From positions 1-49,977 of the forward strand of contig JACJNW010000015.1 in assembly GCA_014695195.1 (NCBI GenBank): a stretch of DNA of 49,977 nt, written 5' to 3'. The notes below the pieces were generated by a model, which had not been told where the DNA came from, made no database searches, and saw only the letters and a program-made list of their open reading frames with translations. The translations under genes and the position numbers were made by a program. The stretch is from Cyanobacteria bacterium FACHB-DQ100 (GTDB lineage Bacteria; Cyanobacteriota; Cyanobacteriia; Leptolyngbyales; Leptolyngbyaceae). This document shows positions 1-49,977 of the stretch, piece by piece (the first letter of the stretch is position 1; each line of letters opens with the position of its first letter).

Positions 1-2
1 AT

Positions 3-71
3 CAGGTGCAGCTTGAAGCCAAACTTCCACAGCTGAGACTCGAAAGAACGTTACAGCTCTTTCAAACGTAG
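3..71 (+). CDS. Possible C-terminal tail of an upstream gene
   Basis: An open frame enters from the left window edge and runs 22 codons to a TAG. It is rich in Leu, Gln and charged residues (ending L-F-Q-T), as expected for a helical C-terminus. The terminator-like hairpin at 31-79 overlaps its last codons, which supports a gene ending here. Too little is visible to name a family, and chance is not excluded. Confidence 0.25.
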   Translation, partial: QVQLEAKLPQLRLERTLQLFQT

Positions 72-88
72 TCTCAGCTTTCTTTTCG
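31..88 (+). terminator. Hairpin with T-rich tail
   Basis: A perfect 10-bp inverted repeat (AGCTGAGACT at 31-40, AGTCTCAGCT at 70-79) is followed by a pyrimidine run, TTTCTTTTC. The loop is 29 nt and contains a further AGAA/TCTT pairing. It looks like an intrinsic terminator for the transcript entering from the left. The rest of 89-363 shows no ORF or RNA I can name; the promoter of the next gene should lie there. Confidence 0.5.
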
Positions 89-363
89 CGCTACCTCCCC
101 GTCGAACTCACGTCAGCACAAAGTGTTTGAGAACTTGGCAGCACGAGGCAAGACCTTACAGGAAGTCTCGAATTCTAGTTTGGACGTTTCCTGGTGTCTT
201 TTCTTTGCGGATCTCGTTTGATCCCAATTATTGAAGAAGTATTCAACAGTTTTTAGGCACGATCGCAATTTTTCTCTTTTATGGGCTGATATCAGCTTCC
301 CAAAATTAGGCGAATTCGTGTCAAATTCTTTAAACTAAAGGGAGTGACTTTGTTGGAGATGCT

Positions 364-1005
364 ATGACCACCACTGTGCAAACCGATGCGCGTGCCTTGT
401 TTCAGGCTGCTTACGAAAATCGGTACACCTGGGACGAAAACTTCCCCGGTTATACGGCAGACGTGACTTACCGCGAAGGCGACAAAACTTACCATGCAAA
501 ATGTCGCATTAATGCCGATTTCACTTTTGATGTGACTGACATCGAAGAGGGAGAAGGTAAAAAGGCAATTCACGGTCAAGTTTGGGAAATTGCAGTTCAC
601 CGGGTTCGTCGGGCGTTTGAAGAAACGCATGGGAAGAACACGTTTACATTAGGTGCAACTGATCCCGATGGAGGCGTTGAGATTTTAGTAGGTGGTAAGT
701 CGGAAGGCGATCGCTACAAGGTTCGCAACAATGAAGTGAGTCTCGTTCACCGCCATATTCATGGAGTGGTTGTGACAATTAACACCTTTAGTAGTCACGA
801 CACTGGAAATGGCTATTTGTCGCACCGCTATGATTCGATTTACAGCGATCCGAAAACGGGAGCTGTCAAAGGTGCGAGGAGTGAGTTTGAAGATCTTTAC
901 GAACAAATTGGCGGATATTACATTCTGACGAGCCGCACCATTACAACTGAGCAGCATAAGAGCGAATTTCTGTTTACGAATGTGCAGCTATTAGAGCGGG
1001 TATAA
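364..1005 (+). CDS. DUF3386 family protein
   Basis: A 213-residue protein that I recognise as the cyanobacterial DUF3386 family, from the N-terminal stretch with ALFQAAYENRYTW and the later VHRHIHGVVV segment. It has no signal peptide or membrane segment, so it is probably soluble and cytoplasmic. GGAG at 355-358 sits 5 nt before the ATG and fixes the start. The following gene (nfu) is 88 bp away on the same strand, with a 20-bp palindrome between them. The biochemical role of the family is unknown to me. Confidence 0.8.
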   Translation: MTTTVQTDARALFQAAYENRYTWDENFPGYTADVTYREGDKTYHAKCRINADFTFDVTDIEEGEGKKAIHGQVWEIAVHRVRRAFEETHGKNTFTLGATDPDGGVEILVGGKSEGDRYKVRNNEVSLVHRHIHGVVVTINTFSSHDTGNGYLSHRYDSIYSDPKTGAVKGARSEFEDLYEQIGGYYILTSRTITTEQHKSEFLFTNVQLLERV

Positions 1006-1036
1006 ACCGCACTCAATCAAGTGCAAGACCCGCACT

Positions 1037-1056
1037 CTCTGAACGATCGTTCAGAG
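1037..1056. promoter_or_regulatory. 20-bp perfect palindrome upstream of nfu
   Basis: CTCTGAACGATCGTTCAGAG is a perfect 20-bp palindrome between the DUF3386 stop and the Nfu start. It lacks a T-run, so it is a poor intrinsic terminator. With no spacer between the arms it resembles an operator for a dimeric regulator, or a processing site. It is centred on CGATCG, so HIP1-related drift is an alternative origin. Confidence 0.4.
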
Positions 1057-1093
1057 TTAGGATTAAAGTTGTCAAGCTGTTAGAAGGTGAATT

Positions 1094-1330
1094 ATGTCTT
1101 TGACACTAACGCCCGAAAATGTCGAAACCGTTCTCGATGAGCTGCGTCCGTATTTGATCTCAGACGGCGGCAATGTGGAATTGGTGGAATTGGACGGTCC
1201 GATCGTGAAGCTGCGCTTACAAGGTGCGTGTGGAAGCTGTCCGAGTTCGACCATGACGCTGAGAATGGGGATCGAACGCCGCTTGCGCGAGATGATTCCA
1301 GAAATTGCTGAAGTCGAACAAGTTTTGTAG
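1094..1330 (+). CDS. nfu: Nfu-type iron-sulfur scaffold protein
   Basis: A 78-residue stand-alone NifU C-terminal domain. The CxxC pair (Cys46 and Cys49, in GACGSCPSS) is the ligand set that holds a [4Fe-4S] cluster bridged between two subunits, for delivery to apo-proteins. In cyanobacteria this small Nfu is the main Fe-S carrier, including for photosystem I. Length and sequence match the family along the full protein, and the ATG at 1094 gives the canonical [10 protein letters not shown] start. The gene ends just before a strong terminator hairpin (1352-1401). Confidence 0.93.
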
Positions 1331-1351
1331 GCAAATCCTTATATTGAAAAT

Positions 1352-1401
1352 GGAGGCAAGGGATAGACTATTAAAGGTCTAATCCTTTGCCTCCGTTTTT
1401 T
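1352..1401 (+). terminator. Strong intrinsic terminator after nfu
   Basis: GGAGGCAAGGGATAGAC (1352-1368) pairs with the 18-nt arm at 1377-1394 (GTCTAATCCTTTGCCTCC), with one G-T wobble and one bulge. GTTTTTT follows. The last T of the tract directly touches the ATG of the next gene at 1402, so this may also act as a leader hairpin (attenuator) for the GH57 gene. Confidence 0.85.
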
Positions 1402-3636
1402 ATGCCGCATCCGCTCCACGTTGCATTTATCTGGCATCAACATCAACCTCTCTACAAAAGCCGAGGGGATGCCAACTATTACGCTCCGTCTGAAGGGCAA
1501 TATCGCTTACCCTGGGTACGTCTTCATGGCACAAAAGATTATCTCGATTTAGTGTTGCTTCTGGAGCGCTATCCGAAATTGCATCAGACGGTGAACCTAG
1601 TGCCATCTCTGATGATGCAGATTGAGGACTATGTGGCAGGAACGGCACTCGATCCGTATCTGACGGCAACGGTTACGCCTGTAGAGCAGTTTGATCGCGC
1701 TCTCAAGGAATTCGTGATTGAGCATTTCTTTGATGCGAATCGCCATACGTTGATTGCGCCGCATCCGCGTTATGTAGAGCTTTACGAACAGCGACAAGAT
1801 CGCGGACGAGGTTGGTGTCTAGAGCATTGGAATGCTCTAGATTTTAGTGATTTACTCGCGTGGCATAACTTAGCGTGGATTGATCCACTGTTTTGGGATG
1901 ACCCAGAGATTGCGGCTTGGTTAGAGCAGGGGAAAGGCTTTACGTTGAGCGATCGACAGCGCATTATCGCAAAACATCGCGAAATCATGAGCCGCATTAT
2001 TCCGCAGCATCGCAAAATGCAGGAAGCGGGACAACTTGAGGTGACGACGACTCCTTACACGCATCCGATCTTGCCGTTGTTGGCAGATACCAATTCGGGG
2101 CGGATTGCGGTTCCGAATATGACGCTGCCCGAATCGCGGTTTCAGTATCCGGCGGATATTGAGCGGCATTTGAGAAAAGCATGGCTGATGTATGAGGATC
2201 GATTTGGTCGATCGCCGCGTGGGTTGTGGCCCTCAGAACAGTCGGTCAGTCCTGAGATGCTGCCGTATGTGGCGAAGCAGGGCTTTAATTGGCTGTGTTC
2301 GGATGAAGCGGTTTTAGGCTGGTCGCTGAAACACTTTTTCCACCGGGACGAAACCGGGAATGTTTATGATCCTGAAAAGTTGTATCGTCCGTATCGATTG
2401 GAAACACCTGCGGGAGATTTAGCGATCGTCTTCCGCGATCATCGGTTGTCGGATTTGATTGGCTTTACGTATAGTGCAATGGAGCCAAAACGAGCGGTTA
2501 GTGATTTAGTGGGGCATTTGGAGGCGATCGCGCGATCGTTGAAACCGAACAATGATCAGCCCTGGTTAGTGACGATCGCATTAGACGGTGAAAACTGTTG
2601 GGAATTCTATCCACAAGACGGTAAGCCGTTCTTGGAAATGCTTTATCAAACGCTGAGCGATCACTCTGAGATCAAATTAGTGACCGTTTCAGAGTTTATT
2701 GAGCAATTCCCGCCGACTGAGACGATTGCAGCCGATCAGCTTCATAGTGGCTCGTGGGTGGATGGAAGTTTCACTACTTGGATCGGAGATCCAGCGAAGA
2801 ATCGAGCTTGGGACTTGCTGACTGCTGCAAGGCAAACCTTGGCAAATCATCCTGAAGCAACGGAGGAGAATAATCCTGAAGCTTGGGAAGCACTCTACGC
2901 AGCAGAAGGATCAGATTGGTTTTGGTGGTTTGGAGAAGGACATTCCTCGAATCAGGATGCCATGTTTGATCAATTGTTTCGAGAGCATTTAGCGGCGTTG
3001 TATCGATCGCTGAATGAACCCGTTCCTGAGAATGTGCGTCGTCCGGTCGAAGTGCATGAAGCGCGGGGCGATAGTGCACCACAAGGATTTATTCACCCCG
3101 CGATCGACGGTCGCGGAGATGAGCAGGATTGGGACAAAGCGGGACGACTTGAAGTCGGCGGTGCGCGGGGAACCATGCACCAAAGTAGTTCAATTCAGCG
3201 ACTCTGGTATGGTGTGGATCACTTGAATTTTTATTTGCGCTTGGATTTACAGACCGGAGTGCAAATCGGGAAAGATATTCCACCAGAGCTGAATCTCTTC
3301 TGGTACTACGCGAATCAACCGATGCACAATAGTCCCATCCCATTAGTTGATGTTCCAAATCAAGCGCCTTTGAACTATCACTTTCATCACCATTTGGGTG
3401 TGAATTTGCTGACTCAAACGATTTGGTTGCAGGAAGCAGGTGAACATTTCCGGTGGCAGTCGAAAGCAAGCCGCGCTCAATTGGGAGTCGATCGCTGTGT
3501 TGAAATTGCGATTCCGTGGGCAGACCTGCAAGTCCAGCCGGATTACTCGCTGCAATTGATTGCGGTGTTTTCGGAAGGGGGACGGTATCGGCAAGTGTTG
3601 CCAGAAGATGAAGTGATTGCGATCGTGGTTCCATAA
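1402..3636 (+). CDS. Glycoside hydrolase family 57 protein (alpha-amylase / branching-enzyme type)
   Basis: A 744-residue GH57 enzyme acting on alpha-glucans, probably glycogen or its breakdown products in the cytoplasm. The fold begins at once with FIWHQHQPLY (about residues 9-18), so the ATG at 1402 is preferred over the TTG at 1387. GLWPSEQS carries the expected catalytic Glu of conserved region 3, and TIALDGENCWEFY the Asp of region 4. The last ~170 residues (from about IQRLWYGVDHLNFYL) look like a beta-rich C-terminal domain. GH57 members include amylases, branching enzymes and 4-alpha-glucanotransferases, and the exact activity cannot be read from motifs. No clear ribosome binding site lies outside the terminator hairpin that abuts the start. 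Confidence 0.88.
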   Translation: MPHPLHVAFIWHQHQPLYKSRGDANYYAPSEGQYRLPWVRLHGTKDYLDLVLLLERYPKLHQTVNLVPSLMMQIEDYVAGTALDPYLTATVTPVEQFDRALKEFVIEHFFDANRHTLIAPHPRYVELYEQRQDRGRGWCLEHWNALDFSDLLAWHNLAWIDPLFWDDPEIAAWLEQGKGFTLSDRQRIIAKHREIMSRIIPQHRKMQEAGQLEVTTTPYTHPILPLLADTNSGRIAVPNMTLPESRFQYPADIERHLRKAWLMYEDRFGRSPRGLWPSEQSVSPEMLPYVAKQGFNWLCSDEAVLGWSLKHFFHRDETGNVYDPEKLYRPYRLETPAGDLAIVFRDHRLSDLIGFTYSAMEPKRAVSDLVGHLEAIARSLKPNNDQPWLVTIALDGENCWEFYPQDGKPFLEMLYQTLSDHSEIKLVTVSEFIEQFPPTETIAADQLHSGSWVDGSFTTWIGDPAKNRAWDLLTAARQTLANHPEATEENNPEAWEALYAAEGSDWFWWFGEGHSSNQDAMFDQLFREHLAALYRSLNEPVPENVRRPVEVHEARGDSAPQGFIHPAIDGRGDEQDWDKAGRLEVGGARGTMHQSSSIQRLWYGVDHLNFYLRLDLQTGVQIGKDIPPELNLFWYYANQPMHNSPIPLVDVPNQAPLNYHFHHHLGVNLLTQTIWLQEAGEHFRWQSKASRAQLGVDRCVEIAIPWADLQVQPDYSLQLIAVFSEGGRYRQVLPEDEVIAIVVP

Positions 3637-3643
3637 CACATTG

Positions 3644-3677
3644 GCGATCGTCTGGATGGTTAGACGATCGCTTTTTT
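3644..3677 (+). terminator. Intrinsic terminator after GH57 gene
   Basis: A perfect 10-bp stem (GCGATCGTCT at 3644-3653, AGACGATCGC at 3662-3671) with an 8-nt loop is followed by TTTTTT. The stem contains most of the HIP1 octamer. Confidence 0.9.
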
Positions 3678-3721
3678 GAACCACGTTAAACTGAGAAAAC
3701 CAACTTGTAGGATCAGCGTCG

Positions 3722-4367
3722 ATGACTGCCCTCTCTCCGTCAGCCTCAATCCAGCCGCGCCTCTATACGCCAGAAGAATACCTTGCTTTGGAAGATCAAG
3801 CAGAATTCCGAAGCGAATACCGACAGGGAGAAATTGCGCCTCCTGCTATCGGCACAACAAATCACAACCGAATTGCACGAAATGTGAGTGCAGCGCTACA
3901 TTTTGCGGCTAAGGTGCAAGACGGGGTTTGAGAACTTTATCGGGGATGTGAAGTTGTGGATTCCGCAAGAGCAGCTTTAGACCTAGCCGGATATCATGGT
4001 TGTAGTCGGTGAAGTGGCCTATTACAACAATCGTCGCGATATCATTCTGAATCCTCAAGTCATTATTGAAGTATTGTCTCAATCGACAGAAGACTACGAT
4101 CGATTAGGAAAGTTCGCGAGTTACCGCACCATTCGTAGCTTTGTCGAATATGTTCTGGTTGACCAAAATCGAATTCGAGTGAAACATTTCACAAAGTAAG
4201 CAGCTAAACGTTGGCTACTTCACGATTTAGATGCGGAAGATCGTGAGATTCGATTAAAAAGTATCCCGGTTTCGATCTCGCTGAATGATGTTTACCGCAA
4301 TATAAATTTTTCAGAAACAGAAGTCAGTAAAACAGGAAATTTAGCGGAAATGAGGAGCGATTGCTGA
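3722..4367 (+). pseudogene. Decayed Uma2 (DUF820) family nuclease gene
   Basis: The first frame (3722-3931) gives the Uma2 N-terminus (PRLYTPEEYLALEDQAEF, then TTNHN). A one-base shift near 3920-3932 moves homology to the next frame: FIGDVKLWIPQ, PDIMVV, IIEVLSQST, YVLVDQ. That frame carries stops at 3978 (TAG), 3984 (TAG) and 4197 (TAA) before ending at 4365-4367. Judging from intact relatives as I remember them, the two TAGs replace tyrosines in an LYTYPD motif and the TAA replaces a glutamine. The PD-(D/E)xK catalytic positions remain recognisable, so decay looks recent. Uma2 proteins are abundant, often mobile, cyanobacterial restriction-endonuclease-like proteins of uncertain role. Confidence 0.85.
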
Positions 4368-4389
4368 GATGCGATCGCTCCTCATTTCC
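4346..4389. terminator. Bidirectional hairpin between Uma2 pseudogene and eno
   Basis: A 19-bp stem (4346-4364 with 4371-4389, one G-T wobble) with a 6-nt loop. The right arm contains GCGATCGC. It lies 1 nt from the eno stop codon, so it probably terminates eno on the minus strand as well as the plus-strand transcript. T-tails are short on both sides. Confidence 0.75.
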
Positions 4390-4390
4390 C

Positions 4391-7010
<2,620 letters not shown>

Positions 7011-7046
7011 ACTAATTCCTGTGTCACATCTGGAATGTTCTGAATT

Positions 7047-7466
7047 ATGAGAGCGTGGATTGCGGTTGCACTGTCGGCAGTCATTTGGTTAACGAGCATC
7101 TCGGACGCGTGGGCGTTGATTCAAATCAAGCTATCGGATTTGTCGTATCGAGAATGTTCGGCGGAGATGTCGAAAGGCGCAGTTACAGCGGGCGGTGTGC
7201 CGCAGTCGGCGCGATGCTTTATTGTGTTTGGAAAGGCGACCAATCCCACGAATAAGACGATCGTCAATGCCGATATTTTCGGACGAATTTATGATGCGAA
7301 CGACGATCCGATTATCGAGAACCGTACCCGGTTGGGCGCGATCGAGGAAGTTCCGCCAGGTGTGAGTGAGTTTGAGTTTCAGGTGAATGTGCCTGAGAAT
7401 CAACCGTTGCCGTTGAAGTTGTTGCAGTTCAAAGCAGCAGGATTTACAGGAACAGTGAGACGTTAG
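7047..7466 (+). CDS. Conserved secreted protein, function unknown
   Basis: A 139-residue protein with a clear signal peptide (MRAWIAVALSAVIWLTSISDAWA, cleavage after about residue 23), so it is exported to the periplasm or thylakoid lumen. The mature part contains two cysteines, YRECSA and SARCFIV, that could form a disulfide. It then has a beta-rich region with NPTNKTIVNADIFGRIYD, resembling small proteins that modulate 'additional interactions' by an Ig-like fold. It starts 36 bp after the AI-2E gene and is probably cotranscribed. I do not recognise the family by name. Confidence 0.7.
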   Translation: MRAWIAVALSAVIWLTSISDAWALIQIKLSDLSYRECSAEMSKGAVTAGGVPQSARCFIVFGKATNPTNKTIVNADIFGRIYDANDDPIIENRTRLGAIEEVPPGVSEFEFQVNVPENQPLPLKLLQFKAAGFTGTVRR

Positions 7467-7519
7467 CTCAAAGCTAAATGCGATAGGACTATTACTCGTT
7501 TCTGTAGCCTCGTAAATTC

Positions 7520-8542
7520 ATGCAAAAGCCCCCAACTTCTCAAGTTATCTTCACGGCATCACCCGAATTTGCTCAAGTTGCATTGAACGAAATTCAGCAA
7601 AGCGATCGAGGCTCAAAATTGCTGCAATGGCTTGATCAAGGAGTGGGCTTAATTCAATTAGACACTCTAGATTTCCGCGATTTAGCACCCCGAATTCTAA
7701 AGACAAAGGCTGCATTCATTAGACATCTTTGCCCGGTGAATGACAAAATTCCGCTTGAAATTACACAGTTAAGAGCGGCGATCGCGGCTCAAATCCCTTT
7801 GTTCGATCGAGCTGAAACGCTCTCGATTCAAGTTCGTTCTTCTATTAAAAACATCAATCGATCTGAACTTAGAAACGCTCTTGTTGATGATTTAATCAAT
7901 GCAGGCTTGAAGGTGGAAGCAAAAGATCCAGTCCAAATTATTTCAATTTTCTGTGATAGCACAACTGCTTATCTGGGATTTTCTAATGCTTCAGATAACT
8001 TGAGCAATTGGGCAGGCGGAATGCACCGATTTGCACACGAAGACGAACAGATTTCTAGAGCCGAATTTAAGTTGCTCGAAGCGATCGATGTTTTCAATCT
8101 CAATCTTCCCACCGCAGGATTAGCGCTCGATCTTGGTGCAAGTCCGGGCGGTTGGACAAGAATTCTGAGAAAGCTTGGATTATCCGTGGTTGCCGTTGAT
8201 CCGGGTGATTTAGCTGAATCGCTGCGCTTGGATTCAAACATCACTCATCACCGTCAGCTTGTACAACAGTATTTACCAAACTGCCGCGATCGCTTTGATC
8301 TCATCGTCAATGATATGAGAATGGATGCAGTTGACTCTGCAAAAAACATGATTGCAGCAAGTAAAACGCTTAAAGAAGATGGCATGGCGATCATGACTCT
8401 GAAATTGCCCAGTAAAGGGGTAAAGAGCGTGATTAACAATGCGATCGCACTGCTCGAAGACCATTACGAAGTGATTGGAATTAGAAATCTATTTCACAAT
8501 CGGCAAGAAGTGACAGTCGCGATGCGAACAGCGCCAGAATAA
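7520..8542 (+). CDS. RlmM-like 2'-O-ribose RNA methyltransferase (FtsJ fold)
   Basis: A 340-residue SAM-dependent methyltransferase. The C-terminal Rossmann domain has the SAM-binding loop LDLGASPGGWTRIL and the K-D-K-E tetrad of the RrmJ/FtsJ family: Lys in RAEFKLLEA, Asp in VNDMRMD, Lys in MTLKLP and Glu in QEVTVAM. The N-terminal ~180 residues look like a THUMP-type RNA-binding region, as in RlmM, which methylates C2498 of 23S rRNA. RlmM is therefore the closest known role, but the rRNA target is inferred. The gene converges on rpsD. Confidence 0.8.
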   Translation: MQKPPTSQVIFTASPEFAQVALNEIQQSDRGSKLLQWLDQGVGLIQLDTLDFRDLAPRILKTKAAFIRHLCPVNDKIPLEITQLRAAIAAQIPLFDRAETLSIQVRSSIKNINRSELRNALVDDLINAGLKVEAKDPVQIISIFCDSTTAYLGFSNASDNLSNWAGGMHRFAHEDEQISRAEFKLLEAIDVFNLNLPTAGLALDLGASPGGWTRILRKLGLSVVAVDPGDLAESLRLDSNITHHRQLVQQYLPNCRDRFDLIVNDMRMDAVDSAKNMIAASKTLKEDGMAIMTLKLPSKGVKSVINNAIALLEDHYEVIGIRNLFHNRQEVTVAMRTAPE

Positions 8543-8559
8543 CCCACAATACGACGAAA

Positions 8560-8587
8560 CCTCCCAGCGCTGACGGGGCGCGGGAGG
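8560..8587. terminator. Hairpin between converging RlmM-like gene and rpsD
   Basis: CCTCCC-a-GCGC (8560-8570) pairs with GCGCGGGAGG (8578-8587) around a 7-nt loop with a single bulged A. It is very GC-rich but has only a weak T-tail on the minus strand (GGTTTCG). It probably ends the rpsD transcript. Confidence 0.55.
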
Positions 8588-8636
8588 CTGTCAAAGATAT
8601 TCAATTGCCGCGGAGAATATCAATTTCGGAAAAATC

Positions 8637-9245
8637 TTACGCCTGACGTGAGTAATACTCAACGACCAGCAGTTCATTAATTTGCAGCGCCACCCATTCG
8701 CGATCGATGACTCCGTTCACTTTCCCAGTCATCTTGTTCTTGTCGAACTCCAAATGACTCGGCAAGTTAGACAAACCCGGATATTGCAGGTTTGCTTCGA
8801 CCAATTTGCGAGAGCGATCGCGATCGCGCACCGCAACCACATCTCCCGGACGGCAGTTATAGCTCGCAATGTCTACAACCTTACCATTGACCGTAACGTG
8901 ACCGTGATTCACTAGTTGACGTGCGCCGGGAATCGTCGGAGCCATTCCTAAACGGAACACAGTGTTATCTAACCGCATTTCCAGCAGTTGCAAGAGTACC
9001 TGTCCAGTCGAACCTGCTGCACGGCGGGCTTTCCGCACGTAGCGAAGCAGTTGTTTTTCGCTCACTCCATAGTTGAAGCGAAGCTTTTGCTTTTCTTCTA
9101 GACGAACTGCATATTCTGAGCGTTTCTTACGCGCTTGTCCGTGTTGTCCGGGTGGATAGGCGCGGCGTGCAGATTTACGGGTGAGTCCGGGAAGATCTCC
9201 CAGACGACGGGTGATTCTAAGGCGAGGGCCTCGATATCGCGACAT
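8637..9245 (-). CDS. rpsD: 30S ribosomal protein S4
   Basis: A 202-residue S4, a primary 16S rRNA-binding protein that nucleates small-subunit assembly. The start [22 protein letters not shown] and the S4 RNA-binding domain ([11 protein letters not shown] then [18 protein letters not shown]) are canonical. It lacks the four-cysteine N-terminal zinc motif, the usual form in cyanobacteria. GAGGA lies 7 nt before the ATG. A consensus promoter sits just upstream (9288-9316), abutting the moaB stop, so rpsD can be expressed independently of the genes behind it. Confidence 0.98.
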
Positions 9246-9287
9246 TGAACGTTCCTCGTTTGACTCGGAGATTTAAACAACTTTTCT

Positions 9288-9316
9288 AGTATACGACGCG
9301 GAATTCGCGGCTTCAA
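9288..9316 (-). promoter_or_regulatory. Promoter of rpsD
   Basis: On the minus strand, TTGAAG (9316-9311) and TATACT (9293-9288) are separated by exactly 17 bp, which is a near-consensus housekeeping sigma promoter. The -35 box touches the moaB stop codon. The predicted leader is about 35-40 nt. Confidence 0.75.
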
Positions 9317-9811
9317 TTATTTTTTCAATTGAGTGACCAGATGCACTAATTCCGGCAAAATCAGTTGCTCTACTGCCAGTTTTACCGCATTCGATGAGCC
9401 GGGGAGCGAAAAAATCAGCTTGTTTGAATAAACTCCGGCGATCGCTCTCGATGCGATCGCTCTTGATCCGATCTCGGCATAGCTCAGCGATCGAAAGATT
9501 TCCCCGAATCCGGGCAGCGTTTTTTCGAGGAGTTGTTCGATCGCGTCGTAGGTGGTGTCTCTTGGGGCGATGCCTGTTCCACCACTGAGAATCACCGCAT
9601 CGACAGCGAATAGATTGACGAATTGAGCACGAATCTGATCAGGTTCATCGGGCACGATCGCATAATGCGCGATTGTGTGACCGGATTGTTTGAGCAGCGA
9701 TTGGATCAGTTGACCACTGCGATCGGTCTCGATCGTGCGGGTGTCACTGACGGTAATCACGGCACAGGAAACGGCGATCGCAGCTTTATCCGGGTGGGGC
9801 TGATGCGACAT
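9317..9811 (-). CDS. moaB: Molybdenum cofactor biosynthesis protein MoaB/Mog family
   Basis: A 164-residue MoaB/Mog domain protein that binds molybdopterin and adenylylates it before molybdenum insertion. The pterin-binding signature is intact (SGGTGIAPRDTTYDA), as is the C-terminal LPGSSNAVKLA loop. Molybdenum cofactor would serve nitrate reductase in this organism. Its ATG overlaps the psb28 stop by one base (TAATG), indicating translational coupling with psb28. MoaB and MogA are hard to separate by sequence alone, but the length fits MoaB. Confidence 0.88.
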   Translation of the reverse strand: MSHQPHPDKAAIAVSCAVITVSDTRTIETDRSGQLIQSLLKQSGHTIAHYAIVPDEPDQIRAQFVNLFAVDAVILSGGTGIAPRDTTYDAIEQLLEKTLPGFGEIFRSLSYAEIGSRAIASRAIAGVYSNKLIFSLPGSSNAVKLAVEQLILPELVHLVTQLKK

Positions 9812-10146
9812 TACGACTTTGTAAAGCCTAGATCGTTGGATTCAGCGTAGCGATCCATAAACCGCATAAAGCGATCCCAATCTTCCACCGATTTCATGAT
9901 GTAGGTGGCTTCGAGTGCCGCAGGCTGACCGTTGATAAATTTGGCTTTGACTTCGCGGGTGAGCAGTTCGCCTTCTTCGTCGATCATGTACATTCCGGTG
10001 ATGCTATCGGTCTTTTCAGCTTCTAGCGCTTTTGGCTTCTCGAAGATGAAGGTGGCGGCTCCGTTGGTTCCATCTTTGGAGCGGGTTATACGAACATCTG
10101 GGATCACTTCTTCGGTAATGCCTCTTGAAAATTGGATTTCTGCCAT
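9811..10146 (-). CDS. psb28: Photosystem II assembly protein Psb28
   Basis: A 111-residue soluble protein that binds the cytoplasmic face of CP47-containing photosystem II assembly intermediates. The whole sequence is typical, from the start [10 protein letters not shown] through the central [10 protein letters not shown] and [13 protein letters not shown] to the terminal [11 protein letters not shown]. There is no signal peptide or membrane segment, as expected. It lies downstream of the Ser/Thr kinase gene (75-bp gap) and overlaps moaB by one base. The coupling to moaB looks like chance clustering rather than shared function. Confidence 0.96.
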
Positions 10147-10221
10147 GATGCGAATCGATGAGTATTTTGGATTGGCTCTATTCTCCCATCTTTGCGTAAC
10201 TTAACAAAGGCTTCTCATTTT

Positions 10222-11589
10222 TCATTTAAGCTTCAGCCACGATCGAATCTCTTTCAGTACCCAAGCCTGCTCGAAATCGGTGAGTTCTTCGCCAAACTGG
10301 TGCAATCGATATCCGGTACGATACGGCCCTGATGTGATTGTGATTAAGCCATTTGAGTCGCGCCGCACTTCTCGAATGTCGCGGGTAATGCCTGTCATCC
10401 GATTGCTGGCGGTTTTGAAGCGCTGAGTTTCGACGACGAATTCTCGGCGATCGAACTTGACATAAGTCCGCTGAAACGTCGGACTCATAAACAGCAAAAA
10501 GATCAGCGCTCCCAAAATGAGAATCCAGGTTGCAGAGCTAAGCACGCCGAAAAACAGGATCAGGAAAATCATCGGCACGATAAACGTTAATCCCAGCGAT
10601 GCAACGCCTAGCTTGATCAAGCCTGGAAGATTTAAGCCCTTCTCTTCGGGATGCTTGGGAATAACGATTTCTAGCCGTTTTTTCGATCGCATCAGCTGGA
10701 CTCGCGTATTTTTTGGGCGTTCAACCGGCGGAAAGGAAAACACAGTTTCAGAACGATTCAAGGCATCGATCGCCTCATGTGCTGTCTGGAATCGCTGCTC
10801 TAGATCAGGATGGGTGAGCTGATCGATCCAATCTGCTAACGCGGGCGGCAATGTGACACGATCGCGCCATTGAATCCGAAGCTGTCGCTGGGGTAAATCG
10901 GCTGGGGAGACTCCGGTGAGTAAATGAATCAACGTTGCACCCAACGCATAGAGATCAGAACCGGGAACAGCACGACCGCCGAACTGCTCGATCGGCGTAT
11001 ATCCGTAAGTTCCAACGATCGTAAAGGTTGCACCCTCGACATTAGCACGATCCTGCACCGCTCCAAAATCGACCAGATACACTTGCTGATCCGTGCCCAA
11101 AACTAGATTACTGGGCTTGATATCACGATGCAGAACGGCGGGATTGAGACCATGTAAATCGCGCAGAATTGTTAGAACTTCCAGCGCAATTTGTCGCACT
11201 TCCGCTTCAGAAAATCGCTTGCCTTCCTGAATTAATTGCTTCAGCGAAGTTCCCGGAATGTAGTCCTGCACCAAGCCAAACCAGAGAATGCGATCGTCGA
11301 TCGAAAAAGAATCCCGACACTTCGGAATGCGTGGGTGATCCAACTGCCGCAAAATCTGAGATTCACGCTCAAACAGCTTGAGATCATCCCACTGCGATTG
11401 CTCCCCAAACGCCAACAGTTTCACAATCACAGATTGCGACTGAGCCGTTAAATCCATCGCCAGCCAAGTTTGCCGCCCTGCACCGTGACCTAATTTTTCT
11501 TGAAGTTGATAGCGATCGTACAGCGTTTGTCCTGCACTCAGCATCGATCGAGGCTCCCTACCGTCTTTACCGACTTCGCTTTCGATCAT
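10222..11589 (-). CDS. Membrane-associated Ser/Thr protein kinase
   Basis: A 455-residue Hanks-type kinase. The kinase domain spans about residues 28-280, with a glycine loop (LGHGAGRQTW), an ATP-binding Lys in SVIVKLLAF, the catalytic loop HRDIKPSNLVLG and DFGAVQD. The APE motif is replaced by the YTPIEQFGG segment common in cyanobacterial kinases. A hydrophobic region at about 330-375 gives two membrane segments, followed by a ~70-residue C-terminal domain with no named family. ATG at 11544 (MLSAGQTLYD), preceded by GGGAG, is a plausible alternative start. It follows the histidine kinase gene by 18 bp, so the two kinases are probably cotranscribed. Confidence 0.88.
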   Translation of the reverse strand: MIESEVGKDGREPRSMLSAGQTLYDRYQLQEKLGHGAGRQTWLAMDLTAQSQSVIVKLLAFGEQSQWDDLKLFERESQILRQLDHPRIPKCRDSFSIDDRILWFGLVQDYIPGTSLKQLIQEGKRFSEAEVRQIALEVLTILRDLHGLNPAVLHRDIKPSNLVLGTDQQVYLVDFGAVQDRANVEGATFTIVGTYGYTPIEQFGGRAVPGSDLYALGATLIHLLTGVSPADLPQRQLRIQWRDRVTLPPALADWIDQLTHPDLEQRFQTAHEAIDALNRSETVFSFPPVERPKNTRVQLMRSKKRLEIVIPKHPEEKGLNLPGLIKLGVASLGLTFIVPMIFLILFFGVLSSATWILILGALIFLLFMSPTFQRTYVKFDRREFVVETQRFKTASNRMTGITRDIREVRRDSNGLITITSGPYRTGYRLHQFGEELTDFEQAWVLKEIRSWLKLK

Positions 11590-11607
11590 AGCGATTCCGT
11601 CTTTTCT

Positions 11608-13326
11608 TTAGCTGAAGCTGGGGAGTTTGACGATAAATTCTGTGCCTTGAGGCAAGACGGGGAAGCACTCGATCGAACCGCGATGTTGTTCGACGATTGT
11701 TTGATACGAGAGCGCGAGTCCCATTCCGGTTCCTTTGCCGACTGGTTTTGTTGTGAAAAATGGATCAAAAATGCGGGGTCGAATTTCTGCTGAAATACCG
11801 ATGCCTGTATCTCGGATTCGGACTTTTACAGTTTGGTCAGACTGTTGATCTGTCCAAATTTCAATCGTGCGATTTTCTACGGTTTCGATCGCATCGATCG
11901 CGTTGTTAATCAAGTTCATCCACACCTGATTGAGTTGTCCGGCATAACAGTCAATGGGTGCAACAGTTCCATAGTGTTTAACGATTGTAATGTGTTGAGC
12001 TTTCAATCGGTGCTGCAATAGCGTTAAGGTTTGCTCGATCGCAGCGTTAATATCAATGGTTTTGAGTGCTGCTTCATCTAATCGGGAGAACGATCGCAGC
12101 GATTTGACAATTTCTTGAATGCGAGTCGTACCTGTTCGCATTGAAGCAAACACCCTAGCAACATCATCGAGCAAAAAGCCGAGATCAATTTCATCAATGG
12201 TGTGTTGAATTTCCGCGATCGGTTCAGGATAGTGTTTTTGATAAAGTTGAATAACCCGAATTAAATCGCGAGTGTAAGCATCTGCATAACGCAAATTTCC
12301 GTGGATAAAATTAACAGGATTATTCACTTCATGAGCAATTCCCGCAACTAATTGACCCAGACTCGACATCCTTTCACTTTGAATGAGTTGCGTTTGGGTT
12401 TGATTTAAGCTGGATAGCGTTGCTTCGAGCTCTGCATTTCTTTGAGACAGTTCGGTGGTTCGCTCTGCAACCCGACTTTCTAAAACTTCGTTTGCTTGCT
12501 CTAAGGCTTCTTTGGCACGTTTGAGATCAGTGATATCTGTTGCGATCCCACCGATCGCAAACGCTTGTCCTGTTTCATCAAACAAGGGAAATTTGACGAC
12601 GATCGCAATATGTAATCCGTCTTCATGGGGCTCAATTTCCTCAAGCTGAATCGAAGTCCCAGACGCGATCGCAGCACGATCGGCGACTTGAAATGCCGCT
12701 GCAATCTCAGGCGGAAAAAAGTCGTAGTCGGTCTTGCCTAGATCGCGGTCTTGATCGAGATTGAATCGATGGGCAAATTCTCGATTCATCAATATATACG
12801 TTCCGTTCGTATTGCGATATTCTTTGGCAAAGATACTAGCTCTTGTGTTGTTGATAATACACTTAAGCAAGTTCTGGCTTTGCTGCAACTTCGCAACTTG
12901 ACCTGATAATTCTGTAATTAATTTGTTATGTGATTTCTTTAGTCTAATTTCAGACTGTTTATATCTTGTTATTTCGGTAATCATTCCACAAAAGATGGTT
13001 TCACTCTGATTGATCTCAGTGAGCGCTGCGGTAATTTGAATCCATCTCTGCTTGACTCGTCCCTCAAAGCTCCAGGGAATGGCACGATTGATTGCCTTTC
13101 TTAAAGATTCTCGAAAGCGATCACGATCGCTTGGATCAATTTGGTTTTCTAACACGGCAAAATCTTTTGTAATCACCGCAGCAGAAACACCAACGAGATC
13201 AGCGATCGCGTCGCTGATGTAATCAATTCTGTACTCGTTCCCGATCGCGCTTAACCGAAAGATTGCACCTGGAGCGTTAGCGGCGATCGTTTGCACATCA
13301 ATCTCTATAGCCGAATTAGAACTCAT
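11608..13326 (-). CDS. PAS-domain sensor histidine kinase
   Basis: A 572-residue cytoplasmic histidine kinase with no transmembrane segment. Two PAS folds precede the kinase: about residues 5-115, and about 150-275, where [18 protein letters not shown] marks the end of the PAS/PAC. A coiled coil (about 275-325) follows, then the DHp helix with the phospho-His in [20 protein letters not shown] and an ATPase domain with N box ([11 protein letters not shown]), DTGIGI and GTGMGLAL. All catalytic boxes are intact. The ATG at 13326 is preferred over the upstream GTG at 13335. No response regulator is adjacent, but a Ser/Thr kinase lies 18 bp downstream. Confidence 0.9.
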
Positions 13327-13410
13327 ACAGGGCACAACCGAGCAATCTTGAGAAAAGTTTCCTTATCATTCCCTCAATTCTCTTGTGCTACCACTACGAT
13401 CAACTCCTAT

Positions 13411-13450
13411 GATCAAATACAAAGATCAAATACATACAAAGATCAAATAC
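13411..13450. repeat. Three short direct repeats (GATCAAATAC)
   Basis: GATCAAATAC occurs at 13411, 13424 and 13441, with periods of 13 and 17 bp, between the MFS gene stop and the histidine kinase start. A related GATCAACTCCTAT lies just before at 13399. The repeats could be protein-binding iterons upstream of the kinase gene, or simple slippage. Confidence 0.7.
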
Positions 13451-13458
13451 AAAACTTG

Positions 13459-14619
13459 TCAATGGGCTGTTAAGCGCTGCTGTCGCCAATATAATCCTAA
13501 TCCTGCTAGCAGCATCATCCCAAAGCCGATCGCGCATACGCCAGACCACTGAAACCGATTCCAAGCATAAGTGCCTAAATACGATCCAATTGCACCGCCA
13601 ACAAAATAAAGCGTGATGTACAACGCATTTAAGCGACTGTGATATTCCGCAGGCAAGCTGTAAAGCGTTGCTTGATTTGAAATTTGACTCGTCTGGACTC
13701 CCAAATCCAGCAAAATCGCACCGAGGACTAATCCGCCTAGCTGTTTTCCAAAGGCCCAAACCACGAGAAACGCTGCGATCGTCATCAAAACTCCGATTCT
13801 TAGCGTGAAGCCCGGACTCCGACGATCAGCAATTTTGCCAACCACCACCGCCGCTACTGCACCCGCAATGCCAACAAATCCAAACAACCCTGCAATATCA
13901 CTGCCATACTGATACGGCGGTTGTTCGAGCAAAAACACAAGCGTACTCCAGAAGGCACTAAACGCCCCAAACGACATCGCCCCAATCCAAGAAGTCGCTT
14001 GTAGTATAGGGTCTCTCTGAATTAGCTCCAACATCGATCGCAGCAAAGTTGGATAGGTCATTTTCAAGCTCGATTGATAGCGGGGTAACTGTTTCGCTAA
14101 AACGATCGCCAACAGCACCGTCGCACCACTAGCAAACCCATAGATTGCCTGCCAACCGATGATTTCTCCGGCAAACCCGCTTAGCGTTCTTGCGACCAGA
14201 ATGCCGATAAATAAGCCACCCATCACCCGACCGACAATTTTGCCGCGCTCCTCTGGTTGGCACAGTTGCGCGGCAAACGGTACGAGGATCTGTGCAGCAA
14301 TGGTACTCGCCCCGATCGCAAAACTCGCAAGGCTCAATCCCACTAAATTCGTCGATAGTGCCGCCAGCAAGAGCGCGATCGCGGCGCATCCCGTCACCAG
14401 GACAATTAGCCGTCGCCGCTCCATGCGATCGCCCAACGGCACGATGAATAAAATTCCAATCGCATAGCCAATCTGCGTCAACATTGGGATCACTCCGACT
14501 TCTGCTGCCGAAACTCCGAACTGTTGAGCTATTTTGGCTAAAAGCGGCTGATTGTAGTACAAATTAGCGACCGTTGCGCCCGACGCGATCGCCATCATCC
14601 AAACCAGTGAAGAACGCAT
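13459..14619 (-). CDS. Major facilitator superfamily transporter
   Basis: A 386-residue MFS transporter with about 12 hydrophobic segments. GDRMERRRLIVL after the second helix is the MFS motif-A-like loop, and KIADRRSPGFTLRIGV is its repeat in the second half. The overall pattern (ASGATVANLYYNQPLLAKIA at the N-terminus) matches the YnfM/drug-exporter-like group often annotated as MFS multidrug efflux. Substrate unknown. The ATG at 14619 (MRSSLVWMMAIASG) starts directly at the first helix. The frame is open to 14736, but the extension is unlikely to be translated. It diverges from the phosphohexomutase gene. Confidence 0.85.
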   Translation of the reverse strand: MRSSLVWMMAIASGATVANLYYNQPLLAKIAQQFGVSAAEVGVIPMLTQIGYAIGILFIVPLGDRMERRRLIVLVTGCAAIALLLAALSTNLVGLSLASFAIGASTIAAQILVPFAAQLCQPEERGKIVGRVMGGLFIGILVARTLSGFAGEIIGWQAIYGFASGATVLLAIVLAKQLPRYQSSLKMTYPTLLRSMLELIQRDPILQATSWIGAMSFGAFSAFWSTLVFLLEQPPYQYGSDIAGLFGFVGIAGAVAAVVVGKIADRRSPGFTLRIGVLMTIAAFLVVWAFGKQLGGLVLGAILLDLGVQTSQISNQATLYSLPAEYHSRLNALYITLYFVGGAIGSYLGTYAWNRFQWSGVCAIGFGMMLLAGLGLYWRQQRLTAH

Positions 14620-14813
14620 AAATGAAAGAACGGTGAGGTTTATATTGCAAGGGTAATTGAGGAGCGAGGAGTAAAGGAATTTTGAAGTGTCCTGGAAGCC
14701 TTGAGGCGCTCTGTAAAGAAACTGGAGAAAGATCATAAAACTCGATAAAGTCCGAGATATCCCCGTTACACTGTTTTTGTTTCAAACCCTTTTGCAGCAG
14801 GAGAAGTGCAAGC

Positions 14814-16259
14814 ATGGCTCACGCGCCGATGACAATTACCACAATTAATCCGATTCAGTTTGGCACCGATGGCTGGCGCGGCGTGATTGCTGCTGATTTC
14901 ACGTTCGATCGCGTCATGACCGTCGCCCCGATCGCCGCGGCAGTTCTGTCTGAGGTTTACGGTGCAGAAACCGGAAGCAACACCGTGATTGTGGGCTACG
15001 ATCGCCGATTTTTATCCGAAGAATTCGCTCGCACTGCGGCAGAGTCGATTCGCAAAGTTGGCTTTGATGTGTTGTTTTCTGAAAGTTTCGCGCCGACTCC
15101 TGCCTTTAGTTGGGCAGCGAAGAAGCTGAATGCGTTGGGCGCGATCGTGATTACGGCAAGCCACAATCCTGGCAACTATTCAGGCTTGAAAGTCAAAAGC
15201 GCCCACGGGGGATCAGTGCCGCCGGAAGTGACGAAGAAGATCGAAGCCTTGTTAGCGAGTGGTGCGCCTGCGCCTGATGTGCAACCGGGAACATTCAGCA
15301 CGTTTGATCCCTGGGAGAGCTATTGCGAAGGACTGCGATCGCTTGTGGATACTACAGCGATTAAAACGGCGATCGAGCAAGGGAAAGTCACGGTGTTTGC
15401 GGATGTGATGCACGGAGCCGCAGCGACCGGATTAGCGCGATTGCTCGGTGTGGAAATTCATGAGTTGAACAGCGATCGCGACCCCCTGTTTGCAGGAGGC
15501 GCACCAGAACCGCTACCGAAGTATTTGCCAAAGATTTTAGAGACGATTCAGAATTTTGACGGAAATAGTTTAGCGGTGGGCTTAGTGTTTGATGGCGATG
15601 CCGATCGTGTTGGCGCAGTTGATGCCAAAGGGAATTTTCTCAGTTCTCAGATTCTGATCCCGATTCTGATCGAGCATCTGGTGCAAAAAGGCTTTAGCGG
15701 CGAATTTGTCAAAACGGTGAGCGGTTCAGATCTGATGCCGTTGGTTGCCAAGCTTTACAACCTGCCTGTACACGAAACGCCGATCGGCTACAAATACATT
15801 GCCGATCGAATGCTCGAAACCAAAGTTCTACTCGGCGGAGAAGAGTCCGGCGGGATCGGCTATGGTCATCACATTCCAGAGCGCGATGCGTTACTGTCGG
15901 CGCTGTATGTTCTCGAAACTGTGGTACAAACGGGAACCGATCTGGGCGAACTCTACCGCCGTTTACAGGAAAGAACCGGATTTTTGTCAGAGTACGATCG
16001 CATTGATCTGCCTCTTGCCAGCATGGAAGTCCGCGCCAAACTTCTAGAGCAGTTGAAAACACAACCCCCGCAAACCATTGCTGGAAAAGTGGTAATTAGC
16101 TGTCAGACTGACGATGGCTATAAGTTCCGGCTTGAGGATCAAAGCTGGTTATTGATTCGCTTTAGTGGGACAGAACCCGTTTTGCGGCTGTATTGCGAAG
16201 CGGCAACGATCGACCAGGTTCACCAAACGCTAAATTGGGCGCGTGATTGGGCGAGTTGA
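14814..16259 (+). CDS. Phosphoglucomutase/phosphomannomutase family protein
   Basis: A 481-residue alpha-D-phosphohexomutase interconverting sugar 1- and 6-phosphates. All four active-site signatures are present: the phosphoserine loop TASHNP, the metal site DGDADR, the sugar-binding loop GGEESGGIGY (GEESG is the PGM/PMM type, not the GEQSGH of GlmM), and the phosphate-binding RFSGTEPVLRLY. GGAGA 9 nt before the ATG fixes the start. It probably links glycogen metabolism and nucleotide-sugar supply. The amylase gene on the opposite strand converges on it. PGM versus PMM activity cannot be decided here. Confidence 0.92.
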   Translation: MAHAPMTITTINPIQFGTDGWRGVIAADFTFDRVMTVAPIAAAVLSEVYGAETGSNTVIVGYDRRFLSEEFARTAAESIRKVGFDVLFSESFAPTPAFSWAAKKLNALGAIVITASHNPGNYSGLKVKSAHGGSVPPEVTKKIEALLASGAPAPDVQPGTFSTFDPWESYCEGLRSLVDTTAIKTAIEQGKVTVFADVMHGAAATGLARLLGVEIHELNSDRDPLFAGGAPEPLPKYLPKILETIQNFDGNSLAVGLVFDGDADRVGAVDAKGNFLSSQILIPILIEHLVQKGFSGEFVKTVSGSDLMPLVAKLYNLPVHETPIGYKYIADRMLETKVLLGGEESGGIGYGHHIPERDALLSALYVLETVVQTGTDLGELYRRLQERTGFLSEYDRIDLPLASMEVRAKLLEQLKTQPPQTIAGKVVISCQTDDGYKFRLEDQSWLLIRFSGTEPVLRLYCEAATIDQVHQTLNWARDWAS

Positions 16260-16295
16260 GGACGAATTTTTCCGCTTCGGTTTGAGCGGCTGACT

Positions 16296-16331
16296 GCCCC
16301 TAAATCTCCCACTCGTGCGAGATTTAGGGGC
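16296..16331. repeat. Palindromic intergenic repeat / hairpin
   Basis: GCCCCTAAATCTC (16296-16308) and GAGATTTAGGGGC (16319-16331) form a perfect 13-bp stem with a 10-nt loop between converging genes. The CCCCTAAATC sequence is typical of small dispersed palindromes in cyanobacterial genomes. It may also block transcription, but there is no T-run. Confidence 0.65.
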
Positions 16332-16376
16332 TACCCGGATTCAACATCAAAGCCAGTTCTATGGACTTATGCTCTG

Positions 16377-17828
16377 CTAGATGACAATACAGCCCGATCG
16401 CTCAGGCAGATCAATCTCTAACTCTTGCTCATTCCAAATCAATTCTGCATTGCCGTAAACGATGCGATTCGGATGCGTTTTAAGTCCCGTTTTATTCCAA
16501 TGAATCGCAGCTTTCACCGCAACGGTTCCCACATTCACTGCAATAATCACCGTTTGATCGTCTAAGGTTCGCGCAAAAACGTAGGTTGTTCCTTCGGCAT
16601 ACAACACCTTGTAATCCCCCGTTCTCAGAGCAGGATAAGCATGGCGCAGTTTGACTAATTGACGGTGACACTCATAGATTTTGTAATCCCAGTTTGACTC
16701 TAACGGGAAACCTCGACGAGAATCTGGATCGATCGCGCCTGGTAATCCCACTTCATCACCGTAGTAAATACTCGGCGCACCCGGAAACGTCATCAATAAC
16801 AAAGTACAAAGCTCAATGCTAGGACGATCGCCGCCTGCAATCGTCATTAACCGTGCTGTGTCATGGCTTGCTAATAAATTCAGTTGCGTAAGCTGAATCT
16901 CCCAAGGATACAGTTTCAATAAATCTTGCATCTTTTGAGCATACTCACCCGCAAACATCGGCGGATACGGCTGGTAATCCCGGCTTTGAACCTGATCCAA
17001 TACCACACGATCGCCCGCAGCAAACGCGATCGTCGGGCCTGCAAACAAGTAATTCATCACGCCATCGAACTGGGTGCCATCGAGCCACTGACGCGAGTCA
17101 CCCCAGACTTCGCCGACGATGTAGGCTTCAGAATTCAGGGCTTTGACGCGATCGCGAAATTCCTGCCAGAATCCCGGTGTTTTCACCTCAAACGGCACAT
17201 CTAACCGCCAGCCATCGATGCCAAATTTAATCCAATACTCCGCGATTTCCATGATGTACTCTCGCACCTCCGGATTATCGTGATTGAACACAGGCAAAGC
17301 GCGATTGTTATCCCAGCCTTCATACCCTGCCGGAAACTCTCCCGTATACGGATGCAGCGGAAACTGATGAATTCTAAACCAATCGATCCAAGGCGAATGA
17401 TCACCGTTTTCTAAAACGTCATGGAAAAAGAAGAAGCCGCGACTGGAGTGATTAAACACACCATCCAGTACAACTTTGATGTCTCGCTCATGTGCCGCTT
17501 CGAGCAACTCGCGAAACGCTTCATTGCCACCCAACATCGGATCGACCTGGTAATAGTCGTGCGTGTGATAGCGGTGATTGCTAGCAGACTGGAAAATTGG
17601 CGTAAAGTAAATCGCATTCACGCCCAAATCCTGAATGTAATCAAGCTTCTCGATGATTCCCCAAAGGTCGCCCCCCTTGTAGCCTTGCAGCGTCGGAGTC
17701 GCATCCCAATCTTCCCAACGCATCGACTTGAGCAGTTTTCTATGCCGTTGCTTGGCGCGGGCAAATCGATCGGGGAAAATTTGATAAAAAACCGCGTTCT
17801 TTACCCAGTCTGGTGTCTGAATCTGCAT
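16377..17828 (-). CDS. GH13 alpha-amylase family enzyme (cyclomaltodextrinase/neopullulanase-like)
   Basis: A 483-residue GH13 glycosidase hydrolysing alpha-1,4 (possibly alpha-1,6) glucan bonds. The (beta/alpha)8 barrel contains all four conserved regions: DGVFNHSS, GWRLDVPFE with the nucleophile Asp, IVGEVWGD with the acid/base Glu, and LASHDTAR with the stabilising Asp. A short beta C-domain follows. There is no signal peptide, so it is cytoplasmic. The start VKNAVFYQIFPDRFA is the entry to the barrel, so the N-terminal CBM34 domain of many neopullulanases is absent. It is transcribed divergently from the riboswitch-controlled DUF4278 gene. Confidence 0.92.
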   Translation of the reverse strand: MQIQTPDWVKNAVFYQIFPDRFARAKQRHRKLLKSMRWEDWDATPTLQGYKGGDLWGIIEKLDYIQDLGVNAIYFTPIFQSASNHRYHTHDYYQVDPMLGGNEAFRELLEAAHERDIKVVLDGVFNHSSRGFFFFHDVLENGDHSPWIDWFRIHQFPLHPYTGEFPAGYEGWDNNRALPVFNHDNPEVREYIMEIAEYWIKFGIDGWRLDVPFEVKTPGFWQEFRDRVKALNSEAYIVGEVWGDSRQWLDGTQFDGVMNYLFAGPTIAFAAGDRVVLDQVQSRDYQPYPPMFAGEYAQKMQDLLKLYPWEIQLTQLNLLASHDTARLMTIAGGDRPSIELCTLLLMTFPGAPSIYYGDEVGLPGAIDPDSRRGFPLESNWDYKIYECHRQLVKLRHAYPALRTGDYKVLYAEGTTYVFARTLDDQTVIIAVNVGTVAVKAAIHWNKTGLKTHPNRIVYGNAELIWNEQELEIDLPERSGCIVI

Positions 17829-17896
17829 GAAAAGGCGACATCGATCACATCAATAGTACGGTAATGATCCCTGTGAAAATCGCTCTCTAACTATTG

Positions 17897-17940
17897 GTAG
17901 AAGTTTAGGAATTCTACAAATCGTAGTCTATAATACAGAT
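17897..17940 (+). promoter_or_regulatory. Promoter with -10 box inside an NtcA-type site
   Basis: TATAAT at 17929-17934 is a perfect -10 element, giving a predicted start near 17941. It lies within GTA-N8-TAC (17923-17936), the exact consensus for the nitrogen regulator NtcA. NtcA sites at this position act by repression, whereas activating sites are centred near -41. A second inverted repeat, GTAGAA-N9-TTCTAC (17897-17917), lies at about -24 to -44. A -35 hexamer is poor (TTTAGG at 19-bp spacing). Confidence 0.65.
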
Positions 17941-17945
17941 ATGAA

Positions 17946-18014
17946 CGTTCATCCTTGCTATGCGCTAATTGCTATGGGCCAAGGACGGAAGTAAGGGGTT
18001 CTCCTGAAGGAACG
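17946..18014 (+). promoter_or_regulatory. Glutamine riboswitch (glnA / Downstream-peptide class)
   Basis: The aptamer matches the glnA-type glutamine riboswitch as a three-way junction. P1 is CGTTC (17946-17950) with GAACG (18010-18014). P2 is TCCTTG (17952-17957) with CAAGGA (17980-17985). P3 is AGG (17994-17996) with CCT (18003-18005). The strongly conserved joining segments GGACGGAAGTA (17983-17993) and GAAGGAACG (18006-18014) are both present in the right order and spacing. These RNAs bind L-glutamine and control nitrogen-assimilation genes in cyanobacteria. The predicted RNA begins about 5 nt upstream. The class is recognised from memory of the consensus and was not scored with a covariance model. 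Confidence 0.85.
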
Positions 18015-18050
18015 CGCCTCAATCTCACTTCATTTCCATTGTTCGAGGCG
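18015..18050 (+). promoter_or_regulatory. Hairpin able to sequester the ribosome binding site of the DUF4278 gene
   Basis: CGCCTC (18015-18020), immediately 3' of riboswitch P1, pairs perfectly with GAGGCG (18045-18050). GAGG (18045-18048) is the likely Shine-Dalgarno of the ATG at 18055. The 24-nt loop is unstructured. This is a plausible expression platform acting on translation, but whether glutamine opens or closes it cannot be told from the sequence. Confidence 0.6.
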
Positions 18051-18054
18051 ACTT

Positions 18055-18438
18055 ATGAAACTCATTTATCGTGGTGTTAAATACGAATATGACCCCACTC
18101 AGCGCGGATGCGACGATCGCTTTTCTCAGTCCCATGAGCCGATCACGCTAACTTATCGCGGCAACCGCTACCAACTCGACCCGAATCGCCCTGTACGATC
18201 GGCAGTTGAACAACAACCACGTGAACTGATTTATCGCGGCAATCGCTACTGGATGGGCTATCCAGACGGTAAGCCGACGCTTAGCAATGTGAGACGATCG
18301 CAGCCAGCAAAAGATCTGCTTTCAACGCATCGTGCGAATTTGCAGCGAAATTTGCAGCGCCGCATCGAGAGTGCTCGTCAGAAGGGCGATGAGGCTTTAC
18401 TGGCACTGCTTGAAGCAGAACGTCGCCATCTCATCTAA
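18055..18438 (+). CDS. DUF4278 domain protein under glutamine-riboswitch control
   Basis: A 127-residue protein with three copies of the DUF4278 motif (L-x-Y-R-G-x-x-Y) at residues 3-10, 32-39 and 58-65. An Arg-rich, probably helical C-terminus follows (about 85-127, with RANLQRNLQRRIESARQKGD). It has no signal peptide, membrane segment or catalytic motif, so a small regulatory or binding protein is likely. The leader contains a glutamine riboswitch, an SD-sequestering hairpin and an NtcA-like site over the -10 box, which points to production under nitrogen sufficiency. The arrangement resembles gifB, encoding glutamine synthetase inactivating factor IF17, but I cannot align the C-terminus convincingly with known inactivating factors. 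A strong terminator follows, so it is monocistronic. Confidence 0.88.
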   Translation: MKLIYRGVKYEYDPTQRGCDDRFSQSHEPITLTYRGNRYQLDPNRPVRSAVEQQPRELIYRGNRYWMGYPDGKPTLSNVRRSQPAKDLLSTHRANLQRNLQRRIESARQKGDEALLALLEAERRHLI

Positions 18439-18465
18439 CTCAATTTCACTTACTCTTCACGCACA

Positions 18466-18490
18466 GAGCCGCGATCGCGGCTCTTTTTTT
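18466..18490 (+). terminator. Intrinsic terminator after DUF4278 gene
   Basis: A perfect 18-nt palindrome (GAGCCGCGATCGCGGCTC, 18466-18483), centred on the HIP1 octamer, is followed by seven Ts. Confidence 0.92.
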
Positions 18491-18596
18491 GCAAAAACGC
18501 ATTTTTTCAAATTCAGTCCGACTTTGGGCAATTGGGCAGAAACATATACGAGAATAGATCTATCCGAATGTCGATTTGCTCAGAGAGAAGAACACT

Positions 18597-18824
18597 GTGT
18601 CTCATACGATCGTTACAAACACTTGTGAAGGGGTTGCGGATTGCGTCGATGCCTGTCCGGTTGCCTGCATTCATGAAGGTCCTGGAAAAAATACCAAAGG
18701 AACAGACTGGTACTGGATTGATTTTTCGACCTGTATCGACTGCGGCATCTGCTTGCAAGTCTGTCCAGTTGAAGGCGCGATCGTGCCTGAAGAGCGTCCC
18801 GATCTGCAATCTACGCCGAATTAA
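18597..18824 (+). CDS. Bacterial-type ferredoxin with two Fe-S cluster sites
   Basis: A 75-residue low-potential ferredoxin for electron transfer in the cytoplasm. The second site is a canonical CIDCGICLQVCP. The first site is CEGVADCVDACPVAC: Cys-x5-Cys-x3-CysPro-x3-Cys. This matches the cyanobacterial ferredoxin represented by Synechocystis ssr3184 as I recall it. The GTG at 18597 (MSHTIVTNTCEG) is the family start, preceded by an AGAGAAG stretch. A terminator follows at 18850-18875. The sequence does not settle whether the first cluster is [4Fe-4S] or [3Fe-4S]. Confidence 0.9.
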   Translation: MSHTIVTNTCEGVADCVDACPVACIHEGPGKNTKGTDWYWIDFSTCIDCGICLQVCPVEGAIVPEERPDLQSTPN

Positions 18825-18849
18825 TTTCTGGTGATCTAGGTTTTTGCTC

Positions 18850-18875
18850 AAAAGGGGACAGAGTTCCCCTTTTTT
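18850..18875 (+). terminator. Intrinsic terminator after ferredoxin gene
   Basis: AAAAGGGGA (18850-18858) pairs with TCCCCTTTT (18865-18873) around a 6-nt loop, and the descending arm merges into a T-run. Confidence 0.88.
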
Positions 18876-18930
18876 GTTGGCTTTATTTTGTTGTTAACAT
18901 GATTCCACGAATTCCAAGGAAGGATAAGTG

Positions 18931-20004
18931 ATGCTCGAATTGGCGACGACACTTCAGGGACAAACTATTCAAAATCGAGTGCGTGAAGTCGGAATTAATC
19001 CAAACCACTGGTATGCGGTGACTTGGGCAAAGGATCTCAAGCCCGGAAAGATTCTCCCGATTCGCATCTGGAATCAGTCGATCGCCCTGTACCGCGATTC
19101 CCAAAATCAAGTTCAAGCCGTCGAAAATGTCTGTCCGCATAAAGGTGTGGCGATGGACAAGGGCAAGGTGCAGGGCGATGCGATCGTTTGTGGCTATCAC
19201 GGGTGGGAATTTAACGGGCAGGGCGACTGTGTGGGCATTCCCTACTGGGGCGAAGGTCAAAAGCTCCCCTGTGCTCAAATGCGGAGCTACCCTGTGCAGG
19301 AAAGATACGGCTTGATTTGGCTGTTTCCGGGCGATCGTGCCTTTGCTCATTTAGCCTCGGTTCCAGAAATTCCCGAATACGATGATCCGAAGTGCTTTAT
19401 GGTGCCGATCGGGGCAGAGTTCAAAGCGCATTTTTCCATCTGTAACGAAAACACAATGGATGTGTTTCACGGTTATTTGCACCAGAATCTTCAAGGTTGG
19501 TTTGATCCGGTGCTGCTGAAACTGCGCGAGACCGATAAGGCTGTCACCGCAGAATATCAGGTGTCTTACAAAGGCATTTTGACCAAGTTTCTAGGGCTGA
19601 GCGAATCGGGCGGTGTCACCACAAAAATTATCTCCGTCGATTATCAGTATCCTAACTACATCAGCAAGCTCGAAGGTGTATCTGCTCTGTACCTAATGCG
19701 ATTACCGATTTCTGAAACAGAGAGTCGATCGTTTGCAATGTTATTTTTGCGATTACCGATTCCCGTTTGGTTGCTAAATGCGGTGCGTCGAGTATTGCAG
19801 CCTGTAGTCTTGCATTTACTTTTCTTGCCGTTCTTGCACCAGGATATTGAAATGATCGAAAGCGAACAAGAAAACTATCTCAGAAATCCGCAACGGCGCT
19901 ATGTCGAAGTCAATCCCGCGATTATTGCCGTTCAGCGTCTGATTGTGAAGCAGTACGATCGCTATCAGCAGACCCTTCAATCTTCTGAGATGATTTCCCG
20001 GTAG
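18931..20004 (+). CDS. Rieske-type aromatic ring-hydroxylating oxygenase
   Basis: A 357-residue Rieske non-haem iron oxygenase. The [2Fe-2S] ligands are in CPHKG (about residues 69-73) and CGYHGWEF (about 89-96). The mononuclear iron site is in NENTMDVFHGYLHQN, with two histidines. A hydrophobic stretch near the C-terminus (VLQPVVLHLLFLPFLH) suggests membrane association, as in the PaO/Lls1 group of chlorophyll-catabolic and related oxygenases. The substrate is unknown. AAGGA is suitably spaced from the ATG at 18931, and a GTG at 18928 is an overlapping alternative. The preceding ferredoxin, 106 bp upstream but beyond a terminator, could supply electrons, though this is only suggested by position. 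Confidence 0.87.
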   Translation: MLELATTLQGQTIQNRVREVGINPNHWYAVTWAKDLKPGKILPIRIWNQSIALYRDSQNQVQAVENVCPHKGVAMDKGKVQGDAIVCGYHGWEFNGQGDCVGIPYWGEGQKLPCAQMRSYPVQERYGLIWLFPGDRAFAHLASVPEIPEYDDPKCFMVPIGAEFKAHFSICNENTMDVFHGYLHQNLQGWFDPVLLKLRETDKAVTAEYQVSYKGILTKFLGLSESGGVTTKIISVDYQYPNYISKLEGVSALYLMRLPISETESRSFAMLFLRLPIPVWLLNAVRRVLQPVVLHLLFLPFLHQDIEMIESEQENYLRNPQRRYVEVNPAIIAVQRLIVKQYDRYQQTLQSSEMISR

Positions 20005-20168
20005 CGAATATTCTTTTTTCCTTACGAAGCGCGATGGGCTGCAAAAATTCTCCTACAGTGTCAAATGCTCCTCTAAACCGTGCTGTGACACAAACTCATC
20101 CCTAAGTGGGTTGCAGCAATTCAAGGGTCGTCGTACATCGATCGAGAAGACTACTATTCAGCAAACCT

Positions 20169-20690
20169 ATGAGACATCGATTGAATTTATCAAACTGGCG
20201 GCGCAGCGTTGTGGCGGTAATGCTTGCGATCGCCCTGTTCGTCACAGGCTGCCAAACTCAAGAACCCTCCCGATTTGCCGAAGCGCAAAAAGAAAGCACT
20301 AAACCGAAGGTGACGGCTGTTTCCAAAGAGGCAACTCAAGGTAGCCAATTTAACAAATACTTCCCCAAGCCCGGTGCAGGGTATGAGCGCGTTTACACCC
20401 AGGAGAAAAAAGGCTTCGCAGAAGCCAAATTGAAAAAAGACGGCAAAGACTTAGCCATGCTGTCCATTTCCGATACCTCTAGCCTGCCTGCTGCGGCTGC
20501 GAAGTATCAAAACACTACCGAGAAAATTAACGGCTTCCCTGCAATGACGATGGGCAATACCCAAACCGGAGTCTTAGTGGGTAAGTATCAAGTCAAAGTC
20601 TTATCGCGTGATCCCTCGTTTACCCAGGCAGAGCGCGAAAAGTGGATTTCAAAATTTGACCTCAGAGGCTTGTCGCAACTTAAGGGCTAG
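20169..20690 (+). CDS. Putative lipoprotein
   Basis: A 173-residue protein with a lipoprotein signal: a basic N-region (MRHRLNLSNWRR), a hydrophobic core, and a lipobox ending at Cys28 (FVTGC). Lipidation should anchor the mature protein in a membrane facing the periplasm. The mature part (about 145 residues, with YFPKPGAGYERVYTQEKKGF and a C-terminal WISKFDLRGL) has no family I can name. The frame is open from 20106, but only the ATG at 20169 places the signal peptide correctly. The next gene begins 41 bp downstream and may be cotranscribed. Confidence 0.75.
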   Translation: MRHRLNLSNWRRSVVAVMLAIALFVTGCQTQEPSRFAEAQKESTKPKVTAVSKEATQGSQFNKYFPKPGAGYERVYTQEKKGFAEAKLKKDGKDLAMLSISDTSSLPAAAAKYQNTTEKINGFPAMTMGNTQTGVLVGKYQVKVLSRDPSFTQAEREKWISKFDLRGLSQLKG

Positions 20691-20731
20691 GGCATTCAGC
20701 GAATACTGAACTACGAATCATAGGAATTTTC

Positions 20732-21619
20732 ATGAGTAAACCCATTTTTGAACTGGTGGATGAACTTCCCACCCGCGGCACAACCGTCAAGGCGCTTCAA
20801 ACCCTTGATTTTGTCGTGCCCGGACAGTGGCAAAATCTCACCGGATTCACCAACACGATTCGCACGGTTACAGGTGAAACCGACGAGAGCTTGATTCAAG
20901 CGATCGGAGAACGCGCCGTTTATCTCTACAACGACGAGTCTCAAGGCTATCAACGCGCCCTGTGGCTGTATCAGACCGTGGATAACGCCGCAGGCGCACT
21001 CGGAGCCGCTGCACTCGCAAACAAAGTCGGACAAGACATCTCGTTCCTGGGATTTCTCAAAAATCTCACTCCCAAGCCCGAAAAACTACAGAGCCTCGAT
21101 CTCTGCGTCAAGCTCGTCGTCGAACTTGTCGCTTTCTGCCAAATCAACGGCATCCCTGGCGATAGTATCGGTGACTTCCTGGCGGCACTCGGTGACTACA
21201 GCGGCGAATCCCTGATGCGGATGGCAGCCTTGGTGAGCTTTGACGGTTTAATCCCGCTCGGCGGCGATTTTATCCAGAAAGGCTTGTCTACGATTAGCCA
21301 AACTACCCCAGACGAACTCGAAAAGAACCAATCCTTCAAGAGCGTCAAGCCCTTGATCCCTGGCGGTGATTCTGCCGGACAGTTAAACTTTATCGGACAG
21401 AGTTTTGATTCGGTCAAAGGTTGGATGGGCGATTTTGTCTCCTCGCGCAATCTGACTCAGCAAACTTTGCTCGATCACGTTCGCGGCGCGATCGATATCA
21501 CCGCTGACAAGCTCGATTACGTCGGCGCATTTCTCGATGTGTCCGTCAAATACTACACCCACACGGGAACGCAAACTTTAGCGCGTCGTCTGATAGAGCG
21601 AGCAGTCGCAGAAATCTAG
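20732..21619 (+). CDS. Conserved protein of unknown function
   Basis: A 295-residue protein without signal peptide or long hydrophobic segments. It is predicted largely helical, with an alanine-rich stretch (AAGALGAAALANKVGQD), a central KLVVELVAFCQINGIPGDSIGDF and a C-terminal ARRLIERAVAEI. I recognise no catalytic motif or named domain. Position after the lipoprotein gene and before a strong terminator suggests a two-gene unit. Composition resembles the neighbouring genes, so there is no sign of recent transfer. Confidence 0.75.
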   Translation: MSKPIFELVDELPTRGTTVKALQTLDFVVPGQWQNLTGFTNTIRTVTGETDESLIQAIGERAVYLYNDESQGYQRALWLYQTVDNAAGALGAAALANKVGQDISFLGFLKNLTPKPEKLQSLDLCVKLVVELVAFCQINGIPGDSIGDFLAALGDYSGESLMRMAALVSFDGLIPLGGDFIQKGLSTISQTTPDELEKNQSFKSVKPLIPGGDSAGQLNFIGQSFDSVKGWMGDFVSSRNLTQQTLLDHVRGAIDITADKLDYVGAFLDVSVKYYTHTGTQTLARRLIERAVAEI

Positions 21620-21635
21620 GGACAGCAATCTGACG

Positions 21636-21677
21636 ATAAACAGCGATCTTACCCCTGGAACGATCGCTGTTTATTTC
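21636..21677 (+). terminator. Intrinsic terminator after 20732-21619 gene
   Basis: ATAAACAGCGATC (21636-21648) pairs perfectly with GATCGCTGTTTAT (21662-21674) around a 13-nt loop, followed by TTT. Confidence 0.85.
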
Positions 21678-21830
21678 GTTTGCTAAGAGTCCCTGATAAG
21701 CTGATATCACGCCTCATGTTTGAGACCGTCGATCGAACACGATGCGTTTGTGGGCGAAATTTCTCGTCTGCAAATATACTGTTGAGTCAGAAGCAAATCG
21801 CGAACGTCATGCAGGTGAGAGGAGTAAACT

Positions 21831-23117
21831 GTGCAAGTTGTTAAGGAATACGTGCGGCGTTGGTATGAGAGTGAACTCGACCCGGATGAGTATCTCTGTC
21901 ATCAACGCCAGGGGAATATGGTGGAGATTGAGGAGGCTGAAACCGGAGAGCGGCGCACCGTTCTGACTTTTTGCACAAACGATGTTCTGGGACTGACCCA
22001 AAACGAATCGGTGAAACAAGCCGCGATCGATGCAATTTTCCAATACGGCACCTCGAATAGCTCAACCTCGGTGCTCAGTGGTCGGATTGACTTGCATCGT
22101 CAGCTTGAAGACGAGATTGCTAGCTTTAAGCATTTACCCCATACCCAGCTATTTCTGAATGCGTGGATGGCGATGCAGGCGTTGATGGATGCCTTTTGTC
22201 ATTTGGCGATCCCCGTTTCTGGGTTTCAGCATACCCGCGAAACGTTGGTGATGACTGATGTGTTGAATCACGGTTGTATTGTGTCTGCTTTGGCTCACGC
22301 CGGAACGCGATCGGGAAAACTTTTCGGCTATAGTCCCAGAGTCCGCGTCAAGGCATACCGCCATTGCAATATGGAAGATCTAGCGCGGAAGCTGAAGCGC
22401 CATGCTCGTCCCGACGATCGCATTATGGTCGTGTCGGACGCGGTGTTCTCGATGGATGGTGACATTGCACCCTTGCCAGAGATGATCGAAATTTTGGCGA
22501 ATTATCCCGATAGTACGCTGCTGATGGATGAAGCTCATGCGACGGGCGCGATTGGTGCGACGGGGCGCGGGATTTACGAGCATTTCGGACTGAAGCCGCA
22601 AGATGCGATCGATCGCGGCGTTAATCCGCTGATTCTTTCGACGTTTGCGAAGTTTGGGGCATCGGTTGGCGCAGCGATTAGCACTCATGTTGCAGAGCTA
22701 AAGCCGTTGCTGAATTGTTCGCCGACCTCGATCGGGACTTGTTCGCTGGCACCGCCTTTGACCGCAGCAGCATTGCAGAGTTTCCGCACGGTGCAGGAGC
22801 AGCCAGAATTGGTGTCGCGCCTGCAAGATAGTACGCGATATTTGCGATCGCGTTTAGCGGCTCAGGGATTTGAAGCGATCGGGGAAACGAACGTTGTTCC
22901 GGTGCTGCTGCCGCCGGAGATGAATCCGAAGCTGTTTGCGCGAGAATTGCTGGAGTTGGGGATTTGGGTATCGCCGATCTGGTTTATTGCGAAACCGAGG
23001 ATTCGGATTACGGTGAACGCGCTGCATACTCGCGAGGAGATGGATTGCCTGGTCGCGGGTATGGTGAAGGTGCGGGAATTGATGTACAAGCAAGACACCG
23101 CCACGATTAGCGCGTGA
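21831..23117 (+). CDS. Alpha-oxoamine synthase family PLP enzyme (BioF/KBL/SPT-like), divergent
   Basis: A 428-residue fold-type I PLP enzyme of the family that condenses an amino acid with an acyl-CoA or acyl-ACP. Family landmarks are VSDAVFSMDGDIAPL, MDEAHATGAIG and a Schiff-base Lys in LSTFAKFGASVGAAIS. It is not a standard BioF: the usual NHASL-type segment reads LNHGCIVSALAHAG, and the glycine-rich segment after the Lys is altered. A sphingolipid-like, amino-ketone or secondary-metabolite substrate is possible. GTG at 21831 is preceded by GAGAGGAG. TATACT at 21775-21780 is a possible -10 box. No biotin genes adjoin. Confidence 0.82.
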   Translation: MQVVKEYVRRWYESELDPDEYLCHQRQGNMVEIEEAETGERRTVLTFCTNDVLGLTQNESVKQAAIDAIFQYGTSNSSTSVLSGRIDLHRQLEDEIASFKHLPHTQLFLNAWMAMQALMDAFCHLAIPVSGFQHTRETLVMTDVLNHGCIVSALAHAGTRSGKLFGYSPRVRVKAYRHCNMEDLARKLKRHARPDDRIMVVSDAVFSMDGDIAPLPEMIEILANYPDSTLLMDEAHATGAIGATGRGIYEHFGLKPQDAIDRGVNPLILSTFAKFGASVGAAISTHVAELKPLLNCSPTSIGTCSLAPPLTAAALQSFRTVQEQPELVSRLQDSTRYLRSRLAAQGFEAIGETNVVPVLLPPEMNPKLFARELLELGIWVSPIWFIAKPRIRITVNALHTREEMDCLVAGMVKVRELMYKQDTATISA

Positions 23118-23154
23118 TGCGTCGATCGCAAAATCGGTAGAAACGCGAATTGCA

Positions 23155-23194
23155 AACCCGGTAGAGACGTGATTAATCGCGTCTCTACCGGGTT
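23155..23194. repeat. Palindromic GTAGAGACG repeat
   Basis: AACCCGGTAGAGACG (23155-23169) and its exact complement (23180-23194) flank a 10-nt loop. A degenerate copy of one arm (CGGTAGAAACGCG, 23135-23147) lies 24 bp upstream. GTAGAGACG palindromes are widespread dispersed repeats in filamentous cyanobacteria. The hairpin also sits between converging genes and may end transcription. Confidence 0.75.
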
Positions 23195-23229
23195 GATTGT
23201 TGATCGGGATTATCGATCGCCCCCCCCAA

Positions 23230-24150
23230 TTAAACCGATGTCTTTTTCGTTCTTTCCAGCATCTTTTGAGCAACCTGCATCGCTGGCGTTTTCCCGTATT
23301 GCAACTTCAGATTCTGAATCGCACCATTCGCCGCTTTTACCACGCTCCCCGATGGACTCTGCAACGCTTTTTCTAAATACGGTAAAACCTTCTCCGATCG
23401 AATGCGTCCTAGCGCCTGCACTGCATACAGCCGAACCTTCAGATCAGAATCCAGCGTCAGTTTGCCAAGAACGGGAATCGCTTGCTCTACCTCACCTCGA
23501 ACCGCATGATGACGGACAATTTGACCGAGCGCAACTACAGCCGTTCCCCGCACAAGCGGTTCTGCATAAGTTGTGTACTGAACTAATTTCGAGATGTGCT
23601 TGAGATCCTTAGACTGTCCCCAAGCAAGCAGATCCTGAGTCAAGTCTTCAAGCTTGCCATCATTCGGACGCTTTGGATCATGGATCGTCGGTGGGACAAG
23701 CACGGAAACGACTTGCTCTCTCGGTTCGACTTCATCTTCTGGACGTTTTGAATCTTGAATGGTTGGTGGGAGAACGACTTCAACGACTTCACCTCTGGGT
23801 TCCGGGGCATCGTCGATCGGCGCTTCCGCCACCCTTTCCTCTACTTTTAGCGTTTCGGTGCTTTCTGCTTCTAGACTCAATTCTGCGATCGGTGCTTCTT
23901 CGGTGGGTTCTGGAGCCTCGTCAATTGTTTCTGCGATCGGTGCTGATACTTCAGCCGGAGTCGAGATTTCTTCGGCAACTGGGACGACGGGAATCGGTTC
24001 AGGGTCAATCTTCAGTTCTGGAATAGACTGAATTACCTGTCCGCTTGAGTCCTCGCGTCTTGTGGTGGATTTTTCATAGCGGGACACCCCGAAAATAACT
24101 CCCCCAATCAGTGCCACAAATGTTGCGATCGCGAGTAAACTTTGAGCCAT
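23230..24150 (-). CDS. Membrane-anchored HEAT-repeat protein with proline/glutamate-rich linker
   Basis: A 306-residue protein from the ATG at 24150 (AAGGA precedes it). A single transmembrane segment (about residues 3-22) is followed by a long acidic, proline-rich linker (about 40-155). The linker holds two near-identical blocks, each with a VVLPPTIQDSKRP-like sequence. The C-terminal ~130 residues are HEAT repeats (VRGTAVVALGQIVRHH; VRLYAVQALGRIRSEKVLPYL; VVKAANGAIQNLK). The layout suggests a scaffold holding a protein-binding HEAT domain off the membrane. It resembles PBS-lyase-type HEAT proteins, but no catalytic role is implied. Confidence 0.8.
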   Translation of the reverse strand: MAQSLLAIATFVALIGGVIFGVSRYEKSTTRREDSSGQVIQSIPELKIDPEPIPVVPVAEEISTPAEVSAPIAETIDEAPEPTEEAPIAELSLEAESTETLKVEERVAEAPIDDAPEPRGEVVEVVLPPTIQDSKRPEDEVEPREQVVSVLVPPTIHDPKRPNDGKLEDLTQDLLAWGQSKDLKHISKLVQYTTYAEPLVRGTAVVALGQIVRHHAVRGEVEQAIPVLGKLTLDSDLKVRLYAVQALGRIRSEKVLPYLEKALQSPSGSVVKAANGAIQNLKLQYGKTPAMQVAQKMLERTKKTSV

Positions 24151-24220
24151 ATCCTTACTTCCATGCAAATTCGGCTTTATTATTTTGTCTTAAGTACGCG
24201 AAGATGCTGGAATTGTTTAA

Positions 24221-24655
24221 ATGTCTCAATGGTTAGAACACTCCGCCCAAGTTGAAGTCGAGGCATCGATCGACAAAGTGTGGAGCCTTTGGTCAGATCT
24301 CGAACAGATGCCCAACTGGATGAACTGGATTACCTCGGTGAAAATTTCCGAAGATCAGCCCGATCTCTCGCGCTGGACGCTGAGTACAGGCGGACTTCAG
24401 TTTAGTTGGCAATCTCGCGTCACCAAGCAAATCCCCAACCAAATTATTCAGTGGGAATCAGTCAGTGGCTTGTCGAATCGCGGAGCAATCCGGTTTTACG
24501 ATCGCGGAGCCGAGGGCAGCATTGTTAGAATGACGCTCTCTTATGCTGTGCCCGATCTTTTGGCTCAGATCATGAACAACGCAATGGTCGATCGCTTTGT
24601 GCAGTCCAACATTCAAGCAGACCTGGATCGATTCCGCGATTATGCGCGAAGTTAA
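24221..24655 (+). CDS. SRPBCC (START-like) family protein
   Basis: A 144-residue single-domain protein of the SRPBCC / polyketide cyclase-like fold, which forms a deep hydrophobic ligand pocket. Typical features are the N-terminal VEVEASIDKVWSLWSDLEQMPNWMNWI and the long C-terminal helix (MVDRFVQSNIQADLDRFRDYA). Ligand and function are unknown; cyanobacterial relatives occur beside carotenoid genes, but no such gene adjoins here. Its stop codon overlaps that of the convergent LURP-like gene within TTAA. Confidence 0.83.
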   Translation: MSQWLEHSAQVEVEASIDKVWSLWSDLEQMPNWMNWITSVKISEDQPDLSRWTLSTGGLQFSWQSRVTKQIPNQIIQWESVSGLSNRGAIRFYDRGAEGSIVRMTLSYAVPDLLAQIMNNAMVDRFVQSNIQADLDRFRDYARS

Positions 24656-25236
24656 CCGCGATCGCGCTCTAACAAAATCATCATCATTAAGCTGAGCAAG
24701 ATTTGAGCCTGTTCGCGATCGTTCGTGCGATCGACTTGCTGAATCGTGAATTTGCGCGACCAAAACGTGGGGAGCTTGGATAGCTTGATCACCACAGTTC
24801 CATCAGGGCGGCTCACTAAATAAGTCGGATTAAACAGATATCCGGTGAAGAAGCTACCAAAGGGCAAATCGCCTAACAGCGAATCCATCACTTTCACCCA
24901 GGGATTCTCTTCCTGAATCGTAAACGCGACCGTCTCGCCATCAAAAATATCAAAGTGAGCTTTCCAGAGAGATTTCAATCCGCGCCGCTTGAGCGCTCCA
25001 ACGATCTTTCCGCTTGGGTCTGAGAAATTGTAGCGAGCGGAAAAATCGATGATGCGATCGGCTTTGATCGTAAACAGCTCTTGCGATCGATGGACATCCG
25101 CAAACACATTGATCACTTCTTTAAGCCTGAACAGCTTTTGCCGCACGTAGAAAACCGGATTGCCTCCAGCATCGGCGATCGTCATTTGCGGCGTGAGTGA
25201 CCAAAATTTGAAGGTCAGTTCTAAGGGGTACTGCAT
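24652..25236 (-). CDS. LURP-one-related / scramblase-like protein
   Basis: A 194-residue protein, taking the ATG at 25236 (MQYPLELTFKFWSLTPQM). It has the repeated beta-strand pattern of the LURP-one/Tubby-like fold: a block ending VFYVRQKLFRLKEVINVF, then FTIKADRII, then VAFTIQEENPWVKVMD. The C-terminal MMMILLERDRG is hydrophobic. This fold binds lipids or membranes in plants and animals, and the bacterial role is unknown. The frame is open to 25287, but the upstream extension is less family-like. It overlaps the end of the SRPBCC gene by 4 bp on the opposite strand. Confidence 0.72.
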   Translation of the reverse strand: MQYPLELTFKFWSLTPQMTIADAGGNPVFYVRQKLFRLKEVINVFADVHRSQELFTIKADRIIDFSARYNFSDPSGKIVGALKRRGLKSLWKAHFDIFDGETVAFTIQEENPWVKVMDSLLGDLPFGSFFTGYLFNPTYLVSRPDGTVVIKLSKLPTFWSRKFTIQQVDRTNDREQAQILLSLMMMILLERDRG

Positions 25237-25302
25237 GAATTTGAAGATTGAGAAAGCTGAATCATAGTATCCCCAATCCCCCACCATCGAGCATCGGCAA
25301 TC

Positions 25303-25542
25303 TCACCAGGTTGGATCAAAGAAGAGATTGATGGTCAGCGTCTCGCGTCCGGGGGGAACCGAAGCGAGACAGCTTCGCACCGTTTCCCCGTCATCGAGTT
25401 CCACTTCGCAGGCATGACACGATCCCATCAGACAGCCTGTGGGAATGGACACTCCCGCACGATCGGCAACTTGCAACAGGGGTTCGCCCACTTCAGCATC
25501 CACCGTCACATCATCCGGCAAAAAACGAATGCAAACACTCAT
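25303..25542 (-). CDS. Small plant-type [2Fe-2S] ferredoxin
   Basis: A 79-residue ferredoxin with the cluster ligands in GCLMGSCHACEVEL (Cys-x4-Cys-x2-Cys) and a fourth Cys in VRSCLASV. It is shorter than the ~98-residue photosynthetic PetF and lacks its usual C-terminus, so it belongs with the minor cyanobacterial ferredoxins of specialised function. It may be cotranscribed with the LURP-like gene (gap about 66 bp). The electron-transfer partner is unknown. Confidence 0.87.
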   Translation of the reverse strand: MSVCIRFLPDDVTVDAEVGEPLLQVADRAGVSIPTGCLMGSCHACEVELDDGETVRSCLASVPPGRETLTINLFFDPTW

Positions 25543-25647
25543 AACAAAATTCTAAAGAATGTCTAAACGCCAATGGCTTTCGAGGTTTTTGCCTCTACTG
25601 TATAAATCAAGGACAAACGGGTACGTTGCACCGAAAGGGTTAGGGAT

Positions 25648-25684
25648 AAAAGCGCATTCAGGCTATCTGGTGCGCTTGTTTTTT
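25648..25684. terminator. Hairpin after cobQ
   Basis: AAGCGCA (25650-25656) pairs with TGCGCTT (25671-25677), with CAG/CTG pairing inside the loop. T-runs occur on both sides: TTTT reading minus and TTTTTT reading plus. It most likely ends the cobQ transcript, whose stop is at 25683-25685. Confidence 0.6.
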
Positions 25685-27152
25685 AGGGCAGAATTGGCTT
25701 GAGGTCTAAATGCGGTTCGATCGAGTCGGCAAGCTGATCGAGCATTTGCTCCCGTTGTTCGCGGTAGTTGGCAACTCCGGTGGGCAGCGATCGCAATCCG
25801 CGCTGCTGCCGCAATCGATTCAACCAGGCACGTCGCCAAGGCCCGTTATCAAAAATGCCGTGCAGATAAGTTCCCCACACCGATTGGCTCTCATCCACAA
25901 TACCGAGATTCGCATCGTCAAAGAGTGCCTGTGTGCCTTCTGCTTCTTCGAGCAAGCGGGTTCTGCCCTGGTGAATTTCATAGCCTGAAACGGGTAGACC
26001 TTCTTGCGGATAGTTAGAAGTCACATTGCGCTGGCGGGCGATTTTTTGACCTGCGATCACTGTTTTGAGCGGCAGCAGCCCTAAACCCCGATAGCGCCCT
26101 TCTTGTCCTTCGATGCCTTCGGGATCGGCAAGAATTTTACCCAGCATCTGAAATCCGCCGCAAATGCCGAGTACCGTTCCTCCGGCTGCAATGTAGTTCT
26201 GAATTTCTTCGGCCATACCGCTTTTGTGCAGCGCGATCAAGTCCGCGATCGTCGTTTTCGATCCGGGAATGATCACCGCATCGGGATGCCCCAGCGATTG
26301 CTTCGGATGGACATATTTCACATTCACCGAAGGTTCTGCTTCAAGCGGATCGAAGTCGGTGAAGTTGGCGATGCGAGGTAAGCGAATTACCCCAATCGTC
26401 AGATCGCCCCTCTCTTTTGTAGAACTACGATCGAACAGGGAAAGCGAATCTTCTGCCGGAAACACCTGATCGAGCCAGGGAATCACCCCGATCACCGGAA
26501 TTCCGGTCTTCTGCTCCAGCCATTCAATTCCTGAATCGAGCAGCGATCGCTGTCCCCGGAATTTGTTAATCACGACCCCTTTAATCAGCGCTCGTTCATC
26601 AGGATCAAGCAGTTCTAGCGTCCCAACGACGTGAGCAAACGCGCCACCGCGATCGATATCCACCACCAAAATCGTCGGCGCGTTCAGATACTTCGCCACC
26701 CGCATATTCGTTAAGTCGCGATGCTTAAGGTTAATCTCGGCGGGACTGCCTGCTCCTTCACAGACTACGAGATCGAATTCTTCGCTGATGCGTCGGAGTG
26801 AGTCTTCGATCGCGCTCCAGCCGATATCAAAGAAATTTTGATAATACTCAACCGCACTGGTTCGCCCTGCAACGCGTCCTTTGATGATCACTTGAGAAGT
26901 CATATCCCCTTGAGGCTTCAGCAGAATCGGATTCATCTCCACCCAAGGCTGCACTCCCGCCGCCCAAGCTTGCACTGCCTGAGCATATCCAATTTCGCCT
27001 CCGTTCGCAGTGACGTAGGCGTTTAGCGCCATATTTTGTCCCTTAAACGGCGACACCCGAAACCCTTTTCGCGCCAGAATTCGACAAAGCGCAGTTGCGA
27101 CCATCGATTTTCCGGCGTGCGAGGTCGTGCCTACAACCATGACTGCTTTCAT
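25683..27152 (-). CDS. cobQ: Cobyric acid synthase
   Basis: A 489-residue CobQ/CbiP that amidates adenosylcobyrinate a,c-diamide at four carboxylates using glutamine and ATP, in cobalamin (here probably pseudocobalamin) synthesis. The N-terminal dethiobiotin-synthetase-like ATPase domain begins GTTSHAGKSMVATAL. The C-terminal class I glutaminase-like domain has the nucleophile Cys in GICGGFQMLG and the His in GTYLHGIFDNGPWRRAWLN. Length and both domains are complete. GGAGGTGA gives a strong ribosome binding site. The gene lies 36 bp downstream of the Npun_F0494-like gene and is probably cotranscribed with it. No cobalamin riboswitch was seen. Confidence 0.96.
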   Translation of the reverse strand: MKAVMVVGTTSHAGKSMVATALCRILARKGFRVSPFKGQNMALNAYVTANGGEIGYAQAVQAWAAGVQPWVEMNPILLKPQGDMTSQVIIKGRVAGRTSAVEYYQNFFDIGWSAIEDSLRRISEEFDLVVCEGAGSPAEINLKHRDLTNMRVAKYLNAPTILVVDIDRGGAFAHVVGTLELLDPDERALIKGVVINKFRGQRSLLDSGIEWLEQKTGIPVIGVIPWLDQVFPAEDSLSLFDRSSTKERGDLTIGVIRLPRIANFTDFDPLEAEPSVNVKYVHPKQSLGHPDAVIIPGSKTTIADLIALHKSGMAEEIQNYIAAGGTVLGICGGFQMLGKILADPEGIEGQEGRYRGLGLLPLKTVIAGQKIARQRNVTSNYPQEGLPVSGYEIHQGRTRLLEEAEGTQALFDDANLGIVDESQSVWGTYLHGIFDNGPWRRAWLNRLRQQRGLRSLPTGVANYREQREQMLDQLADSIEPHLDLKPILP

Positions 27153-27188
27153 TAATTCACCTCCGATCGGTAAGCGGAATAAGTCGGT

Positions 27189-27590
27189 CTAAAACGGAAG
27201 CCGGAACCAGCGGTGCATCACATTCAGAATGCGATCGCCCAAGCTAGCTTTACCAAACCCCCCGACGGATTGCCATTGCTGCACCAGTTGCCGACCCAGC
27301 GGAGTCAGGCGAAAACTGTCGGTGAGTCCCTGTCCGTCTACTTCGCGTCGTAAAATGCCGACTTGGATGAGCCAGAGGAGTTCCCCGTCTGCGGCAAGCT
27401 CTGAGAGCATTCGTTTACTGTGCTGATTCCGAATGCCAGGAGTGCCAGCAACCGCACCGAGTGAAACGCTGTGAGTTAGCATCGTTGCATAGAACTTGAG
27501 CCGAAACGGAGCGCATCGAACAGCGCGGGTGGCTCGATCGAGGGTTTTCTGTGGGTAGCGGAAGTCGGGGTTCGAGGTCGTCGGGGTCAT
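27189..27590 (-). CDS. Npun_F0494 family protein (conserved cyanobacterial)
   Basis: A 133-residue soluble protein that I recognise as the cyanobacterial family named after Npun_F0494, from RATRAVRCAPFRLKFYATM and WLIQVGILRREVDGQGLTDSFRLTPLGRQLV. The latter half resembles a winged-helix (it ends in an RLTPLGRQL-type wing), so DNA or protein binding is possible, but no function is known. It precedes cobQ by 36 bp on the same strand. Confidence 0.7.
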   Translation of the reverse strand: MTPTTSNPDFRYPQKTLDRATRAVRCAPFRLKFYATMLTHSVSLGAVAGTPGIRNQHSKRMLSELAADGELLWLIQVGILRREVDGQGLTDSFRLTPLGRQLVQQWQSVGGFGKASLGDRILNVMHRWFRLPF

Positions 27591-27777
27591 CAGTAATCGG
27601 GATGCGGTGGAATAAAGTCTGAAGAAAAGTCTGAAGAATTGTTTACATCAGCCTCTATTATTGACAAAAAAATTTCTGTTTTACGGGATATAAACGATCG
27701 AGTTTTTTAGGCAAGCTAGAGTATTTTTCTCGATAGTGTAATTGAATCCGGGTGAAGTCTGGCAAATCAGGGGAGAT

Positions 27778-28650
27778 TTAGCGAGTTTTACGATCGACAT
27801 ACTCATTCAGTCCTTCTCCAAACAGCGATAGTCCTACCACCAGTAGAGTCATCGCCAATCCCGGAAATAAGGCTGTCCACCAAATTCCCCCAGTTGAGAG
27901 GGCATCGAGTGCTTCTCTAAGATCATGCCCCCATTCTGGCACTTCATCGGGCAGACCCAATCCCAAAAAGCCTAAACCCCCCAGCGTTAGGATTGCATCT
28001 GCGGCATTCAGTGTAAACAGAACTGGAACGCTTTGAATGACATTGGCGAACAGATATTTTTTTAACACTCGCCAGGTTGAAGCCCCCATCGCTTGAGCCG
28101 CTTCGATAAATAGCTCTGTCTTCACACTCACGGTCTGATTGCGAACGACGCGATAATACTGTGGAACATAAGCGATACTTAGCGCGATCGCAGCATTTAA
28201 TATCCCCCGCCCGACCACAAATGCCAGTGTGACCGAGAGCAGTAACCCCGGCAGCGTGTAGATCGTATCCATCAAAAAAAGTAGCGCACGATCGAGCTTT
28301 CCGCCCCGATAGCCGCTCACCATTCCCAACGGCACACCCACGATTAAACTCAATGCCGTTGCGAGAATGACCACTTGAATGGCTGCTTGTGTGCCAAACA
28401 GCGTCCGCGAAAAAACATCGTATCCCAAGCTTGATGTGCCAAACCAATGCCGAGCGTTGGGTGCAGCATGAGGGGGATTATCGAGAAATTCAGTCGGACT
28501 TTGGATAAGCCCGATCGCTTGCAGAATTGGGGCAAACAAGGCAATAGCGACAAAGATGAGCACGATCGCCGCGCCGATTCGCATCATTTGACGCGAGAGC
28601 GAGGGGCGTTCTGTGGCATTGAGAAAGCGGGGCAAACGAATCGAGGTCAT
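27778..28650 (-). CDS. ABC transporter permease (DppC/OppC family)
   Basis: A 290-residue inner-membrane permease of a peptide/nickel-type (Dpp/Opp) importer. It has about six membrane helices and the EAA loop that contacts the ATPase (EAAQAMGASTWRVLKKYLFAN). An N-terminal helix precedes a periplasmic segment with the typical HWFGTSSLGYDVFSR motif. It stands alone: no partner permease, ATPase or binding protein gene adjoins, so these must be encoded elsewhere. The ATG at 28650 is preferred to the GTG at 28659. Dipeptide, oligopeptide or metal transport cannot be separated by sequence. Confidence 0.9.
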   Translation of the reverse strand: MTSIRLPRFLNATERPSLSRQMMRIGAAIVLIFVAIALFAPILQAIGLIQSPTEFLDNPPHAAPNARHWFGTSSLGYDVFSRTLFGTQAAIQVVILATALSLIVGVPLGMVSGYRGGKLDRALLFLMDTIYTLPGLLLSVTLAFVVGRGILNAAIALSIAYVPQYYRVVRNQTVSVKTELFIEAAQAMGASTWRVLKKYLFANVIQSVPVLFTLNAADAILTLGGLGFLGLGLPDEVPEWGHDLREALDALSTGGIWWTALFPGLAMTLLVVGLSLFGEGLNEYVDRKTR

Positions 28651-28747
28651 GAGAGGCACGATCGTAAAACGATTTGCCTATGATACTGGCATTGAGAAGG
28701 GATTCGATCGCAGGCGAAAATAGAAGGTGAGTTCTCAGGAGGTTGTT

Positions 28748-29305
28748 ATGTCTCTTACAGCGAAAGACTTAGAAATCGTACAAGCCCAACTTGCTCAGGG
28801 TGAGCGAGACTACCGAATTGAACTAATCAACGGAGAAATTATTCTAATGAGTCCATCCGGTTACGAGTCTGATGAAGTGGCATCAGAATTCAATGCACAG
28901 TTACGCAATTGGGTAAAACCTCGGAAGCTAGGACGAGTAACTGGAGCAGGGGCAGGATTTGTTTTACCAAATTCAGATACACGCGCTCCGGATGTCTCGT
29001 TTGTACAAGCAGAGCGATTGCGCCAAAGTCCTGAAACTTTTGCGGAACTTGCACCGGATTTAATGGTCGAAGTAAAGTCTCCAAGTGATAGCGTGAAGAA
29101 ATTACGCGCCAAGATTGATCAGTTTCTTGAACAGGGGACGCGAGTGGGCATCTTGATTCACCCAAAGCAGAGATGGGTGGAAGTGCGTCGATCAAACATT
29201 GAACCTGTGACGCTAAAAGATGGGGATGTGTTGACGGTTCCGGATCTGTTACCCGGTTGGGAGGTGCAAATCTCGGAACTCTGGTCGCCTGTGTTTGAGG
29301 ATTAG
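28748..29305 (+). CDS. Uma2 family endonuclease-like protein
   Basis: An intact 185-residue Uma2 (DUF820) protein of the PD-(D/E)xK superfamily. The catalytic set is visible as APDVSF (Asp) and LMVEVKSPSD (Glu-x-Lys). AGGAGG at 28737-28742 lies 5 nt before the ATG and rejects the upstream alternative at 28727. Cyanobacterial genomes carry many such genes, and their role (restriction, mobile-element or repair function) is not established. A decayed relative lies at 3722-4367. Confidence 0.92.
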   Translation: MSLTAKDLEIVQAQLAQGERDYRIELINGEIILMSPSGYESDEVASEFNAQLRNWVKPRKLGRVTGAGAGFVLPNSDTRAPDVSFVQAERLRQSPETFAELAPDLMVEVKSPSDSVKKLRAKIDQFLEQGTRVGILIHPKQRWVEVRRSNIEPVTLKDGDVLTVPDLLPGWEVQISELWSPVFED

Positions 29306-29368
29306 AGCCGTTTGAGGTTTTGAGCAGCAAGATTGGTGCGTCAACTGGGACAAATTGAGCTAAAAACA

Positions 29369-29557
29369 GGAATGTTGCTGTTTGAAGTGGGAACAGTCTT
29401 GCTCAAAGTAGGAATGTTTCGCTTCTGAACAGGAATGTTTCGCTTCTGAACACGAATGTTGCTGTTTGAAGTGGGAGCAGTCTTGCTTAAAGTAGGAATG
29501 TTTCGCTTCTGAACACAAGTGTTGCTGTTTGAAGCGAGAACAGTGCGAGTGAGAACT
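29369..29557. repeat. 21-bp tandem repeats, about nine units
   Basis: Units start at 29369, 29390, 29411, 29432, 29453, 29474, 29495, 29516 and 29537 (the last degenerate). Three unit types recur in order (GGAATGTTGCTGTTTGAAGTG, GGAACAGTC..., GGAATGTTTCGC...), forming a 63-bp higher-order unit, with one extra copy of type three at 29432. No unique spacers separate units, so this is not CRISPR. The array lies between the Uma2 gene and the end of the polysaccharide operon. The rest of 29306-29627 holds nothing else I can name. Confidence 0.93.
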
Positions 29558-29627
29558 GTGAGTGAAAACCGCGAAGATGGTGTTTGTGCAGGGCAGCAGC
29601 GATCGCCGCGCGAAGAATGAATTTGAC

Positions 29628-31820
29628 CTATGAAGGCTTATGCACAAGCCTGGAATCGCGAAAAGGCAAGGATGACGCTTGTGGTGCATCATTCACAATC
29701 ACTCCAAGTACCCGCGTTGACACAAACTTCAGTTCTTCTAAAGCGGCAGCGATCGACGATCGATTCGTTCTTCCTAACCGAATCACCAGCGCTAAACTAT
29801 CGCATTGAGCCGCAATCAACCCACTATCTGCTAAGCCTAGTAAAGGCGGCGCATCCACAATAATCAAATCAAACATCATCTGAAATTTTTGGAACAAAGG
29901 CTCAATGCGATTCGTGGTAAGCATTTCAACTGGATCAAAGAAAGCTTGTCCCGCCGTCAGAATCGTTAAGTCTTCATAGCCAGGAAGAAATTGCACAACA
30001 GTTTGAAGCTCCTGATCACCGAGCAGCAGATCGCTCAGTCCTACCTGATTTGGCAATCCTAAGCGCTCATGAACCTGAGGATGACGCAAATTTGCATCCA
30101 CAAGCAAGACTCGTTGTTTCATCCGAGCAGTAGTCATTGCCAAATTTAGCGCGATCGTCGTTTTGCCTTCTCCCACCTCGGCAGACGTAATCATCAGAGA
30201 ACGTATTGAGGTTTGATTCTTGCTCAAGAGACGGAGATTTTTCGACAGCGATCGCAATGCTTCGATCATTGGAGTAGAAACGATTGGAGGCTGAGCATTG
30301 TTATGCGGAATCACCCCCAACACAGGCGATCGAGCAGTACGCTTCACCTCATCCAGACTATGCAGCACATCCTGAAGGGTTTCGACCAGAAACCCGGCTC
30401 CAATTCCGAGCAACACTCCCAAGACCGCAATTAATGCGAGAAATCGCACCTTATTAATGCTGTTAGTCCTCATCGGTTTACCTGAGCCATCTCGATCTAA
30501 GCGAGGCGGAATCGTCAGTTCCCAAGGAACTTCTTGCTGGGCAGCATCAATCTGCAAAGCTTCCCGTCGGGTGGCAAACTTATTCAAACTATCTGTTGCT
30601 AAAGCTAATTCGCGCTGTAAATCACTGTACTGACGAGCGATCGCAGGTAACTGTTGAACTTCGCGATTGACCTGAGCTTTCACCTGATCGATCGCCTGAC
30701 GACGCGCTTCTGCGACCGTCACCGCATCCCCTGCCTTTGAAACAACCCGGATTGCTTCTTGATTTAGTAGATCTTGTAGATTGCGCCGCTTTTCAAGTAG
30801 TGCCTGTAATGCGGGATTATCCGGTTTGAGACGAGCCGATTCGATCGCAATCTGCCCCTCAATTTGCTGATACTGCGTTAACAGCGTTTGATAGTAGGGC
30901 GTTTCGCCTAAGACGGTTTGAGGACTCGCCGCCTGCAATTGTCGCAGTAGAGTATTGCGTTTCGCTTCTGCCTCCGCAATTTGAGTTTGATTATCTGCCG
31001 CAACTTGTCGCAATTTGCCTTCAGTTTCAGCCAGTAATCGGCTCTGCTGCTCAGGATCAACAATGCTGTGCTGTTGCCTAAGCGCTTGAATTTGCTGCTG
31101 TAATGTCTCTACTCGTTGCCGCAGGGGTGGAAGCTGACTATCAATGAATTGAACCCCACGTCGAATGGTGGATTGGCGTTCTTTTAGACTGTACTTTAGA
31201 TAAACCTGAGAAAGTTGATTCAGAATAAATTCGATTTTCTCTGGATCAGTATCTTGATAGCTAACTTCAATTAACTTAGTTCCTTGTTCACGTTTATCTG
31301 ATGTGAGTGTAATAATTCGAGCAATTTTTAGCTTCTGAATTAAGGTGTCGTAAGTAGTATCGGGATAGCGTTGGCGAAGCTGATCAATCACAGGCTCTAG
31401 TAGTTTCGGGCCTTGCAGAATCCGAATTTGAGATTCGTAATCTAAGCTAGATTGATCGATATTAATCCGTTGAGCATCGGTAACTTCTGACCCTTGAGCA
31501 CGAGTGGAAGAGCGTGCCAGTTGCTCTTCTGCTGTAATCGGTTCAACGAGGAGTTGGAACTTACCTGCATACTGAACTGGAGCCGATCGAGTCATTAATA
31601 GAAATGCTCCCCCAGCCAGCACAGTGGTTCCTATAGTTACTTGTGCCATCAAAAACCCACGTCGGCGGACAACTCCAATCAGCCAGCCTAAGTCCCATTT
31701 CTCCTGCTCGACCTCATGAGCAGTTGCAGTCTCGATCCTGGGTTGCGAGAATTTGCCATTCGTTTCGGGCAAAGGTGAAAGAGAATTTGGCGGTTTATTC
31801 ATCTCGGTTTTTGACTGCAT
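29628..31820 (-). CDS. Wzc-like polysaccharide chain-length regulator and tyrosine autokinase
   Basis: A 730-residue inner-membrane protein. An N-terminal Wzz domain with the first membrane helix (about residues 55-75) leads to a long periplasmic coiled coil (about 180-420, rich in Gln/Glu/Arg) and a second helix (about 455-480). A cytoplasmic BY-kinase domain follows, with Walker A in SAEVGEGKTTIALN, Walker A' in VLLVDANLRHP and Walker B in LIIVDAPP. The C-terminus lacks a tyrosine cluster. It would set polymer length and connect Wzy polymerisation to the Wza-like export protein encoded 34 bp upstream. It is the last gene of the minus-strand polysaccharide operon. ATG at 31802 is a possible alternative start. 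Confidence 0.93.
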   Translation of the reverse strand: MQSKTEMNKPPNSLSPLPETNGKFSQPRIETATAHEVEQEKWDLGWLIGVVRRRGFLMAQVTIGTTVLAGGAFLLMTRSAPVQYAGKFQLLVEPITAEEQLARSSTRAQGSEVTDAQRINIDQSSLDYESQIRILQGPKLLEPVIDQLRQRYPDTTYDTLIQKLKIARIITLTSDKREQGTKLIEVSYQDTDPEKIEFILNQLSQVYLKYSLKERQSTIRRGVQFIDSQLPPLRQRVETLQQQIQALRQQHSIVDPEQQSRLLAETEGKLRQVAADNQTQIAEAEAKRNTLLRQLQAASPQTVLGETPYYQTLLTQYQQIEGQIAIESARLKPDNPALQALLEKRRNLQDLLNQEAIRVVSKAGDAVTVAEARRQAIDQVKAQVNREVQQLPAIARQYSDLQRELALATDSLNKFATRREALQIDAAQQEVPWELTIPPRLDRDGSGKPMRTNSINKVRFLALIAVLGVLLGIGAGFLVETLQDVLHSLDEVKRTARSPVLGVIPHNNAQPPIVSTPMIEALRSLSKNLRLLSKNQTSIRSLMITSAEVGEGKTTIALNLAMTTARMKQRVLLVDANLRHPQVHERLGLPNQVGLSDLLLGDQELQTVVQFLPGYEDLTILTAGQAFFDPVEMLTTNRIEPLFQKFQMMFDLIIVDAPPLLGLADSGLIAAQCDSLALVIRLGRTNRSSIAAALEELKFVSTRVLGVIVNDAPQASSLPFRDSRLVHKPS

Positions 31821-31854
31821 TACCCATACATAGTTGACGAGATCCGCCCCTCAA

Positions 31855-33318
31855 TCACAGCCCAAAAAGCTTCAGAATGTTGAAGACTGAGAAAATATTG
31901 CCGACTGGGGCTAACACTGAATTAATCCCATCTCCGATTCTGGTCATCCCCGATCTACCGACGACGATAATATCGTTGTTCTGCATCGCGGGATTGGTGC
32001 GATCGTTAATTCCCTGGGACAAGTCGATCGCGATCGCACGACGTGAGATCGTTCCGTCGGGATTCAATCGAATCAGATCGACCGCTCTTGTTTTGGCGCG
32101 GCGTTGATCAAAACCACCAGCCGCCAGCAATGCTTGATTCAGCGAAGTGTTGGGCGGAATTTGCACGGTTCCAGGCTGTTTCACTTCACCCACCACATTG
32201 ACGCGAATCGTATCCGGTGAAAAGCTAGAACTTGCAATCTCAGCCGCTTCAGCAGGAGTGAGTTGAGTCGCAGTTGGAATTGCGATCGTGTCTCCTGTTT
32301 GTAAAATGGCATCTTGGCGCAGATCTCCCTCTTTTAATAACTTCAGCAAGTTAATTTCAAAGGTCTGCTCTGTTCCGTTACGGGCTAAGCGGCGGATTTG
32401 GATGCGGCGGATGTCCGCTTGGGGTTTGATACCGCCTGCACTCTGAATGGCGCGAGTCACGGTCGGAAATGGCTCGATCGTCGCTTGATTCGTCGCACCG
32501 GGAACTCCTGCGGCTCCCGTGCGGATATTCCCAGCTACGACATAAGCGCCAGGTCGAAACACTTCGCCAACCACTGCGATCGTAATCGGTTCGCGATCGG
32601 CTGCAAAGGTTGAATTAGCAAGCTGGGCGGATTCGGTTAAGTCAATTTTGGTGGCTGTCGGGATCACAATCGAATCTCCATCTCGGAGGGTTACGTCCTG
32701 AGTACGATCGCCCAATTGCAAAAATTTTCCTAAGTTCGCGGTCAGAGTTTGGCGATTGTTGCCGCTGATCCTTTGGATTTGAATATTTTTGATATCGGCT
32801 GCCTGAGTGATACCGCCTGCGAGTTTGAGTGCACTGGTTAAAGTCGGAAAAGAAAGCGTAGCAGTGGGAGTCGCAGGCGTAAGAGGAATTGGGTAAGAAC
32901 CGGGGCGATTGACTTCTCCGGTGAGGGTAATGCTAAGCGGGCGGGGGGTAACCAGAGTAACAGTCGTCAAGGGACGACGAAAGAAGCGCAAGTATTTCTG
33001 AGTAATTTGTTTGCCTGCTTGATTCAGGGTGAGTCCTTTAACGGGAACGCTACCAACGAGGGGAAGATTGAGGCTCCCATCAATTAGAACTTGATAACGG
33101 GCGTTTTGACCGCTGTATTCGGGAGCATCGAAGATATCAAGTTGTACCAAGTCCCCGGCTCCTAAGGTGTAGGATTCATCGATCAAAGCAGCAATGGAAG
33201 GAGTCGCAACAGAAGGTTCGGCGCTGTAGACGAATCCTGCATCAAGGTTGCCTGCAAGTAGAACCAAGCCTGCCACAGAGCAGAATTGATAGAACCGAGT
33301 AAAAGACATAAGTTTCAT
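31855..33318 (-). CDS. Wza/GumB-like polysaccharide export protein
   Basis: A 487-residue secreted outer-membrane export protein. From the ATG at 33318 there is a signal peptide (MKLMSFTRFYQFCSVAGLVLLAG, to about residue 30) without a lipobox. A PES domain follows (YTLGAGDLVQLDIFDAPEYSG), then three SLBB domains introduced by LTGEVNRPGSY, VVGEVFRPGAY and VVGEVKQPGTV. A short C-terminal segment ends the protein. It should form the envelope-spanning channel for the exopolysaccharide. The longer frame to 33402 would place residues in front of the signal peptide and is rejected. GAGG lies about 10 nt upstream of the chosen start. Confidence 0.92.
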   Translation of the reverse strand: MKLMSFTRFYQFCSVAGLVLLAGNLDAGFVYSAEPSVATPSIAALIDESYTLGAGDLVQLDIFDAPEYSGQNARYQVLIDGSLNLPLVGSVPVKGLTLNQAGKQITQKYLRFFRRPLTTVTLVTPRPLSITLTGEVNRPGSYPIPLTPATPTATLSFPTLTSALKLAGGITQAADIKNIQIQRISGNNRQTLTANLGKFLQLGDRTQDVTLRDGDSIVIPTATKIDLTESAQLANSTFAADREPITIAVVGEVFRPGAYVVAGNIRTGAAGVPGATNQATIEPFPTVTRAIQSAGGIKPQADIRRIQIRRLARNGTEQTFEINLLKLLKEGDLRQDAILQTGDTIAIPTATQLTPAEAAEIASSSFSPDTIRVNVVGEVKQPGTVQIPPNTSLNQALLAAGGFDQRRAKTRAVDLIRLNPDGTISRRAIAIDLSQGINDRTNPAMQNNDIIVVGRSGMTRIGDGINSVLAPVGNIFSVFNILKLFGL

Positions 33319-33451
33319 CTCAAGTTTCGCCTCGCTGTCAATAAGAGGCACGGAGTAAGAGCCTATTGAACAGTAAGCCCGATCGCTGCCATAAACCATC
33401 AAAGCGACTCACACGATCGCTTGATGAAGGTTACAACTCAGACTGGCGGAT

Positions 33452-34438
33452 TTAAATTGATGCTGACTTGCTTCTTAAAGGTTGCAAATACTGTTTGACC
33501 AATCCCTTAACTCCAGACAGCTTTTTCTGCCTGCTCAGCCGTTTCCGTTTTTGCCAATGGTAGGTTGTGTACGTTTTGAGAAAAGCGTCTTGATTGCTTG
33601 CTGCTTCTTCATCTAACTCTGCTAGAAACTTCTTATCTGTGGGCAGATGAAGCAAAAAACAGCTTTTCATGTAGTCAAGATTTCTCTGGGGATGAAGTGG
33701 AGGCGTACTCCAGTATCTCCAAACAATGCCCAGCGTTCCTGCATCTGCCATCACATAACCCTGCTGCCGCATCTTCTCTAAAGCAACAGAAGTCACTAAT
33801 TCATCGCCCTGATGATAAAGCACATCGATCTGACTGATGTATGTATCTAGAATTTTCTGAACCTCAATAGATAAAGCGCTGAAGAAATCAGGGTTTCCTG
33901 CGATGAACTCACCACCACACCATCTGCCTTCGCTTGGGCTTGGCATGAGCTTTTGAATATCGGTGAGGAGCCGATCGTGACTATAAGCGGGGATCATTTG
34001 ATCCGAAATGTCGTAGTAAAGCGGAACTTGATGTTCAACGATGTACTCAAAGCAGCGTGGCAGCGGATTGACTGCAAGAACATCTAAATCAATCAGCAAG
34101 GAATATGACTGTGGATCAAGGGAAGCGAGATATTGATAAACCTCTAATTTGAAGTGAGATGAGAAAAAACTCAAACCATGTGGAAGCTGCATATTGAAGC
34201 ACAGCTCTTGAATTTCCAGAATTCCTGGCTGTCCAATTTGCGCTAATAACCGCTCAATCTCTTGCTTCTGGTTCGTCAGGACAATAAAACTGATGCCTCT
34301 ACTTCTAAGCGATCGAGACAAACTGATTGCATTTCTGAGATAAATCAGAATTTGTTCATTAAAGGAAGTCACAGCACAGTTTACTGCACTGTTCTCATTT
34401 TCTGCGAAATGCAGAAGCCCGTAGAATTGATAAGGCAT
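33452..34438 (-). CDS. Putative glycosyltransferase (GT-A fold)
   Basis: A 328-residue cytoplasmic protein with the layout of a GT8-like retaining transferase: an N-terminal nucleotide-binding half (AISLSRSLRSRGISFIVLTNQ), a DxD-type metal site in LLIDLDVLAVNPL, and a GGEFIAGNPDFF acceptor-side segment. The C-terminus is basic (WQKRKRLSRQKK). The sugar donor and acceptor are unknown. It sits 6 bp from the GT61 gene in the polysaccharide operon and presumably adds one sugar of the repeat unit. Confidence 0.72.
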   Translation of the reverse strand: MPYQFYGLLHFAENENSAVNCAVTSFNEQILIYLRNAISLSRSLRSRGISFIVLTNQKQEIERLLAQIGQPGILEIQELCFNMQLPHGLSFFSSHFKLEVYQYLASLDPQSYSLLIDLDVLAVNPLPRCFEYIVEHQVPLYYDISDQMIPAYSHDRLLTDIQKLMPSPSEGRWCGGEFIAGNPDFFSALSIEVQKILDTYISQIDVLYHQGDELVTSVALEKMRQQGYVMADAGTLGIVWRYWSTPPLHPQRNLDYMKSCFLLHLPTDKKFLAELDEEAASNQDAFLKTYTTYHWQKRKRLSRQKKLSGVKGLVKQYLQPLRSKSASI

Positions 34439-34444
34439 CGTTGC

Positions 34445-35602
34445 TTAGCTCCTTGACTCGCACATCACTCGTTGTAAGTGTTCCCGAAGTGATGCCAAAG
34501 ATATAGAGAAGTTAGCCGTAAGGGGAGATTCACTTGCTTCTATATCGCCGGTAACTAATGACGTATAAACGAGATGATTATGCTTTGCGATCTGTTCGTA
34601 CACTTTTGGAGTGTACTCTTGGCTAAAAAGCTCGATTACTTTTGTGTTCGATCGACAAAAAGTGAGGTTGGTAAAGCCTGCACCATGTACGCCAACAATG
34701 ATCTCAGCCTGATGAAATAAGCAAATTTGTTCCAGGACAGACAAATCTGATAAACGATAGCGTGAAAAGCCTTGCTGCTCTAGAAATGCGAACACCTGAT
34801 TTTCATTGAGTAAACGTCGTCCATTCACAGAGTCTCCGCGCTCAATGTAAACACGCTGATTAAATTTCAGGTCTAAGTTTGCTTTTGGTAAGAATGTTTC
34901 TCTGAGCCAGTTAATAATCCACAACGGCGGATTGGCGAAGTTTGGATTGGGATGATCGGTAACAATAAGCTGCTCAGCACAGAGATGTTGAACTTTAGCA
35001 CTAGAAATCAAGTTGTTTTTGAGACTCAGCAAATTTAGCGTTTCAGCTTGAAAACGGTAGCGAAGATCTGGAACTAAAAGATAGTCCACCTCATCGATAT
35101 CTAGCACAGATTCACAGAGCTTAATTCGCGGAAGAACGTCATAGAGCCAATGATAATAGTTGTAATTGCCAGAGCCACCTGTTAGCAGCGAGAGTACACT
35201 TTTACGAAAGCGACTGATCGATCGCGGTGTTCCTTTGCTCAATACAGGATTTTGCTCAGGCGGCAAGATGATGCCGTCTTTCCATTGCCAGGATGCACCG
35301 GGAACTAGGAATCGATCGCACGATACTGCAATATATACATGACGATCGGTAAACAGCTTACCTTTTGTAATGGTATAGACTGCATAAGGTTGCTCTATCA
35401 ATTCTGAATGAACATGCTTCACCTCAACTCGATCGAGCTGATCTATTGATGCAACCTCACTGGGTGCATACAACAACGAAAAGAACCAACCCAGTGACCA
35501 CTCAGAAAGCTTTCTTTTGAGCTTAGGCAGAAGTTTAGGAATATTGGTAATTAAGGTTCTCACGATCGTATTGAAGTTACTAGAGAGCTTGGAATTTTGC
35601 AT
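34445..35602 (-). CDS. Glycosyltransferase family 61 protein
   Basis: A 385-residue protein with the DUF563/GT61 signature: GNYNYYHWLYDVLPRIKL in the middle and GVHGAGFTNLTFCRS near the C-terminus. Relatives transfer xylose or related sugars. The start codon ATG at 35602 follows the GT2 stop codon (35606-35608) by 3 nt, so the two genes are translationally linked. A TTG at 35605 is the only other start. Sugar specificity cannot be inferred. Confidence 0.88.
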   Translation of the reverse strand: MQNSKLSSNFNTIVRTLITNIPKLLPKLKRKLSEWSLGWFFSLLYAPSEVASIDQLDRVEVKHVHSELIEQPYAVYTITKGKLFTDRHVYIAVSCDRFLVPGASWQWKDGIILPPEQNPVLSKGTPRSISRFRKSVLSLLTGGSGNYNYYHWLYDVLPRIKLCESVLDIDEVDYLLVPDLRYRFQAETLNLLSLKNNLISSAKVQHLCAEQLIVTDHPNPNFANPPLWIINWLRETFLPKANLDLKFNQRVYIERGDSVNGRRLLNENQVFAFLEQQGFSRYRLSDLSVLEQICLFHQAEIIVGVHGAGFTNLTFCRSNTKVIELFSQEYTPKVYEQIAKHNHLVYTSLVTGDIEASESPLTANFSISLASLREHLQRVMCESRS

Positions 35603-35605
35603 CAA

Positions 35606-36505
35606 CTAACGAACACTAAAAGACATTCGTTGCACCAACATTAACCAAAACAATCTACGGTAAGGCAGCAGCCAGTAGAATAACCAGAACACTCCACCAT
35701 TTTCACGACAAAATGCTTTCCACTCCTCAAAGGAATGCAGCGTTACATCTTCTAGCGCAAATCCCTTGGGTCGGTTCACTTGCTCTAACTTTACCCCAGC
35801 TAAATCACTCTTAACCATTCGGCTTCGATGGGGATTTGCAGAACAGGTTCCCAAGTAGCCGGGTGCAATCCAAATCGAACAACCTTGACGGCGCGCTCTT
35901 AGACCATAATCATGATCTGCTAGATTATGCGTGTAGACTGGGTTGAAGTTTCCGACTAGGGCTGCCACCGTACGCGGAATCAAAACGCAATTGCCGTGAA
36001 AGGTGTCACAACGCCGGGGTTGCTTTAAATCAGGATTAACTTGGTGAAACTTGAGGGGATGCCAAAAATAGGTTTGAGCAACTCCACCATAGCTGGGTTG
36101 ATTGGTATCAGGATCAAGGGTAGAGGCAACAACGATCGCTTTCTGCTCTCCTTGTGCTGCAAGCTTATCTGATACCTCTAGCAAAGCTCTGAGAGCATAA
36201 GGATAGAGCATCGTATCATCGTTTAGCAAGCAATAGTAATCCGGATCTTCTGCCTGTGCCGTTTCAAAGGCAAGTCGCGTTCCTCCATTCCAAAACAGGC
36301 TTCCGGTTCCTTGGCGCACCCGAACATTGGGATAGTTTTGGCGCACTGCCTCTGCTGTGCCATCCGTGCTGCCATCATCAATCAAATAAGGCTTTAACTC
36401 GATCCCCGGCGGAAGGTTTTGTTCAGATAAAGCCTGCAAGCACCGCAGCGTTTTTTCACGGCGATTGTAGCAGGTCAGGAGGATCGCGATCGTTGTTTGT
36501 CTCAT
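35606..36505 (-). CDS. Glycosyltransferase family 2 protein
   Basis: A 299-residue inverting GT-A enzyme. It begins with the family motif AILLTCYNRREKTLRCL. IDDGSTDGT is the nucleotide-sugar site, CLLNDDTMLYP the DxD equivalent, and DHDYGLRARRQGCSIW the catalytic-base region. It is similar to rhamnosyl-/galactofuranosyl-like GT2 members (RfbN type), but the donor sugar is unknown. A hydrophobic C-terminus (FWLFYWLLPYRRLFWLMLV) suggests membrane association. The gap to the next upstream gene is 6 bp. Confidence 0.92.
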   Translation of the reverse strand: MRQTTIAILLTCYNRREKTLRCLQALSEQNLPPGIELKPYLIDDGSTDGTAEAVRQNYPNVRVRQGTGSLFWNGGTRLAFETAQAEDPDYYCLLNDDTMLYPYALRALLEVSDKLAAQGEQKAIVVASTLDPDTNQPSYGGVAQTYFWHPLKFHQVNPDLKQPRRCDTFHGNCVLIPRTVAALVGNFNPVYTHNLADHDYGLRARRQGCSIWIAPGYLGTCSANPHRSRMVKSDLAGVKLEQVNRPKGFALEDVTLHSFEEWKAFCRENGGVFWLFYWLLPYRRLFWLMLVQRMSFSVR

Positions 36506-36511
36506 TGTTGT

Positions 36512-37675
36512 TTAAGCCTCATGGGTGAGCAGAGTCAAGGCAGTCTCTACACTGTGCAGAAATTGGTTGTACCGATTTTCAACCCAGGTCTTGACCGATT
36601 CGAGGTCGTCAGGCGTGATCGAGCGAGCGATCGCAGTTTGGATAGCTTGAGCAAATTGCCCTGGCTGTTCGGCAGAGTAGACCGTTGTTGGTAGAGTTGT
36701 TAATCCCCGTAGGGCAAACGGAGTTGCCACAACGGGTAGAGCGAGCCCGATCGCTTCTAAGGTTTTAAGCTGCACTCCGCCGCCACAAATAGAAGGAATG
36801 GCGATCACCCTTGCTTCTGCTAAAAATGCTTGAGCATCTTCTACAAATCCTAGATACTCAACATTGTGATACTTGTCCTTTATCCATTCTGCCCCTCGAC
36901 CCGCAACCCGAATCGAACAGTGAGCCGGGAGATGCGGATAAACTTGGTCAAAGAAATAGCACAATCCATCTGCATTAGGTTTCCAGATCCAGCTCCCAAT
37001 CATGCCAATGTCGTAAGTTTTGCGATGAGTCGGATTCACTGGAGAAACATTGACGGGAAGTTCAAATACTTTCACTGAATCCGTTTTATCGAACTGCCTA
37101 AAGTAGCTTGCATCATGCGAACTCAGCGTCCAGATTGCTTCACTGGTCGCAGCAAGATTCGCTTCCATTTGTTTGACTAACTGCGCTTCTCGCTGATAAA
37201 CCCGTTTTTTCAGGTGATCGACACTGGATTTGAGGCGTTGTTGATAGATTTCATGTTCTACATTGTGGGCTAAAACAGCAATCTTACTAGGCTCGACAAG
37301 GGCAGGTTTTAACCAGCAAAGTTGAGACGAATGCTCCAGTACAATCACATCATAATGCTGTTGAGATAACAACGATCGTACCGTTTGCACATAGCGATTT
37401 GAGTAATATTTCGCTGAGCTATAGGGCAACTGTCGAAACAGGGCGATCGCAGCCCAAAGTAGTGAATGTATTCCGGCAGATGACGTTTCAATATGGCGTT
37501 CACCAACTTCGATCGTATCTTTGCCGTAAGGATGACGATCGCCCCAGCGACGATAACCAACGATCGAAACCGAATGACCTAGTGCTTTCATCGCATCGAT
37601 AAAATGCTGAGATGCGATATCTGCCCCAGTCCCGTATCTGCTAGGAATTGCGGTGGTTAAGTTTAAGATTTTCAT
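36512..37675 (-). CDS. Glycosyltransferase family 4 protein
   Basis: A 387-residue GT-B enzyme with an N-terminal acceptor domain (MKILNLTTAIPSRYGTGADI) and a C-terminal donor domain. The donor half holds IGMIGSWIWKPNADGL, VEYLGFVEDAQAFLAEARVIAIPS and the Glu of the GT4 signature in GGGVQLKTLEAIGLALPVVATP. It resembles the sugar-transferase group that acts on surface polysaccharides. Part of the minus-strand operon, 46 bp from its upstream neighbour. Confidence 0.9.
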   Translation of the reverse strand: MKILNLTTAIPSRYGTGADIASQHFIDAMKALGHSVSIVGYRRWGDRHPYGKDTIEVGERHIETSSAGIHSLLWAAIALFRQLPYSSAKYYSNRYVQTVRSLLSQQHYDVIVLEHSSQLCWLKPALVEPSKIAVLAHNVEHEIYQQRLKSSVDHLKKRVYQREAQLVKQMEANLAATSEAIWTLSSHDASYFRQFDKTDSVKVFELPVNVSPVNPTHRKTYDIGMIGSWIWKPNADGLCYFFDQVYPHLPAHCSIRVAGRGAEWIKDKYHNVEYLGFVEDAQAFLAEARVIAIPSICGGGVQLKTLEAIGLALPVVATPFALRGLTTLPTTVYSAEQPGQFAQAIQTAIARSITPDDLESVKTWVENRYNQFLHSVETALTLLTHEA

Positions 37676-37721
37676 AGATAGCGCGTCTCATTGCTGAATT
37701 TCTAACAAAGCAACAAATTAA

Positions 37722-38984
37722 CTAGGAAGCCGTGTTCAGGACGGATTGATAGAGGAAGGACATTTTTTTTCCGCGTTGCTCCCAGGTGTAGAAAGACTTG
37801 ACCCGTTCGTAACCCTTCTCGCCAATCTTGCGTCGGAGTTCTGGAGCTTCAGCAAGACTGGTGATTGCACTGGCGAAATCATGCACAATCTGCTTCTTAC
37901 TTCCTACATTTACTAAGATCCCGCAGTCTTCAGATAAAACGGTTGCAGTGCCATTCAGTTTCAAACCAATTACAGGTAACTTATAAGCCATTGCTTCGAG
38001 AATCACATTGGGTGAACCCTCACGCAAGCTTGGAAACACAAAGATATCTGCTCGCTGGTAATAGCCGCTCATTTCCCGATAAGGAACTTGTCCTAAAAAC
38101 TCAATTTTCGACTGTAATCCCGCCTGAATAACCTTCTTTTTCCAATAAGGCAGAAGCACTCCGCTACCTACAACCAGCAATCTCCAAGAAATATTGCTTG
38201 GTAGGCGTTGTAATGCCTGTAAAAGAAGTCCAAAATTCTTGCGCGGCTCAATCAAACCCGCCCAAAGTAAGCAGATTTCAGCAGACTCAGGTTTTTCAGT
38301 TTTGGACAAACCCTCAGGCAGCTTAGGAATGCCTGAATCTGACATTAAGAAAGTTGTCTCAGAATCTCGCATCCTGCGAATTTCATTCAGTGTTTCCAAG
38401 TTGCCACATAGAACAAGCTCAGCTTTCCTGACTGTCTCTCTGGCTGCAACGGATGTTAATCTTGTCCAGATAAAGTAAGCCATTCTGATCATTTCTTGGA
38501 CGATTCCCTTAGCTGGCAAGAACGAATAGCCAACGAGAGGAACACTTTGGCTCCCAGTGACCGGGCCTAAGATGAAAGGTTTAGGAAGCCGCGATAAATA
38601 ACTCGGAATTGTCCACGAACCATAAGTAACATGATGAACAAGGTCGATCGTCACGGTTTCCAGCAGCTCTTGTGCTTCGATGAAAGCTTGTTTTTGCCAT
38701 TCAACGCATAGATTGTAAAATTCAAACCGTGGAAAAAGAGCCATCATGAGCTTAGACCCTTGTGGCATTGGAATAAAAATGAGGTGAATGTTATCGCGGT
38801 AAGGCAATCGATCGACTGCTGCTCTTACAGGTTCTTCTTGTCCTAAAAAATCAGAGATGAGCGCATAAACTTCATGCTCTTTTGCTAACTCCTTTAGCCA
38901 GTTCCAACCCACGCCTTCTTCTGATCCCTTGTCCGGGTGGCAGACAAATGCAGAGAGCAATATTCTCAGTTTCTGAGCAGCCAT
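37722..38984 (-). CDS. Glycosyltransferase family 4 protein
   Basis: A 420-residue GT-B enzyme. The N-terminal domain starts LRILLSAFVCHPDKGSEEGVGW, a glycine-containing loop typical of GT4. The C-terminal donor domain contains LLWAGLIEPRKNFGLLLQAL and the EX7E-type motif within FPSLREGSPNVILEAMAYKLP. All segments are intact. Acceptor and sugar are unknown. It lies in the middle of the polysaccharide operon with ordinary spacing to both neighbours. Confidence 0.92.
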   Translation of the reverse strand: MAAQKLRILLSAFVCHPDKGSEEGVGWNWLKELAKEHEVYALISDFLGQEEPVRAAVDRLPYRDNIHLIFIPMPQGSKLMMALFPRFEFYNLCVEWQKQAFIEAQELLETVTIDLVHHVTYGSWTIPSYLSRLPKPFILGPVTGSQSVPLVGYSFLPAKGIVQEMIRMAYFIWTRLTSVAARETVRKAELVLCGNLETLNEIRRMRDSETTFLMSDSGIPKLPEGLSKTEKPESAEICLLWAGLIEPRKNFGLLLQALQRLPSNISWRLLVVGSGVLLPYWKKKVIQAGLQSKIEFLGQVPYREMSGYYQRADIFVFPSLREGSPNVILEAMAYKLPVIGLKLNGTATVLSEDCGILVNVGSKKQIVHDFASAITSLAEAPELRRKIGEKGYERVKSFYTWEQRGKKMSFLYQSVLNTAS

Positions 38985-39042
38985 AGTTCAACCTGCCGCA
39001 ATCATCCCATCGTTTCAACTATTAATACCCAAATGCTTTGCC

Positions 39043-40110
39043 TTAAGCTTGATTCCCAAACATGCAATTGATAAAATCCCCTAGCACCAAATCCTCCGCA
39101 AACTTCTCTTCCATCATCAGGCGGCTTTTGCGCTTCATCGATTCGATCATGGGTTTGTTTTGAATCAGCGCTTCTAACTGCTGAATTAGGTCTTCCTGAG
39201 AGCTACAGATGTAGCCATTCTCTCCATTGACAATAATCTCAGGCGCACCCAGAGCATTTTTTGTCGTTAGGATTGCAAGTCCAGCACACCCCGCCTCACC
39301 GATCACCGATGGATAACCTTCAAGCGTTGTTGGCAGAACGAAAATATCGTGACTTCCGAATAAGTTAATATGCTCAGTCTGCCCATAATCCACAGAGGTT
39401 TTGACTGTAAGATTGGGGTGAGATTCTACAGCTTGTTTTGTCACGATCGTCAGTTTCACATTCGGATTGTCAAGCTGCTTAAACCAACGCAGCAAAACAT
39501 CTCCACCCTTACGCTGAAAGTCGCCCCCTACAAACAAGAGACGAATTTCCCGATCGTAGCGTTCAGGCGATGGGATGAACAAATCAAGATCAGGACAGAA
39601 TGGCAACCTTGCTTTCCTGAGCTTACTTTTGGGAATCTGGTAATCTTGATGAATTCCTTCGATCACTGCATCAGTCAGTCCAAACACATAGCGTTGAGCA
39701 CTCATCACTTCCCGATGGGTGGCAGTCAACCAACTTGGAGACAACGATGCGTTTAAGAAAGGTTCGTATAGTTTCTTAGTCCAATCCGTGACGATATAGC
39801 TACTCTGCTTGCGTGTGACCGGATAGGCGAAAAGCGCAGGGCTAATCCCATGAAATAAAACTTTTCTGCCTTCTTGATAAGCTCTTAGCACTTCTCGACA
39901 GAGGTTGTAAGACCCTAAGAACCGTCTTGCAATAACAGAAGCATAAGCGAACTTAGTTGTTGGCACTCCTCTTTGGGCCTGATTTGGAATGAACTGATGC
40001 ACCCTCAGATCTAAATAGTTCTCAAAGATTGAAATCAGCCGCTTCTCATTGGTTCGATTTCCCAGATCCACGGGAAATGTCACTAGTAGAAGTTTTTTCT
40101 CGATCGTCAT
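39043..40110 (-). CDS. Glycosyltransferase family 4 protein (short form)
   Basis: A 355-residue GT-B protein starting at the ATG at 40110 (MTIEKKLLLVTFPVDLG). GGDFQRKGGDVLLRWFKQL and LPTTLEGYPSVIGEAGCAGLAIL form the donor-binding domain. It is shorter and more divergent in the N-terminal half than the other GT4 members here, and appears to lack the classic glycine loop. The upstream ATG at 40122 adds only four residues. Function within the cluster is inferred from its neighbours. Confidence 0.85.
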   Translation of the reverse strand: MTIEKKLLLVTFPVDLGNRTNEKRLISIFENYLDLRVHQFIPNQAQRGVPTTKFAYASVIARRFLGSYNLCREVLRAYQEGRKVLFHGISPALFAYPVTRKQSSYIVTDWTKKLYEPFLNASLSPSWLTATHREVMSAQRYVFGLTDAVIEGIHQDYQIPKSKLRKARLPFCPDLDLFIPSPERYDREIRLLFVGGDFQRKGGDVLLRWFKQLDNPNVKLTIVTKQAVESHPNLTVKTSVDYGQTEHINLFGSHDIFVLPTTLEGYPSVIGEAGCAGLAILTTKNALGAPEIIVNGENGYICSSQEDLIQQLEALIQNKPMIESMKRKSRLMMEEKFAEDLVLGDFINCMFGNQA

Positions 40111-40160
40111 TTTGCTTCTCACTCAATGTAGTTCCTCAGCCCCCTGAACTTATAAATCTC

Positions 40161-41414
40161 TTAACTCACAGTTTTCTCGACTAGCTCTGAGTAAAGTGCA
40201 ATATGCTGCTGAGCTTGCAGGGTTAAGCAAAAGGATGTTTCCGCCTTTTTTCGTGCATTTTCGCTCAGAAATTGATGGCGCTCTAAATCCTCTAAAACCC
40301 AGATGATTCCCTGAACTAAGCTCTCCGGTTGGTAAGCTGCTGCAAGAAAGCCATTAACTTGGTGATCAACAATGTCTTTCAAGCCAGTTGCATCGAAAGC
40401 AACAACAGGTGTTCCACAGGCTAGAGATTCGGATGCAGTTTGCCCAAACGCCTCTTGTACGGAGGGGACAACCATCACCTCTGCCGCAGCATAGGCGATC
40501 GCAAGTGAGACATCATCGTTGAGATGTCCCAAGTAATGCACCTTAAAGCCCACGTCAACTGTCTTTTCTGGCTGTGAAGCTCCAAAAATCACTAGCTCGA
40601 TTCTATCTTTCCATTCGGTTGTCCTCAGTTTTTGCAGAGCAGACTGAAGTAGATGCCAACCTTTCCGAGTATCGCTCGTTGGATCGAGCGCTCCGAATAA
40701 CACCAATAATTTGTCTTGAGGAAGATTGAGTCGATCGCGAGCGGCTGGTCGATCAAACGGTTTGTAAATTTGCAGATCCAGTCCGTTCGGAATTACCCTA
40801 ACTGGAGTGTGACGAAATACAGAACTCTGGCTAGCGCAGTCGGCTAACCAACGGCTCGGAGTCACGACCACAAGATCAAGGTCGCGCCAAGCTTTTGCCT
40901 TGCGATTCCAAACCCAGCGAGACAAGTCTTGCTCCTGTGAACTTTGCAACTGTGGACAAGCCCCACAAGATTTTGTGTAGCGATCGCACTGTTCCGCATA
41001 GTGACATCCCCCTGTAAATCCAGCCATATCATGCAGCGTCCAGACTAAAGGCTGGCGGAATTGCGCTAAGTTCTCAATGTTCAGAAATCCCTTAAAAATC
41101 CAGTGCAGATGAATCACACTCGGTTTAAGTTGAGCGACTTGAGAGACGACCCGATTTGGAACCCACTGCGGCGAAAATCGTGAATGACTGCGCGATCGTG
41201 CGGGTAGGTCATCCAGTCTTTCACTGATTAAAAGTTTCTCGTTGAATTTCCTCAAGAACTTCTTTTCAACAAGAACAGAGGGATCATGAGAGCTTTTCGC
41301 TTGCACTAACATCTGCGATCGGTATCCAGCTTGTCGCAACCCGCGATGCAATCGATAAGTAGCACGAGCCGCCCCTCCTGTAAGGTCTGAGGAACTTAAA
41401 TGAAGAACTTCCAT
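40161..41414 (-). CDS. Glycosyltransferase family 4 protein (WcaC-like)
   Basis: A 417-residue GT-B enzyme beginning MEVLHLSSSDLTGGAARATYRLHRG, a start shared with WcaC/WcaL-type colanic-acid transferases. The donor domain has VLFGALDPTSDTRKGWHLL and the catalytic-site signature VPSVQEAFGQTASESLACGTPVVAF. A Cys-rich insert (GGCHYAEQCDRYTKSCGACPQL), which may bind metal, sits after WTLHDMAGFTG, as is usual for this subgroup. A 121-bp gap separates it from the next upstream gene. Confidence 0.92.
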   Translation of the reverse strand: MEVLHLSSSDLTGGAARATYRLHRGLRQAGYRSQMLVQAKSSHDPSVLVEKKFLRKFNEKLLISERLDDLPARSRSHSRFSPQWVPNRVVSQVAQLKPSVIHLHWIFKGFLNIENLAQFRQPLVWTLHDMAGFTGGCHYAEQCDRYTKSCGACPQLQSSQEQDLSRWVWNRKAKAWRDLDLVVVTPSRWLADCASQSSVFRHTPVRVIPNGLDLQIYKPFDRPAARDRLNLPQDKLLVLFGALDPTSDTRKGWHLLQSALQKLRTTEWKDRIELVIFGASQPEKTVDVGFKVHYLGHLNDDVSLAIAYAAAEVMVVPSVQEAFGQTASESLACGTPVVAFDATGLKDIVDHQVNGFLAAAYQPESLVQGIIWVLEDLERHQFLSENARKKAETSFCLTLQAQQHIALYSELVEKTVS

Positions 41415-41535
41415 ATCTTGATTGAAGGAGATAACTAGGCTAGTGTTCGTTCAATGAGATTTTCGTTTCGGTAGGACAGCTTCTTGCCCTCTAAATTTCC
41501 CACGGGTGGCGGATGTAGAAAATTGAGATTACCTT

Positions 41536-42450
41536 CTAGTGATGGATTAACTGTTTGAGAATTCTCTGAGCTTTTCTGCTGGCACGAAAAGCTAAACTCG
41601 GTGCCTCTTGCGTAAAGTGCGAATGTTCAGCTTGTGTATCGCGAATGACAAAAGGTGGATGCTTCAGAGGAAACTCCATTGCTTCAATTGGTCGATTTGC
41701 TAGACGTGGATTAAATTCCTTCGTATGAGTTGCGTCCGCATCAAAACCACAGTTAGAAATCAGGTTGGTACTTGCGATCGCGCTAACTCCGTTTTGCACC
41801 CAGCAAGCAAAAGTCCATTGATAGTCCCAAGTATCGACTAAGTTGTCATACACAGACTGAAATGTGTGTTCCCAAGCTTTAGCAATTTTTGGATCAATCA
41901 AGATATCTTTGCACCAGTTTCCAGCTTTGATCGTGGGCCAAAGCGCCATATTCACATCGTAATACTGCCAAGCTCGTCGCCAAGTTGCCCAGCCCCAAAT
42001 GGGGGTCGATCGCGCAAAGTAATAGCTATACTCTGTTCTGCGGGTCGCTAACCGCGCATTGTCTCCACAAACCGACATAATGCGCTGATCATCGCGATAT
42101 CGATCGAGCAATTCTTCACAAAACCGAAAGAACGTCGGATGCGGTAAACAATCATCTTCTAGGATAATTGCTTCTTCAACCGTTTCAAAAACCCAATCGA
42201 GTCCACTAGCAACCCGATGTTTACAGCCTAAATTGAGGTCGGAGTAATTCGTCAAAAGTTCGCATTTCCAGTCGATCGAATCAATCACGGCACGAGCCGC
42301 AGCACACTTTTCAGCTTCGCCGGGTCGATCGACGCGAGCACCATCCGCAATGACTAGCAATTGTTCTGGCTTAGCTTGTCGAATTGCTTCAAAGACTCGT
42401 TTCGTAGTATCCGGGCGCTTAAAAATGATCAAGGCAACAGGGGTTTTCAT
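41536..42450 (-). CDS. Glycosyltransferase (GT-A, family 2-like)
   Basis: A 304-residue protein with TPVALIIFKRPDTTKRVFEAI at the start, an EDDCLPHPTFFRFC DxD-type site and the characteristic WGWATWRRAWQYYD segment. Many cyanobacterial exopolysaccharide clusters contain this type, often poorly annotated as hemolysin-like. It should use a nucleotide sugar on the cytoplasmic face. The exact family was not confirmed. The gene is 31 bp downstream of the FkbM gene. Confidence 0.82.
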   Translation of the reverse strand: MKTPVALIIFKRPDTTKRVFEAIRQAKPEQLLVIADGARVDRPGEAEKCAAARAVIDSIDWKCELLTNYSDLNLGCKHRVASGLDWVFETVEEAIILEDDCLPHPTFFRFCEELLDRYRDDQRIMSVCGDNARLATRRTEYSYYFARSTPIWGWATWRRAWQYYDVNMALWPTIKAGNWCKDILIDPKIAKAWEHTFQSVYDNLVDTWDYQWTFACWVQNGVSAIASTNLISNCGFDADATHTKEFNPRLANRPIEAMEFPLKHPPFVIRDTQAEHSHFTQEAPSLAFRASRKAQRILKQLIHH

Positions 42451-42481
42451 GCGGCTCTCTCAAATTGCTGCAAACTGTAAC

Positions 42482-43174
42482 TCATTCATTTGCTTTAAAA
42501 ACGGCGGTACTCAACGTTTTGGCAAACAGAGAATATCCTCTCTCTGCCAAGAACTGATAGACACTACCTTTCTGAATCTGCTCCAAGTCCATCTCAGCGC
42601 ATTCAGCCAAAATATACTCCGGTCTAAACGCTGACCAATCGTTCGATTGCAGCACTTCCAAATCTAAGCCTTCAACATCGATCGACAAAAAGTTAATTTT
42701 CTGCCCCGTCGAAAGATGGCGGTGCAGTACTTCCCCCAAAGTCTGCGTAACAATCTGAATTTCCTGCTTCAAAGAGTAAGCCCCCTGCCATCTTCGTTCT
42801 GCTAGTTCGCGACCGAAACAATTCAACGCCGGATCATCAAACACAAAAAATGTCATTTCTCTGGGACTCGAAGCGATCGCTGCTTCCACATTGATATCTC
42901 TTGGTCTCAAGCGTTTGAAAGGCTCCATACTTCCCGGCATTGCGTCAATATTGATACCTGACCATCCTCTTTGATAGAAGATGAAAGTATTGGAGAACCG
43001 TTTAGGATGATGAGCACCCACATCCACATAAAATCCACGATCGACAGTCTCAAACACACGATGCAAAATCAGATCCTCACCTTCTTGCGAATAGGACTTT
43101 CTGGAGTGCCCATCCCGAAGAGTCATTTTCAAGTCTTTCAGATTGTTTTTTAGCAGCATAGGAAGTGTTTTCAT
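42482..43174 (-). CDS. FkbM family methyltransferase
   Basis: A 230-residue SAM-dependent methyltransferase. DRGFYVDVGAHHPKRFSNT is motif I for SAM binding, and INFLSIDVEGLDLEVLQSNDW is the FkbM signature. It probably O-methylates a sugar of the repeat unit, since it lies inside the operon between a glycosyltransferase and the flippase gene. Start MKTLPMLLKNN follows the flippase stop by 19 bp. Confidence 0.93.
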   Translation of the reverse strand: MKTLPMLLKNNLKDLKMTLRDGHSRKSYSQEGEDLILHRVFETVDRGFYVDVGAHHPKRFSNTFIFYQRGWSGINIDAMPGSMEPFKRLRPRDINVEAAIASSPREMTFFVFDDPALNCFGRELAERRWQGAYSLKQEIQIVTQTLGEVLHRHLSTGQKINFLSIDVEGLDLEVLQSNDWSAFRPEYILAECAEMDLEQIQKGSVYQFLAERGYSLFAKTLSTAVFKANE

Positions 43175-43193
43175 CAGAAGTTATCCAAAGAAG

Positions 43194-44522
43194 TTATCCA
43201 ACCAAGAAAAGTGCTTTGAGTTGTAACGCCAAAATCCGTTTTGCTCTGGGATCAACGAAGTTTGTTACGACCACCGCACATCCATAAGCAATCACCGTTG
43301 CAATTGCCGCACCGACTCCAGCGTAAATTGGAATCAGAATAAAATTGAGCAGCACATTGATCACCGCACCGATCAGAGTCCTCTGTAATGACAGCTTGAG
43401 AAACCCCTCAGCAAAGCTCCACGACTCTTGAGCCACCCCCAGAAACACAAACACACCTGCCCAAATGTGAATTGCTAAGATGGGTGCAGATGCAGCATAA
43501 TCGCTGCCAAACAAAAGCATAATCAGCCATCCTGCTAGAAAAGTGACTGGGAGCGCGATCGCATAAGCAAGCCGTACCAGAAAGTTAAATAGACCTTGTA
43601 GTCGTTGATAGTACAGATCAATATCTTTCGATCGTAGTTCTACAATCGCCGGAAAGGCTGAGGAAGTCAGAGCCATCGGCACAAAATACCAGATCTCAGA
43701 CAGCTTCACGGCTGCTGAATACACTCCAACCGCTTCACTTCCCATCATTTCATTCAACATCACCTGATCAATCTTCATGTAAGTCATGATCGCCAAGCCT
43801 GACAGAATTAAAGCCCAGCAGTTTTTCAGCAATGTCCGAGCGCGAGTGATATTTCCTCGCCACGAGGTCAAAGAAAATCCTCTAGAGCAGTAGGCTGCAA
43901 TTAGTCCAATTGCAATTAGGATGCCCTCAAAACAGGCTGCCCAAGCAAAGGCAATCAGGGGCGCTCTAATATGAATGAGTGTTACTCTCACCCCAACCGT
44001 AAAGATGAAGGCGGCGCTTTTTGCAAGAATTGAATACTTTGATTGCAACTGTGATTGGAACCAGGAGTCAATAATGTCAAAGGATTGAAAGATAAATCCT
44101 GCGGCAGTAATTCCTACAAGCCATTGGATCATGGCATCGTTTGGGCGCATCCAGTAAATTACACCCAACGATAACAACCAAGCCGAAATGCCACCTACCA
44201 ATCGAATCAGGAAAGTCGTACCTAGAATTTCATCTTTATCAGCAGGAGACTGCACAATATCGCGAACCACAAGCCCCTCTAACCCCAATGTCGCAATGGG
44301 GCTGAAGAGCGCAGAAAAAGCGATCGCATAGTTAAACAGTCCAAATTGCTCTGGCCCTAAGTATCGAGCAACCCAAACGCCTAGAATCAGCGCCAATCCC
44401 ATGCGGAGAATTCGATCAATAAGCAACCATCCCGTATTGCCAAGAATCTTTTGTACGGTATAGCGCCCCTCCAGCTTAGTGCGAAGAAACGGAGGCAGAA
44501 GTTGAACCCAGGATTGATTCAT
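43194..44522 (-). CDS. Wzx-like oligosaccharide flippase
   Basis: A 442-residue polytopic MOP-superfamily protein with 12-14 hydrophobic segments, starting with GWLLIDRILRMGLALILGVWVARYLGPEQFGLFNYA, the typical Wzx/RfbX opening. It would flip lipid-linked repeat units across the inner membrane. Its ATG overlaps the stop codon of the polymerase gene by 4 bp (ATGA), so the two are coupled. Substrate specificity cannot be inferred. Confidence 0.93.
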   Translation of the reverse strand: MNQSWVQLLPPFLRTKLEGRYTVQKILGNTGWLLIDRILRMGLALILGVWVARYLGPEQFGLFNYAIAFSALFSPIATLGLEGLVVRDIVQSPADKDEILGTTFLIRLVGGISAWLLSLGVIYWMRPNDAMIQWLVGITAAGFIFQSFDIIDSWFQSQLQSKYSILAKSAAFIFTVGVRVTLIHIRAPLIAFAWAACFEGILIAIGLIAAYCSRGFSLTSWRGNITRARTLLKNCWALILSGLAIMTYMKIDQVMLNEMMGSEAVGVYSAAVKLSEIWYFVPMALTSSAFPAIVELRSKDIDLYYQRLQGLFNFLVRLAYAIALPVTFLAGWLIMLLFGSDYAASAPILAIHIWAGVFVFLGVAQESWSFAEGFLKLSLQRTLIGAVINVLLNFILIPIYAGVGAAIATVIAYGCAVVVTNFVDPRAKRILALQLKALFLVG

Positions 44523-45892
44523 ACCGGTAAGCTCCTGACAGATTGAAGTTCAGGAGCCGACTTTCTTTGCTGTCTGTATTCAATCTGCAAGCGGCTTAAT
44601 GCGATCGTATACAACACCCAAATATAGTTTGCACCTGTCAGCAGTGTGTGTGAGACGTTGAAGAAAACTAGGTAAACCAAGATCAGAAGTGGCAAACTGC
44701 AATCTGCTGAGCCGTTTTGCAGGCTGTACTTCACTGCTTGAGCGAGTCCGACAAACCAAGACATAAAGAACAGGATGAGTCCAAGCACTCCCAAACTCAA
44801 TGCTAAATCAATAAAACCATTGTGGGCATGAGTTGGAATAAAACCACCATAAATGATAATGCCATGAGCCGGATCATCATCTCCACGCCAAGCTTGCCAA
44901 AAGCTATTAATGCCGTAGCCTACAAACAAATTATGCTGCTCTAAGCGATCGATCAGTTGCGGCCAAAACTCTGTTCGTCCTGTCAGTGACATATCTTTGC
45001 CCAAAGCCGCGAAAATGAGTGGAAGTAAATACTGCATAATCACAGAGGTTACAATTGCTAAAATTAGCCCCCCGATTAGCAACACTGGAAAGTATTTACT
45101 ATCCAAGAATTTCACCGATTGTAGAACAATGACTAAGACCGTTAAGACAACACAGATAAAGATACTCTGAGCAGAATTCGCCATTAACATCACCATGCCC
45201 AAAAAGCCTGCGATCGCAAATGCCTTCCAGCGCTCTTGTTTAGGAGCATCTAAGCCATAAGAAACCCAGAGCGCAACACCGAACGCCAGAAAATTACCGA
45301 GATCAATTGGAAAAGGCATAATTCCAGATAGTCCTTTGTCTTTAATTGCTAGTGAGGGCACGATCGCAGGCGAACACAAATTAATAATGCCGCTTACAAA
45401 TGCCAATCGTCGGAGTATGACGCATAGCGCTTTAAAGCTGTACTCCCTAGCAATATGAATCGCGAACAGAGTCGCAAATAGAAAGACCAAGCCGTACCTA
45501 AAACATAAAATCGGAGTCTCTGACCAAAAAGCAGACAACAGCGCCAAGAGCAATAACCCGAACAAAAACGGATTCCTGCCCAGGTAGAGCAAGCCGCTAA
45601 AGAAATTCCTAAACCAAGAGCTTAGTAGAAGAGCAATCGCACCATAGAAAGTCAATTGCACAAATGCAGATTCAGGAGACTTATCGAACCCAGCGAGCGC
45701 TTCTGGCTGAAAATAAGGGAATGGCGCAACGGTTGGATGCAATCCACTAAATAGAAAGATAAATGTAATCAGCCAGCGCAAACGATGGTTATTCTCCTCA
45801 CGCGTCACCCAAGACGAAAAAAGCAGCAGGTAGATTGCCCCAATCATTGCAACGAGCAGTAAGACTATCGGATTAAAAAAGATCTCCCTCAT
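44519..45892 (-). CDS. O-antigen ligase / Wzy-like polymerase
   Basis: A 457-residue membrane protein with about 12 helices and the Wzy_C/O-antigen-ligase loop. In that loop SLTGRTEFWPQLIDRLEQHNLFVGYGINSFW is followed by IPTHAHNGFIDLALSLGVLG. With an adjacent Wzx and Wzc it more likely polymerises repeat units than ligates them to a lipid core, but this is inference from position. It ends in a basic cytoplasmic tail. Confidence 0.88.
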   Translation of the reverse strand: MREIFFNPIVLLLVAMIGAIYLLLFSSWVTREENNHRLRWLITFIFLFSGLHPTVAPFPYFQPEALAGFDKSPESAFVQLTFYGAIALLLSSWFRNFFSGLLYLGRNPFLFGLLLLALLSAFWSETPILCFRYGLVFLFATLFAIHIAREYSFKALCVILRRLAFVSGIINLCSPAIVPSLAIKDKGLSGIMPFPIDLGNFLAFGVALWVSYGLDAPKQERWKAFAIAGFLGMVMLMANSAQSIFICVVLTVLVIVLQSVKFLDSKYFPVLLIGGLILAIVTSVIMQYLLPLIFAALGKDMSLTGRTEFWPQLIDRLEQHNLFVGYGINSFWQAWRGDDDPAHGIIIYGGFIPTHAHNGFIDLALSLGVLGLILFFMSWFVGLAQAVKYSLQNGSADCSLPLLILVYLVFFNVSHTLLTGANYIWVLYTIALSRLQIEYRQQRKSAPELQSVRSLPV

Positions 45893-45914
45893 AGCTTCTG
45901 CCTTCTGCGATTCG

Positions 45915-46721
45915 TTAAATCTGCTCAGTCTGCTTTATTAGACTTCCCTGATATACCTTAGATACGACTAGCTGTTTCACTGCCAGCAATATAAATATTG
46001 GAATTGTGCTGGCATACCGCCACCATAGTCTTTTTGGCTCCTGGATAAGACGGTATAACCATTCCAGCCCAGCATTTTGAATCAAGCGAGGAGTGCGTTT
46101 TCTCAGTCCCGCATAAACCGGGAAAGCCCCACCTAAACCAATCATGACAGCTTGCACCTTACCCCTTTGTCTGGCAATCCATGCCTCTTGCTTAGGGCAT
46201 CCCAAAGAAACCATAACTAATCCTGCGCCACTCTCGTTAATCGTTTGCGCGATTGCTTGCTCTTCCGCTTCTGTACAAGGACGAAACGGCAGTGGTGCAG
46301 CACCTGCAATTTTCAGATTTGGAAACTCGCTTTCAAATCTCGCCTTCATGCGTCCCAGTATTTCAGGTGTTGAACCTAGGAGAAAAATTCCTACGTCCTC
46401 TCCGATCGCACGGCTACAGAGCGCCAAGATAATATCTAAACCAGCAACTCGGTCTTGTCTGGGCTGCCCTAACCACCTCAACATCCACACTAAGGGCATC
46501 CCATCTGGAGTAACGAGATCAGCCTTCTTCAAAATATCGGCAAATGCAGGATCTCGACGGGCTTCCACTAGCATATGGACGTTTGCCACACAAACGCTTT
46601 TACTCTTTTGCTGCTTCGCCCATTGCATCATTAAGGAAATTTGGCCTTCAAAATCTAAAGCAGTAACACGAACATCCACAACCTCAAGGAAGGGAAACGT
46701 CTCTTTCAAACTCGTATCCAT
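45915..46721 (-). CDS. WecG/TagA/CpsF family glycosyltransferase (GT26)
   Basis: A 268-residue GT26 enzyme that adds the second sugar (often N-acetylmannosamine or a uronic acid) to an undecaprenyl-linked sugar. Conserved parts are ADLVTPDGMPLVWMLRWLG, VSLGCPKQEAWIARQRG and GLGGAFPVYAGLRKRTPR. A C-terminal hydrophobic, basic helix anchors it to the membrane. The ATG at 46721 is taken; the only longer start is a TTG at 46730. As the first gene it defines the operon start. Its first 14 codons and its upstream region are duplicated at 46850-47021. Confidence 0.93.
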   Translation of the reverse strand: MDTSLKETFPFLEVVDVRVTALDFEGQISLMMQWAKQQKSKSVCVANVHMLVEARRDPAFADILKKADLVTPDGMPLVWMLRWLGQPRQDRVAGLDIILALCSRAIGEDVGIFLLGSTPEILGRMKARFESEFPNLKIAGAAPLPFRPCTEAEEQAIAQTINESGAGLVMVSLGCPKQEAWIARQRGKVQAVMIGLGGAFPVYAGLRKRTPRLIQNAGLEWLYRLIQEPKRLWWRYASTIPIFILLAVKQLVVSKVYQGSLIKQTEQI

Positions 46722-47021
46722 AGGAGCCAATTGTTCTTAGGGTGCAGTAGTGACTTAAGCTTCTAGTTCTGATTAATTTGAGGCAGTATTCATAGCACCA
46801 TGTAGATCAACTAAAACGACACTCTGAACACACGAATCCGAGAATTCGGCAACCTCAAGGAAGGGAAACGTCTCTTTCAAACTCGTATCCATAGGAGCCA
46901 ATTGTTCTTAGGGTGCAGTAGTGACTTAAGCTTCTAGTTCTGATTAATTTGAGGCAGTATTCATAGCACCATGTAGATCAACTAAAACGACACTCTGAAC
47001 ACACGAATCCGAGAATTCGGC
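46679..47021. repeat. Perfect 171-bp tandem duplication at the operon promoter
   Basis: 46679-46850 and 46850-47021 are identical over 172 positions (period 171, sharing one base). The unit contains the first 14 codons of the WecG-like gene and about 130 bp upstream of its start. The outer boundaries break cleanly (A/G at 46678/46849 and A/T at 46851/47022). No inverted repeats or transposase are associated. Confidence 0.97.
46773..46892 (-). CDS. 39-codon upstream ORF created by the duplication
   Basis: In the outer copy the truncated gene keeps the ATG (46892) and first 14 codons (MDTSLKETFPFLEV). It then continues across the junction for 25 more codons and stops at TAA (46775-46773), 51 bp before the true start codon at 46721. 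If the outer promoter is used, this short ORF lies in the leader of the operon. Whether it is translated is unknown. Confidence 0.4.
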   Translation of the reverse strand: MDTSLKETFPFLEVAEFSDSCVQSVVLVDLHGAMNTASN

Positions 47022-47657
47022 TTCTCCGCTCTACTGAGAGCGTAGACAGTACGCCAAAACAGATAGATAGCTACGCTGAGGCAACTGAGATCTGAATGAC
47101 CTTCAAAGCTACCCCACAACTGCATAGTCTTAGTGATCTTGAGACCCTAAGCTCATGTGGATTCACTATTTGAAGTTTGTTACAGCTAGCACGGTCTAAA
47201 AACGCTATAGCACTGCTCTAACGTTGCTTCCAGGATTAGCTCATCACCCTGATTCCCTCGCTATCATTTACTTATTTATATGTCTGTAGAGTTCCCCGTT
47301 TAAGGTGTTACATCACATTGAAGAAGAAAGGAGAATTTTATTCCTTTGGTTGTTCGATGCTCGAAGTCGTGCGACACTTCTTCAAACCAGCGATCTGGTA
47401 ACACTGCTGTGGAATGTTGCTTCTGCTTGCGCCGACCTGCAAGCTCCGTCGTCCCGTCTTCCCGATCGATTGCCGTTTCAAAAATACGTCTTGCGAATCT
47501 TAAAATTTATAACCTTCTTTAACATTACTGATAAAGTGACCTCAAAATGAATTACTAGACTTTACAACTTTTACTGCAAAGGGCAATGTATCCCCTTTGG
47601 TCGCTACGCTTGACGATGTGCTGCACGATTGCCCCTCATCCTTAGTGAGAATGGTCT
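47022..47657. other. Long intergenic region, no gene identified
   Basis: About 636 bp between divergent transcription units. It is AT-richer than the genes around it and holds only ORFs without recognisable similarity (for example 47305-47550 plus, and an overlapping minus frame of about 64 codons). A hairpin-like pair GGGCAAT (47581-47587) and ATTGCCC (47628-47634) lies just before the radical SAM gene. The region should contain the promoters of both that gene and the polysaccharide operon, but no convincing hexamers stand out. Confidence 0.6.
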
Positions 47658-49238
47658 ATGAAAGTGCTCTTGCTTTATCCCAAGTTTCCTAAAACGTTTT
47701 GGTCGTACGATCGCTTTATGCAGATGGCAGGACTGAAAGCCTTTATTCCACCGCTTGGAATATTGACGGCCGCTGCATTGCTGCCAGCCGAGTGGGAGGT
47801 GCGGTTTTGCGATCGCAATGTGCAACTCGAAACCGACGACGATTGGAACTGGTGTGATTTAGTCATTCTGTCTGCAATGCTGGCACAAAAAACCGATTTT
47901 CATGCCTTGATTCAAAAAGCAGTGCAATGCGGTAAGAAAGTTGCGGTGGGTGGGCCTTACCCGACATCGCTGCCAGAAGAAGCTTTAGCTTCAGGTGCCC
48001 ACTATCTTGTGTTAGATGAAGGAGAGCTGACGGTTCCACAATGGATTGCTGCCCTTGCAACCGGAGCAGAACAAGGAGTCTTTCGCAGCGTGGAGAAGCC
48101 CGATGTAACCACGAGTCCGATTCCGCGCTTTGATTTACTCAATTTAGATGCTTATTTGATGATGGCGATTCAGTTCTCGCGGGGTTGTCCGTTTAACTGC
48201 GAATTCTGTGACATCATCACGCTTTACGGACGTAAGCCCCGGACTAAAGAGCCGCAGCAAGCGCTCGCAGAACTTCAAGCTCTTTATGATCTCGGCTGGC
48301 GCGGCTCAGTGTTTATTGTGGATGACAACTTTATTGGCAATCAGCGCAATGTTAAACGATTCTTGCGCGATCTGATTCCGTGGATGGAGGCACATCATTA
48401 TCCCTTTACCTTTGTCACCGAGGCATCCGTCAATCTGGCTGATGATCCAGAACTGTTAGATTTGATGGTGCAAGCAGGCTTCTATGGGGTGTTCCTGGGG
48501 ATTGAAACACCCGATCAAGATAGTCTGCAAACAACTCGTAAATATCAAAACACCCGCAGTCCTTTAGTTGAAGCGTGTCACACGATCGCGCAGGCAGGAT
48601 TGTTAATCTATGCTGGATTTATTCTCGGATTTGATGGAGAGCGATCGGGGGCGGGCGATCGCATTCGAGCGTTTGTGGAAGAAACCCAGATTCCACAACC
48701 CATGTTAGGGATTCTTCAGGCGCTTCCCAATACCGATTTATGGGAACGACTCAAGCGAGAGAACCGACTGCGGCGGACTCACCAAGATGCCCTAGAGGTC
48801 GGTGATCAAAATACCTTAATGAATTTTCATCCCACTCGATCGCTCGATGAGATTGCTCACGACTATATCAGTACGCTTTGGACATTGTATGAACCCGCGA
48901 ACTATCTAAAGCGTTGTTTTCAGCACTGCCTAGACATTGCTCCGAATCCACGGTTGCGTCAAAGCTTACATTTCCCACTCGGAAAGGGACTCCGATTAAT
49001 CATGCAGGTGATTTGGCTTCAGGGCATTTGTCGAAAAGACATTCGTGCACAGTTTTGGCGGCAACTCTGGGAAATGATCCGCCGCAGACCGCGATCGCTG
49101 AATCTCTATATTGGATTGTGTGCAGCCGGGGAGCATTTTGCTGAATACCGTAGCTTGGCAAGAGAGCGCATTGCTCAGCAGATCGGACATGATCCGCTCA
49201 ATCCTCCCCGGCTGAACGAAACGGTTGCAGTCGCCTAG
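47658..49238 (+). CDS. B12-binding domain radical SAM protein
   Basis: A 526-residue enzyme. An N-terminal cobalamin-binding Rossmann domain (about residues 1-140; PPLGILTAAALLP, VAVGGPYPTSLPE) is followed by a radical SAM core with the [4Fe-4S] ligands in SRGCPFNCEFCDI (about residue 175). A C-terminal DUF4070-type region (about 380-480) closes the protein. Family members include methylases of lipids and hopanoids and other C-methyl or ring-forming enzymes. The substrate cannot be inferred. It is divergent from the polysaccharide operon and monocistronic. Confidence 0.92.
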   Translation: MKVLLLYPKFPKTFWSYDRFMQMAGLKAFIPPLGILTAAALLPAEWEVRFCDRNVQLETDDDWNWCDLVILSAMLAQKTDFHALIQKAVQCGKKVAVGGPYPTSLPEEALASGAHYLVLDEGELTVPQWIAALATGAEQGVFRSVEKPDVTTSPIPRFDLLNLDAYLMMAIQFSRGCPFNCEFCDIITLYGRKPRTKEPQQALAELQALYDLGWRGSVFIVDDNFIGNQRNVKRFLRDLIPWMEAHHYPFTFVTEASVNLADDPELLDLMVQAGFYGVFLGIETPDQDSLQTTRKYQNTRSPLVEACHTIAQAGLLIYAGFILGFDGERSGAGDRIRAFVEETQIPQPMLGILQALPNTDLWERLKRENRLRRTHQDALEVGDQNTLMNFHPTRSLDEIAHDYISTLWTLYEPANYLKRCFQHCLDIAPNPRLRQSLHFPLGKGLRLIMQVIWLQGICRKDIRAQFWRQLWEMIRRRPRSLNLYIGLCAAGEHFAEYRSLARERIAQQIGHDPLNPPRLNETVAVA

Positions 49239-49283
49239 ACCCGATGCGATCGAGCTTGCTTTTGGGGCATTGATTTCACCAGG

Positions 49284-49472
49284 TTGTGTAACTTTTTGCT
49301 CAAAACTGGCTATAGCAAACAGGTGGTCGCCTGTCCGCCGGATCATCCCAGTGGCTGGAACTTCCTCGTCAACCTATTGGCAGGATTGATTGCCTACACC
49401 TATCAGCCCAAGTTACCCTCGCTCGACTTGCAACCAAAAGGCTTGCCTGCTCCGCCTCCTGCCATCTTCTAA
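49284..49472 (+). pseudogene. Possible transposase C-terminal remnant
   Basis: A 62-codon frame from a TTG encodes GWNFLVNLLAGLIAYTYQPKLPSL followed by a proline-rich end. The NFLVNLLAGLIAYTYQPK pattern resembles the C-terminal end of IS982-like transposases in cyanobacteria, from memory and not confirmed. No upstream catalytic part is present between the radical SAM stop and this point, so it would be a dead fragment. It lies next to two other degraded pieces. Confidence 0.35.
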
Positions 49473-49514
49473 TCTGTCGAACTGACGTTAAAAAGTTTCG
49501 CTCTCTGGTTCCCC

Positions 49515-49805
49515 TTAGCGCACTGAAAAGGCCCGATCCCAACTGCCCGTGATCGGGTCTAGCAAAAAGCTGAGTACAGTTTTCTGACGCGTGACAACTT
49601 CAGCGGTGGCTGCCATGCCGGGGGTAAGGGGAACCTCCTGACCATTCACTCGAACCGAATGCTGCTTGAGTCGCACCTGCACTGGAAAGACCAACCCTGC
49701 CTCTTTCTCATTCGTCGAAGTTTTAGCGTGTAACTGCTCTTTCTGTAGCGTAGTCAGGATTTTTTGCGACACAACCAAAAGGAGAGCCTGCCCCTTTGGT
49801 AAAGG
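49515..49805 (-). pseudogene. C-terminal fragment of an HlyD-family secretion adaptor
   Basis: The readable minus-strand frame (stop TAA at 49517-49515, closed upstream by a TAG at 49808-49806) ends with LVFPVQVRLKQ, VNGQEVPLTPGMAATAEVVT and a final SFLLDPITGSWDRAFSVR. This matches the C-terminal part of HlyD-type periplasmic adaptors of type I secretion (LTPGM then the membrane-proximal end). The full protein should be about 400-500 residues, so at least 75% is missing. An IS element end lies 60 bp further upstream, which may explain the loss. Confidence 0.65.
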
Positions 49806-49864
49806 CTATTGCAAATTTACACTTTTGGGAGATGCTTAAATCCAGAAAAATAATAGGTTCCCAA

Positions 49865-49977
49865 GGCTTTGTTGCATGAATCGAAAAAGAGACTGTTCTG
49901 AGATTGAGAAAAGCCGAGATTAAGCTTCAACGTGATAGCTATCCGGTTTGGCAATCTGAATCATGCGATTAAGCGCC
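49865..49977 (-). mobile_element. End of an IS5-type insertion sequence (runs off window)
   Basis: GGCTTTGTTGCATGAATC at 49865-49882 matches the terminal inverted repeat style of the IS903/IS5 group (GGCTTTGTTGxATxAATC). Inside it lies the end of a transposase gene on the minus strand. Only one end is visible, so target duplication and full length cannot be judged. The adjoining 9 bp (49856-49864, GGTTCCCAA) would be the target copy if this is an IS903-type element. Confidence 0.7.
49920..49977 (-). CDS. Transposase C-terminus (partial)
   Basis: Eighteen sense codons followed by TAA (49922-49920). The peptide ALNRMIQIAKPDSYHVEA is typical of the C-terminal end of IS5-family DDE transposases, and it lies 38 bp inside the inverted repeat as expected. 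The catalytic part is outside the window. Confidence 0.7.
   Translation of the reverse strand, partial: ALNRMIQIAKPDSYHVEA

Follow-up and report, generated by a model that had tools for sequence, protein, structure and literature searches.

A glutamine riboswitch and an NtcA-type box in front of a DUF4278-PirA fusion gene in Cyanobacteria bacterium FACHB-DQ100, a probable two-input nitrogen-excess switch

Cyanobacterial glutamine aptamers are found mainly at DUF4278 genes, according to the sections consulted of a 2018 review (PMC6316151). In the same sections, the glutamine synthetase inhibitor IF17 (GifB) has DUF4278 as its N-terminal half, which adds stability and seems to improve inactivation. 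A glutamine riboswitch before a DUF4278 gene is therefore already published and not new, and the earlier note on this DNA was mistaken in presenting the pairing as a surprise. Outside the marine picocyanobacteria, the tested riboswitch target is IF17 in the literature searched. A second small regulator, PirA, accumulates after ammonium addition or under nitrogen excess. It binds PII only with ADP and counters the activation of NAGK, returning NAGK to arginine inhibition (PMC8092223, parts consulted). In the literature searched, PirA is governed by 2-oxoglutarate (via NtcA), ADP (via PII) and the sRNA NsiR4. N-terminally extended PirA proteins of Thermosynechococcus elongatus and Synechococcus JA-3-3Ab were called elusive and possibly false annotations (PMC8092223, same parts). 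No link between PirA and a glutamine riboswitch was found in the literature searched, which stopped short of Klahn et al. 2018 and Fig. S3 of PMC8092223.

The window analysed here is a stretch of 49,977 nucleotides, contig JACJNW010000015.1 of assembly GCA_014695195.1. The features of the locus are as follows.

17923-17936, plus strand: NtcA-type operator GTAN8TAC (GTAGTCTATAATAC), overlapping the -10 box (exact motif match)
17929-17934, plus strand: putative -10 box TATAAT (read from the sequence)
17944-18018, plus strand: glutamine riboswitch aptamer, glnA class, RF01739 (52.9 bits; pairing in 38 leaders)
17946-17950, plus strand: 5' strand of P1, CGUUC, with its partner GAACG at 18010-18014 (invariant in 38 of 38 leaders)
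18015-18020, plus strand: anti-Shine-Dalgarno strand CGCCUC, directly 3' of P1 (pairs with 18045-18050)
18045-18050, plus strand: GAGGCG, with GAGG as the likely Shine-Dalgarno sequence; masked by 18015-18020 (pairing analysis)
18055-18438, plus strand: DUF4278-PirA fusion gene, 127 aa (open reading frame, DUF4278 and PirA matches, purifying selection)
18055-18249, plus strand: DUF4278 domain, aa 1-65 (PF14105, 46.3 bits, cut-off 25.3)
18292-18426, plus strand: PirA domain, aa 80-124 (NF050139, 54.4 bits, cut-off 50)
18465-18484, plus strand: intrinsic-terminator-like hairpin followed by a T run (pattern match; 0.6 expected from shuffles)

A cmscan of the whole window gave RF01739 (Glutamine) as the sole match at or above any family's gathering score, with an E value of 6.9e-9 and 52.9 bits against a gathering score of 35. 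Chance resemblance as the source of the match was ruled out by these values. The match spans the full model length with P1, P2 and P3 all formed. The scoring by covariance model that the earlier note had proposed thus bore out its reading of a glnA-class aptamer with three helices. In the genome (5.5 Mb, 99.92% complete), this is the single RF01739 match at E<=0.001. Judged by its sequence, the leader is a glutamine riboswitch of known class. By analogy with its relatives, glutamine would be the ligand that turns on the DUF4278-PirA gene.

The ATG open reading frame begins 36 nt after the aptamer and encodes the 127-residue DUF4278 protein that had been predicted. Its ribosome-binding site and start codon, at the DUF4278 end, lie inside the riboswitch leader. 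The Arg-rich C-terminus, also described before, was confirmed and matches PirA. NF050139 was the sole NCBIfam match at E<=1 in the protein (E 8.6e-15), with a score modestly above the cut-off. Stand-alone PirA has ~50 aa, and the size expected of a plain PirA was exceeded; the protein was filed as a DUF4278-PirA fusion because it has 127 aa with DUF4278 in front. Among eight genus orthologues, dN/dS was 0.21 for DUF4278 and 0.13 for the PirA part (aa 86-127), with a looser linker; the figures are rough, as synonymous sites are near saturation. Both halves of the fusion are under purifying selection in these orthologues. The terminator-like hairpin suggests that the fusion gene is a single-gene unit. 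It separates the riboswitch unit from two downstream genes, which we take to encode a small 4Fe-4S ferredoxin (18576-18824) and a Rieske-type oxygenase (18928-20004).

RF01739 was searched in 386 genomes across the phylum, 72 of which had a match, and in 42 genomes of the window's family, 36 of which had one. Of the 187 distinct matches listed, 186 were examined; a weak match in G210 was excluded, and three matches that appeared twice (G000, G185, G289) entered the count once. The gathering score was reached at 167 sites, and 19 were under it. Laxer scans recovered riboswitches at G060 and G334 that the default filters had passed over, and all counts are thus lower bounds. The downstream genes were classed by local models built from sequences in the analysis. 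This gave 41 DUF4278-PirA sites, 50 DUF4278-IF7 sites, 34 sites with DUF4278 but neither tail (among them L270, with an IF7-like open reading frame further on), nine sites with an IF7>PirA pair, one with IF7 alone, and 51 with none of these, a class in which inspection by eye showed at least two IF7-like genes (L076, L077). No protein with both tails was called among the 186 sites.

The 41 DUF4278-PirA sites represent 40 distinct genes in 38 genomes, because two tandem aptamers in G414 (L261, L268) precede one fusion gene, a short DUF4278 gene intervening after the upstream aptamer. All but one of these sites reached the Rfam gathering score, and all 41 entries match both NF050139 and PF14105 at E<=0.001. 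Some riboswitch-led relatives score under the PirA cut-off of 50 (45.5 bits in G289, 47.7 in G286). In the window's family, the default search found a riboswitch-led DUF4278-PirA gene in 33 of 42 genomes; laxer filters brought in G060 as one more. Within the genus, all eight genomes searched had exactly one aptamer match, each leading DUF4278-PirA, so the leader is conserved at the orthologues, as the earlier reading had demanded.

The nine IF7>PirA pairs (G005, G056, G105, G109, G119, G143, G145, G151 and G187) span three taxonomic families by their labels, and they show this RNA class leading to PirA with no fusion involved. G170 and G215 each have a single PirA match at E<=1e-5, namely the fusion behind the riboswitch. 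These pairs, and the two genomes with the fusion as their only PirA match, may be taken as two independent supports for a PirA output. Conversely, the riboswitch is not essential to the protein: an aptamer was absent by search at 23 of 25 further long PirA frames outside the riboswitch set, hand-picked from the PirA match list (one locus, L219, holds just 130 nt upstream), and two carried one. The local DUF4278 model matched 24 of these 25 frames. A tree of 65 DUF4278-PirA proteins resolved little, with stars on 14 of 62 inner branches, and the riboswitch label was clustered on it, with 5 changes versus 19.1 in shuffles, which fits one or several gains.

Several other arrangements behind glutamine riboswitches were observed in the survey. 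A conserved protein of ~70-80 aa, which on inspection by eye seems to span the membrane twice, stood directly behind the riboswitch at 18 sites in 18 genomes (L065, L086, L091 and L103, for example). The one member tested had no significant Pfam or NCBIfam match, and the cluster would seem to be a so far undescribed protein family controlled by glutamine. A second cluster of small proteins occupied 12 sites in 11 genomes (L067, L072 and L085, for example). The members shown have 78-110 aa, several with a 'YLERCW'-like motif, and are joined by BLAST to the protein of L041; again one member was tested, and no family match was found. A third cluster of ~60 aa (like 'FDFDLWATKVKRQLIAAL') was seen in five genomes, at L058, L088, L101, L102 and a site in G255. 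Proteins of 43-53 aa at L068, L092, L107 and L133 (G170 twice, G215 and G070) have one hydrophobic span and end in 'LCWVL' or similar. G170 has seven aptamer matches in total, including a tandem of three, spaced by ~300 nt and each followed by a short DUF4278 gene (L106, L108, L122; G170:C2:1065802-1067766). At L225 (G105:C1:446182-447996), the genes after a single riboswitch run IF7, PirA, short DUF4278, and then one more whose product has a PirA-like tail.

For the leader alignment, 38 of the 41 DUF4278-PirA sites were used; L234 and L235, with an ambiguous start, and L268 were excluded. Counted by alignment cells, P1 and P3 were paired to 100% and P2 to 89.1%. Both-sided changes were present in P2 and P3, and P1, being invariant, gives zero covariation information. 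Aptamer and downstream hairpin together had 96.6% of their cells paired, falling to at most 54.9% when the partners of the whole structure were slid by one to three columns. Their covariation score exceeded that of all 500 shuffles, which ignore relatedness.

The hairpin is formed by CGCCUC and GAGGCG, the latter ending four bases 5' of the ATG. This helix was 98.2% paired in the 38 leaders despite a variable loop, with both-sided changes at three of its six pairs (in 1, 2 and 1 sequences). A scan found no terminator-like site within the leader, and control by the leader is therefore probably translational. The hairpin adjoins P1 without overlap, and RNAfold accommodates the hairpin together with P1-P3 in one fold at -26.6 kcal/mol. 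The lowest-energy leader fold lacks P1 and is favoured by 0.8 kcal/mol, which shows no switch by itself. Unpairing of C18015 costs merely 2.2 kcal/mol (RNAfold). The base that follows P1 reportedly pairs inside the ligand-bound aptamer in its published structure. In the window's leader this base is presumably C18015, and such a pairing would cost the hairpin its first pair.

Upstream of the aptamer, transcription would be expected to start at about 17941-17943; a scan for sigma-70 consensus promoters found no promoter at the putative -10 box. The motif GTAN8TAC was searched in the 75 nt before each aptamer plus the aptamer's first 4 nt, and expectations were taken from shuffles (dinucleotide shuffles for the fusion sites). 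Exact copies were present at 38 of 41 DUF4278-PirA sites (0.84 expected), 35 of 50 DUF4278-IF7 sites (0.62 expected), 12 of 34 DUF4278-only sites (0.34 expected) and 13 of 51 sites of the class with none (0.82 expected). At the nine IF7>PirA sites, no exact copy was found in the stretch searched (0.02 expected). Repression by NtcA has been published for gifA, gifB and pirA (PMC6316151, PMC8092223; parts consulted). The box in the window lies over the -10 element, a position that fits repression by NtcA, and is a candidate site.

The FACHB-DQ100 genome also has a stand-alone PirA (G000:C35, 62.7 bits), so the fusion is not its sole PirA, and two more PirA-like stretches (49 bits, and 30.8 bits at G000:C32). 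At G000:C32, a 129-aa protein (L008, 1468-1857) carries a weak N-terminal PirA match of 30.6 bits, and its C-terminal part resembles, by eye, the protein behind the glutamine riboswitch in G308 (L041). Genes for PII and NAGK were both found. No second DUF4278 gene was detected, the one in the window being the only match at E<=1, and for this reason no IF17 was found in the genome. A stand-alone IF7 scored 66.5 bits against a cut-off of 70, and its locus gave no riboswitch match. As far as the searches show, then, a PirA-type output is the only one that this strain's glutamine switch has.

The aptamer, NtcA-type box, conserved hairpin and fusion protein were all computed here, as were selection and conservation, and the reading that we favour, with somewhat better than even confidence, is that the locus acts as a two-input switch which responds to nitrogen excess and controls a PII-directed regulator. 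When nitrogen is scarce and 2-oxoglutarate high, NtcA would sit on GTAN8TAC over the -10 element and block transcription. With ample nitrogen (low 2-oxoglutarate), the mRNA would be made and its leader would read glutamine. If glutamine were absent, CGCCUC would pair with GAGGCG and hide the ribosome-binding site. If glutamine were present, the aptamer would fold stably and engage C18015, the hairpin would weaken, and translation would start. What the protein then does can be predicted from its relatives. The PirA tail would bind PII in competition with NAGK, bringing arginine synthesis back under feedback inhibition, and DUF4278 would act as a stability or affinity module like the equivalent half of IF17. 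By this transfer from PirA and IF17 to the fusion, low 2-oxoglutarate together with high glutamine would likely lead to PII being held and arginine synthesis being throttled.

The alternative that survives best accepts PII binding and places the output elsewhere than NAGK: the fusion might compete with PipX or a transporter, or DUF4278 might bring PII to another target. The stand-alone PirA already in the genome leaves room for a specialised fusion, and DUF4278, under selection of its own (dN/dS 0.21), is a candidate for binding a separate partner. Against this, the tail has the core of an ordinary PirA. In the 41-row alignment, H92, N95, R103, A107, L115, L119, E120 and E122 are invariant and G111 is kept at 90% or more, and the core residues of the fusions are shared with the stand-alone PirA proteins examined. 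G170 and G215, with no other PirA match at the threshold used, also favour ordinary PirA duty. We therefore regard a non-NAGK output as rather unlikely, at roughly one chance in a handful.

Far less probable is that the gene is gifB and that its product inactivates glutamine synthetase in the manner of IF17, which is the published role of the riboswitch-led DUF4278 gene of Synechocystis. Leader class, NtcA-type box and N-terminal domain are all the same, the 50 DUF4278-IF7 sites (called by local models) show how often this RNA leads such genes, 35 of them with the exact box, and a 2024 paper took DUF4278 itself as the criterion for gifB (PMC11288750, in the part consulted). However, the IF7A model (NF052599) had no match in the window protein at E<=1 and none among the entries of the 41 relatives at E<=0.001. 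On this model, two DUF4278-IF7 relatives scored 95.2 (G027) and 19.9 bits (G298) against the cut-off of 70, so that it misses some such proteins. Neither of the two matched PirA, and a DUF4278-PirA relative, also from G027, reached 52.4 bits on PirA. The genome has in addition its separate stand-alone IF7, just under the cut-off. Of the two IF17/GifB parts, the N-terminal DUF4278 is present and the C-terminal IF7-like domain had no match at E<=1, and IF17/GifB identity was rejected on the IF7A test. The PirA C-terminus points instead to PII as the specific partner and argues against an IF17-type inhibitor. Of the earlier note's view, the riboswitch-controlled probable nitrogen regulator holds, and PII was among its guesses; the PirA nature of the C-terminus had escaped it, as had the published DUF4278 pairing.

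Equally improbable is a PirA-like tail that is a generic charged helix in a protein that binds neither glutamine synthetase nor PII. Speaking for it, the domain measures only about 40 aa, the PirA model also gives weak matches elsewhere (30.8 bits for G000:C32; six of 14 control genomes at E<=1), no solved structure matched the window protein at E<=10, and the best for PirA was a designed protein at E 1.6. Against it, the PirA match lies over a curated cut-off with E 8.6e-15, the tail shares 61% identity with the genome's stand-alone PirA over 36 aa, a profile of the 41 relatives aligns to that protein with an hhalign probability of 99.0, and IF7>PirA pairs stand behind the same riboswitch class. 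The PirA model had no match at E<=1e-5 in any of the 14 control genomes. A Pfam search with the C-terminal 54 aa alone gave weak matches only, all under the cut-off.

Returning to the two-input switch on a PII-directed fusion, a wider proposal, to which we give even odds, is that glutamine is a direct PII input. One riboswitch class would command IF7 (against glutamine synthetase) and PirA (against PII) as exchangeable inhibitor peptides, each fused to DUF4278 or combined as an IF7>PirA pair, and in lineages like the window's genus the switch would have been handed wholly from glutamine synthetase to PII and arginine control. The riboswitch class and both protein parts, DUF4278 and PirA, are known; what appears new against the literature searched is their combination behind a riboswitch, its family-wide conservation and the existence of IF7>PirA pairs as another way to a PirA output. 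Riboswitch-led PirA would link glutamine to the PII-arginine branch, and glutamine may act directly on PII signalling and arginine synthesis as well as on glutamine synthetase. DUF4278 alone appears unsafe as a criterion for gifB, contrary to its use in PMC11288750 (part consulted). The long frames also bear on the doubt over extended PirA as annotation errors (PMC8092223, parts consulted), because 24 of the 25 here match DUF4278 and would be fusions, and both halves are under purifying selection in the genus.

Four described systems come close to the locus, each compared here with the parts consulted of the source cited. The type 2 (downstream-peptide) glutamine riboswitches of marine picocyanobacteria likewise control a DUF4278 protein, but with another aptamer type and on short DUF4278 proteins for which no PirA tail is described (PMC6316151). 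The extended PirA proteins of PMC8092223 share an N-terminal extension with the window protein, and no riboswitch link is named for them there, Fig. S3 aside. Synechocystis sp. PCC 6803 pirA (Ssr0692) has the PirA domain and NtcA-type promoter boxes, and its accumulation under nitrogen excess is the behaviour predicted for the fusion (PMC8092223). Unlike the fusion, however, stand-alone PirA lacks DUF4278 along with its greater length, and Synechocystis pirA is controlled post-transcriptionally by the sRNA NsiR4 and not by a riboswitch (PMC9196836). The fourth system is gifB (IF17) of Synechocystis sp. PCC 6803, with an aptamer of the same class in its leader, an N-terminal DUF4278, an Arg-dependent C-terminal effector part and an NtcA-repressed promoter where the window has a candidate NtcA box (PMC6316151). 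The two differ in the effector tail, IF7 there and PirA here, and in the partner, which is glutamine synthetase for IF17 and is predicted to be PII for the fusion.
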